Assembly (NCBI GenBank): GCA_001600495.1
Contig: BCKE01000050.1
Coordinates: 83,177 to 147,176 of the forward strand
DNA length: 64,000 nucleotides
Reading direction: 5' to 3'
DNA from: Pilasporangium apinafurcum
Lineage: Eukaryota > Oomycota > Peronosporomycetes > Pythiales > Pythiaceae
Shown here: positions 1 to 64,000 of the stretch, in pieces
How the letters are laid out: every line of letters starts with the position of its first letter
How positions within the stretch are numbered: position 1 is the first letter of the stretch
Notes under the pieces: generated by a model
What the model was told of the DNA's origin: nothing
The model's database searches: none
Seen by the model: the letters and a program-made list of their open reading frames with translations, nothing else
Position numbers and translations under genes: made by a program

Positions 1-114
1 ATTAACGCGATCATTACGAAAGCAATGAATGACGAACAGGATAAGGAAGTTGATGGAGAAACTACTTCCCGAGACGGATCGCTTCTCTCCGGAAACCAGT
101 TCTCCCTGAACTGA
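1..114 (+). CDS. possible 3' end of a gene cut by the window edge
   Basis: Frame 1 is open from the first base to a TGA at 112-114 and codes 37 residues of a hydrophilic, Asp/Glu/Ser-rich tail ending FSLN. No domain is visible. It could be the C-terminus of a protein encoded to the left, or a chance frame: 37 codons is too short to decide. The next 230 bases hold no gene and separate it from the convergent synthetase gene. Confidence 0.35.
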   Translation: MNAIITKAMNDEQDKEVDGETTSRDGSLLSGNQFSLN

Positions 115-348
115 TCATAGAAGTGGAGCTGCATAGGCACATTCTCCCAGCAGATCCACTTTTTTGCAGGGAATATTCTAAAGTATCCTTAGATGCTTTT
201 TGCCCTTCTTCCGCCCACGTTTGTCATGCATGAGTTAGACTAAACAAAATCAAGAACTAAGCGTAAAAAATCAAGTATGCTGAGCATAGTTGTTGGTAAC
301 TCTGACCTTCCTTCATCTTCCCTGCTGCTAGTCTAAACACGTGTTGCA

Positions 349-3027
349 TTAACGATGCGCCAAGTTTGTCGAGAGCGTCGACATGGCCTTGGCTTTACCA
401 TCTGGTACCATAAACAGCACAAGCGGTTTCTCAGCGGAAATGTATGGCGCATCGACGCGGAAGAAGCCTCTTCGTTCAAGCTGCACCACATCACCGACCT
501 TGGCGTTACGGAGTTCGTGATCACCGATCGCGAGCATCTCAGCGCGTGTGACGGGGGTCAAATGGTCAATGAAATTGTCGCCTTCCTCGAGTTTCGGTTT
601 GTTCAGCAAATGATCAAACTCGACGAGTGTGCAAGGTACAAGATCTGGCACATCAGCTAGCCAAGTCACCTTCAACTTCGTCTTCTTGAAATCGCCCGTC
701 GGGTGATCTTCAGCCTCGACATTCGTGATTTTGCCCTCGGCGTCCTTGGTGATTTTCTTGACGATGATATTGCCGTGTCGCATGAGAGTCACTTCCTCGC
801 CTTCATTAAACAAATTCACATCGTCACGCTCTAACAGCAACTTGTTGGTGAAACGCATGATCTTGTTGCCCTTGGACGGATCCTTCGGATGACGAGGCAC
901 AGGGATCCCAATCACATCCGACGAAACATTTGTCAATGTCAATGGAACAGCATTCTGTTTATCCAACGCAAAGTACCGAAACGCGGCAGGGTCAATCACA
1001 CGCTTGTTGAGAGTCCAAAACTTGTCCCACTCCATGTCCGTAATGCGTCTTGACGCGCCTTGGCTCAAGATAAACTCACGCAGTGCCTCGACCTGTACAC
1101 CGCGGCGCAAAACACCTTGGACAGTGGGGAATCGTGGATCGTTCCAGCCTTCCACGTATCCATTGTCGACAAACCATTGCAATTTCCGCTTCGACAGCAC
1201 GGAATGCACAAAGTTCATGCGTGCAAATCCGTGAATATGCACCTTTCGCAGCTTTAGCGCTGACAACACCCACTGGTATTGCTCGTCCCGGTCGTTGTAC
1301 TCGGTTGTACGCAGCGCATGTGTCACCCCTTCATGTGAGTCGACAATTGGACAGGCTAAGTCGTAAGTTGGATAAGCCTTGTATTTCGTACCAGTGCGGT
1401 GGTGGGGCGTCAGGTTCGCGCGGAAGAAAACGGGATCACGGAGCGTCTTGTTCTTTGCCTGCATGTCGATCTTGCCACGCAGACAGTAGCCCTCTGCGCT
1501 GGGGTCATTCTTCAGCATCTTCTCGAACAATTCCAAGTTGAGTTTCGGATCCTGATCCCGGCATTTCGAGTTGATCCCCTCCATGCGCTCCTCACGCATC
1601 TGCTCCTGTGGCGTGTTGTCCATGTAGGCATTGCCCTCACGAATTAGTTGCTTCGCGAGTTCCATGATTTTGGGAAAGTAGTCGGATGTGTACGACACCA
1701 CGTCAGGCACAATATCCAACCGCTTAAGATCGGCGAGGATACTTTGCTCAAATTCATCTTTTTCCTTCGATGGATTTGTGTCATCAAATCGCACAATCAA
1801 CTTGCCATTGTAATGTCGCGCATAGTAGTGGTTCAGCATACAGGCCTTGATATGACCAATGTGCAAGTACCCACTCGGTTCAGGTGGAAATCGCGTGACG
1901 ACTTGGCCCTCGACTGCATCCTTTAACGGTGGACATGAGCCCGTATTCTTGCCCTTTTGTGACACAAACGGTTGTTGTTTATCGTCTCCACTAGCAGCTG
2001 GTCTGCTCTTCCCACCAGCAGGAACCACTGGTTTCATACCTTTCAACGTCGTGGCTGCCTGTGCAAATACATCTTGAGCGTTCAAATGATTCCACCACCG
2101 CGTAACGTTTGTATAGGACGAAACATCCGTCTGCAACAAGGTCAATCTCGCCCAAACACCGATATCAGCAAGCGATAGCGCATACCCGACGAGAAAAGTG
2201 CGGTCCTGTAACACTGCATTCAGCAAACCCAGCGCCTGGCCAATAGTATTAGCACTCTTATTAAACCGCGTGAGTGCGAAATCCAGCCACGAATCCACTT
2301 GCGTCACTAACACAGGGTCTGTGTTGGCGTCATACAATCCCAAAGCCAGCTTTGTCGTGCGACTGAGGAAACGAGCGATCGCGAAATCGCCCGAGATCAC
2401 GCGACCATCGGTAAACGTGAGTGTTGGCTCGAGATTCGCTTCCTTCACGTGATTCTGGAATGGATGTGCCTGCAATTGTTTCCCCAACTGCGCCACGACA
2501 TAAGATGCGAGTGGCAGCACCGACGCGCTGGAAAACACAATTGTGCCGTCCTGATCAGCCGAGGGCACAGGCAACACACGTCCCACCACGACTGTTGGCG
2601 CAGCAGCAGGTGAAGAAATTGGCTTTTGCTTTTTCTTGGGAGATACTTCCGCCTGAGCAGCAGTAGCTGGTTGTGCAACGACTGGCTGTTTAGTTTCTTC
2701 ATCATTTGGCACCGCTTCACCGCTCTTCAACGCCTTCTTCTGCGCTTTTTTGCGTTCCTTGTTTAGCTCCTTCTTGCTTTTTTTATTCGGATCACTTGGC
2801 GCTTGATTCGCTGGAGCAGCAGGCGCTGCTTTCGCTTCTTTCTTTGGTTTGGGTGGCGGCCCGTATTCTTTGCCTGTGACGGTTTTAAACTCGGTTTTCA
2901 GCGCCAGCAGCTCCGCAATCGCGGCTTGCAGCACGGGCTTCTTGCTCTCATCTTTCTCCGCCTTCAGTGTGCGGATCTGCTCGCCCTTGGCGACGATCTG
3001 CGCCGTCAATTCCTCCTCCGTCGCCAT
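349..3027 (-). CDS. cytosolic glutamyl-tRNA synthetase (WHEP + GST-like + class I catalytic domain)
   Basis: Charges tRNA-Glu with glutamate in the cytosol. 892 residues from the ATG at 3027; the open frame reaches a GTG at 3048, but the ATG begins MATEEEL and is the better start. In order: a WHEP helix pair (about residues 2-55), a Lys/Ala-rich linker, a GST-like domain (about 150-340) of the kind that docks synthetases into complexes, then the catalytic domain opening VVTRFPPEPSGYLHIGH with the HIGH motif near residue 389. The KMSKS-type loop reads LSKRKL near residue 610 and the anticodon-binding beta-barrels follow. PEPSG rather than PEPNG, and the DPRFPTVQG stretch, favour GluRS over GlnRS. 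A WHEP domain on a free-standing GluRS is less usual than in metazoan EPRS. No introns are needed. Confidence 0.95.
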   Translation of the reverse strand: MATEEELTAQIVAKGEQIRTLKAEKDESKKPVLQAAIAELLALKTEFKTVTGKEYGPPPKPKKEAKAAPAAPANQAPSDPNKKSKKELNKERKKAQKKALKSGEAVPNDEETKQPVVAQPATAAQAEVSPKKKQKPISSPAAAPTVVVGRVLPVPSADQDGTIVFSSASVLPLASYVVAQLGKQLQAHPFQNHVKEANLEPTLTFTDGRVISGDFAIARFLSRTTKLALGLYDANTDPVLVTQVDSWLDFALTRFNKSANTIGQALGLLNAVLQDRTFLVGYALSLADIGVWARLTLLQTDVSSYTNVTRWWNHLNAQDVFAQAATTLKGMKPVVPAGGKSRPAASGDDKQQPFVSQKGKNTGSCPPLKDAVEGQVVTRFPPEPSGYLHIGHIKACMLNHYYARHYNGKLIVRFDDTNPSKEKDEFEQSILADLKRLDIVPDVVSYTSDYFPKIMELAKQLIREGNAYMDNTPQEQMREERMEGINSKCRDQDPKLNLELFEKMLKNDPSAEGYCLRGKIDMQAKNKTLRDPVFFRANLTPHHRTGTKYKAYPTYDLACPIVDSHEGVTHALRTTEYNDRDEQYQWVLSALKLRKVHIHGFARMNFVHSVLSKRKLQWFVDNGYVEGWNDPRFPTVQGVLRRGVQVEALREFILSQGASRRITDMEWDKFWTLNKRVIDPAAFRYFALDKQNAVPLTLTNVSSDVIGIPVPRHPKDPSKGNKIMRFTNKLLLERDDVNLFNEGEEVTLMRHGNIIVKKITKDAEGKITNVEAEDHPTGDFKKTKLKVTWLADVPDLVPCTLVEFDHLLNKPKLEEGDNFIDHLTPVTRAEMLAIGDHELRNAKVGDVVQLERRGFFRVDAPYISAEKPLVLFMVPDGKAKAMSTLSTNLAHR

Positions 3028-3048
3028 TCGCTTTTTTCTTGTGTTCAC

Positions 3049-3395
3049 TTGATGACGATTGCGAGAATGAAAGATGCCAAGAGCTTCGCCAAGATCGTAA
3101 TTTATATGTTATATGTTATATAACATGTAATTTATATTTAGAAGATCTTAAGATGAATTTTACGCTAATTTGAGTATTTCTTCAGTACAAATATCTATCA
3201 TATGTATTATCCTATGTATTTTACCTGTAATTTACATAGTTGTGTTTTTTTTGTGACTTGAGGAGAACCACACGAATTTTTGCACAAAACCCGTACGCTC
3301 CCATCAAAGTACTGTAAATTACCCAATAAGTACGTTAATTTATTAAATGTGATGATTGTTGCACTTTCCTAATCGTTATATTTGACGAACATGAT
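3049..3395. other. AT-rich intergenic stretch with palindromes
   Basis: No gene is seen. This lies between the 5' end of the synthetase gene and the 3' end of the kinase gene. It is strongly AT-rich with repeated TAATTTA-like words and a 14-base perfect palindrome, ATGTTATATAACAT, at about 3113-3126. It could be promoter or terminator DNA, or a worn transposon end; nothing decides. Confidence 0.4.
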
Positions 3396-5612
3396 TCAGT
3401 TATGCCACATCGCGGTTTGCCTCGAGACAATGTCATCGCCGCATTCGCTTGCGGCGCGACGCAATCGGTATGCCACGTCTACAGATGTGGGCCTGGCAGT
3501 AGGATCGGCTGCAAGGCAATCTCGAGCTAATTCTTGGATCACTAGGGGGCACTCAACTCGAAAGGTTGGCATCCAGGCCTCTGTAATGATATGATGCAAC
3601 AGTACGTCCTCACGCATCATCAGTCCTGACCGTAAAACCATGCGTTCGTGGAAGGGCAGTTCGTTTGTGTCGATCTCGGAGAGAATAACTCCAAATGCAT
3701 ACACGTCGCTGGCCATAGAGAATGGATGAGAGCCAGTGAGCAACTCTGGCGCCTTCCATCTGTCGCTCCTGAAGGAGGCAGTTCCACTTATGGAGCTGCA
3801 ACTACTGTTACTGGACAATCGCTCAAGCATAAAGTAATGCGTGTCGAAAGATTCTTGGTTATGATCGATAACCTGATGTGCAGAGCCAAAACCAGCGAGT
3901 TTGGCGTGCAGATCATCACAGAGGAGAACATCCTTGGATGCCAAACCGCTGTGTATGATTGCAGGGTGTTGCGAATGCAAGTAAACCAGTCCTTCAATGA
4001 TATCCACTGCTATTCGCCACTGATGCTTCGTCCACCCATCGCTATTATTGTTGGCGTTGTAGTGGAAAATGCTCCTTCGTTCGTGTTTCTCGCGATCCAG
4101 AAACGCACGCAATTCCCCCTTTGGCAAGAACTCCAGCATTAACTGCACATTCTCCTCTACTGTCCACGCTACGCCCAGAAATCCCACGATACGACAGTGA
4201 TCGAGTCGACTGAGTAACTTGATCTCACGTACAAAACGTCTCAGCAATTCTCTTCGGTTGCGATGGTTAGTGTGGATACTGTGTTCGTTGAGACGCTTTA
4301 TCACGACTGGCTGCGACCTGTAATAGGCTAGCCAAATCTCGTGAGAGCCGTTACGCTGGAGCTGTTTGTGCTTCTTAATGGCACCAAAGTCGACTCGATG
4401 TCCTGCAAGGGCATCATCCTCTAATAGCGAAGATGACGAGCAGGAAGCCACAGATATTGGTGAGACACTTCTCAATTGATTGAGGTCTTGTTCGCCATAT
4501 TGCTTCGCCGTCAAAACACGATAGTCATCTGTGCCGGAGTAGCCGTGGGCATTGTTGGTGAGCTGGCACAGGCTTGGGTGGTTTGGTTCAGACGAACACA
4601 GTAACCTGCTTGATCTGTGCATGACGTTCGATAAATAGACAGGTAGCGGGTCTTGGCGCATCCGTCGCACCACCACAGAGGTATACTGTTGCTTTTGAAA
4701 CGAATCCTCTTCAAACGTAAAATCCGGGTCCAACTCTTCATCTTCATTGTATTCTACCATTGCTTCTTCATCATCTTGTTGTTGCTGTTGGTGTTTATTC
4801 CTCTTAGTCCTTTCCTTCTGCATCAACTTTCTCCGTCGACTGTAACTCTTCATGTGATGTTTAAAGCAATGCGCCCAAATATCCATGGCTTTCGCACTTA
4901 CAGCACGGAGTTGTTCCTCTTCTGCTAAGAAGAATCGCTGTTGATCACCAGGCATGGCCGTCGCGAGGCTCGTTTTGCGTTTGGCCATGGAATCCGATTG
5001 TTTCTTGTGGATTTCCTTGTCCAATAGATATCCCTGCACGTTGAAAACGCGATCCGATCGGCTTACCAGCTTCACTTGAGTCAGCACAAGCCGCCGTAGA
5101 AGTTTTCCATTCACCGTATTATCGTTTGCGAAGATGAACAACGTCGAGCAGTTGGCTTTGAACACACAGAATCGCCGGCGGTATTTGCGGAAGAATCCTT
5201 CACGACGCCATATCCAGCCGTTCAGCCGTATTGGTATGTGCTTGCTACCACCAACAAACGAACGATGCTTCTCTTCGACATACTCGTAGATACCTTCCTC
5301 AGGGTCTTTCAGTGTGCGAATCGCCACATTTGATGATGATGATGAAGAAGCTGAAGTCGTATAAGTACTGCCATTGTAGGTCTCTTCGTCCCAGGAAATC
5401 GCTGAGGACTCGGAAGAGACTGTGGATTGATCAGCCAATGAGTGATGGAAGTGTTGATGCTGAGGATAACCGCGATCCAGTAAGAGTCGCATGCTGATCC
5501 TGCTACCTGTGGGTATCACAGTTGGGATATCAATGGGGAGGATAGCGTGTGGAGGAGGTGGTGGTGGAGAAGGAGGGAGGCGATTGGTGTTTCCACGCAG
5601 GAGAGTGGCCAT
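3396..5612 (-). CDS. PH-domain TKL-family pseudokinase
   Basis: 738 residues from an ATG at 5612, no intron needed. After a Pro-rich N-terminus comes a pleckstrin-homology-like domain (about residues 125-250: LNGWIWRREG, FRKYRRRFCVF, ending in an amphipathic helix with W and KHHMKSY), likely lipid-binding. An acidic, Gln-rich linker leads to a TKL kinase fold (about 410-715). The VAIK lysine is kept (K439, VVIKRL) and so is APE (WKAPELL). The catalytic HRD is H554-S-G556, the catalytic-loop Asn is D561, and DFG is G574-F-G576. With both catalytic and metal-binding aspartates gone, phosphotransfer is unlikely. The frame is intact over the full length, so this looks like a kept pseudokinase rather than a decaying gene. 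Probable role, by inference: membrane-linked scaffold or allosteric regulator. Confidence 0.88.
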   Translation of the reverse strand: MATLLRGNTNRLPPSPPPPPPHAILPIDIPTVIPTGSRISMRLLLDRGYPQHQHFHHSLADQSTVSSESSAISWDEETYNGSTYTTSASSSSSSNVAIRTLKDPEEGIYEYVEEKHRSFVGGSKHIPIRLNGWIWRREGFFRKYRRRFCVFKANCSTLFIFANDNTVNGKLLRRLVLTQVKLVSRSDRVFNVQGYLLDKEIHKKQSDSMAKRKTSLATAMPGDQQRFFLAEEEQLRAVSAKAMDIWAHCFKHHMKSYSRRRKLMQKERTKRNKHQQQQQDDEEAMVEYNEDEELDPDFTFEEDSFQKQQYTSVVVRRMRQDPLPVYLSNVMHRSSRLLCSSEPNHPSLCQLTNNAHGYSGTDDYRVLTAKQYGEQDLNQLRSVSPISVASCSSSSLLEDDALAGHRVDFGAIKKHKQLQRNGSHEIWLAYYRSQPVVIKRLNEHSIHTNHRNRRELLRRFVREIKLLSRLDHCRIVGFLGVAWTVEENVQLMLEFLPKGELRAFLDREKHERRSIFHYNANNNSDGWTKHQWRIAVDIIEGLVYLHSQHPAIIHSGLASKDVLLCDDLHAKLAGFGSAHQVIDHNQESFDTHYFMLERLSSNSSCSSISGTASFRSDRWKAPELLTGSHPFSMASDVYAFGVILSEIDTNELPFHERMVLRSGLMMREDVLLHHIITEAWMPTFRVECPLVIQELARDCLAADPTARPTSVDVAYRLRRAASECGDDIVSRQTAMWHN

Positions 5613-6387
5613 TTATTGGTTAGTGCGTGATATTTGTGTTGTTCACCAGATTATTGCTTGAGACCCAACAGGGAATCCTTTTATTTGCAAAATCTGTGGA
5701 AAAACGAGAGCTATAAACACCACAGTGCTATTGATAAAGTATCCAATTGCTCTACAAAAAACATATGTAAAGTGTATCTATATTGTATAAGTATACATGA
5801 TTTATACCTTAAAAAATAATACTGGATACTTAAACAAAATGGATACATTTCATATTGTCTTCTTGATTGTGTTCACTGTGAGCTCATGAAAAAAATGGGA
5901 TTGTGATGGTTGCACCAAGTAGAAAGATGTCGACAGATGGTTGACGCAAATCACCTAATTTGTGCAGCCGAGAATAAAATGTATCTATCTTTGGTGACTG
6001 TTGCACTGATAACTCGTTCGCAGCTTGTGATCCCACTTCTTTCCATCGTTCCCATCTCACGTAACGGTCCCAATGTAAGACGACATTCTTAACTGGGCGT
6101 GCTGGCTTCATATAATCTTATTTTTCATCCCAAGAATGCAGTTTGAGTTGCCTTTCTTTCAAGTACGCTAGATGGAATATGGATATATAAATACGTACTA
6201 CGCATTAGCGTGAAACCGTTCTCATCCCAACCCATAAATATACACACATGAAGATCAAATAACGACCCATCAGCCCGCATTGTGCTTACGAACATGTGGG
6301 CATGCCGAAGTTGAGCTTTCAAGTGTGTAATTATCACATCATACGTAAGTGGATTCACATTCTCGCATCAGGTTGGGACGATATATC
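5613..6387. other. intergenic region, divergent promoters
   Basis: This lies between the divergently transcribed pseudokinase (-) and the repeat-protein gene (+), so it should hold both 5' regions. Only short frames of up to about 77 codons occur, with no domain or codon signal. No RNA gene or repeat is seen. Confidence 0.5.
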
Positions 6388-9096
6388 ATGGTGGAACTTG
6401 CAGTACACCGATGTTCCGCCGCATTATGGTCGATTCTACTCGTACTCTGCTTGTGCTTTGAGCACGTTTCGGCGATGTATCCAGTCTATGAAGATTGGCG
6501 CGGTATCCTCACCATGAGCTTCAACGACACCACCACGTATAACAGTGAAGACCTTCAACTTTCACCTTACTCACTCCAAGAGCTCGACTCTCTAGGTGGC
6601 AGCAACACAAATCACGTCACACCAGAGGACATCGCAACATCACCGGGTTTTCAATTCTCTAGTGGAGACCACATCGAGATCAATGGTACAACTTATTATA
6701 TTCGAAATCTGTCAGTTGCGGTTCCTGATGATGGAGTCAGTGTCCCATATGCACTACCTTCGGTAGGCGATTCTATTCTCAACTGCGTTATCATGCAGAA
6801 CCTGGATGGACCCGACGATGCGCTGAGTAAGTTACTGCATACACCTGTAAACCAATACGCTGTTCACTTCAACTACACGATTAGTCACTGGGATTTTCTG
6901 AGTTCAAACAACATGCTCAATTTGACTCTTCGGCTCAATCTCACGATTGATGGAACTTCGCGGACCAAAAGCGACTACCAAATATATGAACACCCTGAAC
7001 GATTTCTTCGGCAGATGGTCGTGAGCAACGACACTTATTTTGACTTGCCGACACGATCGCTGAACGCTGAGGGCTTCAGGAATGTGACAATAACGATTAA
7101 CGATGATTACACCTCTACTGGGGCTGTGCTGCTTCACTTCATGTTCCCACCAAGCTCGCGCATCGAGTACAACTTTCTCATTACCCACATAAACATCAAT
7201 TCCTCATCTAGCGCAGAAGCTGGCGAAGACACATCATCCTCAGGTAGCTTCTTATCCAACGAAGAAATTAGTGAAGACACATCATTTTCAGACAGCTCCT
7301 TATCCAGTATAGAAGCTGATGGAGATACATCGACCGTAATTCCCACCTGGTTGACATCAACCGTGACATATGAGCCTCCATCCTCAGTCTTGAACACATT
7401 TTCGGGTGGTTTTGAGTTCTGCATTGCGAGCGACTGCAATTTGCACGATGGATCCTTTAGTCTCGCGCTCGATCGGTTTGGCACTCACGCCGCCTTGAAC
7501 CCCTCAAGAGACTTGGTTTTTGGCACATTGATTTCCGATTTCACGCTCGCAGATGATCTCACCTTTTCGGCTCCGCAGGTGCACTACGAAAGTTCTATCA
7601 ATGGAATTTATGCCAGTGGTATGAGCAGTACCCTGGTTATAAAGGTACCTAAAGTGGGAGCCGTTGCGCAGGCTGTCTACAACGAATACATTAGTAGCGG
7701 ATTTGGCGTCAGTCTCATTGTCGATCACGCTTATCAATCTACAGCACTCACCGATGGGCAGCCTGTCCCGAGGGGAGGGGTCAAACTCTCATTGATAATG
7801 CAGGTCGTAAGCTCGACCATCACGTATATCACGGATGGTGCAATTTCGTTCTTTATCTCAGCGTTCGAACATGGAAAAATTGTCACAAATGTCACTGTTG
7901 TTGGTTACAGCACGAATTACACACGCGTTCTTCTCGGTGATGGCAACATGTACATCGATTTGCCCAGCTACGGCTACTTCAATGGCTATCCCAATTATTT
8001 TACTGTCCAAGCCAAGGCATATACCTCGGGAGAGTACAAAGGACTGATCCAGCTTTCACTTTTCATGGGTCAACAGTTCTCCTTCGCGGAGTATGACGCC
8101 TCAATTGCAGCGCAAAACCTCGATATTTCAACTAATTTTTCTGGAACCAACGATACGTCATTCTTTCCGAATGTGGGCGATGGACCTCCACCTTACTCGG
8201 CAGATGGACGAGCCTTGCGCACGAAGTTGCTGCTACTTTCTCATGGTCAATTCGGATTCTGCTACGATACTAATTGTACTGCGGCTGTGAAAATGGGGTT
8301 TTCTGGTATGGGTTCCACTGAAGGCGGCAATCTCAAGCGCTTTGCCAATGCCCCCGCGTTTCAATTCATTGAGCCTGAGTATAGTCACAATGGCACAACG
8401 GAGAAATACAGCACATCATTCAAAGCCAACGTCCCACAGAGCCGGATTCGGCCACCGCAACCGTACTCAAACACGTCGACCGATCCCATCTTTCACGCAA
8501 TGCTCGATCAATATCTCATGCCGGGTAATACCTTCAACGGTGACCAAGAAGTGAAAGTTCCGAGAGGAGGTCTCAAATTTTCAATCAATATCTCCAACTG
8601 GGATTTCGTTTCAGCCACCGACAAGTTGGTGCTCAACATTACACTTAGCAATCTGACAGACTCCAGTAATGGCGGTGTTCCTCCAGGTGCGTATGGCACC
8701 GAGACTACCAAGCCAAGCGGAGAACCGAAGGCTCGACTCAACCGAGTATGGTTTGACGAGGACCATTTCCTCGATTTTCCACTCTTGGCCGTCGTCGACG
8801 GCAAGATGACGACCATCACTATCACAACCATTGTTAACCTTGATGAGGGAATTACGTTCATGATGGTATTTCCTCAGTTTAAAAACACACTCTACTATGA
8901 CCCCGTCTTGGCATCACAAACACTATTGAATGATGATTCAAGTCGTGTCAACAATCGTCGAAACACCCATGGTTCCAAAATCAAGCAGGTTGTTGGGATT
9001 ATTTTGCTGGCTATACTCGGATTGTTCATCGTTATGAGCATCATACGATGTGTCAAAACAAGAGGTATAAAAGTCGACTTTTCCAAGATCTTCTAG
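6388..9096 (+). CDS. secreted type I membrane protein with three diverged ~200-residue repeats
   Basis: 902 residues from the ATG at 6388 (the frame runs back to a GTG at 6349). The chosen start gives a signal peptide with a hydrophobic core, ending near HVSA. A single membrane helix lies at about residues 863-889 (VVGIILLAILGLFIVMSII), followed by a short basic tail ending KVDFSKIF. The ectodomain is rich in N-x-S/T sites and holds three related modules (about 85-290, 380-575, 650-850) sharing IxNWDFxS/ISHWDFLS, an exposed x-PRGG motif and a TxITI...F strand. Two Cys cassettes, FCIASDC and FCYDTNC, come before modules 2 and 3. I do not recognise the family; a cell-surface or cell-wall protein is an inference. 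A degenerate relative follows at 9541. Confidence 0.85.
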   Translation: MVELAVHRCSAALWSILLVLCLCFEHVSAMYPVYEDWRGILTMSFNDTTTYNSEDLQLSPYSLQELDSLGGSNTNHVTPEDIATSPGFQFSSGDHIEINGTTYYIRNLSVAVPDDGVSVPYALPSVGDSILNCVIMQNLDGPDDALSKLLHTPVNQYAVHFNYTISHWDFLSSNNMLNLTLRLNLTIDGTSRTKSDYQIYEHPERFLRQMVVSNDTYFDLPTRSLNAEGFRNVTITINDDYTSTGAVLLHFMFPPSSRIEYNFLITHININSSSSAEAGEDTSSSGSFLSNEEISEDTSFSDSSLSSIEADGDTSTVIPTWLTSTVTYEPPSSVLNTFSGGFEFCIASDCNLHDGSFSLALDRFGTHAALNPSRDLVFGTLISDFTLADDLTFSAPQVHYESSINGIYASGMSSTLVIKVPKVGAVAQAVYNEYISSGFGVSLIVDHAYQSTALTDGQPVPRGGVKLSLIMQVVSSTITYITDGAISFFISAFEHGKIVTNVTVVGYSTNYTRVLLGDGNMYIDLPSYGYFNGYPNYFTVQAKAYTSGEYKGLIQLSLFMGQQFSFAEYDASIAAQNLDISTNFSGTNDTSFFPNVGDGPPPYSADGRALRTKLLLLSHGQFGFCYDTNCTAAVKMGFSGMGSTEGGNLKRFANAPAFQFIEPEYSHNGTTEKYSTSFKANVPQSRIRPPQPYSNTSTDPIFHAMLDQYLMPGNTFNGDQEVKVPRGGLKFSINISNWDFVSATDKLVLNITLSNLTDSSNGGVPPGAYGTETTKPSGEPKARLNRVWFDEDHFLDFPLLAVVDGKMTTITITTIVNLDEGITFMMVFPQFKNTLYYDPVLASQTLLNDDSSRVNNRRNTHGSKIKQVVGIILLAILGLFIVMSIIRCVKTRGIKVDFSKIF

Positions 9097-9540
9097 GCGA
9101 AGTATGCACCATCATCATTTTGCGGCCACCAGATAAGTAAGAGATAGATCTTTCTCTAGTCCCATTCCACAATTGGATAGTACAATGTCGTTCCTTCGGA
9201 GGGAATTTGTCTTGGCTGGAAGTATCTCATAGATTACATCAATAGAGAGCATCTAATTGACAAAGATAAATCGATCAATCAGGTTTTGTAGGTTATTTCA
9301 GCCAAATTGGTCGCCAACTATGATCACATAGTAAGCATAACATGTGATACACGAAACTTGTGTGAATCCATTCTTACCCAATTCATCCCTCAGACCATCC
9401 ATTCTCTGATCAGAATTCCCCACACGTGATCCTTTCTTGCGCCATGTGATCATGTCAAAGAGAGTCTTCATATCTCAAGTTTCCATCACAAAGTCAAGTC
9501 GTTCCATATTTTCCTATTGAGCTTGAACAAAGAAAAAGTC
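9097..9540. other. intergenic, nothing recognised
   Basis: This separates the repeat-protein gene from its decayed relative. Both strands are closed in all frames beyond short runs, and no repeat or RNA motif is seen. Confidence 0.5.
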
Positions 9541-10492
9541 ATGCTGAAACGTGCATCACAGCAGCATGTTGCTCCATTACGACTGATTGCACCCGCTCTC
9601 CTTCTGTGGTTTGTCCAATCCTTGGGTTGATATCCCATCTATAACAACTGGAATGATAATGATACTCTCACCTTTTACTTTGATAACATCACTAATATCA
9701 GCGCATGCCTGCTTTTTTCGCCTTATTCGCTGCAATAATAAGACCCTGCAGGTATCAATACCAGCCATTGCACACCAAACGACATTAGAACATCTGCGGG
9801 CTTCAATTATTCCAGGCTGAGAATCATCATATAACAGGGTGAATCACTTCTTGCGAGAATCCTCCGCTGCAGTTCCAAATGATAGGGTAACCAGTTCGTA
9901 CATGCTACCAGCTATTAGCGATGTAGTTGTCAGTTGCGTCATCATGCAGAACCCGGATGGACCCAACGATGCGCTGAGTGAGTTACTGTAGACATCTGTG
10001 AAGCAATACGTTGTTCACTTTAACTACACGATTAATGACTGGAATTTTCTGAATTTACTCAACACATTCGACATGACTTTTTGATTTCTTATCTTCATCG
10101 AGGCGACTTCGCGAATCTTGAGCCATTATCGAGTGGAAGAATGTTCGGATCGCATTCTTCGGCGAGTGTATATGAGTGAACACGCTTACTTCAACCTACT
10201 AACGAGATTGCTCAATTCTCAGGGCATTTTCGAGAACACAACGATAACGATGGATGATGAAAGTTTACTACAGAGGGTGCTGCTGCACTTAGAATTCATT
10301 CCAAGCTTTCTAATCGAGTACAATTTTGTCATGACTCAGACTTTTACCACCTCAACCTCGACCAATACTAATACTGATTCTTTCACCACAAGAATCTCAG
10401 GGGATACGAACTCTATACAACTCGTCATGGGGACAATACGAGATGCCCAGTCCATTTACATGGCGACCTTCATCCTCTGTGCACTAGAATAG
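9541..10492 (+). pseudogene. decayed paralogue of the upstream repeat protein (first module only)
   Basis: Nucleotide similarity to 6388-7200 is obvious: 9932-10060 matches 6780-6910 nearly base for base over ATCATGCAGAAC..TGGATGGACCC and TTCAACTACACGATTA. Upstream, an ATG at 9541 begins a signal-peptide-like stretch (MLKRASQQH...LLLWFVQSLG) broken by TGA, then YPIYNNW matching YPVYEDW of the intact gene. Further stops occur at CTGTAG (about 9988) and in TTTTTGATT (about 10080). From 10118 the frame is open again and matches module 1 (RVYMSEHAYFNLLTR against QMVVSNDTYFDLPTR) before running into Thr/Asn-rich sequence and TAG at 10490. Modules 2 and 3 and the membrane helix are absent. This is a tandem duplicate, truncated and disabled. 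Confidence 0.85.
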
Positions 10493-11031
10493 CATCCATT
10501 TACCGCTTCAAACACTTGATAATCACATGTGCAAGTATTAGTCGTTTGTGGTGTTGCGCATATCCTCTATCTGTGCTTTATGATCGTGTGCTGTTGCTTT
10601 TCCATACATCCATGAGATGAAAGTTCGATGTTATGAGGAGTGATTATAGTTTCCAAGGCCAAAGATTACTGAGGGCAAAGGTCGGAATAACCAATCGAAG
10701 AGCATTATTGTTTTTTCATGAGGGGACACTGGTTATTGTTCGCGAAATCCAAAGCCGATACAAAATGCAAAATGAGTGGTAACTCAAATTTAACGATCCT
10801 TGAACAATATGGACAACGGTTAGTTAAATTTAATGATTTGTTGCGTCATATGTCGGTTACGTGGCTGGACGTTTGCAGACAGAATGATGGGGATATAACC
10901 TCATCATTCCACAAGTGGCTACAAAACCACCATGTGGATACACAATATATTGTCTCGTAATTCAATTACAATAATTAATGTGAAATTAGGCTGACAATCG
11001 ATTTTTAACTTAAAGATTCCAAGTACTTTGT
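10493..11031. other. intergenic, nothing recognised
   Basis: An 80-codon frame at 10718-10960(+) has no family signal and no visible start context. No RNA or repeat signal is seen. The stretch lies between the pseudogene and the 3' end of the next minus-strand gene. Confidence 0.45.
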
Positions 11032-13875
11032 TTAAACCTGCCGTTGCCGGATGTACTGCCACGTGAATGACCCCACCGATGACCAATTCTCCACGGTTCG
11101 TATTCGTTCACTGGGTGTCCACAGTTCTAATCGCATGGTTGATCCTAAATGATTACCGATGTCAAGAATGGACCAAGTCACCAAGCCTCGCTGCATCTCC
11201 ACTGTAGCCAGTAAATGATCGCTTGGCTCAATTAGTTGTAGAGTAATTAATACCCGCCAAGCAATGAGAGGACGAGGGTTCTCCCTGCTGTCACTCACCA
11301 GCGGCCACCAGTACAACTCGATGCAAATCTGGTTAGTTGTACTAGTCAGATGGGCGATGTAGTCGCCTCCAAACACATCAATACCTACCAGACTTGCTAA
11401 TCCATTAGCAAATACCCGTGTGATACGTGGCTTCCGGTCACACACAATCTCCATCCAATTACTTTCTTCTGGGAACACGGAGTTGTAGGACCGGATCTAC
11501 GTTGTAAACGTTTCGTTAGACATTGAAGTAAACTCTTGGGATACTGTACATATTCATCGCACGTACATAGAGCTTATCTTGTTCTACGACGAAGAGGCGA
11601 ATGCGCAAGATAGAGGCCAAGCACAAAAATGCTATCCACATCGATAGTGAATAGACTGGCTCATCTCCTGTTCGCACTGCCTGCGCACTCGTTGGTTGTA
11701 GAACCCATTCGTCGTTGAACGGCGAGCGCGTGATTTCTCGGTTATTGTCATGCAACTTCCATGGGGATACCTTTGTTGGACGCTCTTCCCTCTAACATAC
11801 AATTAAAACATTTCGAGTGCCGTTACAGCAAGCCTTGGCGTACATCTAAGCTCATTCAAGCATCACTTACGATAAAAGTCTCGCGCATCTGCGCAATAAA
11901 ACTCTTCCAGGCTAGCGAAGAGATGTTGCATTGCAAAATATCTCGTAACTCGCCTCGCATATGGTGAAAGTGCGGCTCGCTATATATTGCCGCGACGATT
12001 GCATCGCTCAAATCACGCAGCGTCATACTAGAGACTGGTCTAGCCGCATTCGGGCTGTCATCATTGACTGCACGCAGTTCAATGCCGTGATATTCCGCCA
12101 GAAATCCTTGGATGCAGTCGACGCACGTGGTAATCCAGTGCAGAAACGCATGTCGCATCTGTTGTTTTTTGAGTACTACTGACTGGTGTGCTGCAAAGAA
12201 TTCTTTTGTCAGCGTCAGATTCCTCGTTGTCCACGTCCACACACATAGTCGACTCAACAACAGCAGCAACGGTTCCTGACGTTCTAATATGGGAAAAGCC
12301 CCTGCCGCTGGCGCCATAAGATGGTCGCTCGGTCGAAAGACTTGCAGTAAGTTCGCTGCCATCGACAGCTCACCCATCGGTGGATACTCCTGCGATAGGA
12401 AAAAGAATCTCCACTGGTCCTGTAGAAATTCTTCTATATAGTTTTGTATCGAATTTGAGCATTGGAGCACCTCTCCCATCGAAACACGTGTAACAAACAA
12501 GTGTATCACCGAAAGATCCTTAAGATGTGCCAAGATAGATTCATGTTGTCGCTCCCACACCCACTGCTCCTCCAACGATACACTAACCACTTTTTGGTCA
12601 TGCATCGGCCAGTCACAACATCTACAAACACCATGGTTTGGGATTTGTTGGTTGTATTCAGCTGGAGAAGCCACCAGCTGTGCATTTCGTCCGGCATGTT
12701 CTAGCGTCTCATCTAATATGCCGGGTTCAAGGGAGATAGCCTGCTCACTACCACTGAAAGTTTCAGCTTCTCTATCTCTTCGCTCCTGGGTTGTAATGTC
12801 GCTATTGGCTGCTGGTCCTCCTAATGGGAACACTGACGCGACTCGCTGGAGTGGTTGATTGCGCATATGTGGTGGCTTCTGGAATTCCTGGAATGCCTGT
12901 GTGATCTGCTGCTGTACCATCTGCACCAGCGACGAGTCTGTGCGCGGGTATGACGTGATCACATCGGCTGACCCTGGCTCGAGAGCAGCACGTCGGTAAG
13001 AGACCACAGTAAACGATGGTGAACTCACAATATCAACGAGCTGCAATTGGTCACCATTCCTGTTGGACCCTCGCTTTCCTTTCCAAGAAGAACCGATGTG
13101 AGTAGGTCGATATAGAATGTAGGCCCTTAGCACATGACGCGTCAATCGCTGAGCCTTGTTAGCGCCGCTCTCCCAGTGGTAATACCATTTCGAAAATGAA
13201 TCGCCATTTAAGGTAAACAGAATGCTTCGCGACTGGTTGGTGGTACCACTAGTCGGCAGATTATCTAATCCATGTTGTTGTTTGACTCCCTTGATCCAGT
13301 CGGCTAGTGGATTTGTCTCACTTTGGCACATATTTTGCAAATGCTGGAGCGAATATTGCTCGCCAAGCTGGAAATCACTGATAGATGTGCTACTCCGAGC
13401 ATTTACATCACTTTCATGATCAGCATCACTACCCTCGAGTTTTTCGAAGCGAGCAAAGACATATAGATGATGGTCGAGGATTGGCTTGTCGTGGTTGTGG
13501 ATCGTCACCACAAGATCCAACGACGATCCACAATAGCTGCGCTCCACGTGGTGTGGACAGCAATGAGGGAAACATCTAGTAAGATGAGAGAAAGAAAGAG
13601 GAAACAACGTCACAAGATATACTCAAAAGTACCAAACATCTCACAACACAGGTGTGCTCAACCTGAGAATCTGGTCAACCAAGGAGGTAATACAAAAGCA
13701 TTCCATAGGACCATAGGAGAGATTAGTGCAAGCCAGCACATGCATACACAGTGTTGGCTGCGTTGAAAGGAAGGATCCAGTAGTGCATTTCATACCTTGG
13801 TGCCTCGATTGCGATTGCTCCTATATCCATATCACAAAAAAGTTCGTCACAAGAGGTATAGGGCACGGAATGCAT
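11032..13875 (-). CDS. unknown protein, four exons
   Basis: Reconstructed from four exons that join in phase: 13875-13796, 13575-11871, 11791-11567 and 11496-11032, total 2475 nt, 824 residues. Introns are GTATGA..CTAG (13795-13576), GTAAGTG..TTAG (11870-11792) and GTACGTG..CGTAG (11566-11497); the last carries a CTAAC branch-like site. The first exon, starting MHSVPYTSCDEL, is less certain than the rest. The protein has a Cys/His patch (CRCCDWPMH) near the middle and a hydrophobic stretch in exon 3 (MWIAFLCLASILRI) that could be one membrane helix; otherwise it looks globular. I do not recognise the family and no function is proposed. Confidence 0.7.
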
Positions 13876-15262
13876 GAACCCATTCGTTCTCCTTCTCTCT
13901 CTCTCACCGCTTGTACTCCTTCTCAAAGAGGTGATCGTGTTGGCAATGGATGCGCATAAACTCTCCCAAACAAGAAAGAATCGGAGTTTTACGTGCTAGA
14001 GCGTCTCGTTCCTCCATCCGTCGTTCTCTTTTCTTCAGTTTCTTCTCCAGCTTTGCTGGTGAGTAGTCGATTCGATGGTTGACTTGAACTTTGCTACTAA
14101 CGGGTACGTGCGTGAATTATGTGATGGTTCAGACGTTTTAAATACAAGTTCACTCGCTCTACCTTTTGCGACACTCCTCGATCCTCGCTCTACTCTTTTC
14201 CCCCCTATTTTCCCTACTTCCCCAAGTCACAGTAATACGCTTCGTGTGATCCACCTTTCTTCTCTATTTCTATTTGCTCTTTTTCTACAGGAGAACGTTT
14301 CGAGAGGAAGCTTTCGGGGACGGGCGGCTGCCGTTGGACCATGCACAGTTTAAATTACCCACGACCCACTTTGATCAGATTTCCGATTGGTTCCTCCTGT
14401 TCGTCAGATATTTTACTGTAGAGCAGCCATGCGATTGACGTACCCATTTATCAGACATAAAAATAAATAGCAAGGCAAAAAGCGAATATTCATCCACTAA
14501 TCCCTCTCCCTCAGCTCGTTTCGCTGGTTCAAACAAATAAAAATAAAAAAAAAAACAGACAAAAAAAACTTCCGTTGGGGCCAGTCGCTCTACTATGGAA
14601 CTTATTACTCTACTGGGCTCAATGGCCAATTTTTTTACTTGATTTCTGTAAAATGGGTGGTGATGATTTTGGGGATTTCACTCACCCCCCCCCGTCCCCC
14701 TTTCGCTCTCTTTAGCGTCGGATCCCACAGACCTACACAACCCGTCCCCCTCGACTGCTCTACTTTCTGGTCGGACCGTCCGATAATGATAGTACGCGCA
14801 TGAGTACTGAGAGCGCTCCACCATAAATTGGTCAACAACTCACATATCAAAAACTTTTGCCATCTATGGACATGCTGAAGTAACCAACTATACATGGATG
14901 TATGTGCATAACGTAAGTGACTCAACTAGTTAACGAAATCGCTTGTGGGACTGGTGTGCTTTTTTTCTCATAACTCCTGCACCCAAGTGAACTTCCTGTC
15001 TCCATGTGCTTTCTTGCAGCTGGATGATTGGTCGAGAGAATTGAAAATCTCATTGATTATGATTGAAATATCATTTCAGGCACTCCGACATCGCTGAAGA
15101 CTCGGACCACCAACTCAAAGGCAATAACGCAGATAGTAGAGAGACCGAAGCATCCAAAACTTGCTGTTATGTCGATCGTGGTGGTACTCAGATTCAATCG
15201 TTTCTAGCCGCTGAGAATTGAATGTACCACCATCAGTGAGCACACATGGACTCCAGGTAATA
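13876..15262. other. gene-poor region with pyrimidine tracts
   Basis: No convincing gene. A 92-codon ATG frame at 14075-14353(+) overlaps a possible intron (GTGAGT near 14061 to a TTTCTACAG near 14290), so the segment could be the 5' part of a spliced transcript, but no exon continues it. A poly-C run of nine (about 14685-14693) and A- and T-rich tracts (14530-14570) stand out as low complexity. Confidence 0.4.
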
Positions 15263-16512
15263 TCATATCTCTACGGATGACGAATTGGCTCTTAAAAGTT
15301 GAAGGTCCACATTTCTAAAGGATGGTCTCCATGAATAAGGGAACGGCAATTCTGTGGTTGTCCTGCTGTCGCACTTACTATTTATCGTATGCTTCTGCAT
15401 GATGTTGACACTTGTTATTCCCGAATAGAGAAACAGCAAAATTGTTTGGCGAAGAAAAAACCATAGACGGAGGACGACAACTAAGTCCAATGTCCAAGCC
15501 TAAACGTCAGTCTTCTCGTTGGAACCAGTTGTAAAGTATAATCGAAAACAAGACGCCGGTTGTGATTTTGACAAGCGTACCTCGTGAACGGGGAGCCTGT
15601 AAGTGGATAGTGAGATTCTGTCCACAAAGGAAGTGACCTTTGGACGACGATCTCGGTGTGACAGTGATCCGTCGCAGCCAATACCAAAGAAACTTGAAAA
15701 GAACTCCAAGGATAGGTGCGAATAACTTCCTAGTAATCCCAATTCGCGTGAGTGAATTCCCAAAATTCGTGGATGTTCCAGGTGACGCTTTTGTAGAATC
15801 GTAGCCACGTGAATTGTTCAATGGTGATCCGATCCAAACTGCAAGTTGCAAAGGGTGTCAATTGAATCGATTTACTTCGACTCCGTCGCCCAGTCGACTC
15901 TGCCTTGTTTACGACTTGATCACCAGCACATGCGCAACGAGAACAACACGTTGATACAGGAATTGGGATGCCAATCCATGCATCCTCGTCCATGCACGAC
16001 TTGTTGAAAAGCGGACAGTGTCCACCAAACCGCGACAGCTTGCTTGAGTTCTCCACAATTGAACTTGCGCACAATGCTGCATGTTGTGAGGTACGAATAC
16101 TACACGATGACTTGTAATTGTGTATGCGTTTCTTCGTCTGATATATCACGTATGTGATGAAAAAATGTAGGGGAATGACATATGGATGACTAGAGTAAAA
16201 AAATAGTAACGGACGTACCCTCGACTTACTTTTTTGGGGCCGAAATGCATCAAACATTTCACACTGGATAAACGAAGCGGCCGTTATAATTAATGCTGCT
16301 TGGACCAGTTCCTTACCTTTTCCTTCTGTTTTGTCATAAAGGCTGGGTCTTTGTCGCCTTCCTCCTTGCTTTTCACGAACACGTATCAAATCCGACCGCT
16401 TGGTGTTCGTGCTTCCGAAGTTTTGATGTGCAAGCGATACAATCGTCTGCGGCTCGAACAAGAACACGCATACAGATCGAATACGACGATAATGAAGACA
16501 CCAAATACACAT
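15263..16512 (-). pseudogene. possible broken Cys-rich/membrane protein gene
   Basis: The minus strand carries a 260-codon open run (16512-15730) whose last 110 residues look protein-like: a Cys-rich patch (GGHCPLFNKSCMDED, STCCSRCACAGD) then a basic segment. Overlapping frames downstream hold hydrophobic runs (APILGVLFKFLWYWL; WFFLRQTILLFLYSGI) separated by an in-frame TAG near 15502. A good donor, GTAAGTCG, lies near 16226, but joining it to the nearest acceptor gives a stop. This may be a decayed or heavily spliced gene, or coincidence; I favour decay but only weakly. Confidence 0.25.
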
Positions 16513-17952
16513 CTTCCGGGGCTACTAGTGCTGTATACTGAAGAGCTGAAGCCGTACACAAAAGTATTGTCAAGTCGCAGTTAAATCCTGGGGAAATCCA
16601 TCATAATGGGCTGCGATCGAGACGTATTATCAACAACTTTGTCTTCGTACTATATGCTTGAGGAGCTTGGCTCTTATCGAACCTTCAGCTGTAGATAAGA
16701 GACAAATGCTTTCGCAAACAAGTCTCGTCGATGCATTTCCCTCTTGTAATTTATCATTTTCTCAGTCATGAAGAGATGCATGATCAACCCCAACAGATCT
16801 GCTTGGCTTTCCTTTCTTTCTAGCAGGGATAGCGCTGGGTGAGTTGCAACAGCTCCTGATATAGCTATTCAACCAACTAAAAGCAAGAGCATTCGACGAA
16901 TTGCTCATCTCATTCAGTACTTGGATAATTGAAAGGGTGATGAAGAGAGGCAGAAAGGGGAGGGCAAGAAACTAGCCCATGCCTCTCAGCCTCCATTCAC
17001 ACGGATTCATCAATCGCCACAAATTCAGTTGCAACAAACTCGATCAAGTAATCACAAGATGACGTCTTCGTCATCTTTGCTCTGCGAACCCATTGCTGCT
17101 CCACAAAGTGCATAAAAAGTAGCCACACCCGATTTTGATCATCAAAGTATTTTTTTGGTCGTCATCATTCAAACCTCGACGAAGACCTCGATTAAAACTG
17201 CCTTACTTACCTCGCGAAGATAGCAAAATAAACTGAACGCGTTGCTTGGATGTTTAGTTGTCTGAGACACTGTGAATTGGCGAGCGAGGGGGACTTCATG
17301 CTTACACGCTGCTGACTAAACAGATCAGAAAGTGTGAGTCGGCGGATTGGTCAATCAATGATCAAGAATGGGAGGGTCACAATGTCGGACATAAAATTGA
17401 CATTGATGTCCTCAAGCTACACTAATTACGATTTTACAAGCAAAGTTTGGCAATTAATGCTTTCTATTCGTACGAGTCTCAATGGCGATGTGCATGCATC
17501 TCTCACTGATCATGAGCTTTTTTTGTAGTGATACCATGAAAGGGGATGACGACTGCGATAATCGACTCGCACGATTGGATTGTGTAGTTTGGCTAAGCTA
17601 TTTGACGAACATGAACTAGGATTGGATGTCACACTAATTACAGTTTAACACATTGATTTGACATGTATTCATATTTCTTTGTGGAATTCCTATGTGCCTC
17701 ATTCGATTCTGGTTTGTGCATGTTTGCCACCGCTTTGGTAAACTAGATGGGAACTGACGGCTTACACATCGTGTGACCATATTCATATTAAAATATTGAT
17801 CCAGTCTAACGGCTTGGGATTTGTTTAAAGAGATCAAAGTGAAGAGGGTAAGACGATAAAGGATGAAAGAGACAGATGGAATTGTTTATGATCATTTGTT
17901 ACTAATTGCACGACAATAGATTAGACAGTCTGGAAAGTGTCAAATCTCCGTC
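16513..17952. other. intergenic, nothing recognised
   Basis: 1.4 kb with only scattered frames under 70 codons, none with a domain. No tRNA-like T-loop, repeat or inverted terminal structure was found by eye. Confidence 0.45.
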
Positions 17953-19312
17953 TTAGGAGAAAAACCAGGACAGTACTTCGCCTGCTTGCTCTACAAGGAA
18001 ATCCTTCGCGACATCCTTCGCCGCATCCATCGCGACTTGACCCGCGAATGCCATAATTGCTTGTCCACTACTCTGTCGCTGAGGACCTTGATTGCTATTG
18101 TTCTGTTGCTGTTGGAAACCTCCATAATTGTTGTTCTGCTGCTGTTGGAAGCCTCCATAGTTGTTATTCAGCTTCGAGGCTGAGTACTGAGGCGCAAATT
18201 TGGGCAACTGATAGCGGCCATATTGGTGAGGCACACCAAGCTACAAGAACCCAAGTAAGCACAACCATAGAAGGCGATAGAAAATGAGCCACCCTTATTT
18301 TACCAGTAATATGGGAACTGCACTGTGGTTTACTTACCTGCGCATATTTCTGGAGTCTACCGCCAATGAACGGCTCATAGAGCGCCCATAACCCAGGGTC
18401 ACCAATCGTTAACACCCACATGTCAGCATGCGAATGACGATAGTAGAGCCCCGCAAATCGCAACGCGAACGGTTCCGCCATGCGGAAATTGGAGTGTCCG
18501 TGACGACATCTGCCGGCGTTCCAACAATCGATACAGACGTCGTAATCTTCAATACACTCCAAACACGATAGGATCTGGTCTTGCCCGACGAATTTTAGCG
18601 AACTGCACTCATCACACTGGCGAACCATGTGCTGACCTGTGATGAGATAGAGCAGCTCTTTCTTGGAGATGCAGCCGTCGTTGTTGATATCAAAACTCAG
18701 TAAGAAATCAATGTAGCTATCAGCACACCCTTGCTGCCGCTGGTACCAGCGGAATTCAGCGTACGAGATCGCGCCATCGTTTCGGCCATGGATTTCCTGG
18801 AACAAATTATTGATTTGTGTGCGCAAAAACACACCAACACCTTTCGGCAACTCGTCCTCGCCGTTGGGTGACATGATGTTATAGATGTCCGATGCTGAGA
18901 TGAACCGGTGGTGTGGCATGTGGAAATTCGCACTTTGATTGTAGCATTGCCAGCAAAGGATATAGCCATCCTTCATGCATTCCGGACTCGTGCAGAGAAA
19001 CCCACGTTCGTTCTCACCGATTGGTGTAAAGCAGTTATCACAGTATCCTGATCCAAAATTCAGGTATCGTACAAGCTGCAAGAACTCACGTGCATCAATC
19101 ACGCCGCTTTTATCGGCATCGTACTTATTAAACACTTCCTGCACGACCGTGATTGGGTAGTCGGTCAGAAGTTGGCCAATGTCTTGCCGATGGATGCCGC
19201 CAGCGCGTGCAAATTGCTGGTAAAGATTGGCGGCAATGTCAACAAGCAACCGCTCCTCGTAGACGCGCACAAAATCGCGGAGAATGTCTTCCAGCGTGCG
19301 GTTGTTCAGCAT
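17953..19312 (-). CDS. EF-hand protein with ZZ-like zinc clusters and a Gln-rich tail
   Basis: Two exons, 19312-18338 and 18240-17953, joined in phase 0 across a GTAAGTAA..TTGTAG intron; 420 residues. The open frame runs upstream to a GTG at 19429, but the first ATG gives MLNNRTLEDI with context ACAACCATG. EF-hands: YDADKSGVIDAREF and FDINNDGCISKKEL, both with good calcium-ligand spacing. Two Cys/His clusters alternate with them (YCDNCFTP..CTSPEC..LCWQCYN and QCDECSS..CLECIEDYDVCIDCWNAGRCRHGH), the second resembling a ZZ finger. The C-terminus has a tandem NNNYGGFQQQQ repeat and an Ala-rich helix. Probably a calcium-responsive adaptor that binds a protein partner; the exact partner is unknown. 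Confidence 0.82.
18101..18166. repeat. two tandem 33-bp units inside the coding sequence
   Basis: Units at 18101-18133 and 18134-18166 differ at a few bases and encode NNNYGGFQQQQ twice on the minus strand. The unit length is a multiple of three, so copy-number change would keep the frame. The repeat lies in the low-complexity linker before the C-terminal Ala-rich helix. Confidence 0.85.
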
Positions 19313-20166
19313 GGTTGTGCCGTTAGAATGTGGAGGGGGCGCTTGGGTGACTACTCCGTGTCTTTGTGTCGATATGCCTTGTGCATTTGCTGGCTGGATG
19401 GAAAATGGGTTAAGCTCTTGGGAAATCACAGATGAGGCGAAGTACCCAATGGAAAAAGATGGTAACCTATACCAATGTAGATTTATACAAAAGATACAAT
19501 ATCGAATTTAAAACTACAATTACTAAACTAACGTAAACTTACACAGATCATAGATTATTTGAAAAAGTTGCAAAACAAAAAAGCCTAACCCTCGAAAAGT
19601 ACAGAATGTTGCCATAACAACAGCAGTATTCATTCGAGAAGAAAAGGAATGATGAGTGGATTTCTTTCTCTTCATTAACAATAATGGCGTTGTTGTATCT
19701 TTCTGGATGACGGGGAATACAACGTCACTGGGTGGTGCCAAAGGTACGCATGCAATACTGTTACCACTAACGGAACTTGGTGAAGGTTTCAAAGACTTCA
19801 ATATACATTTCGAGCACCTTATGACGATTCTTACCATTGATTGGCTGTATATTTGGTTATTATTAATTGTGGACCAATCAAATTTACTCTTTATTATTAC
19901 CCTAATGCCATTTTATCCACTGATGTTATTATTGGCTCGGGAATGACGATACAACAAGGTTCACTGTACTGTAGCAGACCATATTAATCGAACGGCATTC
20001 TCATTACCATCATTCTCATCCGCAAGAATGTATTTGATTAGCGAGCTGTTCTGCATTCACTCATGACTTGGCGGAGTTTGCTGATCGGTAGGCAGCCATT
20101 TCCGCACTTCATTTGCACGTGAAACCATCGTTCCCAGGTTGTTTCCCATTGACAAAGACGATTCAC
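19313..20166. other. intergenic, divergent 5' regions
   Basis: This lies between the EF-hand gene (-) and the GIN-domain gene (+). If the EF-hand protein has an additional upstream exon, it would lie here: the frame stays open to 19429 without an ATG. Short frames at 19523-19837(-) and 19656-19946(+) show no domain. Confidence 0.45.
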
Positions 20167-21561
20167 ATGCAGTTATCACTACTTATACAAGCGCTGGTAT
20201 GCACCTGGGTACTGTTCTTCTTCTCAGCGAACGCAGTTTTCGAAATCACAAGTGACGCCACAGTCTCCATTGACGACGTTGAGCTTAAAAACAAGCACAT
20301 CCTGGTGCAGAAGACTTGGTCAATCCTGCAACGTCAAGACTCGCTTTTCCAATTCAACGAAGAAGCACTCCAGGAACTCGAAATCTCAGTCCCAGGGCGT
20401 GTGTTCATTTCGTCGTCGTGGAGTTCATATGATGAACCGTTTGCAACTGTAAAGTTTTCGGGCAGTGCTCCGGAAGTTCTCGAAGATTTTGATGTTGTTT
20501 CTGAGGAAACGGGTAAGCTCTCGATTCGGATGAAACCAGTATCGCTGTCTCAATGGCTGGAAGGATATTTGCTCGTGGAAATCACGCTCAGTCACTCGCG
20601 GCAATTGCAGAAACTGACGAGCAAAGGTTCAGGTGATATCGTCGTGCAGGAACAAGTTCTGTTCGCCAACACGCCACGGTTGTCGTGGCTTGGACAATCT
20701 CTCTCTCCATCTTCACAAGGAAAAACTTGTATTAATGTCAGTGGTAGTGGAACTGTCTACATCGACGAATCGGAATCACTGGATGTGAAAACGCTGGCGT
20801 TGAGCGTGTCAGGCAGTGGCAATGTTCAGGTTGTCGCTCCGCAGGTGCAAGTAGATGAAATAGACGTTCGCGTGAGTGGAAGTGGCAGTGTCTCCATGCT
20901 TGTAGACTCTTCCATCCGCGTATCTTCTTCTGCGAATATTGATACGACTGGTTCGGGAGATGTGTGTGTGCATACTGAAGAATTCACCGCCAACTCTATT
21001 GATGCTTTCACTGCTGGAAGTGGTGATATCTCTATTGCTGCCTCCCAAGGCTCCTGCAAGAAAGAAGGCATTGTTTTACTCGGCTCCGCTGATATTCTGC
21101 TTGGCTCGCTGATGTGTGAAGAGGTGACCGCCAATCTCGCCGGTAGCGGTGAAGTGCTTGTGCAAGCTACGCGCTTCATCACAGGCGGCTGTCTGGGCAG
21201 CGGTGACATTAAATACGTAGGCTCACCACCAGATAAAATCGCACCAAAAACCAAAATCGCCTTCTTCCACAACAACAAAGACAACAAGCCCCCGAAACCG
21301 CTCGCAAAAGCAGCGAAAGCTAACAAAGTGCGCACATGCCGACGTCGGCCGCTCCCGAACCGGGAACCTGTGCACATCACGCTCAACATTTCACCGTTCG
21401 GATTGCCTATGAGGCGCAAGATGATGGTCCCATTGGTAGTGGTAGCAGTGCTTGCAGCATGGTTTGTGTATCGAGAAAACAAGAAACGCCAAAGTCACCA
21501 TCAGCGGTATCAACGTGAGCTAGAACCCCTCCAATCCACGCAGAGACAGGTATACATTTAG
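20167..21561 (+). CDS. surface protein with GIN-type (DUF2807) beta-helix domain
   Basis: 464 residues from the ATG at 20167; the frame extends to a TTG at 20113, but this ATG opens a clear signal peptide (MQLSLLIQALVCTWVLFFFSANA). Residues of about 180-375 repeat short strands punctuated by VSGSG, TGSGD, AGSGD and LGSGD turns, the signature of the 'putative auto-transporter adhesin, head GIN' family (DUF2807), common in Bacteroidota. A Lys-rich linker precedes one membrane helix (MMVPLVVVAVLAAWFVY) and a short basic cytosolic tail. Likely a plasma-membrane or wall-facing protein; the ligand is unknown. A paralogue lies at 50835-52673. Confidence 0.88.
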   Translation: MQLSLLIQALVCTWVLFFFSANAVFEITSDATVSIDDVELKNKHILVQKTWSILQRQDSLFQFNEEALQELEISVPGRVFISSSWSSYDEPFATVKFSGSAPEVLEDFDVVSEETGKLSIRMKPVSLSQWLEGYLLVEITLSHSRQLQKLTSKGSGDIVVQEQVLFANTPRLSWLGQSLSPSSQGKTCINVSGSGTVYIDESESLDVKTLALSVSGSGNVQVVAPQVQVDEIDVRVSGSGSVSMLVDSSIRVSSSANIDTTGSGDVCVHTEEFTANSIDAFTAGSGDISIAASQGSCKKEGIVLLGSADILLGSLMCEEVTANLAGSGEVLVQATRFITGGCLGSGDIKYVGSPPDKIAPKTKIAFFHNNKDNKPPKPLAKAAKANKVRTCRRRPLPNREPVHITLNISPFGLPMRRKMMVPLVVVAVLAAWFVYRENKKRQSHHQRYQRELEPLQSTQRQVYI

Positions 21562-22223
21562 TCAAGAAAAGAAACAGATAGTTTTGATACTTTGAAGTCT
21601 AAAACTAGTGCAATATTGCATGGAGATCTATTTGGTAAGACAAGTCCTTCGACTATCTGCAAGGAAATGCTTGAAGTGAAGTTCAACGCTGGGATTAGAC
21701 TACAGTCGCTATTTATCGATGCATCGTTGGTTTTTAGTCACCAATTGGTAACAAACAACAGCACCAGGAGCTGTCTCTGATGAATGCATTCTGCTTGGCT
21801 GATGGCATTTGGGTGGATCGATGAGCCAGGCATGTTCCATAAACCTATATAATCGCATAAATCTTCCATATGTGACATCAAAATCCATTTTTCATACCCT
21901 ATTCTACTTACTAAATAGAATAAACTATTCTACAGACTACTTGAAGTAACCGGTCGCGCTGAACAATCGCCCATCTACCATCACGTAATCGACAGAAAAA
22001 AATGTGGAAGAGCCTGCGACAGACGAACGCATGGCCAAGTCGAATTCTCCACCGTCTCTTCGATACGGATGCCACTAACGACAGGGATCCGAACGCCTGA
22101 CGTATGCCAATGGCGCTCACAATGTTCTCCATTTACTGACTCATGATGGCGAACCCGTCGCCACATTGGACGCGATGATAGTCTATTTGATAGGTTTTCA
22201 TAACCGTCTGACATTGAAGTGAC
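21562..22223. other. intergenic, nothing recognised
   Basis: No frame shows a domain and no RNA or repeat structure is seen. It contains the 3' region of the GIN gene and the 5' region of the CAP-Gly gene, both on the plus strand. Confidence 0.45.
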
Positions 22224-25195
22224 ATGTGTGGTACGACTTTTATGGAATGGTCTCTCTCTTTCTTCTGCTCTCAACCTCTCCATAATCTTCCAGCGCAATC
22301 TAAGCAATCGGTCAATCAAATTTTAGTGAGTAAAGAGCCACAGAAGCATACGCATATGAATGGGTGGTCGTCGTCTCGACGTCGAGCAAATAGAACCAAC
22401 TCCAAGGTAAAACGACCCGCATTTCTTGACGCTACAGGCCCGAGTAATAACGTGCAGGAGCTACTAGTTCGACAAAAAATGCGCCAAGGGCGTGGTCAAC
22501 CGACTCATGAGACGAAAGAGGATGATTACGAAGAAGATCCACTCACTCAAACTTACCAGCCTTATCATCACAAATTGGACCCACAGAGCTCCTCGCTTGA
22601 ATCCAATGGCAGTCACACATCCACGTCTACGCAATGGAGTCCTGGGTTATTGCCCGATGGTGTCTTACATTTGCGTGTCTATCAAGCGCGGCAATTAGCA
22701 GTACGGCCGCTCTTCTCGGCCATGTACGAACGGTATGGTCTCCACTTGCGATGTTATTTGGCTTGGCTCGACGAGTACGTTAGTGATGTCTACGAATCAC
22801 AACGTAATTATCGAGGGGATATGCGGAATCCACGATGGAGACGTAAGAAAGACGAAGCGCGTGATCGTATTCGTGGGCATTTCTGTCTATTTATCGGCGC
22901 AAACATTGGTCCAACAGAGATGCCACTGCCTGTGGATACGGAGCTGGTAATTGAAATTGTTTGTGGGATTTTGGTTGTGGCAACCGCAAGGGTGTCATTA
23001 CAAGAGTATTTCCAAACAAGTCACTGCTCTCCTTTGCCTCAAAGGGATGAGGATAATAAAGATGGATATGGTGATGATGGGTCACTTCAATTAGGTCCAC
23101 ATTGGTATCCTCTGATGGGCGATGATGCAGGACTGATTGAGATGGCGCTCGAGTTTCAACCGCTGAAAAGGCGCAGGAGTGATGACACAGCAAGTCAGCT
23201 CTCCGCCCGTAGCTCCGAAGATTGTGCATACAACAAAATTGAGAACAGCGACCGCACGATCAGCTTCTACCGAGATGATCAAGTAATTCAGGAGGCGCAG
23301 AATGCCTTCGAGCGTGAACGAGAGTGCGAGATAATTGACAAACAGCGGAAGATGTGGTTTGACGACCCTGAACCGACTGAGAAACACGTCAAAATGCTAC
23401 CTGGTCGTGAAGTGTCGTCACCAAGCAAAAATAATAACTATCAGGTTGAATTCAATATAAACAGTGAGGAAAACAACGATTGTGATGGCGAAGATAGCAG
23501 TCACAGTGACATTCTGGTGGCCAACAATGGGAAAACGACCATGTACATCCCGCAGAAGCGTCGGATATCGGCAGATAGTGCACGTATTCAGTCCACTATC
23601 TCATCAGTTTTGACCGCCTTGGATGCCACTTCTCCTTCAAAAAGCAGCAATAATTCCATGGACGACACAGTGCCAGTTCCAGGACTACCCCCACCACCTT
23701 CATCCCGATTACGATTCACTCCCACAACCGAAGAACAATTGCTAGACGAACAACTGTGGGAGTTGTACTACTTTGGTATCGCGAACGACCAAATATTATC
23801 AAAACGAATGTCCTCAACCTCCTCCTCCAGTGCTTCGTCATTTATAAATCCACATCTTAGTTCACAGGATGCTCGTGAATCGAGCATTTTGTCCCGGTTA
23901 TCACGGTTTACGGATTTTTCGGAAGAGCGATCGGAAGCATCGATTATCAGTCGCAAGGCTAGCACATGCGCCAGTGAAGTGCTGACCTACAACGATCGGA
24001 TCCAGGAACTCGAGTCGTCGTTGCAGCTGGCTTCTTGTAACCAGACTCAGGAGAATCAGCAGCAACAGCAGCAGGAATCTCCAGATAGAGTGGGTAGTTT
24101 GGCGCGCAAAAGTGCTCTACCGCCGCATTTGTGGTTGAAAGAAGTTGCGCAACTTGATGCATCGAGGACCAAGGAAGAGGAACATCCTGTCTCGGATTAT
24201 GCAAGCCACACAAGCGATGGCAGTCAGGATAGTCGCAGTACGAAAACGGAAGACGCCAAGTTCCAGGAGACCTCAGCGAAAGGTATTGTACTGTTCGATC
24301 CGATGTGCATTCCGGAGAAATACCGGCATAGTTTTGTCGAGAAGCGGAATTCAAAAACAGCAACAACTTGCACCAATACCAATAATAATACGAAGACGAT
24401 TAATAATCACTTCAAACAGTTATTTACTGGCCGCCGGCGATCACTACCCGTCAACAGTTTGTCCGCCATTCCACCACCGAGGCCCGGTCTCTTGAAGAAA
24501 AGCATTAGCACCGACGGGAAGCGGATACATATCTACCGCCATCCAGGCGCGATCGACGAAGAAGATGAGGACGAAATTGATGTCGTGGATTTAGCGGGTG
24601 AAGTGGTCGCTCAACGACAAAGGCGAAAAACATCATTGCACCCACAGACAGAACTGAATAAACCAAATCCTCACAAAATTAATCAAAACTCATGCAAGGA
24701 ACGTATGCGGTCTCGTAGTAATGAAAGCGCTGGCAGTGGCATAATCCTCTTGGAGACTGGTAGTACGAGCAGTACGGGTAGTGCAGAGAACACAGCAACC
24801 TATACTACCACCGGTGCAACTGTTGGTAGTGCGAGTTTACCAGTCATTTCTGGTGGTCCACGGCGAAATTCACATGGCACAACCAACTGCATCAATATCA
24901 ACGGCTCATTGCTGGGTATTGGTAAGTTCATTAACGTTGGTAACGTCCCGGGAGTGGTGCGGTACATTGGCCCGACACATTTTGCCTCGGGTATGTGGAT
25001 TGGCATTGAACTCTGTGAGAAAAAGGGGAAAAACAACGGCACCGTTAATGGGGTGGAGGTAAGGTGGCAGCTTCGTACGTGCTCGATTGATGATGAGAGG
25101 CTAATAAATGCTTGTCTGTTCGAATGTAGTACTTTACGTGTGCGTCTAATCACGGCATCTTTATCCGCGCGAGTCGCCTCGACATTTCCACGTAA
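22224..25195 (+). CDS. C2-like and CAP-Gly domain protein (likely microtubule-associated)
   Basis: Two exons, 22224-25058 and 25130-25195, joined in phase 0; 966 residues. Without the splice the frame reads into intron and ends at 25253, destroying the CAP-Gly domain. With it, NNGTVNGVE joins YFTCASNHGIFIRASRL, the exact consensus end of CAP-Gly. That domain (about residues 894-966) starts with a canonical glycine-rich stretch (GVVRYIGPTHFASGMWIGIEL) and should bind the EEY tail of tubulin or EB proteins. An N-terminal region (about 142-310; LHLRVYQARQL) resembles a C2 fold. Between them lies a 550-residue disordered, Ser/Gln/Asn-rich linker. The ATG at 22356 (MNGWSSSRRR) is an alternative start. 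Intron: GTAAGGTG..AATGTAG. Confidence 0.87.
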
Positions 25196-25371
25196 AAAAA
25201 CTCTTGATTTGGTCTGTGACTTTGTATATGTGTACAATGTGTATGTGGCGTGAAAAGGGGTTCTCTTTATGTGGTATCTGGGTATATGTTGTCGTGCTCA
25301 TACTATTTAAAACCTACGAAAAAAATGTCGTATCTCTCTAGCTTTTCAGAATTGGCTTCACAATCTAGGTG

Positions 25372-27507
25372 CTATCCCTTTGCTTCCTGTGATTGTTCTT
25401 CCACTGGTATATGTCTTCGGTTGGGTAACACAATCGAATTCCGCAGTACATCCAAGTCCTTATGCAAATCGCGTGGTTTTACATGCACCCGCGACCGTCT
25501 CAGTTTCGTATGACCATCCTGAATCTTCTCGATTGCACAAAGAATCTCCCACACAGGGACTTGGTCGGTCACGTCGACATCCAGAGCGGAAAACAGCAAG
25601 TTGACGTCACTCAACGCGAGGTTGAGTGTCTCGGCGGCGATATGAAATTGCTGCCTTGTTACCACGAGAACGTTTCGCATCGCGGCCAACGATGAAGACG
25701 ATGAAGAGTCGTTACTACTGCCAGGTGGTGTAGTACTACTATCAACAGTTACTGCTCGTCCAGGGTGGTTCAAGGCGATCTCCAGGTTGGCTAGTTCGTG
25801 GTGAGGCTGACTAATGTCAGTAAATTTGATCGCAACATTTGATTCAGCTGAATTGTTGTTCTCATTCTTAGCATTACTATTGAGGCCACTGTCACCCACA
25901 TTCGGTGAGAGTATCGTGGTCGAGGTCATCCCACAGGTCGTCATATATTCCTCCATCGACATATTTTCGTATTTCGCGCATTGGACGCGTTGTGTGAGAT
26001 TTTTGAGCGCCTCACGACGTAAGCGGGCAAAAATTTGAGGTACTGGCAAGTTATGGAACATGGCTCGTTTCGAGAGCAACGCGAACGTCTGCTGCTGGTT
26101 CAATCGCCTTCTATGGCGCTCCTGCTCCAAGATGCTATGGAAATTGGTTGGAGTTGAGCTGTCACTGGACATCAAGGCACGTTGCTGATCAATGTCTTGA
26201 TAATGAGGTTGATTCGATGCAGATGCTGGCAGTGTGCTCATGCAGTAGACTGTGGAGCTACCTAAATAACAAACGCTGGCGGAATGTGGTCGGCGTTTCG
26301 CCCCAGCGACTTTGCCAAATGCTGTGCCTCTATTGCTGGTTGCACTGATGGATGCTGAATAGAGAGGATTGCCTTGACTCGCTTTGCAGGTAAGCGTAAA
26401 TGGGATCGAAACTGCCGATTTCGGTCGAAAGCTCGGGCGTTTGTGGGTAGAGCGAGGCTGATTATCCTCACTCTTTATGTGACTAGACTGAAAACTAGGA
26501 TCTTCCAACGAAGGTGAGGTAGATGATGGGACCGGTTCTAAGCCTAATCGATATGCTCGCACCGATTTTGGGTCTTCAATGGGTAGCGCGTATCGCAGTC
26601 CAGGGTCTTTATACTTATCAATTTGCTTGCGCAGTTTGTTGTATGTCTGCGCCACATTTGCAAGCAACGACTGGCGTTTTTCAAGGCAGTGCGGATCTAT
26701 TGTAAGTGGAGGTTTCTTGGCGCGGTTAGCTGGGGTACCTTCACCCGTTGTCACCACTTTGCGCACGGGAAACGGTTGCAAATTGCTAGTTTGGTTGTTT
26801 GCATTCTTTTTCTTTGTCTTCATCTTCTGTGTTGGTGTTTGCTTGGAGGAAGCAGGACACCACGGTGCTTTAGTGGGTGATTTGATTACGCCGCCTGTTG
26901 CTTTTATCGCTTCCTTTTCTCGTTCTGCTTCTTCATCAAATGGCTGCATGTCTGTCTCAATCCTGGATGGACTCTTTGGTGCCACTGGATATGCCAATGT
27001 CACCGAAGTAGTCGCCATTGTTGTCTGTTGCTGATGCTGACGATCAATTTGCTCACGCATGCCCTCGAATGGCTCAAACATTCCATTCAAACTGCCTCGT
27101 GAGTTTGTATCAACGTGGTTTTGGTAGCCAACGCGCCATCCTCGCCCATGTCTCAATTGCTGTTGCTGTTCTTGATGTGGTGACTTGAAAACTTGTTGAT
27201 TTCGTAAATCCTTTGCGACAGTCGTGTGTAGATCCCCTAGCAACTGGATTTGGTCCATTGGCGGTCGAAATGTTAGGTGTTCGCGGTGTTTTCGGTCATT
27301 TAGCTCGTCTTCGTAACAATGTTGAAGCTGATTTTGTGGGTGGAGTGTTGTGAGAAGCTGCAGGTCTTTGCGGGTTCGAGCATCGTGTGGCTCAAGATGC
27401 ACGCGCGGGAAACGCTTCTTAGAGGAAATGCCATACAAACTGATACGCCGCAGCGTCTCTGCTCGAGTCGGCGATGACGACTGGCGAGGGTGGTTGTGCA
27501 TTGCCAT
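25372..27507 (-). CDS. unknown, mostly disordered protein with a degenerate EF-hand pair
   Basis: 711 residues from the ATG at 27507 (the frame continues to a TTG at 27540). It is basic and Pro/Ser/Gln-rich over most of its length. A predicted helical segment (LLSKRAMFHNLPVPQIFARLRREALKN..CAKYENMS) lies mid-protein, and a C-terminal region (about 625-675; FHIAAETLNLALSDVNLLFSALDVDVTDQVPVWEIL) has EF-hand helix spacing but lacks most calcium ligands. It converges with the CAP-Gly gene, leaving about 175 bases between stops. No function is proposed. Confidence 0.7.
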   Translation of the reverse strand: MAMHNHPRQSSSPTRAETLRRISLYGISSKKRFPRVHLEPHDARTRKDLQLLTTLHPQNQLQHCYEDELNDRKHREHLTFRPPMDQIQLLGDLHTTVAKDLRNQQVFKSPHQEQQQQLRHGRGWRVGYQNHVDTNSRGSLNGMFEPFEGMREQIDRQHQQQTTMATTSVTLAYPVAPKSPSRIETDMQPFDEEAEREKEAIKATGGVIKSPTKAPWCPASSKQTPTQKMKTKKKNANNQTSNLQPFPVRKVVTTGEGTPANRAKKPPLTIDPHCLEKRQSLLANVAQTYNKLRKQIDKYKDPGLRYALPIEDPKSVRAYRLGLEPVPSSTSPSLEDPSFQSSHIKSEDNQPRSTHKRPSFRPKSAVSIPFTLTCKASQGNPLYSASISATSNRGTAFGKVAGAKRRPHSASVCYLGSSTVYCMSTLPASASNQPHYQDIDQQRALMSSDSSTPTNFHSILEQERHRRRLNQQQTFALLSKRAMFHNLPVPQIFARLRREALKNLTQRVQCAKYENMSMEEYMTTCGMTSTTILSPNVGDSGLNSNAKNENNNSAESNVAIKFTDISQPHHELANLEIALNHPGRAVTVDSSTTPPGSSNDSSSSSSLAAMRNVLVVTRQQFHIAAETLNLALSDVNLLFSALDVDVTDQVPVWEILCAIEKIQDGHTKLRRSRVHVKPRDLHKDLDVLRNSIVLPNRRHIPVEEQSQEAKG

Positions 27508-27712
27508 CTTCTCCAAGTTCAATGACTCTGCATTTTTCAAAGCTAACGGTCATACAACTAGTTCCCAACACAATAATAAGAATAGCTCAGGAAAACGCAT
27601 AAACAGAACAATTGATATAGCTCAGTTATCAGATGATTGTTGGATGAAAATCTTAACGCCCAAAAAACGAATCAAGTCGACCCTTGCTTCTCATTTCTCC
27701 TTTCCCTATCTT

Positions 27713-29947
27713 CTATGTTGTTAATTTTGATCGATCGTCGAGCGCTTTTTGTGCATTTAGCCGCGCCTGCTTCATAGCTATTGCGAATGCAGACGCCGCC
27801 GTCACAGCTGCCTGACCAGCTTTCGGTTTGTCACTTTGCTGTTGATGGTTCCTGCTGTTCTCTTGATGGCGATTCAGATTACTCGTAGACATGGAAAGTG
27901 ATTGGTCGGACGAACTCTCATTTTGTGAGCTTTGACTTTGCTTGACAGCAGTCAGCTCATCGTCGTCACTGAGCATCTCGAGCGTTAATTTGTCGTTCGA
28001 GAGCTGAGGAGTAACTTCTTCGTCGGCACTGGAACTGTTCGAAGCCACACGCGTCTTTGATGAGCCAGCAGGTGAGATCGACGAAGTAGTCGCCATGAAC
28101 GACCCTCGTTCACTTGCACCATACTGTGACGACACCGGAGATCGACTTCCTCTTCTCGAAATAGTTGAACCCGTCAAACTATGTGGTGTCGAATTGTCCG
28201 CATTCCTGTAGCGGCCTGAAGTGACTGGATTACAACTGTAGGCGGCCACGGGCTGGTGATGGCGTTTCGTGAGCGCTTGATGCACCGCGGGCGTGATCAC
28301 GGCTCCTTTAGTCGATGCCAAGGTTAGCATTGCATTAATATCGACAATCCATTCATTGGCATTTTCTTCATTGTTATCCATCTGCACGCGAATTGTGGGG
28401 CCACCGCCATACAGTCGTTGAAAGACGTCCCAGACTTCACTGGAGATGTACTGATAGTCGCCTTCGGCTTGATCATGCTCCAATTGATCATCGCGAACCA
28501 ACCCAGCGCGCTGCACGAGCTTGCCTTGCAATAATTCCAGGAGCGAGAGATTTGCGATGGCCTCAGGTGGTGGAGTCAAGTGGTCCACCATATCCATCCG
28601 CGGTGTGGTCAACCCGGAATTAGTATGAGCAGTGGTACTATGCGAAAACCCGCGGCTGCTACTGAAGTCGTCCTCATAGCTGAGGTTGTTAGTGTTGTTG
28701 GAAGAAGGCGACGAATCCTCGGACGACTTGGTGAACGCCAACCAGCTGCGTAGCCACTTGGACGAAATCACATACATTTCACGACGAGTACTACCGGTGC
28801 GTTGCGATAATTTTCCAGCTGCCATTACGCGATGCACTTCCTGTAAACGATCCCGATACCGTGGCGTGGGCAGGGGAGCGGTCGGGGTGGACGGAATCTT
28901 GGGAAAATTATCGTCATCGGCTACGGACGTTCGCGCGGCTACGCGACCATCATCATTCACAGTTGAACGTGATGGTGGTCTATTATTGTTGTGATCGTCC
29001 ATGGATACACGTGGATCACCATGATGCAACATCACCTCAAGCAACGTAAAGCACGCGACACATGCACGTTTCGGTGTGGAGAACTTGGCGGTGAGTTGCA
29101 CTTGGTCGACGGAGCAATCACTACAGATGAGGTCACCACACACACGGCAATGGTGCCGCCGCCGTGAGAGTTTCTTGAACATCGCAAAGCAAATCTGGCA
29201 GCACGAACACTCGTCATCGTTGCGCCACGGTACATCATACTTGGCGCTCTTGTGATCAGCGTGGCTCTGGCGGCGATGATGTGGTGGGCTACTCATAATG
29301 GACTTGGATAACCGCCGCAGCGTGCGTGACTGACGAATGCTGGATATGGATGATGTAGATGCTGTCGCAGCGTCGGAAGGTGGGGAAGTCGAGCCAACGG
29401 ATTCTGTAGACGCATGAGATGACACTGTTGGGGAATTAGAATTCGCACCGCCGTCCACCATTTTGTGCGATCGTGGTGTTTCGGCTACATCCAACGATTT
29501 GTTTGTGGTCCGACGACGCACAGATAATAGATCGGCAGCGAAATTATCTTCTTCCTGGTTATTTTCTGCAGATGGTCGACGCGGGGGATTGCTATTGTAA
29601 TAAATTATCATTGGTTTGCGGCGTCCTTCGTAGATGTGATGGCCACGATGTTGATCGTGGTGCAGTGGTGGTGCTAGATTCTGCATAGACAATGAAGATG
29701 GTTGTGGCTGCGGCGGAAGGTTCTTTTTTCCATGAATTCTTTGACTTAGTGACCCAAAAATAGAATTTCCATCAAAGCTGATACTGCCAACGCGACGCTG
29801 GCGAGACAACTTAAGTCGATCTCCACCATTCTTCTTCGCAGATGATGATGTCGCAAAAGAATCTGATGTATCGGTCGTGGCGACATTGTCCATGCTTGCG
29901 CTTCTGGAGAATCGATCAATGGAAAATCGACGTTGGTGTTCGCTCAT
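27713..29947 (-). CDS. FYVE zinc-finger protein with a DUSP domain
   Basis: 744 residues, ATG at 29947. After a disordered N-terminus comes an FYVE-type finger (about residues 239-300) with paired Cys, the basic RRRHHCRVCG core that binds phosphatidylinositol 3-phosphate, and a WxxD-like WRNDDE lead. At about 386-512 is a DUSP domain (YVISSKWLRSWLAF ... DYQYISSEVWDVFQRLYGGGPTIR), normally found in ubiquitin-specific proteases; no USP catalytic Cys or His box is present. The tail is Ser/Thr-rich. Expected location: endosomal membrane, where DUSP may recruit a partner. An FYVE-DUSP pairing without a protease is unusual outside stramenopiles. Confidence 0.85.
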   Translation of the reverse strand: MSEHQRRFSIDRFSRSASMDNVATTDTSDSFATSSSAKKNGGDRLKLSRQRRVGSISFDGNSIFGSLSQRIHGKKNLPPQPQPSSLSMQNLAPPLHHDQHRGHHIYEGRRKPMIIYYNSNPPRRPSAENNQEEDNFAADLLSVRRRTTNKSLDVAETPRSHKMVDGGANSNSPTVSSHASTESVGSTSPPSDAATASTSSISSIRQSRTLRRLSKSIMSSPPHHRRQSHADHKSAKYDVPWRNDDECSCCQICFAMFKKLSRRRHHCRVCGDLICSDCSVDQVQLTAKFSTPKRACVACFTLLEVMLHHGDPRVSMDDHNNNRPPSRSTVNDDGRVAARTSVADDDNFPKIPSTPTAPLPTPRYRDRLQEVHRVMAAGKLSQRTGSTRREMYVISSKWLRSWLAFTKSSEDSSPSSNNTNNLSYEDDFSSSRGFSHSTTAHTNSGLTTPRMDMVDHLTPPPEAIANLSLLELLQGKLVQRAGLVRDDQLEHDQAEGDYQYISSEVWDVFQRLYGGGPTIRVQMDNNEENANEWIVDINAMLTLASTKGAVITPAVHQALTKRHHQPVAAYSCNPVTSGRYRNADNSTPHSLTGSTISRRGSRSPVSSQYGASERGSFMATTSSISPAGSSKTRVASNSSSADEEVTPQLSNDKLTLEMLSDDDELTAVKQSQSSQNESSSDQSLSMSTSNLNRHQENSRNHQQQSDKPKAGQAAVTAASAFAIAMKQARLNAQKALDDRSKLTT

Positions 29948-31453
29948 GTTTGATTAGCGTGTGGTGTGGTGTGCGTGAGTTCTCTTTCTCTCTCAGCACG
30001 GGATTGTCGGTGTGACGGTCTCGAGGTGGAGCTGTGCGTGTGTATGTGAGACCTCCTCTGTGGACTTGAGAAAGTAATCACAGTGTGGCCATAGATGATC
30101 CGTACACACAGAAAACGCGCGGCCATCCACACAGGAGCAGACCAGCCAACGTTTTCTTTCACCGCCTCTATGGCTAGTCCCACGCTCACATGACGAAGCA
30201 AATCCGGTTGCTCTGTCAACATTACGATCCGGAACGGTAAATTACTTACGCTACATAATCTACCTATGCTGCACTATTTATCCTAGCTATAAATTTTTTC
30301 CCTCCCCTGCAAAATTTGGTGTAGTCAATGATTATCTTGACACTATAGGAGTCCATTTGCCAGAACAGGAGTATAATACTTGAGTGATTTCCTGGTAAAT
30401 AGTAGCTAAACTATCCTTTATTAGTCAAATTTCCCATTCCTTAGCTCCTGTTTTGATAAATGTTCCTAAAAAAATCACAACCATCTGGACTGTGCCGAGT
30501 TCTGTCAACAGACCCACTTGTGGTTCTAGTAACAAATATTAAAAAATTGGACCAGTTTAGAAAAAAAGATCGGTTGATACATACGTTACTGTTCTGAAAT
30601 GCAACGGACATGACCTTGCACGGCAGAAATGCATTGGCGTTCGCGCTTCTACTCATTTGATTTTCTTTTGTATGGCCAATGTGACCGTACACTATCATAG
30701 CAACCCGTCGATGATGCAAGTTGCTTTTTTTTTATATTTTACTTACAGTGCGACATTCAGCTAAACACGACGTCACGAGCACTAGAGCATGATAAACATC
30801 TCATCCACATGGGATAGAGATGAGAGCAGAGAATTCAGGAGAGAAAAGAAAAACAAAAAAAGCAGTCGACCCAACATGCTCTCTAGAAAGAATAGTGTGT
30901 CTACAGAGGCATATAGTGATAGAAAGTAGTAAAATGTATAGTATAATGGCGACCACCACCTTCTTCTCTTCCGCAGATCTTTGCGCTTGCTGTTATCTTT
31001 GAAAGTGATGTGCTGATTCTGGTGTCTGTCGTCATTCCATCCATAGCAGTAAAAGTGAAAGCAGATCTGAAACTTTGTTGCTATGTGGATACAAAGTAAA
31101 AGAATCTGATAATTTGTGTGGTTGACCCCGTCGAAACGGGCGACGGTTCTGATTTATTCTTCGTTTTCTAATTTTTGAAGCAATCGCCATGGTGAAATTT
31201 CAATATGTAGCTCCGCCTTCAACGAAAAAAACTGTTACATTAACTTCACGCGAATTGTACTCACATCTCATTCCTTCTTCAAATATCAAAATGTCTACGC
31301 GATGATAAACATCCCATCGCTCGTTTTGCTGCGATTGATAGTGAACTTACAACAAATGACACGCAGAAACCAGATTCCATTCATTATTCCTTCATTTCCC
31401 CTCCATAATATACACGCACACACACACAATCCTCTCCCATGCAACTTTTCTTC
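29948..31453. other. intergenic, nothing recognised
   Basis: 1.5 kb between two minus-strand genes; it holds the promoter of the FYVE gene and the 3' region of the sphingomyelinase-like gene. CA/CT-rich microsatellite-like runs occur near 29990-30050 and 31408-31425. No gene is seen. Confidence 0.45.
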
Positions 31454-33871
31454 TCACATATCAAAAGTAAACGAGCTCATGACCGGAAAGTGGTCTGACA
31501 GATTGTACTCTGGCTGTTTCCGCCAGTTCCAAGGAGTGCTGCTGCGCAAGGGCTGAATCCAACTCTTGGCTTTGCTTGGTTGACGATGTGCTGCCGAGTA
31601 AAGCACATAGTCCAGGAGTTCCAGGCTGCCATCTGTGCTGAGTCCATCGGCAGCCAAGACGTTCACTCGCGGATCAAAACTGTACTTGGATGACCGTTTC
31701 AGATCTAGACTTTCCGAGAGATTTGTCGCGGTCTGTCCACGGTGGGAACGCACGAGCGATGGATCCTTGGCATTGAAAATTTCGAGCATTTCATCGTATT
31801 CACTGTTGGTTTTATTGAGCCAGTAGTTGACGTTTAAGTCCCCTACGTACAATACGGCATCGTTTTCTTCATCGATTGACATCGATCGCATAAACTCTTT
31901 GATCATCTTCATCTGCGTGCGGCGAATTGAGCGCGATAACACATCGTCCCAGGCCTGCAAGTGCGTCGCAAAAATGTGCACCAGCAGCCCATCTTTCAGG
32001 ATCTTGCAGTACAGAATCCCTTTATCCGCGAGTTTATCCGCTCCAGCACTGGCAGCATTGAAAAGTTTGATGCGAACGCTCATGATTGGGTACTTGCTGA
32101 CCACAACAACACCGCCATTTAGCATCTTCCGCATATTGCCACGGTTCATGCGCTTGTGACCGACGGTGGGGGAAATGAAATAATATCCTGCATCCTTAAG
32201 TTTGTCCAGCAAAATGTTCCGCGCACGATGATCGAAACACTCTGTGAGTACCCACACATCACAGGATGGTAACACATCTGCAATAAGCCGCGCTCGAGTG
32301 TTTTTTCGCGGCGAGACACTCGTGAATGCACTGACTTTGCGTGGCATCATCCACACGTTGTATGTACCCACACTGACGTGTACTTGCCGTCTCTCAATGT
32401 GGGCGAGATACCGCGTCGATTCCTTGGCCATGCACCGCAAATCACCATCCTCGCGTAATGGGATAATGGTGGTCTGTGTTGCTTCGGTCGTGAGGTACAG
32501 CTGACTGTCTTTGTAATACTCACGCGGTCGGATCCCGCACGGTTGGTTATTAAATTGCGCGACCAATGCCATCGGCGCACCCCACCGTAAAAATTCCTCT
32601 TGTTCATGTGGTGTCACCTGGATTCTATAGTCACTGGTGTTTGCTGAGGATGGATTCACTTGCCGCAGCATCGCAACAAAATACTTTCCAGACTTGTTCG
32701 TGAACGACATATTAGGCAAATCCTTCATCAGCTGTTTCTGTCGTCGCTTCAGATCATGGCGTTCGCGTTGCCGGTGCAAGGATTCACTAATATCAGAGAC
32801 AAATGTGATGTAAGACTCGGATATTGAGCGAATGAAGGGCCGATGACGGTGATGATCTCCGTCTTGGTTGTGATGGTCATCCTGTAGTAAAGGGACTGAG
32901 ATGCCTGGATCCATTGTTCGATATGTCGTGCTACCGCGTCGATGAGTCAATGCTCGCTCCGGTGGACGATAGTCGGCATTCAAATTTGGCAACGGTGTGG
33001 AATGTTGTGATGAACGTTCCCGCTGATGCCTCATGTGTTCCTGTTCAATGGACGTTGGGTCAATGGAAGAATGTGGTCGAGGGCGAGGTTGAGGTTGAGG
33101 GACGCCCACAGAGCTCCATCGCGCAGTCGACGATGCCACAGATGATGTCGACGAGCCGTTCATGGCGAAGAGATCTGCACGCACTTGTTTATGGAAATTC
33201 AGGTTTTTCGGTGGTTTACTGATCGTAACAGCACCGCGATGCGATTGGTATTTGATGGCACGCCCAGTAGCAGCATGAACAACGACTAATGGCGTTCCAA
33301 ACCGCACGGGCTTGCCTACACTAGAAAATACGATCGCTTGTTTCTGTTCATCAAACTCAAACAACCGGAACGTCACGGCCTCATGGCCACTCTCACGTTC
33401 AATAGGGTTCTGTTCATCGCCTTTGCCTATCATTTCGCTGCGACTGAGCTCTTCGGTGTAGTGATTACAGGGTGGTTTGATAAAGCCATACCCGGGTTTC
33501 TTTTTCTTCTTCTTCTTCTCATCACAATCTGGCGCACCGGCCTCATCTCCTCCACAACCAATTTCATCCTCATCAGCTGCGTAAATCTCATCAGAAAATA
33601 ACGCGGCATAGCGTTTTCGAAAGAGCCCCTTTTTCCAGACGAAAAAACCTGCGATGCCCAGCAGCCCGCCGCTACAGATTGTACTGAACATGAGTGCCGC
33701 CATTTGATTATATGTGAGGTTGAACTTCCGCGTGAGCGCCAGTAATTGACCCTCGCAGAGGAACGCGACGCGATCACCGTAGCAGACAAACTCGTAATCA
33801 TCTGGACTCGTCATCATCGTATTCCGCATACTCACTCTCCCCGCTAGACACACGAGAACCAATTCATTCAT
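31454..33871 (-). CDS. membrane-anchored neutral-sphingomyelinase-like phosphodiesterase
   Basis: 805 residues, ATG at 33871. One membrane helix at about residues 52-78 (AALMFSTICSGGLLGIAGFFV) is followed by basic and acidic linkers. From about residue 498 there is an endonuclease/exonuclease/phosphatase fold of the sphingomyelinase C type: GTYNVWMMP (metal Asn), VWVLTECFD (metal Glu near 545), GGVVVVSKYPI, THLQAW, GDLNVN (near 679) and LSDHFPV (catalytic Asp-His near 796). All expected metal and catalytic residues are present. By family it would cleave sphingomyelin or a related phosphosphingolipid to ceramide and phosphobase; in an oomycete the substrate may be ceramide-phosphoethanolamine or an inositol lipid. 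The alternative first Met at residue 15 cannot be excluded. Confidence 0.88.
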   Translation of the reverse strand: MNELVLVCLAGRVSMRNTMMTSPDDYEFVCYGDRVAFLCEGQLLALTRKFNLTYNQMAALMFSTICSGGLLGIAGFFVWKKGLFRKRYAALFSDEIYAADEDEIGCGGDEAGAPDCDEKKKKKKKPGYGFIKPPCNHYTEELSRSEMIGKGDEQNPIERESGHEAVTFRLFEFDEQKQAIVFSSVGKPVRFGTPLVVVHAATGRAIKYQSHRGAVTISKPPKNLNFHKQVRADLFAMNGSSTSSVASSTARWSSVGVPQPQPRPRPHSSIDPTSIEQEHMRHQRERSSQHSTPLPNLNADYRPPERALTHRRGSTTYRTMDPGISVPLLQDDHHNQDGDHHRHRPFIRSISESYITFVSDISESLHRQRERHDLKRRQKQLMKDLPNMSFTNKSGKYFVAMLRQVNPSSANTSDYRIQVTPHEQEEFLRWGAPMALVAQFNNQPCGIRPREYYKDSQLYLTTEATQTTIIPLREDGDLRCMAKESTRYLAHIERRQVHVSVGTYNVWMMPRKVSAFTSVSPRKNTRARLIADVLPSCDVWVLTECFDHRARNILLDKLKDAGYYFISPTVGHKRMNRGNMRKMLNGGVVVVSKYPIMSVRIKLFNAASAGADKLADKGILYCKILKDGLLVHIFATHLQAWDDVLSRSIRRTQMKMIKEFMRSMSIDEENDAVLYVGDLNVNYWLNKTNSEYDEMLEIFNAKDPSLVRSHRGQTATNLSESLDLKRSSKYSFDPRVNVLAADGLSTDGSLELLDYVLYSAAHRQPSKAKSWIQPLRSSTPWNWRKQPEYNLSDHFPVMSSFTFDM

Positions 33872-36256
33872 TTATTCATTCCTTTTCCATGTTATCTCCT
33901 GGTATTTTCATTTAATTACATATGGAACGTACACTCTTCTTGAGGTGGCGGCGGCTCTTGTCTCTGTGGCCGTTCCGCCAGGGTGTCCAGTGGTCCGGCG
34001 CTACGCGGCATCTCTGTCTCTGGAATTTACGTTCTCTACTGTGGGTCCACAGATTTATAAAAAACACACACGCACACGCACACCACTCTGCCTGTTTCCT
34101 CTTTGGCTCTTACGTCGCGCAAATCTGCACGCAACGCGCCGACTGCCACGGTATATAGACTACCTAATCGCCTTCTTTTCGCGAAATGGCGTAATGAATC
34201 TGTTGATTGTGTTTTATGCTTGCGCTTTTTTTTTTCTTTGCGCTTACGGTACAGTCGGTAATTTTTTTGATTTTATAACACTCAGGATCCGGCATAAACA
34301 ACATGTCCTACGCTCCAATAGAAAAGAAAGGGAGGAGGGTATGTTGGGTCAAATCGACGATGATGTCTCATGATGGCCAGAAAGTTATATTCGGAAACCC
34401 TCTTAAAAATGATTATTCCTCAGCTTAAATGTCTCGTTTATGGCCAATGATCGCTCGACATGGCCCTGTCTGATGAAAAAAAAATGGTTAAAACCATATA
34501 GGTATTGACAATTTTGGAATTCATGAAGTATCCCAGTCATTCCGTTGCGTGCAGTGCATTTCTTACCACTGCAAAAAAGGAAATCGAAGTTTCGATGAAT
34601 TATGTCTGAGAGGAGCAAGGAGATGCACAACAGAACTCAGATATCCATTGCTCCAGCACTTGGCATGGTGATTCATAATCGAGCTGTACTCGTTTAATAA
34701 TGAATTAGTAAAGCTCGGTTATGGACCACTGTGATAAATACTGGAACAATGGAAATACTTTGGAAACGTTATGGCATGTCCTAGTCGACGATACGATGTC
34801 AATTCATGACCAAAATACGACTTGAAAATTGTCATCCTGTAGTTTACCGCTCGCGAGTTCGTCATTTAAGCAATATACACTTTCTATATTGTATTTTGTT
34901 GACTATCATCCTCCTTGCCATTCGTATAAGAGATGTATCTAGGCATCATATGCAATGGAATACTCTAGAGTCGACGTTACGCTTAGATACGAAAGTAAGA
35001 CAAAATAACAATAAGAGAATCACTTTGCTTCGAGTCTCTTCGCAAATTCACATGCTATACTGACTTGGAAAAGACCCTATAGTGGCTCGGAAGAAACTCA
35101 AACAAATTAAATGGCAGCTCATCTAATCTTTTTTTCAATATTCACCATATGTTGGATATTAGTGAGGCGTACGAAAATGGCTATAACCTCGACTAAGGCA
35201 TTATTTTAGAATCAACCAAGGCTGCTTCGCTTCTGTGTATCTTGGTGCGCGCTGTGTGATGAGATATCGAACTTGGTTTCGAAAGAAATGCTCATTCATC
35301 CAAGGATTGCACAAGATGTCTCTACCGCTGTGACAAGCGTGTTCTATGGAAACGTCTACTAGGCATCGATGAGGGGTCACTTTTATTCATGCTTTATTTA
35401 TTCAATTCTAGTCAGCAGATCGTTGATGGTGATGACGTGGGAAAGATAAACCTGAATACTGCCGAGTGTAATCATCATGCATTCGTCACAACCTAAAAAG
35501 TTGATCTTTTTGCTGGCCTGGTAATCAATAGCAGTCATTTGCAGTTGCTATTTTAAATGGCTGTGCTCACCAGGTTTATGCTTGGTCAAATTCGTCAGTT
35601 TTGGTGCAAAGTGATGGCTATCCTTATTGATTATCCACACGAACATCACGTTTGGATTACCAGATGTCATGACAATTAGTACATTTAGCTGTCTCAGGAA
35701 AGTCAAGCAGGTGAAGATAGCTACTTCTGCCCACATCTAAGCTGGAAATAGAGAGATAAAGCGGAAAGGCTCGTTGAACCAAACAATTATGCCTCGATCG
35801 CAAGTCGTAAATGATTTAATTCTCTTTGACGCCATGTTGAGAAGTACGCACCTGGTCTACACAATCCAGTTGATTATGCACGTGCCAGGCCTGTTTCTTT
35901 TATCGTACCATTGTGTATTCTTTATTTTCCCATGCGATCGATAAAGATAAAATGCAAAGTGACAATCCCAATGAAACAATTACTCTGTCATTGCTTGCTC
36001 TCTCAGTGATCAGCATTGTTGGTGATGCATTCACATGGATATCTACGATCGCATTGGCACCATACTCAATTTGATGGGATCTCCTGCATACAATGCAAAG
36101 CACCACCCGCTAAACGGTAAATTTTACTATTTACTGTAGCGGTTCAGTTTTCCGGCTAATCATTGTGGCTGATTTGGCCATTTTTTCTTCGGATACAGTG
36201 AACATCTAAACCATAACAGAGTGTTGGTCGTCTCAAGTGCTTTACTGTGGGGTAAC
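33872..36256. other. 2.4-kb gene-poor region, nothing recognised
   Basis: This lies between divergent genes. A 142-codon frame at 33945-34373(+) starts at GTG, has no domain and overlaps the promoter of the minus-strand gene, so I reject it. No terminal repeats, RNA motifs or homology to other parts of the window were noticed. Confidence 0.45.
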
Positions 36257-37905
36257 ATGGCAGTGGCAGTCTCCGCAACGGCGGATGGAGTGGAAGAAGA
36301 TGCATGGAGACAGAGATTGTATGTGCGTATTTCCTTGTAATAAGTGGTGTGTTGACACACTCAGCTGACATGTGTGTGTATGTTCTTTTTGCCCATTTGG
36401 TTAGTGTGCTATTATGGATGGATCTACAAGAAACATTAGCAACTGCAACCGAGACGGTAACACAGTTACGGCAAGACGAAGAGAACAAACGAGCAGATGA
36501 AAGAGAATCTACTCAATCAACTGGCAATACAAATGCACAGCGTGCGCATAACACGAAGCTCGCACAGCTGGAGAAAGTTTTACAGAGTGCAGGAATGATG
36601 CTATCAACTGCCGAAGAGATAATTCGCATCCGCATTTTGGATCGAAGTGGGAAAGACGGGGAGAAAACAAGCAACAGCAGGCCACACGAAGAAGCGACTG
36701 GACAGCAAGAAAACCCTTTGGATCAATATTTGGACGGTATACAGCTCTCACAAGCGTTCGTCGATTCCGTACGTGGATGGGAAGCAAATGGAGAGCAGGC
36801 TACAAGGTGCAATTTGCCGACGATGGAGGACTTTGATGAGAATACACATACCGTGAAGTATGGTGTATTGTTACAGGATGCACTAATCAGCAATCGGAGC
36901 AAGCTAGCTGCTCAAACAGCTCATACATGCTCCCATTTCCAGCAACAAAATGGACAGCATTTGCAGCCTCCTTCTTCTTCGACTTTCTGTATCCAAAATG
37001 CATCAGGAGCTCATAACACTAGTACTCAATCACAAACGAGTGTTGTGCCAAACGCAACGACAACTAGCGATGGCCACAACCACCAAAAGAAGCGTAAACG
37101 GTCAGCATCTCCAGCATCCTCCTCAGTCGTTCAACGAATGCAACCTCCATCAAGATCGCCATCGCCATCATGTTCTCCTCTTGCCAGCAAGCCGTCAGAA
37201 TCTACCTTGTTGACAGCCAAGAAATTTGTATACCAACCAGTAGCGGAGCAAATCATCGATGTTCGGGTTCGCGCGAATGTGAATGAATACCAAATTAAAT
37301 GGGTTGGGGAAGAAGAACTGACGTGGATCCCGAGACGGAAATGCGGAGAAGAGACTCGGAAGATGATTAGCGAATTCAATAAAGAACGTTATCGTGACTT
37401 AAAACGCCAGCGACGCCACGAGGCGAAAATGCATGCCAGTGTTTTGGCGATAGAGGAAGACGAAACATATATTGTTGATAAGATCGTCGATCATCGATTT
37501 CATTATGGCAAGAAGCAGTATTTGGTGAAATGGGATGGTTATGACTCAAGCGATAACACATGGGAATGCGCAGATCAGTTACGGGACGATGTCGCTGAAC
37601 TCGTGGATCAGTATGAGCAGGAGAATGCGAAGAAGTCCACAGCAGTATCTCCTGTCAATGTGGTCACGGAGTCGTTACCCAATGAAGAGAAAGAAGATGG
37701 CAATGATAAATTGAATACCATGGATAAAGATGAAAGTGATACAGGAACGGAAATTATCAACAAAGATGATGAGGAAAGCAATGCGGCCAACGATGGCGAA
37801 AGCGAACTGCGAAGACAAGAAGCAGCGATCCATCAGGACAGAGACGCTAAAAATACCGCTATCATGGCTTTAGAGGATTCTCGGAAGTATGATGATTCGC
37901 TCTGA
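36257..37905 (+). CDS. double chromodomain protein
   Basis: Two exons, 36257-36318 and 36405-37905, joined in phase 2 (520 residues). The first exon begins MAVAVSATADGVEEDAW and joins in frame to VLLWMDLQETLA; intron GTATGTGCG..GGTTAG, 86 nt. A canonical chromodomain at about 374-428 (YIVDKIVDHRFHYGKKQYLVKWDGY..NTWECADQL) has the aromatic cage positions Y, W and W for methyl-lysine binding. A second, weaker module at about 300-345 (QIIDVRVRANVNEYQIKWVGEEELTWIPRRKC) precedes it. The N-terminus is coiled-coil-like, and a basic KKRKR stretch suits nuclear import. Likely a reader of histone H3 methylation; it is not a CHD or HP1 by domain order. The C-terminus is acidic. Confidence 0.85.
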
Positions 37906-38435
37906 CAAATTCAATATTAATACAGTAGGTCATGTGTCATGAACGTGTTAGCATATGTAAGGTGAGAATCAAATGACCGTCAAAGTTTCTATGACATGTT
38001 GCCATTTATTTTAGCACAGTATTGGTCTTGATAACGAAATTAGTCACATCTTGTAAAGTTTCAATACAAACTCAAAGTGAATGCTCCCATACGGACATTT
38101 ACACATACATGCTACTATACTATAGGTGTTTGAACGCCCTACTTGAGATTTAGCCGTCGTTGTCGAGGGAATAGGTTGGTTGTACTGATGAACGTTCTTG
38201 TGATGGTACAATTTGCTGACACCCCACGATACTGAACACAATTCGTCTATTTTTAGTCCTAAAAATAGCAATTTTTGCTTGACATCCCCACCTCAATTGG
38301 GGACCGCAACGCTAATTCTAGGTCATCGTTGAACTAAATTTGAAATGATCTATTTTAAAACCATGTAGCCATTCTGAAGATTGCTGGATCTTTGCATCCA
38401 TGTGGAATGAATGGGTGCACGAAGGATAGCTACAC
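37906..38435. other. intergenic with a small hairpin
   Basis: No gene is seen. CCCCA (38286-38290) pairs with TGGGG (38298-38302) around a 7-base loop, and a second A/T hairpin (AAAAAT..AATTTTT) lies just upstream at about 38260. They may be 5' regulatory DNA or chance. Confidence 0.4.
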
Positions 38436-39242
38436 ATGGGGAACGCAGCGGCGATCCAAGCAGTGAGCGAGTCGTCTCGCCGGCGATTGCTATTGCAGCA
38501 ATATAATAAACACCCGAATGTGTTACTGGGACACCAACTTCGTCAACTTTTCCAGGAGCGACTGCTCTGCTATCAAAACACTAACGGAGATTCTCCCCTT
38601 CATGTCGACATGCTGCCATTAACGGACATCCATGACGTTATAAGTCGGCATTTACGTGTGCAATGTACACTACAAGAGCTTCCTGATGTCCTGACGTCAC
38701 TCGGTTGTCGAGTGGCTACTGTGCAGCAGGATAATTGGACTGGAAAGAGCGAGGATATTTATTATTCCTTCCAGGAAGTGGTGGCTTATATGGCTCCTCG
38801 AAAAGTGCTCAGACAAGTCCATGCACTTCGAGTTCCCCCAACGACACCGTCTTTACCTTGCCCCAATGGCATGACGGTTTGGCAGGCTGCGAAAACCGGA
38901 CAGATCAACGTGTTGAAACGGATCTGTGAATTGGATGTAGGTGCCTATTGCGCCAAGGATGATTTTGAGAACACTCCGCTTTACTATGCCTCACTCTGTG
39001 GACGAGCAGAAGCGGTAGACTGTATTCTGAAAGCGTATTCCGCGAATAGTCATGAGATTCCACCCGATGAGCATCTGCGGTGCGTCACGAATGCGCTGAA
39101 CCAATCTATTCGAGGACTATTACAACAGAAGATGACATTGGAGGAAGTTTTGGCCCAAGAATGTGAACAGCGAGACAGTGACGAGGAAGAAGCCGGGTTT
39201 GGAGGATTAAATTTATTTCTAGGAGAAGAGGATGAAGAGTAA
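38436..39242 (+). CDS. ankyrin-repeat protein with N-myristoylation-like start
   Basis: 268 residues, ATG at 38436, no intron. It starts MGNAAAIQ, which fits an N-myristoylation signal (Gly2), so membrane tethering is possible. Ankyrin-type helices at about 143-205 include MTVWQAAKTGQINVLKRIC and NTPLYYASLCGRAEAVDCILKA; the terminal part (NALNQSIRGLLQ) and an acidic tail (DSDEEEA.., GEEDEE) follow. The N-terminal 130 residues have no recognised domain. A broken duplicate of its ankyrin half lies at 39737-40002. Confidence 0.82.
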   Translation: MGNAAAIQAVSESSRRRLLLQQYNKHPNVLLGHQLRQLFQERLLCYQNTNGDSPLHVDMLPLTDIHDVISRHLRVQCTLQELPDVLTSLGCRVATVQQDNWTGKSEDIYYSFQEVVAYMAPRKVLRQVHALRVPPTTPSLPCPNGMTVWQAAKTGQINVLKRICELDVGAYCAKDDFENTPLYYASLCGRAEAVDCILKAYSANSHEIPPDEHLRCVTNALNQSIRGLLQQKMTLEEVLAQECEQRDSDEEEAGFGGLNLFLGEEDEE

Positions 39243-39736
39243 ATTGCAGAAACTACAGAACAGTCAATCAGGCTAACTATGCTAGACAGAGGATGGTCAA
39301 TGAGTTTTTACGGTCTTTGACAGGGGAGCAAACGTAATTTCTATTGTTTTCATAAAGACTTTACAAAAACCTGATATCGCGTTCTTCATTCAGCGCGCTC
39401 CCCACTTATGCTAGCAGTTAGTTTCCCTCAATAGCCGCTTCTTCGACTGGTTCCAATTCCATGATTGCATATCACCGATGAGAAGGTGACTTAAACTTCA
39501 CATCGCTCCTTCAGCTTTCCATTGATAAGAATTTCTTTTCTTGTGAGAATGAGCTCACCTTTCTTTATCAATCGATCAATATGATAGACTGGGAGCAACA
39601 GCAGATCTATAGGACGTAGTATGAGGTGAAGAGCGCCACATTTCAAGACTCTCATTTTTCAATTTCCCGACAAGCTCACCAAGCAAGAAACACAATTACA
39701 CTGACGTGGACTCATTGGGTCTTTCATTATCTTGCA
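39243..39736. other. intergenic, nothing recognised
   Basis: About 500 bases between the ankyrin gene and its relict. If the duplicate once carried the N-terminal half, it is no longer recognisable here. Confidence 0.4.
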
Positions 39737-40002
39737 CCAATGGTGATCTGACGCGCAACGAAATTTGGTGATCCTAGGACTTTGATGATCATCTGCGACC
39801 AAGAACACCATGTCTACTGTGTTAAGATCGCTTTGCCAGCACGCCGCTTTACTGTGCGTCTCTCTGCGATCGCATCGGCGTTGTTGATTTCTGCTCACAC
39901 GCCTACACTTCAAATAATCACAAACTCCTAGCCGATAAACACTTGCGCTGTGTCATCAACGCGTCGACCTAGCAAATCTACGCGCTGCAGCAACAAAAAA
40001 TG
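39737..40002 (+). pseudogene. relict of the neighbouring ankyrin gene
   Basis: Translated pieces align in order with the upstream gene: ATKFGDPRTLMIICDQEHHVYCVK against AAKTGQINVLKRICELDVGAYCAK, then after a one-base deletion STPLYCASLCDRIGVVDF against NTPLYYASLCGRAEAVDC, then DKHLRCVINA followed by TAG (39970) and QIYALQQQKM against DEHLRCVTNA..QSIRGLLQQKM. It is the same strand and about 700 bases downstream, so a tandem duplicate that decayed. The frameshift and the stop rule out function as a protein. Confidence 0.85.
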
Positions 40003-40232
40003 CCATAAAAAGCCATACTACAGGTACAGCAACCTCGATGACAATCCAAGTGAAGGCAAACAATTGTAAATAAGTCCGGCATTTGATTGTTTGTACGGAA
40101 AGAGACATGTCGTGATCATGATAATAGAAAAAGAACAGTGTGTTTTGACTCATGAGGTATATAGATGGCCATCCATTGTTAGCGTTGTCTTCTTCTCCTG
40201 TTACTTTTTTTGTTTACACCTGTTTCTTTACA

Positions 40233-41215
40233 TCACTTGGCAGCCCGCACGATGCGCTGTCGATAAAAGTTATCGACCACACGCTCTTTTTTGTGATAAA
40301 ACTCGGCATTTTTCTGCTTAAATTCTTTGTGCAGGCGATACGTTTTCATCAAATACACTTTGGCAGCATAGCAAACTTTCTCCAGTTCCTCATTTTGCAA
40401 TTCTTCAGCAATTGCCGCTTCATTTTCAATCATCCGCAATGCGTGACGGAATTTACCCGCTTGAATGGCATTGTACGACAAATTGATCCGGCATTTGCTC
40501 TCCAACACCGGATCCTGAAGCCCCATGGACACTGCGATCTGCATTTTCGCCATCAATTTTGCCTGATTCAAGTGTTTGCAGAGGAAATGACCACCACCGA
40601 GTGTCGAGATGTAGGCGTTTGCGGTCACGAGCGCTACGACGCCATGCACGAACCGCACAGCGCGACGTGCAGATGCCATACAGAACGGTAGCAGTGGCTC
40701 TGGTCGGTAGATCAGCAGAATTAAATAATGAGGTGAGTCATTCTGCGCGTCGTTATTGACGGTGATGTAGCTGCTGGTGCTGTTAGAGTGATAGGACCAG
40801 TCGTTTGGAGTTGGAAGGTGCTGTTTGGTAAGCTGGAAGTGCTGCAAACTCGCTTTGACTAACTGCTCTTGTTCATATGCCAACGTAGCAGATGCCTTGG
40901 AAGATACCAAGAACGTCAAGAGTTGGTACAAGTGTAGATTTGTGATGGGAATACTGCCACATATGACTACAGAGGAAAGAAAATACACAGAGAGGAGAAG
41001 ATGGATTCAGATACGTTCGTCATAGTTGTTCAGCATATACAGACAGCGCATATGAATTCTAGAACGAAGCAAGAGAACAGAAAAATACATTTACTGTGTT
41101 TCGGCAGCTGCAGTTCGCGTTGGACGCTGCGTTTCATAGCTCGCAGTGCCTGATGTTCCGCGCCGGGAGACTCAAACGCCACGACGCGCTGACGAACACC
41201 CAGGGTCACTACCAT
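40233..41215 (-). CDS. unknown helical protein, two exons
   Basis: Exons 41215-41095 and 40966-40233 join in phase 1 across GTAAATG..CTCTGTAG; 284 residues. Exon 1 starts MVVTLGVRQRVVAFESPGAEHQALR. The C-terminal third (about 190-280: AKLMAKMQIAVSMGLQDPVLESKCRINLSYNAIQAGKF) has TPR-like helix pairs, suggesting a protein-binding role. Without splicing the second exon appears to start in intron. No family recognised. Confidence 0.7.
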
Positions 41216-41520
41216 CGTGATCGTCGTCTGCGATTCCTCTTCACTTCGCTTCGTTTGCTTCGGTTAGGATGATCGTACAACATGGCCAAAAAACCGAAGA
41301 GCTATGCTCAGTGACAAAATAGGAGTATATAATGACTTTTGTTATAGGCGTCTTTGTCGTCATTGTGGCTGCATAGAATCCGTTGAACTTGAAACGACAT
41401 TTTCGTGTTCACTTTTGAATCAAATGGCATTCCACCATCTCCAAACGATCTTGACTTATTTATATTTGGCATAGCTAGTTCTTGGTGCCCATTAATCATT
41501 GCTTGATTCTTATAAAGTGT
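41216..41520. other. short intergenic, divergent promoters
   Basis: About 305 bases between two divergently transcribed genes; it must contain both promoters. Nothing else is visible. Confidence 0.5.
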
Positions 41521-43706
41521 ATGGAGATGCGTTGTTCCTCGTCATTACCAGTGTTGTCTCCACTACCACGCACCCCACCAGTCAATCATCATGTCTCGCT
41601 GCCATCATCTCATGATACGCAGCAAATTGAACGTTTAAATATGGCGATCACAGACTCAATAATGGTAGACATCATATATTTTCAATGCACAACCAGTAAA
41701 CGAGATTTTTACTTAATGGTGCCAATGAAAGGATTTGATGTCTTATCATTTATTTGCATGATCCCCTTCAGGAATTACGAGATCTCCCAAGGGAGAAGGG
41801 GAAGCAGTACCGATCAACGTGGTCGACCAAGTTCCATGCTGCGGCCAAGAGTGATCTCGTACATCTAGACATGACGCAATTGATGACACGCTTCGACGAC
41901 GTCTCACTTTATCAGAAACCCCATCGCAAACCTTTCCACGTTGTGCTGCAAGAGATGACCACAGCTAATCAACCTCCACAGAGTTATAGTCACCAAGAAG
42001 ATAAACCAGAGAATCCGACCGCAACTGCTACTGGTAACAGCAGTAGCTCCAAACAGCTGGTAAAAACAACACCAACCCATCAAATAAATCTCAACAGCAA
42101 GACAAACACCACATCCGCATTACCTCAACATCGGATGCATCATCGAAATGGCCACATTCGCAAACAAGGCAGCTATCTCTTAGAACCAGACGAGCAGGCT
42201 AAGAACACACCAGCCCGCATCATTCCGTCACGCTTTCTCTTTGATGCACAAAGATGGAAACGCTCGTCTCGCTGTGATTACTGCCAATTTGCTGGTGGTG
42301 ACCTGGAATGTGCAACTTGCGACGTCATTGCCCATGCACAATGCTTCCTCGCCGCCTACAACACATCCACCAAGAAAACGAAAGGAGCATTCGTTGTACC
42401 TACACAGTTCTCATGGCTTTGCCAATATTGCCAATTCTCACTCCAGGATGAGTATGATCAGCGGTCGAAGGATGCGCGCACGAAGCATATCGTCCAGCAA
42501 CAGATGATTTTCGGCAAAGTCGTGACCGCATACGTACGCATGACGAGAGACGCGATGCTTTACCAGCGGAAAAAAGCAGCAGTCGTGAAAATTCAGACCG
42601 CGGTGCGTGGGAAATTAGCGCGGTGGAGATACCTGCGGCAACAGCGGATGGTATTGAAACCGTACGCGATCGATGGGTTGAGAGTGCATGGTCTCTGGCC
42701 GATGTACAACACGAATGCATTGAACAGTACAAATGATGACCTGAGGCTCCCAAACGGATTTACTTGCAATCCATACGTGTATGTGACCGTTGTCGATGGC
42801 AACGATGACGAGAACCAACTGTTTTGTTTTGATACGAGCATCTTGAAGAGCAATTTGTGCAATTCTGATGGAAGTATTAGTGATATACAGATGATCTGGA
42901 ACGAGAAGCTCTTTGTACCGGGCGTTGATGGCAATGTCACGTTCTGCTTCACACTGCTCAGTAAAAACGGCCCCAACAATTTTTTTCTTGGTCAGACTGT
43001 GCTGCGGCTTCGGGATTCAGAAACGATGTGGCGGCAAGGAACCACCATTGAATTAACGCTTTCGGATATCATTGAAATCTCTCCAAAGACGACCCAGAAA
43101 CAAATATTGCGGCTAGCAGAGATACAAGGCATTCATTCACCGCCACCACAGCAAAGAAAGATGAGTCAACTGAGCAAGGCTCATCATCATATCTACAGCG
43201 ATCATACAAGTTCTCACAGTAGCTTTGCTTCAGACTTGCGACTGACAGTGCATGTGCGGCCGTTCAGCAAAACCCACTCGCATTGCGGATTCATGGGAGT
43301 GAAGAATACGCTTGAGAGCCTCCAGACCAGTCCACGATGGTGTGTGCTTGCCGATGGTGTACTTCGTATCTACAGACATTATGGCGTCACTTTGCCCTCG
43401 GATCTGCTTGACATGGCTCGTACACTCGAGATCAAATTAGTTGAATGCACTAAAATGGTCGGCAGTAGCATGATACGCAGAGATCAAAATTGCATCGCGA
43501 TTCAACACATCAGTCGACTATATCTCCTTCAAGGTGAGCATGGGCATGTGAATTCGCTCTGGCTCAAGAAACTCCAGACTGCAACACGCTTTAGTGCATC
43601 AATCGCTGCTGGATCATCGACAAACGGAACAATGACTGCAACAGCAGCAGCCGTAGCTGCATTTACTGCGTCTCATTCCTCTGCCTCTTCCATACCAATA
43701 ATATAG
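41521..43706 (+). CDS. zinc-cluster, IQ-motif, C2-like and PH-like multidomain protein
   Basis: Two exons, 41521-41664 and 41772-43706, phase 0, 692 residues; the intron (GTAGACATC..CCTTCAG, 107 nt) is inferred because exon 2 starts without an ATG and its first 40 residues look coding. A C1/PHD-like zinc cluster (about 215-275: CDYCQFAGGDLECATCDVIAHAQC..WLCQYC) is followed by an IQ motif (VVKIQTAVRGKLARWRY, about 318-335) that should bind calmodulin. A C2-like region (about 345-470) and a PH-like module (about 540-660; FMGVKNTLESL..RWCVLADGVLRIYRHYG) come next. The set suggests a calcium/lipid-regulated adaptor. The exon 1 ATG is less sure than the rest. Confidence 0.75.
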
Positions 43707-44055
43707 CGCGTATTGAAAAAAATTAAATCAATCACAATATTTCAATTCTCTCAGAAATTACTCTATGGAGCTTCTCGTCATTTGGGTGTAAAACCATCAT
43801 TCTTGCGTATCAACACACCCTCTCGACCATCATTCTATGTTGGGTTTTTGGGTTATATCAGTCTCTGAATGCTGTCCCTTATAACAAATGTAGTACTATA
43901 CGCATGCCTTCGATATTTTGTTCCCTATAGTCAATCCGTCCAACAGCTACTCACACAGCCGACGGAAGGAGAAGCCCAAGCGAAAGGGAAGAAGAGGAAG
44001 CTGATCAAAAAAAAGGAAGTTGTCCGTCCGTTCAGTCACTTCGTCGGTTAAAGAA
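43707..44055. other. intergenic, nothing recognised
   Basis: A 60-codon ATG frame (43869-44051) ends just before the next start and probably lies in its leader. No other signal is seen. Confidence 0.45.
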
Positions 44056-45957
44056 ATGAACGTCGACAGTACCACGCAAGTGCTGCCAATGGCCGCAGAC
44101 CCTTCGTCAACTGCTAGCGACAGCCTTCTCTTTGATGTCGACTACGCCACCTTCCTCTCCTCTGATACCATGACAAAACTCTCCTCCTCTTCTTCCTCTG
44201 TGACAAGAGATACAACAACTACTACTACAAGCAGTGTGTCAGCGAACGACCCTTCTTCGTCTTCTTCGTTAGTGTTGACACCGCGTGTAGCGGATCTGAT
44301 GGCAGCACTCGGGGAAGAAATGCCGTCTGATCTTCTCCAGCAAACAACCACCAGTACAAGTAGTACTTCTACCACTACAATTACTCAGCAGGCATCTTCA
44401 TCAAATACGGACCACATGCTGTTTGATCACGACTTGTCGACGACTACAAATGGGAGTCATACTAATGGTGGGGATGGGATGGAGAAAGCGGATGATATGC
44501 CGATGCCACTGAATTTCACATTCACACCGACAGCGAACGCACAAGCTACTACTACGGAGGCGATGATGTATCACACCTCATCGCAGAACAAACACAAGCG
44601 CCACAAATCGAATCCAGATGTGATCCATCAGTTCCAAGCGTCGTATAATGCTAACAGCGATTCAAGTTCGGCGAATTACTTCCATCCCCAAGCAAGCAGC
44701 GCGCGGCCAAACATTCCTGTTCTACCGACAGGTGCGACAAATGCTTCCGCATCCACATCTTCCCAGGGTCGAACCGTTCCACCGGAGCTGGCCAAGGCAG
44801 TGTTTACGTCAATCGCCAATGATTTCCAGGATCCGCCGACTCCATCAGTGCCGAATGGTAGTGGGGTCGTGTCAGTGATGGCCATTAATCCTGTCCAAGT
44901 CACAACACCCGCTGGATTACGAGATGGTGTTTCAGCTGAAGGTGGTGCTGAGGATGACTCACCAATGCCCATTCCATTCAATGCGAATGGTTCGCAAACA
45001 CCTGAACCCGCGGCGTTCCAGGAAATGGACGAGTTTCTGAATGAGCTCTCTTGGTCGGAACTGCCCGCTCCATCACCCAGTACCAATACTAATGATCCTG
45101 CTGTGAAGAGAGAAGCAGCTGGAGGGCGCGCGTCGCCAATATTTGGCAATATGGACAGTATGAAAATGAAGCGGAAACGACCGTCGCATACGCGAGCGCA
45201 ATCAAACCCGGTGGATTTGCTGCACAACCTTGACCAAGTGCGACTTATGGCACAGCAAACCAAGCAACTGCAGCAGCAACAGCAGCAGGATCCAACAGCC
45301 ATGATGTTTAGCAATCCGGCACTATTCAATGACCCAATGGCGTTTAATGGTGGTGGTCAAGTGAACCAATTTCAGGTGCCGGCGCAGATCGCCAGTGGAC
45401 AAGCACGATCGCTGCATGGTCGGCAAGCTTCACTACCAACAAATCCGTTCGGCAATTTCAATCCGACAGGCAACAACAGCAACACGTCATCCTTGGCATT
45501 TGCGCCTCCGCCTGCTCGATCTCGCCGGCATCAACGGTCAACGGGGCTGTCGATGGACATGTCACTGCTTAATTTCGATTTCCTTTCTGTCCCAGAAGAA
45601 GAATTCCAGCAGCAACTTCATCAGCGTCGTCAACAGCAGCAGCAATCACAGAATCCGTTCGGGTTTGACGCCTTCCAAAATCATGGGGTGGTTTCACCGC
45701 CTCAATCGTCGGAATCATCGCCACATCAGCCATCACTCGTAACCGATGCGAACCGGAAATTGTACAAATGCGGCCGCTGTGGGCAGCCAAAGGTCGGCCA
45801 CGTGTGCACGATGCCGGATCAACGGAACAACTGGACCCAGGTGGACTTGGAAGTGACGAAAGGTTTGAAGGTCATGCGTATCAATTGTCATATTTTGCCA
45901 GTCAAGAACAAATGGATCCCACAACATGAAGAGAATCTGGAAAATCAAGTCATGTAA
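44056..45957 (+). CDS. Ser/Thr/Gln-rich protein with C-terminal zinc knuckle
   Basis: 633 residues from the ATG at 44056 (the open frame begins at a TTG, 44020). Most of the protein is low complexity with long Ser/Thr, Asn and poly-Gln runs and basic KRKR patches; codon repeats (CAG/CAA, TCT/TCC) are visible in the DNA. The last 65 residues form a compact domain with YKCGRCGQPKVGHVC near residue 570, a CxxC..HxC zinc-knuckle-like cluster, then WTQVDLEVTKGLKVMRINCHIL. The layout suits a nuclear transcription or RNA-binding regulator, but I do not recognise the family and claim no function. Confidence 0.75.
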   Translation: MNVDSTTQVLPMAADPSSTASDSLLFDVDYATFLSSDTMTKLSSSSSSVTRDTTTTTTSSVSANDPSSSSSLVLTPRVADLMAALGEEMPSDLLQQTTTSTSSTSTTTITQQASSSNTDHMLFDHDLSTTTNGSHTNGGDGMEKADDMPMPLNFTFTPTANAQATTTEAMMYHTSSQNKHKRHKSNPDVIHQFQASYNANSDSSSANYFHPQASSARPNIPVLPTGATNASASTSSQGRTVPPELAKAVFTSIANDFQDPPTPSVPNGSGVVSVMAINPVQVTTPAGLRDGVSAEGGAEDDSPMPIPFNANGSQTPEPAAFQEMDEFLNELSWSELPAPSPSTNTNDPAVKREAAGGRASPIFGNMDSMKMKRKRPSHTRAQSNPVDLLHNLDQVRLMAQQTKQLQQQQQQDPTAMMFSNPALFNDPMAFNGGGQVNQFQVPAQIASGQARSLHGRQASLPTNPFGNFNPTGNNSNTSSLAFAPPPARSRRHQRSTGLSMDMSLLNFDFLSVPEEEFQQQLHQRRQQQQQSQNPFGFDAFQNHGVVSPPQSSESSPHQPSLVTDANRKLYKCGRCGQPKVGHVCTMPDQRNNWTQVDLEVTKGLKVMRINCHILPVKNKWIPQHEENLENQVM

Positions 45958-46345
45958 GAAAGATATTAGCATGGAGATGAAGGAAAATGAACGACTGGGT
46001 GTTTTGCATATCAGTGAAGGAAAAATGAAAGACGCTGAGCAGTGGAGAAAATTATTTTTTGTGAATGACGTTGACTCTTTTTGCATTAAATAAGCAAGTA
46101 GAGATGTAGCGAATGAATGGATGAGGACAGCCCTGTTAGTTCAAAATTGCATGTTGAAATACCACAGCTTATATAATCTAGACGGAGAATGATGTCTCCG
46201 CGTTGTGATGCCTCCAACTCCACGACTGACAACTAGGATTGCTACTGGGACTGCTGCGATCATCGCTATCCTTTCGCAGGATTTACTTGCGTTAATAATA
46301 AAAGACGAAAACTCCCCACTCATACACATCATACTTCCTATTCAC
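45958..46345. other. 3' intergenic region between convergent genes
   Basis: The zinc-knuckle gene (+) and the receptor-like kinase gene (-) converge here. Nothing else is seen in about 390 bases. Confidence 0.5.
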
Positions 46346-48885
46346 TCATACAGAATCCGAAATTGGGATAGCGACTGCTACTGCATCATCATTGTTTTCG
46401 GCGCTCTGTATTTTTGCATGTGCTTCAGCTTCTTTGAGTTCGACCAGGATTTGCTGAAGTTTCTGCAGGATCTGTTTGCTGCTCGGACGTTTTTTGGGTG
46501 CGTACTCGGTGCAAGCGTTGATCAATTCGCCAATCATGGGGTGACACGTCGGTGACAATGTCGGAGAGAGTGCTCCTTTTGCAATCAATTGCAAAATGTC
46601 AGTCTCCGGGAGAGCGGATCTGTTTGCCTGCATCAAGTCTGAGAATGGCAGCTCGTGAGTATCCATCTCTGACATGATAATGCCCAAAGAATAGACATCA
46701 GCAGCGTCACTAAACGAACTTCCCGCTGCGGTATCTCGCCCCATAAACACTTCTGGAGAAATCCATCGTCCGGAGCCGACGGCACTGTATGCCATACGCT
46801 CTCGTTCCGAGAGCATTTCTTTCGGTGACCCGAAATCGCTCAACTTTGCACGCATTTGATCGTTCAACAACACATTCCGGGAATTAAAATTACCATGAAC
46901 CAGCCGCGGTTGCATTGAATGCAAATAGATCAAAGCGCGTGTCATGTCGATCAGCATTTGAACCTTCATAGCCGACCACTTGCCAGATAACTTGACACCA
47001 GTGCGATGCAGCCATTGTCGCAAATCCCCCTTTGACATGTACTCGGTGACTGCGACCAAGTGCGTCTCCATCGACCATGTGATGCCGATGAACGCCACAA
47101 CATTCGGATGCGAAAATTGCGCTTGCCGCTTGACCTCCGCCTTGAATTTCTCGCAGTCATTGGTGTTTGGATCATCATGACGCGGAGGAATCCATTTCAG
47201 GACGACCTGCTGTTTATGTTCCTTGCCGAGTGGATCAAAGGTCGTATACATCCCCAACCAAACTTCATTGCCGCTCACAGCATTATCTACACTTCCTCGT
47301 CGGACGGTATGTCGTTTTTGGTTGGGTGTCGTCATCAGTGTATTCATCAATTTGATTTGCTTGAAATCTAATCGCCATGGTTCCAGTTCTTCGTCGACCC
47401 AAAAGTTCGCGCTATAGGTCTTCACACGTCGTGGTTCAAATGCAGTAGGTGATGGTTGTACCTGTAACCTTGGTGAAGAGGGCTGTGTCGTTGTTCGATC
47501 ATCGGGGAAATCGCATGCCGCGCGATGTTCCTCACTTGCCTTCCGTTGTCTTGCATAGGTACTTTTAAAGTAACAATACAGAAAGAACTTGTACACCAAG
47601 TAAATCCCGGGACCAATTAGGCTCAGCGCTAAGTACGTGGAATCTTTTAACATCAAGTTGAATGAGTTATCCAGACTTCCCGATCCGCTTCCAGAGCTAC
47701 TCGCTGATTCGCTCTGGGAACTGGCAGAGATCGTGGCGACCTGCAAACGGCGTGATATTTTACTACTGGAGACACACACCGTCATGCCCTGAAGATATTC
47801 CATTCGTTCACTAGCAGCACATGGATTCTTCTCGTGCCGGGTACTCAGTGACCGCGCTGATGACCCAGATTGAAGTAATCGTGAGCGAACAAACTCGTAT
47901 TCGTCGTTCGTCATTTCAATTGGCTTTGCTCCCGCGTCGAATTTATTTCCGTCAAGGGAGAGTTTTGAGAGATTTTCCATCTGAAAAATGCTGGTCCATG
48001 GCAGCTCGTTCATGATACAATCAACAATATGTCTGTAAATTGATACAAAGACAACGAACGAGTGAATGCATTGATAATGACAAAAGAGACCTGGTGAGTG
48101 CACTTACAATTCCGCAAGTGAGACTGGCAAAGAAGGAAACTCTCCAACGATATGAATTCCAGAAAACGTCCTGCAAGTATTCAGAACCAAACACATAAAA
48201 TGCATATATGAGTAAGAGCACCGTTACATCAGGAAATAGTCAGTTGTGACTACGTCTACGTACATGGAGTTTAAATAGGTAGCTCCCGACAAATCGGCGA
48301 GAAATTGGACGGACTTGGCTACTGAAGAATCTCGGTCATTGGATGAGATAGATCTAAACATACAATTCCAAAACAGTTCCAATAACTAAACAAGCACCAA
48401 AATAACTAGGTTGAGACCAGCTGGACGTACAAATGCGAGATATGCGGTGGCGTCACCAGCTCCCCCACACTCTGTAGCTCTTCATTGTCATTCAACATCA
48501 CTTTCCACGCATTTCTTTCTTGTTGCTCTTGAAAAGCTGCGAGGTAAAGACATTCTACCACACATCCATCCGCATCACCTTCTTCACCGTAAAGTTCACA
48601 CCGCGATGGGGACAAAAATGATTGACGGATCGTTGGTTTACTATAACTTTGACAACGTCGTCGAGCATTCGTCGACATTTTTGATCGCTGGTGATATGCA
48701 CAAAGCAAATCTCTTCCATCACCAGGACAGCTATGTGCACAGCCCTGTGTCGTCCAAACACCGTTCCATCGATCCACTTGCGCCATAGACGGACAAACTT
48801 CAGTTGACAAAACAGCAGTAGCAGAAGTAGTCGACGCCGCTGCCATCCAGCTGACGAGACCTACGGTTGCAGTCTTCTTCCACAT
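46346..48885 (-). CDS. LRR receptor-like TKL pseudokinase, five exons
   Basis: Exons 48885-48431, 48353-48264, 48170-48108 and 48032-46346 join in frame with all introns phase 2 (GTACGT..TTTAG, GTACGT..TTGCAG, GTAAGTG..TTACAG); 764 residues. A fifth, upstream exon or an earlier ATG (frame open to 49365) is possible. The protein starts with a signal sequence (MWKKTATVGLVSWMAA), a Cys-rich ectodomain, then leucine-rich repeats (about 140-230: LPVSLAELHIVDC..LPWTSIFQMENLSKLSLDGNKF). One membrane helix lies at about 325-352 and the TKL kinase domain from about 445. The VAIK lysine (K482, VVLKW) and DFG (D602) are kept, but HRD is H582-G-N584, so the catalytic Asp is Asn. Likely a non-catalytic receptor or co-receptor; weak activity cannot be excluded. 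Confidence 0.8.
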
Positions 48886-49881
48886 CGCATTCGGTCGCTT
48901 TTTCCGTCGACTAATCAATCTTGGTGTTACGTGTTGGTTCATTAATTGGTTTTGCATACTGTTTGGCCGGTTTGACATCGTCATCGGCCCGTTACGCACC
49001 ATTCCACATCCACCAAAAAGCTTCTCCTTTTCTAAAGGTTGGCCTAATTTAGAATAAAACGGAAAAGCGAGATGACCCAAGTTGGAATGTGGGTGATTTG
49101 AGTCGAGAGAGCAATGGTGGAAAGCTGGCACGTACAGGTTCGTGATAGAGAGAGAGTAAATTGTATGCAAGAAGCGTAGCAAGAGAGAGAAAAGCGGAGA
49201 TTCTCTTCTTCCCCACAGGCCATCAACCTCTGGTTCGCTTCCCTCTTCTGAATATATTGTTTTCCCCCAGTGATGGGGCAAAAGAATGGGAGAGAGTGGA
49301 TGTAACCTACATGCGTAACCAGGCGTAACTGTGCGTGGATTAGCCCCGTTTTTGTGTCTTGGCAATGATTTTCCCCCAATCCGCTCCGACTCTCTTGCAA
49401 GAGATAGGAGAAAATGTTGCTGAAAGTTGCAATAAAGTTGTTAATTAAACATTATGTTGCTTACCATCCTGGTGAACGTTGCATGTTGTAGGTTTTGTTG
49501 ATGGGGTGGGAACGTTCTTATAATTCAGGCTGTTTAGTGGATGGGCAAGATACTGTAATTTCTCAGTAAAGTTGAATAACTGTAAAATGAATTTTTTCAT
49601 AATAAAATATCAAAAATAATGTAAACTTTAACAGTATGATACGGTTCTACTTGGGTATTTTTACAGGAAATGCTCCTTCGAACAGCTCCTACTGATCCCA
49701 CATTCATCTTATTTTCGCAAGCTGTCCATCCATGCGGAAAACGTATGAGATTCCATTTTGTCTGTCTGGCCAAACCTGTCACACTGACTAGAAAACCTGA
49801 CAAACGAATTACATCGAAATCTTATTTTCACTATGACCAACTGCAGGTGTATCTTTGCAAACAGTATGGGGAATTTTTTGA
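48886..49881. other. intergenic; possible upstream part of the receptor gene
   Basis: The receptor frame stays open to 49365, so 48886-49365 could contain a longer N-terminus (MVRNGPMTMSNR..) or 5' UTR. Beyond that nothing is recognised up to the Fanzor-type fragment. Confidence 0.4.
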
Positions 49882-50205
49882 CTAGCATGTCATTCGGCAA
49901 TTCGCCACCATGGCGTCAAAGCGCTCAAGAAGGAACTGGCAAAGCGCACTACCGTTCGTTCCGTCGACGAGTTTCGTACAAGCAAGCGATGTTTCCACTA
50001 TCACGCTAAACTTTCGAAGGTAGTCTTCCCGAAAATGGTCAACGGCGTTCCCGATGGCACAATTGAATCTCGATCCGTTTTTCACTGTGAATCCAGTGAA
50101 TGCAAGACGTTTTGGGATCGCGACGTGAACGCTTCGCTGAATATTATGCGCGTGACGACAGAACTTTTCAATAATCGAGCAAGACCAGAGTACTTGCAAC
50201 GATAA
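49882..50205 (+). pseudogene. C-terminal fragment of a Fanzor/TnpB-family nuclease
   Basis: The plus frame is open from 49882 to TAA at 50203-50205 (107 codons). It reads like the end of OrfB/TnpB and its eukaryotic relatives (Fanzor): GVKALKKELAKR, SVDEFRTSKRC (C at 49990), a second pair CESSEC (50086 and 50101), then WDRDVNASLNIMR, whose RDVNA Asp (50122) is the third RuvC residue. The zinc ribbon has CxxY where CxxC is usual, so one ligand is missing. Everything upstream (RuvC-I, RuvC-II, the wedge and recognition lobes) is absent, and a TGA lies just before 49882. A nonfunctional remnant of an RNA-guided transposon-associated nuclease. Confidence 0.83.
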
Positions 50206-50340
50206 TCAAGTGAGTCGTAGAAGCGCAAAAAAAGCGTGAGTTCGGGGTCTTCGGACTTGAACCTGCTCGCACGGTACAGCCCGTATTCTAGGTGTAGCCA
50301 CTTGGTAGGCGCAACTCGCGAAGCGAGTTGGAGTAACCTA
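50206..50340 (+). ncRNA. structured 3' flank of the Fanzor fragment, possible omega-RNA remnant
   Basis: Directly after the stop the sequence is more GC-rich than its surroundings. It contains a perfect 8-bp stem with a GAA loop (CAACTCGC 50312-50319, GCGAGTTG 50323-50330) and a small stem closed by TTCG (GTC 50247-50249, GAC 50254-50256). In TnpB and Fanzor elements the guide RNA (omega-RNA) comes from this position, at the 3' end of the gene and element boundary. The position and structure fit; transcription and conservation are not shown, so this is an inference. Confidence 0.4.
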
Positions 50341-50834
50341 GTTAGTAGAAGTAGACCAGAAAAGAATACATGAGCACATAGCTGGCCAACTAACGTCACA
50401 CTTGACGCCGATCTTTGTCATAAATCTCTGGGATTGGCCCTGTACTGTGTATATAAACCGACATGCACATATTGTACCATTGTGTAAAACATGGATAACT
50501 AGTAGGAGAGACAAAGCCAATAGTCATTAACTGGTCTGCTAGCTCCATTCAGAGGCTTTGAGCCAGAAATCACCTAATGTTCAATGAAGGAATATTCAAC
50601 TTACAACCAAGAGAAAAGCCATACCAAAAACACAAATCGTGTTCGCAAATGTATTTTCAAAAAATTTCCCGATTTAAAAGAAAGCAAACGCTGCACAAGC
50701 TCACAGGATAAGTTGTATCCAAACGAGTAGCACAAAAGTAAAAAAAATGGGAAATGAACTAACGTGCTCTTAACAAAGAAGAAGAAAAAACAAAACCAAG
50801 CAAGATGAAAGACAAATCATTGTCCATTGCTTGT
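50341..50834. other. intergenic, nothing recognised
   Basis: This lies between the Fanzor remnant and the 3' end of the second GIN-domain gene. No gene or repeat is seen. Confidence 0.45.
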
Positions 50835-52673
50835 TTACACGAGTGGGCGGTAGTGGCGGCGCATACGCACTTGACGGACCTTTTGTACGGCAACCACGAT
50901 AATCGCCAGACCGGCAGCGACAGATGCCAACATGAGCCAAGCATTGGGGCCATGTGCGACGGTGTTCAAGTGGGTCGACATGAGCGATACGAAGTTGACA
51001 GGCTCAGGTACAATCGTCACGCGCGGGTCGTCATAATGCTTAGTCTTCTCCGTCGCCAACAAATAGTACAGAGGGTACTGATCCGGGGCAGGTACAGCCG
51101 TGTAGGGAACCACGGTGTTGGCCTCAGCTGGATGTACAACCGACTCAGCCGTACGCCAGAACCACCAGCCAACCTTGGTCTTGATCGTCTTCGGACGAGC
51201 GTTTATGTATTTCACCTCGCCAGTAATCCCCGCCGACGCTACGAGCTTCTCCGACACTTGTACGATGACATCCGCCGAGCCCGAAACCGACACATCTGCA
51301 AACTTTGCAGCCACATAACCGGCATAAAACTTACCCGATCCAGAAATTTCCAAATTCTCCTTTGTGACGAGACCCGCCGATGCAAGGCTGACGGTTCCGG
51401 CGCCTGCTAATTTAAAGTCGATCGCATACAAATCGATCTTGTTGGATTCAACAAAGAAGCTGCCAATTCCAGCCACTGCACCATTGAGTTCATCCGCCTC
51501 GAAGTTGGACGCAGCGAGCACAGCAACGCTGCCTGTGCCGGAGATTGCGACATCCAAATCCTTTCTCAATTCGAGCGAAGGAAATTGCAATTGCACTTTG
51601 CCCGTACCAGCGACATCGACGCTGAGTGATTTCAGAGAGACGTCATTGGTTTCCGTGATATAGATGTTACCGATACCAGCTGTGGAGATGTCGACGTTGA
51701 CCGAGTCATCGTCATGTACGAGCACACCATCTCCGATCACGACATCGCCCAAAATCTCGGTGGCAATGGATCGCAGCGTGTGCTTATCGAACAAGTAAAT
51801 GTGCGTCAACACATAACCTTCAACGACAGCATCTTTGTTCTTAAAGTGAAGCTTGATGCCATTGCTGTCAGTTTCAACGACCTCAATCAAGTCTATGAAG
51901 TCGCTCGAGTTACCCGTGATTACGATTGTAGCGATCAGATCCTTCTTCTTGCTGAGGCTCAAGGTATCTTCAACCGAAATTTCTTCAACTTCACGACCAT
52001 CATGCGAGCCAAGGAATCCTTCTTCCGAGTTGTAGCCGTATCTGTCAATAGATCCTGTTGGTTCTTGACTTTTTTCATCATTCGAGTCATCGTCATAAGT
52101 CGATTCCTCTGTGCCTTCAGTTTCTTCAGAACCAGAAGAGGTATATGTCGAGTCAGGTACTCCCGAATCAGTTGATGACGCTGCCTCATTGGATCCTGAG
52201 ATTATGAGCACGTCATCGCTAGCCGAAGACGTTTCTTCTCCTCCATTCGAACCCTTCACTACAACCACTTCACCGCTGGATGAGGCTTCATAGCCATAAT
52301 ATCCCTCATCACTTGCTGACTCGCTGCTACTATATACGGTAGGTGTCGTCGCCGCTGGTGTTGGTTCCGGACTCACCACAGGTGTCTCAGTCGGTGCTTC
52401 TGTTTCTGGTTCAGGTGCGGGTGCAGCCTTGGGCTGCAGCGAAGAATCCAATTCCACAAACACGGGGCCGGGGATCAGCACTAGGAGTTTCTCGATTTGG
52501 TCTTTATCGCTCGTGATTCTCCAGGTGCGTTCCAATGTTTGGTGCTCACCTCGCACATCATCTGGTGGTGCAACCTCTGAAGATTGGATGGATAACGCAT
52601 TTGTCGTAGCAGTAGGTAACAGCATACCAACCGCTGCAGACGCAGCCACAAGCAGCACTGTCGAGAGCTTCAT
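50835..52673 (-). CDS. second GIN-type (DUF2807) surface protein with Ser/Glu-rich stalk
   Basis: 612 residues, ATG at 52673, signal peptide MKLSTVLLVAASAAVGMLLPTATTNA. Residues of about 90-240 are a Glu/Ser/Thr/Pro-rich stalk with acidic repeats. The GIN domain (about 325-515) alternates strands with turns such as STAGIGNI, VAGTGKV, ISGTGSV, VAGIGSF, ISGSGKF and VSGSADV. One membrane helix (WLMLASVAAGLAIIVVAV) precedes a short Arg-rich tail. It is a paralogue of 20167-21561 in domain plan, but the turns differ (AGIG/AGTG rather than SGSG) and the stalk is unique here. Probably cell-surface. Confidence 0.88.
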   Translation of the reverse strand: MKLSTVLLVAASAAVGMLLPTATTNALSIQSSEVAPPDDVRGEHQTLERTWRITSDKDQIEKLLVLIPGPVFVELDSSLQPKAAPAPEPETEAPTETPVVSPEPTPAATTPTVYSSSESASDEGYYGYEASSSGEVVVVKGSNGGEETSSASDDVLIISGSNEAASSTDSGVPDSTYTSSGSEETEGTEESTYDDDSNDEKSQEPTGSIDRYGYNSEEGFLGSHDGREVEEISVEDTLSLSKKKDLIATIVITGNSSDFIDLIEVVETDSNGIKLHFKNKDAVVEGYVLTHIYLFDKHTLRSIATEILGDVVIGDGVLVHDDDSVNVDISTAGIGNIYITETNDVSLKSLSVDVAGTGKVQLQFPSLELRKDLDVAISGTGSVAVLAASNFEADELNGAVAGIGSFFVESNKIDLYAIDFKLAGAGTVSLASAGLVTKENLEISGSGKFYAGYVAAKFADVSVSGSADVIVQVSEKLVASAGITGEVKYINARPKTIKTKVGWWFWRTAESVVHPAEANTVVPYTAVPAPDQYPLYYLLATEKTKHYDDPRVTIVPEPVNFVSLMSTHLNTVAHGPNAWLMLASVAAGLAIIVVAVQKVRQVRMRRHYRPLV

Positions 52674-55279
52674 TTGTCTCTCTCTTCGCTTTGTTCTCGA
52701 ATGTGAAGATCGGGTGATGGATGTGAACGTGCGGTGGAAAAAGCTCGAATAACGGTAAGAATCAGGCTGGATGAAGGAAGGAGTGATGGTTAACTGAGAC
52801 AGTAATTGGCCAGCTGAATGGTTTTAGAACTTTGGTCGGATATTGTCAAAGTATACGTATAGTTTTATGGATATTGCTGATTTCTGGGTTGGCTCACCAA
52901 GCATGACGATGAGGTGGGACCAGAAGGTTATCAGGTTTTGTGATTGGGCAGCTCAGCGAGCTACGCCATCGCGGGTGAGACAATGGGATCTTATACGTAT
53001 AGCATACGGATAATTTGTGAAACTGATTTTTTTGTATGTACATATAATGTATACATATGGTACTTTTTATCAGTAGCATTATCCGAATTTGATACGTGGA
53101 CGGTAATTGGTGGAAAGCAAAGATGGCTTACACAGCAATTCAGCCAATAAGAGACAGCGAAAGAAAGGCTATTGATTAGAGCAAGAACGGTATTCTACTA
53201 CCCGTAATACAGAGCATCATGATTGGTGAATGATGTCACCAATCCATCGTATTGGAAAACGTGGTAAGCGAAATTTCCATGTGTGACGTGGTATTGGGAG
53301 GGATGGATGACAAAAAGAATTTTCTAGGCGATGCGGATCATACCCAACGTTGGCTTCTTGAGTAGACTGAATCCTGATGCAGACCTTTACAGCATCGTCG
53401 GTTGTTGTCTGAAAAATTGTGAATTACTTGTGTTTGATACTTGAACAGTTTGTTGCGTACATACAGACGCCTTACCTCGATCCATTCGAATGGAAATATT
53501 CTGGTATGCCATTTATTACTGACGTTTGTAACATAAGAGAGCTCGTTATTAGTGCTCATCAACGCTGCAAAAGTCTCCAATATCCAGGATACGCTTGACA
53601 CTGCTAAAAAAAATCATTTTGCATGCTGACAAACCACGACATGTCCTTCTCGCCATGTGGGTGCCCTTGGCCATCCTATAATACAACTAGGTGAGAGTGG
53701 CCAGCAGTCTCCTGAACACATGACATCGCAGATTCTGAACACAAGTCCAGTACTCGGTGGGGGGCGATCTCAGAGTCAATTCATTTATAGGGTCGGAAAA
53801 AGATACACCACGAAAAACAGGAACGTGCTTGGCCCCACAAAACTAAGATGTGACGTTATTGGAAGCTCTTAGATTCCTCCCGTTACTATTACACGACCCC
53901 ACAATCACCAGCCCACAACGATACAAGTTAAACCAGAAAAAAACAAAAAAGTTAGCTGAATACATGTGCTCTTCGCACGCACATGATGACAAAGGCGCAT
54001 TCGACAATGCGTTATGCAACAAGGTTTGAAATATACAATAACTTGGTAGTGGGTTGGTTCTAGCCAGTGCACCCCTTGGTATTCATGACCGATTCTGAAC
54101 TGCACGCCAAGTATTTTTCTTTTGCCAGTAAATTACTTGCATATCGAAAACAATTCGCGAAATTTTGATCAAATCAACCACGAATAAAATAAAAAGTTGA
54201 GGACGTTACTTTTTCGAAAGACACTAAGAAAATAGCAAAATTGGTTTAATGCATGACACTGGCGCATATCATCACTTATTGACTCCGCATCCAATACTCA
54301 ATATCTACGACCTTTCGTCACTGTTTGCGTGCAGCGATTTGCTCTACTCTATTACGATCACCACCAAAAATTAGCCATTTAGTCCCCGGTTTCTACACAT
54401 TTTTAGAAAAAGTTGTATCCCTTTACAGAAGAAATATACGCAAGGACAAAAGAAAAACGCCTCGTACTGTAAAAATCTGGAGCTGTATCAATCCGCTGTG
54501 TATTGAATCGTTCCGAAGCATCCTCCCCATCCAACACTGTTAACGTTCACTGAAATCTATCAGCTCTTCCATAATAACTGCTTACAGACTGATTTACGAG
54601 AAAAACGATAAACGTATGTGGCCATAGTGGTTTATGTCGTTTTGTTGCAAGAGCTCAAAGTACATAACATTCCCTCCCTCATTCCACTATTATTTGAATT
54701 TTAGGAGATTTTTATGGCAGCCCTACTCGCTTTCGCATTTCTATTCCACCATGCCTTTTCATTGCGCAAGATCTTTATAAACTATTCATTTCTACGTTTT
54801 ATTGCTTATATTTATACTTACTTTCAAGAATATGTAAAATATATAATAAAAAAGGTAATACATTTTAAAAGGATATGAATCTATCTTAGAAAAGTATCGG
54901 TAAATTACGACGGCTACGCAAGCAAAAAAGGAGATGGAGCGGAAGAAAAACCCTTCGTAGTTTATTCGTTTAGAGGAGCGTGCCTACCTTGCAGCAGACA
55001 GGCTCCCTAACGCCACCCACTGCGTTGGAAGTGGAAGGAGAACAACGCGAGCAACAGCACCATCAAGCAGGTAGTGAGAGCGCCCCTGCCTACCGCTTGC
55101 TCACCTCGGGCGCATTTTTGAAAAGTTTCTTATTCCGACTCTTCCGACAGCGATCGGCGGACGAACAAGCTTTTGCTATTCTTCTCTTCTCAAGCCGAAA
55201 TAAGGGTATTTGAGTAAACCTCCGCTCCGCTCCACTCCCCTCCTCTCCGCTTTCGGCAACACAACATCTATCAAACACA
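52674..55279. other. 2.6-kb gene-poor region, nothing recognised
   Basis: Between divergent genes. All frames are short, including 54325-54543(+) and 54980-55213(+), and none shows a domain. The stretch 54700-54900 is very AT-rich. I noticed no terminal inverted repeat or transposase trace. The MYB gene's leader is at the right end. Confidence 0.45.
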
Positions 55280-57877
55280 ATGGCGACCTCAGCACCAGTT
55301 GAAGAAGCGACCATCACTCCTGAAAACCCCATTGCCGCGCCACTTGTGAATGCGGAAGGGACGAATGGCACACATGCCGCTACCAGCGACGATGAGAACT
55401 CGTTTGGTGATCTATTGGCGCAACTGCTGCGCACGTTACCGTCAGAAGCGTCGTCACTCTTTCTCATGTCGCTCAGTGGTTTATCCTCGACCGAGAGCAG
55501 CGAATTATGCGAGTATGTCAACAAATTGCGCACTGAGAAGCAGTTTCGCGTCATCCGCGCGATGGCTGAGTCCACGCTTGAGGGGAAAAAGAAGTTCCTC
55601 ACGAACCTACGCAAGAAAATTCAACAGCAAGAGGCGCAGCAACGCATTGAAGAAGAGAAGGACATGGAAGCGCAGTTGAAACGCAAGCAAGCTATCAATG
55701 GTGCGTGCTATAAATGTGATTGAAATATCATGATCTGCTCTTCATGTAGATACTAACATGTGAAATTTTGTATATGTATAGCCGCCACGCGTGTAAAAAT
55801 GCTCAACGGTGAAACCAACAAGTATCATTCGTTCAATGCTATCATCGGACCGGGTGGAGTGTATGTATCTATCTTCTTTGTGTTGTTAAAGTATTCCGTG
55901 TTGCTCATTTGTACTGACGTCTTTTTCTTCTATATTTTTTGGTATTTGGTTTTTCGTGATGTTGCAGGAAAGAGAACAAAGGTAATAGCGCCAATACCTC
56001 GCCTGGTTTGACGCCAGAAGCATTGGCTGCGCATGGTAGAAGCAATGGGATTGTGTCGCGATCGATGTCATCGTCGTCAGTTGCGTCTGTGACAAAGGAA
56101 GATTTAAAACAGGTACGAGCGCTGTTGGGTGGTGCCCACATTGGTGAATCCGAGATGAACTTGCGTGAGCTTGAGATCAGCAAGAAAGGTTTTGCCAACG
56201 GCAAACAGACTAGCCAGAACGATGACGATAGCGCTATGGACAATGTGAGCAAACGTGATCGACCTGAAAGCATGCGTGAGTTAGTGCAAACAGAGCAAAA
56301 ACCCAACCAACGGACACGATCAGATCAGGAACCAATATCTTCTACATCAGGGGGCACAACGTCTCCGACAGCGACAGAAAATGAATCTCAAGATGGCGGT
56401 GCTGACTACGAAGATCCCGAAGCCCCGACCACCAAGCGATGGACAAAGAGTCAAGATGCAGCGTTGAGGGAGAGTGTGCGAATTCATGGTGAGAAGAACT
56501 GGAAGGCGATTGCAGAGCTAGTTCCTGGTCGTAATCACGCACAGTGCTTGCAACGTTGGCGAAAGGTACTCAAGCCCGGTCTAGTGAAAGGTCATTGGTC
56601 ATTTGAAGAGGACCAGGTGTTAGAATATTTGGTGACACAAGGCTGCAACAACTGGGGGCAGATTGCGGAACGCATTCCGGGTCGAACACCCAAGCAATGT
56701 CGCGAACGATGGAAAAATCATCTGGATCCAGCAATTAACAAAGGTCCGTATACTGAAGAAGAAGACACCATCATTTTAACTGCGCAAGCGAAACTAGGGA
56801 ACAAATGGTCTCAGATCGCGCAGCTGTTGAAGGGAAGAACAGAAGACTCGGTCAAGATTCGGTGGAAATCGCTCAAGCAAAATCCATCAAAAGCAGCCGC
56901 ATCCCACGCTCAGCACAAAAAGAATCAACAACAACAAGCACAGCAACAGCAGGCATTAAGTAACGGTGGAATGCAGGGATCTTATAACCCAGCGCTGATC
57001 CGCCAACGTCAGTTGCATTTACTGCAGCAACAACAACAGATGCAACACAGCGAGGCAACTCAGCAACTGGAACACCAACAACAATTACAACAACAGCAGC
57101 TTCAAATGCGATTGCATGAGAAGCTGATGCACCAGCAGCAGCTTCATCGGCAACAAATGCATCACCAACCGCTGATTTCTGATGATATGCCTCCGGGATC
57201 ATTTAACGGCATCAAACCGGAGCCGTATCAATCACCAAGCCGCATGGTGCCACAAATGGTCCCTTCTATGGGTATGCCCCAAGACATGTATCCTACGTCG
57301 AATTATCAGCAGCAGCCATTCATGACACAACTCCTCCAAAAGCCGAGCGATCCAGCGCAGCATTATGAACCACACGAGTACGTTGCGAATGGCGGTGGTT
57401 ATGGCAATTATCGTTATTCAAACGGTCAGTATCATCGATCTCCAGGATCAGTTGGTGACAATTCGTCACCGTCGAGTCAGAACCATCATCATTCTCCGGC
57501 AGATCAGAGTGAAAACGAGCATGGCGATGCACGTGAAACATGGGGCGTACAACATGAACTGTCTGATGGACTGGGTCGACTGGGAGAAAACCCACCACCT
57601 TCTACTTTCTGGGAGAACTACCCGAAGCAGCACATGGGCGGTCATGAACCACTATCTCTTCAGGTGAGCATTTCTTTAGGTTCCTGTATTCTTTGATTGT
57701 GACCACATCTCTAATCGTATGGTTGCCCCTTGCTATTTCTAGGCGATGCTCCAAGAGCCACACCGACCACATCACACAGGCGGCGCTGGCGTGCATGAAG
57801 ACGAAGTGTACGATGCGATGTTTGAGAAGTTAGCCACCGAATTCGGCACACAGGATTTACCATTTACGGCCATTTAA
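55280..57877 (+). CDS. three-repeat (R1R2R3) MYB transcription factor
   Basis: Four exons (55280-55700, 55782-55860, 55968-57663, 57743-57877), splice phases 1, 2 and 0, all GT-AG; 776 residues. Taken alone, the pieces look like separate short genes; the joined frame is clear. Three MYB repeats lie at about 322-475: RWTKSQDAAL..WKAIAELVPGRNHAQCLQRW, HWSFEEDQVL..NWGQIAERIPGRTPKQCRERWKNHLDP, and PYTEEEDTIIL..KWSQIAQLLKGRTEDSVKIRWKSL, with regularly spaced Trp and R2/R3 recognition helices close to the AACNG-binding type. The N-terminus has an acidic coiled-coil region; the C-terminus is poly-Gln/His-rich. Nuclear, likely regulator of cell cycle or development. Confidence 0.92.
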
Positions 57878-58138
57878 GTTTAGGAAGGGGAAAACGAAGC
57901 TGATTTTCTTACATATATATAGTGTTGTTGTCAAGAAAATGTACATAAGCGTATTTGTCGTGGTTGTTCCATCTAGCGAGCCTCTATTTTCATTGCTTCC
58001 TTTTCGTTCATTTCGTAACCCAGTTATTGTGCAGCAAGTAACCCCAGGTAGGATGTAACCTGTCCACAGTGTAACAGTGCAGGTACAAAAGGTGCAATGT
58101 AACCTAAGTGGTAACCTTTGAGCTATAACGAAAGCGTG

Positions 58139-59791
58139 ATGCCGATCGTGGCATTGGATGCTGGCGGAGGCACACTCAAAGCCTCGCTCTTAAACACGTC
58201 TTCACCATCATCCTCGCCCATTAAACCGTGGACGCTCACGAATCATGTCGGATCGGTGAGTGGTGCGGCAGCGATGCTCATGGGTCAAGATTTAGCACAG
58301 AAGGAGCGACAGCGTACCAAATTGCGCTACATGCGACCGGTGGAGAGGTATCGTTGCTATTGGAATATGCGCTTGCTACAATAGGATGACCTTGTCTGTA
58401 TATGTGTGGTTGTGTCGATGATTATGTAGGGGCTACTGTGTGAACTGGAACGTCGAAACGGACATTTTCGCGCATCTCTTCTCGCCAAAGGCAAGATTAC
58501 ACGGAGATTGTGAAACTTGATCGTTAATGCTAGAGCTCACGTATTGCAACATGCCTATTGGGCCATTCGTGTGTATACTCTGTAGATGATGGACGTGAAT
58601 CCACGCGAGTCGTCACTCCTGATAACGGCACCACTATTTTCTCCGACCGTATTGCACGAAACGATGGACCAAGTTGTGTTTGAAGAGTTTGGGTTCCAAG
58701 CGTATGCACGTGTGCATGCTGCAGAGATGTGTGTACTGTCGTACGATACCTTCATACAGCAGAGCAATCGGCAACAAAGTAGTCCAGTGAGACGGTCGCC
58801 AAAGCGAACGAAGAAGAAAACTATTGAGTCACCAGAATCGATCAGTGCCAATGGTAGCATGTCTGGTCATCCGTCTTTGTCGTCATCATGCTACTTGGTG
58901 GTGGACTCTGGGTTCTCATTTACTCACATCATACCAGTGATCGACGGCAGTGTGTATTTACCTGCAGTGAAGAGGTGCGTAAGTGGTAGGTATACCGGCA
59001 TCATTAGATAGCTGACGATCATGCATCCATGCATCACTTTACTTGATAGAGTCAACGTGGGCGGAAAATTGCTGACAAATTATTTAAAGGAGATCATCTC
59101 GTACCGACAATGGAACGTTATGGACGACACACCGATGGTGAATGAGCTGAAAGAATCAATATGTTATTGTTCGATGGACTTTGCGGGTGAGATGAAAAAG
59201 TACCAGGTCAAGGAATCGCGCAAGCACTGGATTTTACCGGATTTCGTGCATTCCTTTCATGGTCAATTGCGCTCTCCAGAGAAAGAATCTGCAAACGAGA
59301 CAGAGGATCAACAGACACTCGAGATGGGAGTGGAGATGATCACGGTGCCTGAGGTGCTCTTCAATCCATCTGATATTGGGATTAATCAGGCAGGAATTGC
59401 TGAAGCAATCCTTCAAGCAGTCGGCGCATGCTCGGAGGATTTCCATAGTGCTCTTTTTGCCAATATCTTGCTGGTGGGTGGGAATTCCAAGTTTGTCAAC
59501 TTCAAAGAGCGCTTAATGCTGGACCTTCGACCCCTGGTGCCGATGGAGTATGACATTGACTTGCATCATCCGACAGAGTACGTAGAAAGTTACTCATTTC
59601 TATTGTTGTATTGTCTTGATCATGGTAAGATATATTCTCTGTTCCCACTTGTTTTTGATGTGTATAGTCCAATTTTGTCTGCCTTGGAAGGCTGTATTTC
59701 CTTTGCTTCGAGCGCATTATTTGGGCAACGAATGGTGACAAAGCAAGAGTATGACGAGCATGGAAGTAACGTATGCTTCAAACGGTTTTGA
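58139..59791 (+). CDS. ARP6: actin-related protein 6 (SWR1/SRCAP complex subunit)
   Basis: Five exons: 58139-58347, 58430-58490, 58586-58974, 59050-59577 and 59668-59791; 436 residues. Joined, the protein matches ARP6 from end to end: LDAGGGTLKASL (phosphate loop 1), YMRPVERGYCVNW, ITAPLFSP, VFEEFGF, VVDSGFSFTHIIP, VNVGGKLLTNYLKEIISYRQWNVMD, VPEVLFNPSDIGINQAGIAEAI, GGNSKFVNFKERL and MVTKQEYDEHG. Intron 2 (58491-58585) starts with GC (AAG|GCAAGA), which keeps the frame where no GT donor does. ARP6 sits in the complex that swaps H2A.Z into nucleosomes. The loops keep the fold, but ARP6 is not expected to polymerise. Confidence 0.92.
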
Positions 59792-59891
59792 GAGAAAAAA
59801 AACTAATCAAATAGAAAGAGCTATTGCCATGCATATCACATGCACATCACATGCTAGCTGCTTACCAATTGGATTTGGCGACACGACGTGA

Positions 59892-61942
59892 TTATGACAA
59901 TGCAGGTCTTCGAGTGATTTTCAGTCCTGCTGTTGGTTGTGCATTACCATTTGATGCATCAGAGTTACTTCGAATAACTTTCAATGGGCGTTGCGACGCA
60001 CAATTGGAGCATTTAAATATGTGACCAATGCGTCGCTTTCCATTCTCTGGCTTGGTGCAACCAGCGTGATACATGTCTTTGCACTTTTGACATTTCACCA
60101 TGAATCCAAACGGATCTTCACCACATTTTCGACAACAGGGAAGGACAGTAATTGGAGATTTGTTGTTGATCTTGCAATGCGTCGTCATTGGGATAGGTTC
60201 TGTTGGTATTATATTTTCAACTTCGTCTATCTCTTCAATGTCGTCTGGGCTAGAAACGTTGCTGGCGCATTTCTGATTTACTTGGTTCACCTGGTGGTCG
60301 TTCTGTACACGTGCAGTTAGTAGTATTGGCGTGCTCATTCTCACGTGATGATTATCTGGCCTAATATCGCCATGGGTTGATGATTCTTGATTTTGTCTTT
60401 CTTCGTCAATCATTTGGTCATCAAGTTTGCTATTTATGTGAGTCTCTGCGTTGGCTTTGAGTACCAATGATATCTGGTTTTCTTCGAACTGCAATTCCTG
60501 CATGCTCATCCGGTTCCGAAGCTGTTCAATCTCCATCAGTAGTTTTCTCTCATTTTCTGCTGCGCTATTTATCGCATGGTTTAGTGCTGCTTGGAGATGG
60601 GAACGCTCGCTCGTGAGTTGATCGCATACACCTACGAGTGACTCTTGCAGCAACTCGATAGTTTGAGTCCCATCTCGTGCGGACTGCTCATATTTTGCGA
60701 GTAATTGGTTACGTGATTCATTTGTCTGTGCCACCTTTGCCATTTGATCTTGTAGCGTTGAGATATCACGCTGAAGATCCGCGCATCGAAGCATAAGGGC
60801 CTCCTTTTCAAGTTTTACGTCACGTAACTCTTGTTCCAAATGCAGCATTTTCTCTGAGTTTTGTGCCAACCCAGCTGGCGGTGTGTGTGGTTTTTCGACC
60901 GCTGGCGAGTTGTTGGGACTGCTAATGTACTCGCGATATTGTGCATATTGCTGCATAGGTTGCCACACGTTAATCATCTTCACATATCGCTGTTCTGTGT
61001 ATTTATGTAACTCTACCTCTTTTACGCTTGCCATCTCCGCTTGTACTAATATGATATTAACAAACAAGATACGGAAATGAGCGTTTGCTTCGTAATGCAT
61101 ACCCATGAAACATATTTTACATTCTTTGACTTGTGCAGCAAGTACATCGGACATTTGTTGTATAGAATTCGTTGCCTTGCGTGCATGATCCTTTTCGTTT
61201 GTTAACTATCATCATTCCTAAGTGAAGAGCAGAGCATATACCATATTTACCATATTATCATATACTTCACGCTCCTTCATGGCAAACCCCTTTGCGAGTT
61301 GCTGTAGTTCTTTGCTCATAATGCTCTCATCATGCCCACTTTCCTTGCAGCCCAATGGCTGGCAGGTACTTTCTGCTATCATACGCTTTAGCTGTTCAAT
61401 CATGGCATCTTTTTCCTCAATCGTCACCTGTAAACTCTTAACCTCACTTTCCATCTCCACCTACAGTTTGTTCGTTTACATTACAATATAGCAAATCGAA
61501 AACAGGGCTGCATTGCGGCATTATAACCAATAGAACATGTAGACATGCCTACGTTCGTTTATCGTACCTGTCGACTCTCTATATCATGGATATGCTGTCG
61601 CGCCAGCGTGAGTTGTCGACATGTTTCCTGACTCTCTTTCTTCAATTCGTCACGCTCTGTAGCAAATCCCGTGCGTAATCTCTCTCCACTCTTTCGTAAC
61701 TTGTCGATCTCCAACTGGAAGCGCGCCAATGCTGTGTCTTTCTCATCTAATGACTCGTAAAGCGCCTCAACCATCTCACGGAGGTGATTCTGCGTAAGGT
61801 TGTACTGTAGCTCCAGCATCGGATTGTTCGCATGAAGACCACTTTCTTCTTCTTCTTCACGTCCATTTCCTCCATGTCCAACGGAGACGAAGGAAGCAGT
61901 CGACGTATCGCATTCGGCATTTCCGTGCGCGCACATGCTCAT
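59892..61942 (-). CDS. coiled-coil protein with C-terminal PHD finger
   Basis: Exons 61942-61568, 61460-61251 and 61205-59892 join in phase 0; 632 residues. A 57-nt GTATGC..ATTAG segment (61102-61046) inside exon 3 may be a further in-frame intron (613 residues if removed). Long coiled coils (about 40-125, 130-190 and 270-430; MLHLEQELRDVKLEKEAL, LLMEIEQLRNRM) precede a C4HC3 PHD finger near residue 555 (CRKCGEDPFGFMVKCQKCKDMYHAGC..CSNC). The finger lacks an aromatic cage for H3K4me3 as far as I can see, so the ligand is uncertain. Probably a chromatin or nuclear scaffold protein. It converges with ARP6, 100 bases between stops. Confidence 0.83.
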
Positions 61943-62225
61943 GCCCGCATTTCCCTTGTTCTAAATTTTGAGAATGAAGGTCACTTCAACAGAAGGTTTA
62001 ATTGGGATACCTAATCGAGAGCCAAAACCATTTGTGTGTTTATTTATTACCAAAGGCACCGAAAATGTCACCCTAAAAAAATCCAAAAAATTCCTAAGAT
62101 GTTCCCTCACATTTGCTTTCGGGCTTTGTTCTAATGCCATAGCGTATGGCTATCCTAAAAGAGAGACGAGCCTCCCTGTGGGCACTCGTAGACACTTGTT
62201 ATTCTTTCTACGTTCTGCAAGCTAA

Positions 62226-62360
62226 TCAACTTGCGCTAGAGATTGCAGTTGGATCATAATTACTATCAGCAGCATTGTCTGGTTTTTCTTCTGTGGTCAT
62301 GTCTGTACGGGTAGCAGCTTCTTGCTTACCGAGTTTATACTTCCTGAAAACAAGCACCAA
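62226..62360 (-). pseudogene. detached C-terminal tail of the transposase, different frame
   Basis: A second minus frame is open from about 62360 to TGA at 62226 and reads KYKLGKQEAATRTDM.., DNAADSNYDPTAISSAS, an acidic tail. It overlaps the end of the transposase frame by one base offset, as would follow from a deletion that is not a multiple of three. It may be the genuine C-terminus; its identity rests on position only. Confidence 0.4.
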
Positions 62361-62917
62361 TCAACGCCATTAGGTGATGCTGCTAAGATCAACGAATGTA
62401 AATTTCCTCGTCTTCCTGGTTTTCTCACAATAGTTCTCTGACCTTTCATGCTCCATGCATACTTTCGACTGTGATTGAGAAAGAATGCTGCTTCATCCAA
62501 CGCTATCCACTTTTCCCCTGTATGTTTGGACAATGATGACAAAAAATGGTGTTGCTGTGTGCTACAGGCTTCTTGATAAGCAATGGAAGTCTTTTTGTAC
62601 GTGATTTTATGTTCTAGCAAGATGCGCTGGACTGTTCGTAGAGAGACATCAATGTCATATGTATTTTTCACGAAAACAACTTCGTCAGCAAGTGTGCTTG
62701 TATTACGATTGAGAAAAAAATTGACGAGTTGGCTAGGCTGGTTGTCATTCAATTTTCGCAGATGAGATCGATTGAGAGGTCGTACTACAAACTCGGCACC
62801 ACTGAGCCAATATTGAACGGTTCGTGTGCATATATCGAGAATTTCAGCTATCTTGTTGAGAGTGGATCCTTGGGTCCGAAGACGAAAACAAATTTGTCGT
62901 TCGACAATTGATTTCAT
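62297..62917 (-). pseudogene. N-terminal half of an IS630/Tc1-type transposase
   Basis: 206 residues, ATG at 62917. A helix-turn-helix (about 10-40; LNKIAEILDICTRTVQYWLSG) binds the element ends in this family. A second helical region follows, then the start of the DDE/D catalytic domain: WIALDEAAFFLNHSRKYAWSMKGQRTIVRKPGRRGNLH, with the first catalytic Asp. After LFSGSIN, where DNA with the second Asp (DNAxxH-like) should come, the frame becomes unrelated and stops. The missing catalytic residues make it inactive. Confidence 0.82.
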
Positions 62918-63114
62918 GGTTATATATTTTTATGGATAAAAAAGATGACATTCTCGCTGCAACCCGTAATAACTTCACTTGAAGTTACCAGTTTTTTTCT
63001 TTTGAAGTGGCTGTATTTCTATGAAGGAATGATTAAATGTGCTTGAATCGGAATTCACAAAGAATGGACTCTTTTTCTGCTATCCATAGCGTCATCTACT
63101 CTTTACATTTTCTT

Positions 63115-64000
63115 TTACTTGCGACCACATGACACCGAAGTACTTACGGTGGGCGTGGTGTCAGCATCGGCTTGGACATCAGAGCCATCAACAGATGAAG
63201 GAACTCCACTCGTCGAACCTGGAGCATCCATGCCACTGCCAGGCGCACCCATGCCACTTCCTCCACCGAATCCGCTACCACCACCAGTCGTAGTAGTCGA
63301 GGAGCTCATCACAACACCATCGGCGGTGTACGTGCCTGCCGCCGTCACGGACTTGGCTTGAGTCATGTCTACACCTACAGAAATCCAAGCGAAAATGCCA
63401 TCTTCCACACTATCACCCAGAAGCACGTACTCGAGGATCGGATCAAAGCCATCAGCCGCTTCTTCTGTCAAGATCGAGTCTGCTGAGTTCAATGTCGTCT
63501 CCTGCGTGTTGGTGGAGTACCCGTCGGTGGTTTCGACTTCAGTGATCAGGTCCTGATCCAAGAACAACTGACCCACACTCGCGACCGATCCACCGGAGTA
63601 GGTGTTGTTGCTCAAGATTTCGCCGTCATAATGGCCCATGATGTGGATGTGCGTGGCACGGGATGTGTAATGACCTGGGAACTTGGTCGTGAACGTCAGC
63701 AAACCGTCGCTGTCGGTCGGGTAGAGACCACGCAGGAACGTGTTTTTCAGGTTGGACGTATCAGAGCTATCGCCGTTCCCCGAGGCGACGATACCCGAGT
63801 AGACACCAGTAGAATTGCAATGCCAGAAATCGACATACAAATCTTCCACTGGTTCACACGTATTGATATCAATGAACTGGATCTCCGCGTAGAGATCGAC
63901 ACCAACTTGATCTTCGCGGATGTCGTTGCGGATGAACTCACCACTGACGTAGTATGGTCCCTGGGTGACTTCTGGCTCAAGGATACAAGCAACTTCATCC
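63115..64000 (-). CDS. secreted intradiol ring-cleavage dioxygenase-like protein, 5' end cut off
   Basis: Open from the window edge (64000) to a stop at 63115-63117; the true start lies beyond the window. The visible 294 residues include QGPYYVSGEFIRNDIREDQ, VDFWHCNSTGVYSGIVASGNG, TFLRGLYPTDSDGLLTF and FPGHYTSRATHIHIMGHYDG. These carry the Tyr, Tyr, His, His set that holds non-haem Fe(III) in intradiol dioxygenases: a Tyr in GPYY, a Tyr in PGHY, and the two His of ATHIH. This arrangement suits the fungal/oomycete extracellular branch rather than bacterial catechol 1,2-dioxygenase. A Gly/Ser/Pro-rich repeat tail (GGGSGFGGGSGMGAPGSGMD) follows, unusual for the catalytic family. Likely oxidises aromatic compounds outside the cell; substrate unknown. 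Confidence 0.82.
   Translation of the reverse strand, partial: DEVACILEPEVTQGPYYVSGEFIRNDIREDQVGVDLYAEIQFIDINTCEPVEDLYVDFWHCNSTGVYSGIVASGNGDSSDTSNLKNTFLRGLYPTDSDGLLTFTTKFPGHYTSRATHIHIMGHYDGEILSNNTYSGGSVASVGQLFLDQDLITEVETTDGYSTNTQETTLNSADSILTEEAADGFDPILEYVLLGDSVEDGIFAWISVGVDMTQAKSVTAAGTYTADGVVMSSSTTTTGGGSGFGGGSGMGAPGSGMDAPGSTSGVPSSVDGSDVQADADTTPTVSTSVSCGRK

Follow-up and report, generated by a model that had tools for sequence, protein, structure and literature searches.

A decayed Fanzor fragment and a probable Helitron 3' terminus in an oomycete contig

An intergenic region of the 64-kb window (the whole stretch of DNA that was analysed) carries the C-terminal end of a gene for a Fanzor/TnpB-type protein, and the 136 nucleotides that follow its stop codon close with a hairpin and a CTAG tetranucleotide in the geometry of a canonical Helitron 3' terminus. 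We consider it probable that a Helitron with a Fanzor gene left this dead relic, which has lost its 5' part and kept an intact 3' end. Such elements are a known kind: Bao and Jurka (2013, PMC3627910) already described Fanzor genes in the Helitron2 elements of Chlamydomonas, and in Fanzor1-carrying Helitrons they frequently found the 5' part missing and the 3' end intact.

The homology of the protein, its decay, and the geometry and rarity of the hairpin, CTAG and T are observed; from them we infer that the element was a Helitron, and that the Fanzor gene and the terminus belonged to one and the same element. The gene would be oriented toward the 3' end of this rolling-circle transposon, and the right end would consist of the Fanzor stop and 136 nt, the last of which make up a 19-nt hairpin, a 7-nt spacer and CTAG, with a T of the host thereafter. 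In an active relative, the hairpin would be expected to fold in the DNA, to stall the helicase and to designate the CTAG as the nicking site of the Helitron transposase, and the Fanzor protein would act as an RNA-guided nuclease.

Homology and decay of the protein fragment

The fragment lies on the plus strand at 49882-50205 and consists of a reading frame of 107 amino acids (49882-50202) and a TAA stop codon (50203-50205), with an in-frame TGA directly upstream (49879-49881). The initial annotation had recognised the segments DEFRTSKRC and DRDVNASLNI in the order typical of the C-terminal end of TnpB and Fanzor proteins, and both are indeed found in this order in the one frame. Residues 22-88 match the Pfam family PF07282, which covers the zinc ribbon and RuvC-III of TnpB/Cas12f, at an E-value of 1.8e-9 and 38 bits, above the Pfam cutoff of 26.3 bits. 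Furthermore, the fragment matches PHROG 506, a transposase family (E 8.3e-7), and the NCBIfam model guided_TnpB (E 2.7e-6, 26.9 bits); the cutoff of the latter, 100 bits, is set for the whole protein, and a score below it is expected for a fragment. The three matches bear out the proposal of a TnpB/Fanzor remnant and support a homology to RNA-guided nucleases of this type that exceeds chance, in a copy that is truncated and inactive. The superfamily motif given in PMC3627910, in the part of the text that defines it, consists of [TS][TS]xx, a C4 zinc finger and RD within 5-50 residues; the fragment has, in this order, TSKRC, three of the four cysteines, and RD.

The zinc ribbon (49990-50103) is degraded. 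Cysteines are encoded at C37 (49990-49992), C69 (50086-50088) and C74 (50101-50103), and a tyrosine (Y40, TAT, 49999-50001) stands at +3 from C37, where the CxxC of bacterial TnpB has its second cysteine. The loss of one zinc ligand had been noticed before, and its placement at Y40 follows from the spacing, the MAFFT gap in this region having fallen elsewhere. The missing fourth cysteine is read as decay. The RuvC-III motif DRDVNASLNI (50116-50145) includes D81 (50122-50124), at the place of a catalytic aspartate of the family. In a MAFFT alignment of six sequences, the fragment and five TnpB-like C-termini (three bacterial and two from viral contigs), the invariant columns include C37, C74, W78, R80-D81-V82-N83-A84 and N87. 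The loop between the knuckles of the fragment (28 residues, Y40 to C69) is longer than in the aligned TnpB-like proteins, and its second knuckle reads CxxxxC where theirs reads CxxC or CxC. The predicted structure of the fragment is poor (mean pLDDT 55, pTM 0.31).

Truncation, likewise stated in the initial annotation, was confirmed by the upstream TGA and by Pfam searches of the three forward frames from 48103 to about 49900, which returned no Fanzor/TnpB domain besides the fragment itself and no match for the region with the RuvC-I aspartate and RuvC-II glutamate. We therefore limit the claim to a remnant of a Fanzor/TnpB gene. As only the C-terminus is left, with no further Pfam match upstream, a TGA before the frame and a lost zinc cysteine, this remnant is dead.

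The surroundings justify the name Fanzor. Pfam was run on ten of the 22 window ORFs of at least 250 amino acids, and these are of eukaryotic type, with a glutaminyl/glutamyl-type tRNA synthetase with WHEP, two kinases, EF-hands, FYVE plus DUSP, a chromodomain and three Myb repeats; since the genome thus looks eukaryotic, "Fanzor remnant" is a fair label. Fanzor1 and Fanzor2 are told apart by the DPG and alternative-glutamate RuvC signatures, the REC2 domain and clade position (PMC10711439), and these signatures all belong to the lost upstream portion. Its left neighbour is a kinase ORF (46346-48103, minus strand, Pfam PK_Tyr_Ser-Thr), and its right neighbour is an ORF that matches DUF2807 in Pfam (50835-52673, minus strand). 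A second minus-strand ORF matching PK_Tyr_Ser-Thr lies at 3396-5612, and an ORF at 20113-21561 on the plus strand resembles, by eye, the DUF2807 ORF in its repeated GSG/GTG strand-like motifs, so that the two are possibly paralogous.

The 3' flank and its terminal hairpin

The non-coding 3' region between the stop codon and the proposed element end (50206-50341, plus strand, 136 nt), which would hold any omega-RNA, contains two stems in its centroid structures. The first, at 50240-50262 in the RNA fold, is a TTCG-capped stem that had been pointed out previously; it is present, if imperfect, with 4+3 bp. The second, at 50312-50330, is a perfect 8-bp stem with a GAA loop, 19 nt in all, which appears in both RNA and DNA folds exactly as first annotated, and whose stem is 62% GC. 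It is followed by the 7-nt spacer GAGTAAC, by CTAG (50338-50341) and by a T (50342), the would-be target-site T, such that 11 nt separate the hairpin from the end of CTAG. The range of the initial annotation, which ended at 50340, was one base short of this end. The loop context GCGAAGC is that of a DNA mini-hairpin of exceptional stability and would fit a function in single-stranded DNA.

Canonical Helitron 3' ends carry a GC-rich hairpin of 16-20 nt at 10-15 nt (or 10-12 nt) from a terminal CTRR, mostly CTAG, and insertion occurs between A and T (PMC6591975; PMC5148889, in their passages on terminal structure). In Helraiser, an experimentally tested element, the terminal CTAG is joined to a T and has a 19-bp palindrome 11 nt away from the end, the hairpin acting as the transposition terminator (PMC4778049). 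The corresponding Helitron1 arrangement, with the hairpin 10-15 nt from CTRR-3' and a T thereafter, is present here at 50312-50342. Because hairpin, distance to CTAG and following T all match the canonical terminus, we read them as a probable Helitron end.

The initial annotation had related the flank to the omega-RNA of these nucleases by position, structure and strand. Position and strand hold; the structural part finds no support in fold energy. As a whole, the flank folds no better than shuffled sequence, either as RNA (-41.9 kcal/mol against a shuffle mean of -39.1, z -0.79, with 38 of 200 shuffles as stable) or as DNA (z -1.17, 27 of 200). Rfam gave no match in 50206-50341, and its one sub-threshold match lies outside, on the minus strand at 50120-50135. 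The omega-RNA claim thus has only position and strand behind it, and the hairpin, which fits a Helitron terminus, is better explained as such a DNA terminus than as an omega-RNA marker.

Element boundaries and other transposon types

The first alternative to be weighed is that the fragment derives from an element other than a Helitron, such as a Mariner, with the hairpin as part of an omega-RNA scaffold and CTAG-T as a coincidence. Some Fanzor1 elements of Pythium ultimum are indeed Mariner elements (PMC3627910, in its account of that species), and the omega-RNA of SpuFz1 lies downstream of the gene and spans the 3' (right) end of its element (PMC10432273, in the section on this RNA). Inverted repeats were searched between 48103-49900 and 50206-50835, with 40 shuffles. 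At 11/12 matches, 10 pairs were found (shuffle mean 3.2, maximum 11), at 12/14, 17 pairs (mean 4.9, maximum 17), and at 15/17, one pair (mean 0.05, maximum 1); none was found at 16/20 or 18/24 between these two regions. The counts are above the shuffle mean yet inside the shuffle range. The 15/17 pair (48725-48741 and 50371-50387, 17 nt) flanks the fragment and, at a shuffle mean of 0.05, speaks for this alternative; it has no target duplication, however, and was not accepted as the element ends. Another pair, 49868-49881 and 50657-50670, was rejected for the same reason. All listed inverted-repeat pairs had a target duplication of 0, and ends of the Mariner type (terminal inverted repeats plus TA duplication) were accordingly not found. 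This result, the ordinary RNA stability of the flank, its lack of an Rfam match, and the CTAG and T at Helitron distance, for which a non-Helitron element does not account, make this alternative unlikely.

The boundaries of a Helitron were also sought on the other side. Canonical Helitrons begin with 5'-TC next to an A, a dinucleotide too short to search for. The longer 5' end consensus TCTMTAYTA was not found in 46100-50299 (plus strand, at most one mismatch); this counts against the Helitron reading, as does the lack of a transposase noted next, but would be expected of a 5'-truncated copy. Similarly, no RepHel match was obtained at a Pfam E-value of 1 or better in the scanned frames of the 2.7-kb intergenic region 48103-50835 (three forward to about 49900, one forward after 50206, three reverse), as is expected of a non-autonomous or truncated copy. 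An asymmetric inverted repeat of the Helitron2 type between 50285-50311 and 46100-49900 was absent at 10/10, 11/12 and 12/14, a result that a lost 5' end would give as well. Base composition sets the region apart, with a GC content of 0.48 in the fragment and 0.54 in the flank against 0.36 and 0.38 on either side. Segmentation by base composition gave 49672-50566 as the best segment; the 95% ranges of its limits (49606-49920 and 50281-50658) are both broad and did not place the element ends.

Rarity of the terminal arrangement

The arrangement of hairpin, CTRR and T could also have arisen by chance beside a Fanzor relic, in which case there would be no terminus at all. Hairpins as such do not argue against this, since perfect stems of at least 8 bp occur at 8 distinct loci of the window (12 rows of output) and are no rarity there; 20 shuffles average 6.65 rows with a maximum of 12. 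The hairpin at 50312-50330 is the only one of these 8 with a CTRRT at up to 18 nt, whichever the orientation, and in shuffles of the 136-nt flank a perfect stem of at least 8 bp with a loop of 3-8 nt arose in 13 of 2000.

We scanned both strands of the 64-kb window for perfect stems with loops of 2-5 nt, located 4-11 nt before CTRR+T, and compared the counts with 60 whole-window shuffles. With stems of at least 8 bp, the site described here is the only one, against shuffle means of 0.17 (CTRR+T) and 0.017 (CTAG+T), each with a maximum of 1. With shorter stems the contrast fades: the same single site is found at 7 bp or more before CTRR+T and at 6 bp or more before CTAG+T, each against a shuffle mean of 0.67, and stems of at least 6 bp before CTRR+T occur at 8 sites. 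Weaker forms are thus frequent, and the Helitron-end signal hinges on the 8-bp stem together with its location in the Fanzor flank. When 50206-50400 was shuffled 30,000 times, the complete arrangement, 8-bp stem included, arose 8 times with CTRR+T and 3 times with CTAG+T, and shorter stems gave 28 (7 bp, CTRR+T), 110 (6 bp, CTRR+T) and 71 (6 bp, CTAG+T); as the Helitron pattern was recognised after the sequence had been viewed, the shuffle figures are somewhat favourable to the Helitron reading. The single copy examined leaves some room for chance; the 3 to 8 shuffles of 30,000 speak against it, and a chance origin is quite improbable in our estimate.

A minus-strand sequence at 48401-48412, AACCTAGTTATT, matches 11 of 12 positions of AACCTAGTTAGT, which spans the proposed end (50335-50346). 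No comparable hairpin was seen before the AACCTAGTTATT copy, and pairs of this quality arise in shuffles (mean 3.2).

That a Helitron merely inserted beside, or captured, an older unrelated Fanzor fragment with which it never worked is the least credible explanation and a very improbable one, for although Helitrons capture and mobilise gene fragments (PMC4778049, in its treatment of capture) and the left boundary was not found, Fanzor1 in Helitrons is established elsewhere (PMC3627910, as far as its account of these elements goes), and the shared strand and the 136 nt from stop to end are as expected for an element's own gene.

Relatives of the fragment

No repeat of the fragment occurs within the 64-kb window, so that a single copy was examined. 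In viral contigs, the Fanzor-style pattern DE[YF]RTSKxCxxC had no match, and neither had the exact hairpin sequence. A search of the viral contigs for close relatives with the fragment itself gave 6 pattern matches, none of which was confirmed. The pattern W[ND]RDVNA[AS]xN matched in 6 viral contigs; their proteins are TnpB-like by eye, and no Fanzor was recognised among them by eye. Profile searches confirmed 1 of 15 matches in viral contigs and 19 of 40 in genome contigs, all 19 of them bacterial by their titles (L008-L026); the viral contig agrees in length and matched range with a Brevibacillus contig among the genome contigs; of the 20 confirmed loci, 12 were translated and 3 were aligned with the fragment. 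The pattern and profile searches of viral and genome contigs together recovered no eukaryotic Fanzor. The bacterial TnpB proteins share the zinc ribbon and the WDRDVNA motif with the fragment, with up to 75% identity over 16-20 residues.

Searches elsewhere gave weaker matches. A tblastn search of phages with the fragment returned 8 weak matches (best E 0.6), and plasmids gave no match at an E-value of 1. Against solved structures, phmmer found one Transposase chain (E 0.94), and the trimmed core found one unrelated protein (E 1.8). The profile A1 retrieved 40 sequences from the same structures, 29 of which are, by name, of TnpB, Cas12 or Fanzor kinds; it matched the mimivirus TnpB-like L79 at 5.5e-8, and the Fanzor1 of Guillardia theta only at E 0.21.

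Significance

On its own, the relic has no function. Should there be intact relatives, the presence of Fanzor on a canonical Helitron would, in eukaryotes, join an RNA-guided nuclease to a single-strand HUH transposon. The authors of the SpuFz1 study raise this parallel in their discussion (PMC10432273). The idea that Fanzor helps to retain transposons would then also become testable. The case carries a warning as well: a hairpin that follows a Fanzor gene on its 3' side may mark the end of a transposon and is then no sign of a guide RNA. No Fanzor carried by a canonical Helitron ending in CTAG was found in the parts covered of the Fanzor, Helitron and oomycete literature, which is not to say that none has been published.

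Comparison with known systems

In its right end, the relic resembles Helraiser, a canonical Helitron1, in that a palindrome of 19 nt stands 11 nt from a CTAG-3' end and a T follows (PMC4778049); unlike for Helraiser, a 5' end and RepHel were not found around the fragment, which is a single copy. With PUl-1 and PUl-4 of Pythium ultimum, which carry Fanzor1, it would share the setting of a Fanzor gene in an oomycete DNA transposon. These elements have terminal inverted repeats and TA duplications in the description given by PMC3627910, whereas around the fragment no pair with a target duplication is present. The relic is also like CRe-1, CRe-2 and CRe-3 of Chlamydomonas reinhardtii, in which a Fanzor gene sits in a non-autonomous Helitron-type element, copies of which have often lost the 5' part and kept the 3' end. 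As characterised in the relevant part of the same source, these are Helitron2 elements with asymmetric terminal inverted repeats, hairpins at both ends and a TTTT target, whereas the right end described here is of the Helitron1 type (hairpin, CTAG, T), without such an inverted repeat at 10/10, 11/12 or 12/14.

One sequence could serve both as Helitron end and as omega-RNA, because the omega-RNA of SpuFz1, with a 75-nt scaffold and a guide of 14-15 nt past the element end, itself spans the 3' end of its element (PMC10432273, in the section on this RNA). We tentatively put forward, as a possibility that is rather doubtful at present, that in this genome Fanzor is carried by a family of canonical Helitrons ending in CTAG, and that the terminal hairpin serves doubly, as the DNA stop of rolling-circle transfer and as the last RNA stem of the guide scaffold, with the guide starting at 50342. 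If true, this arrangement would parallel in eukaryotes that of IS200/IS605, whose right end serves both an HUH transposase and TnpB.
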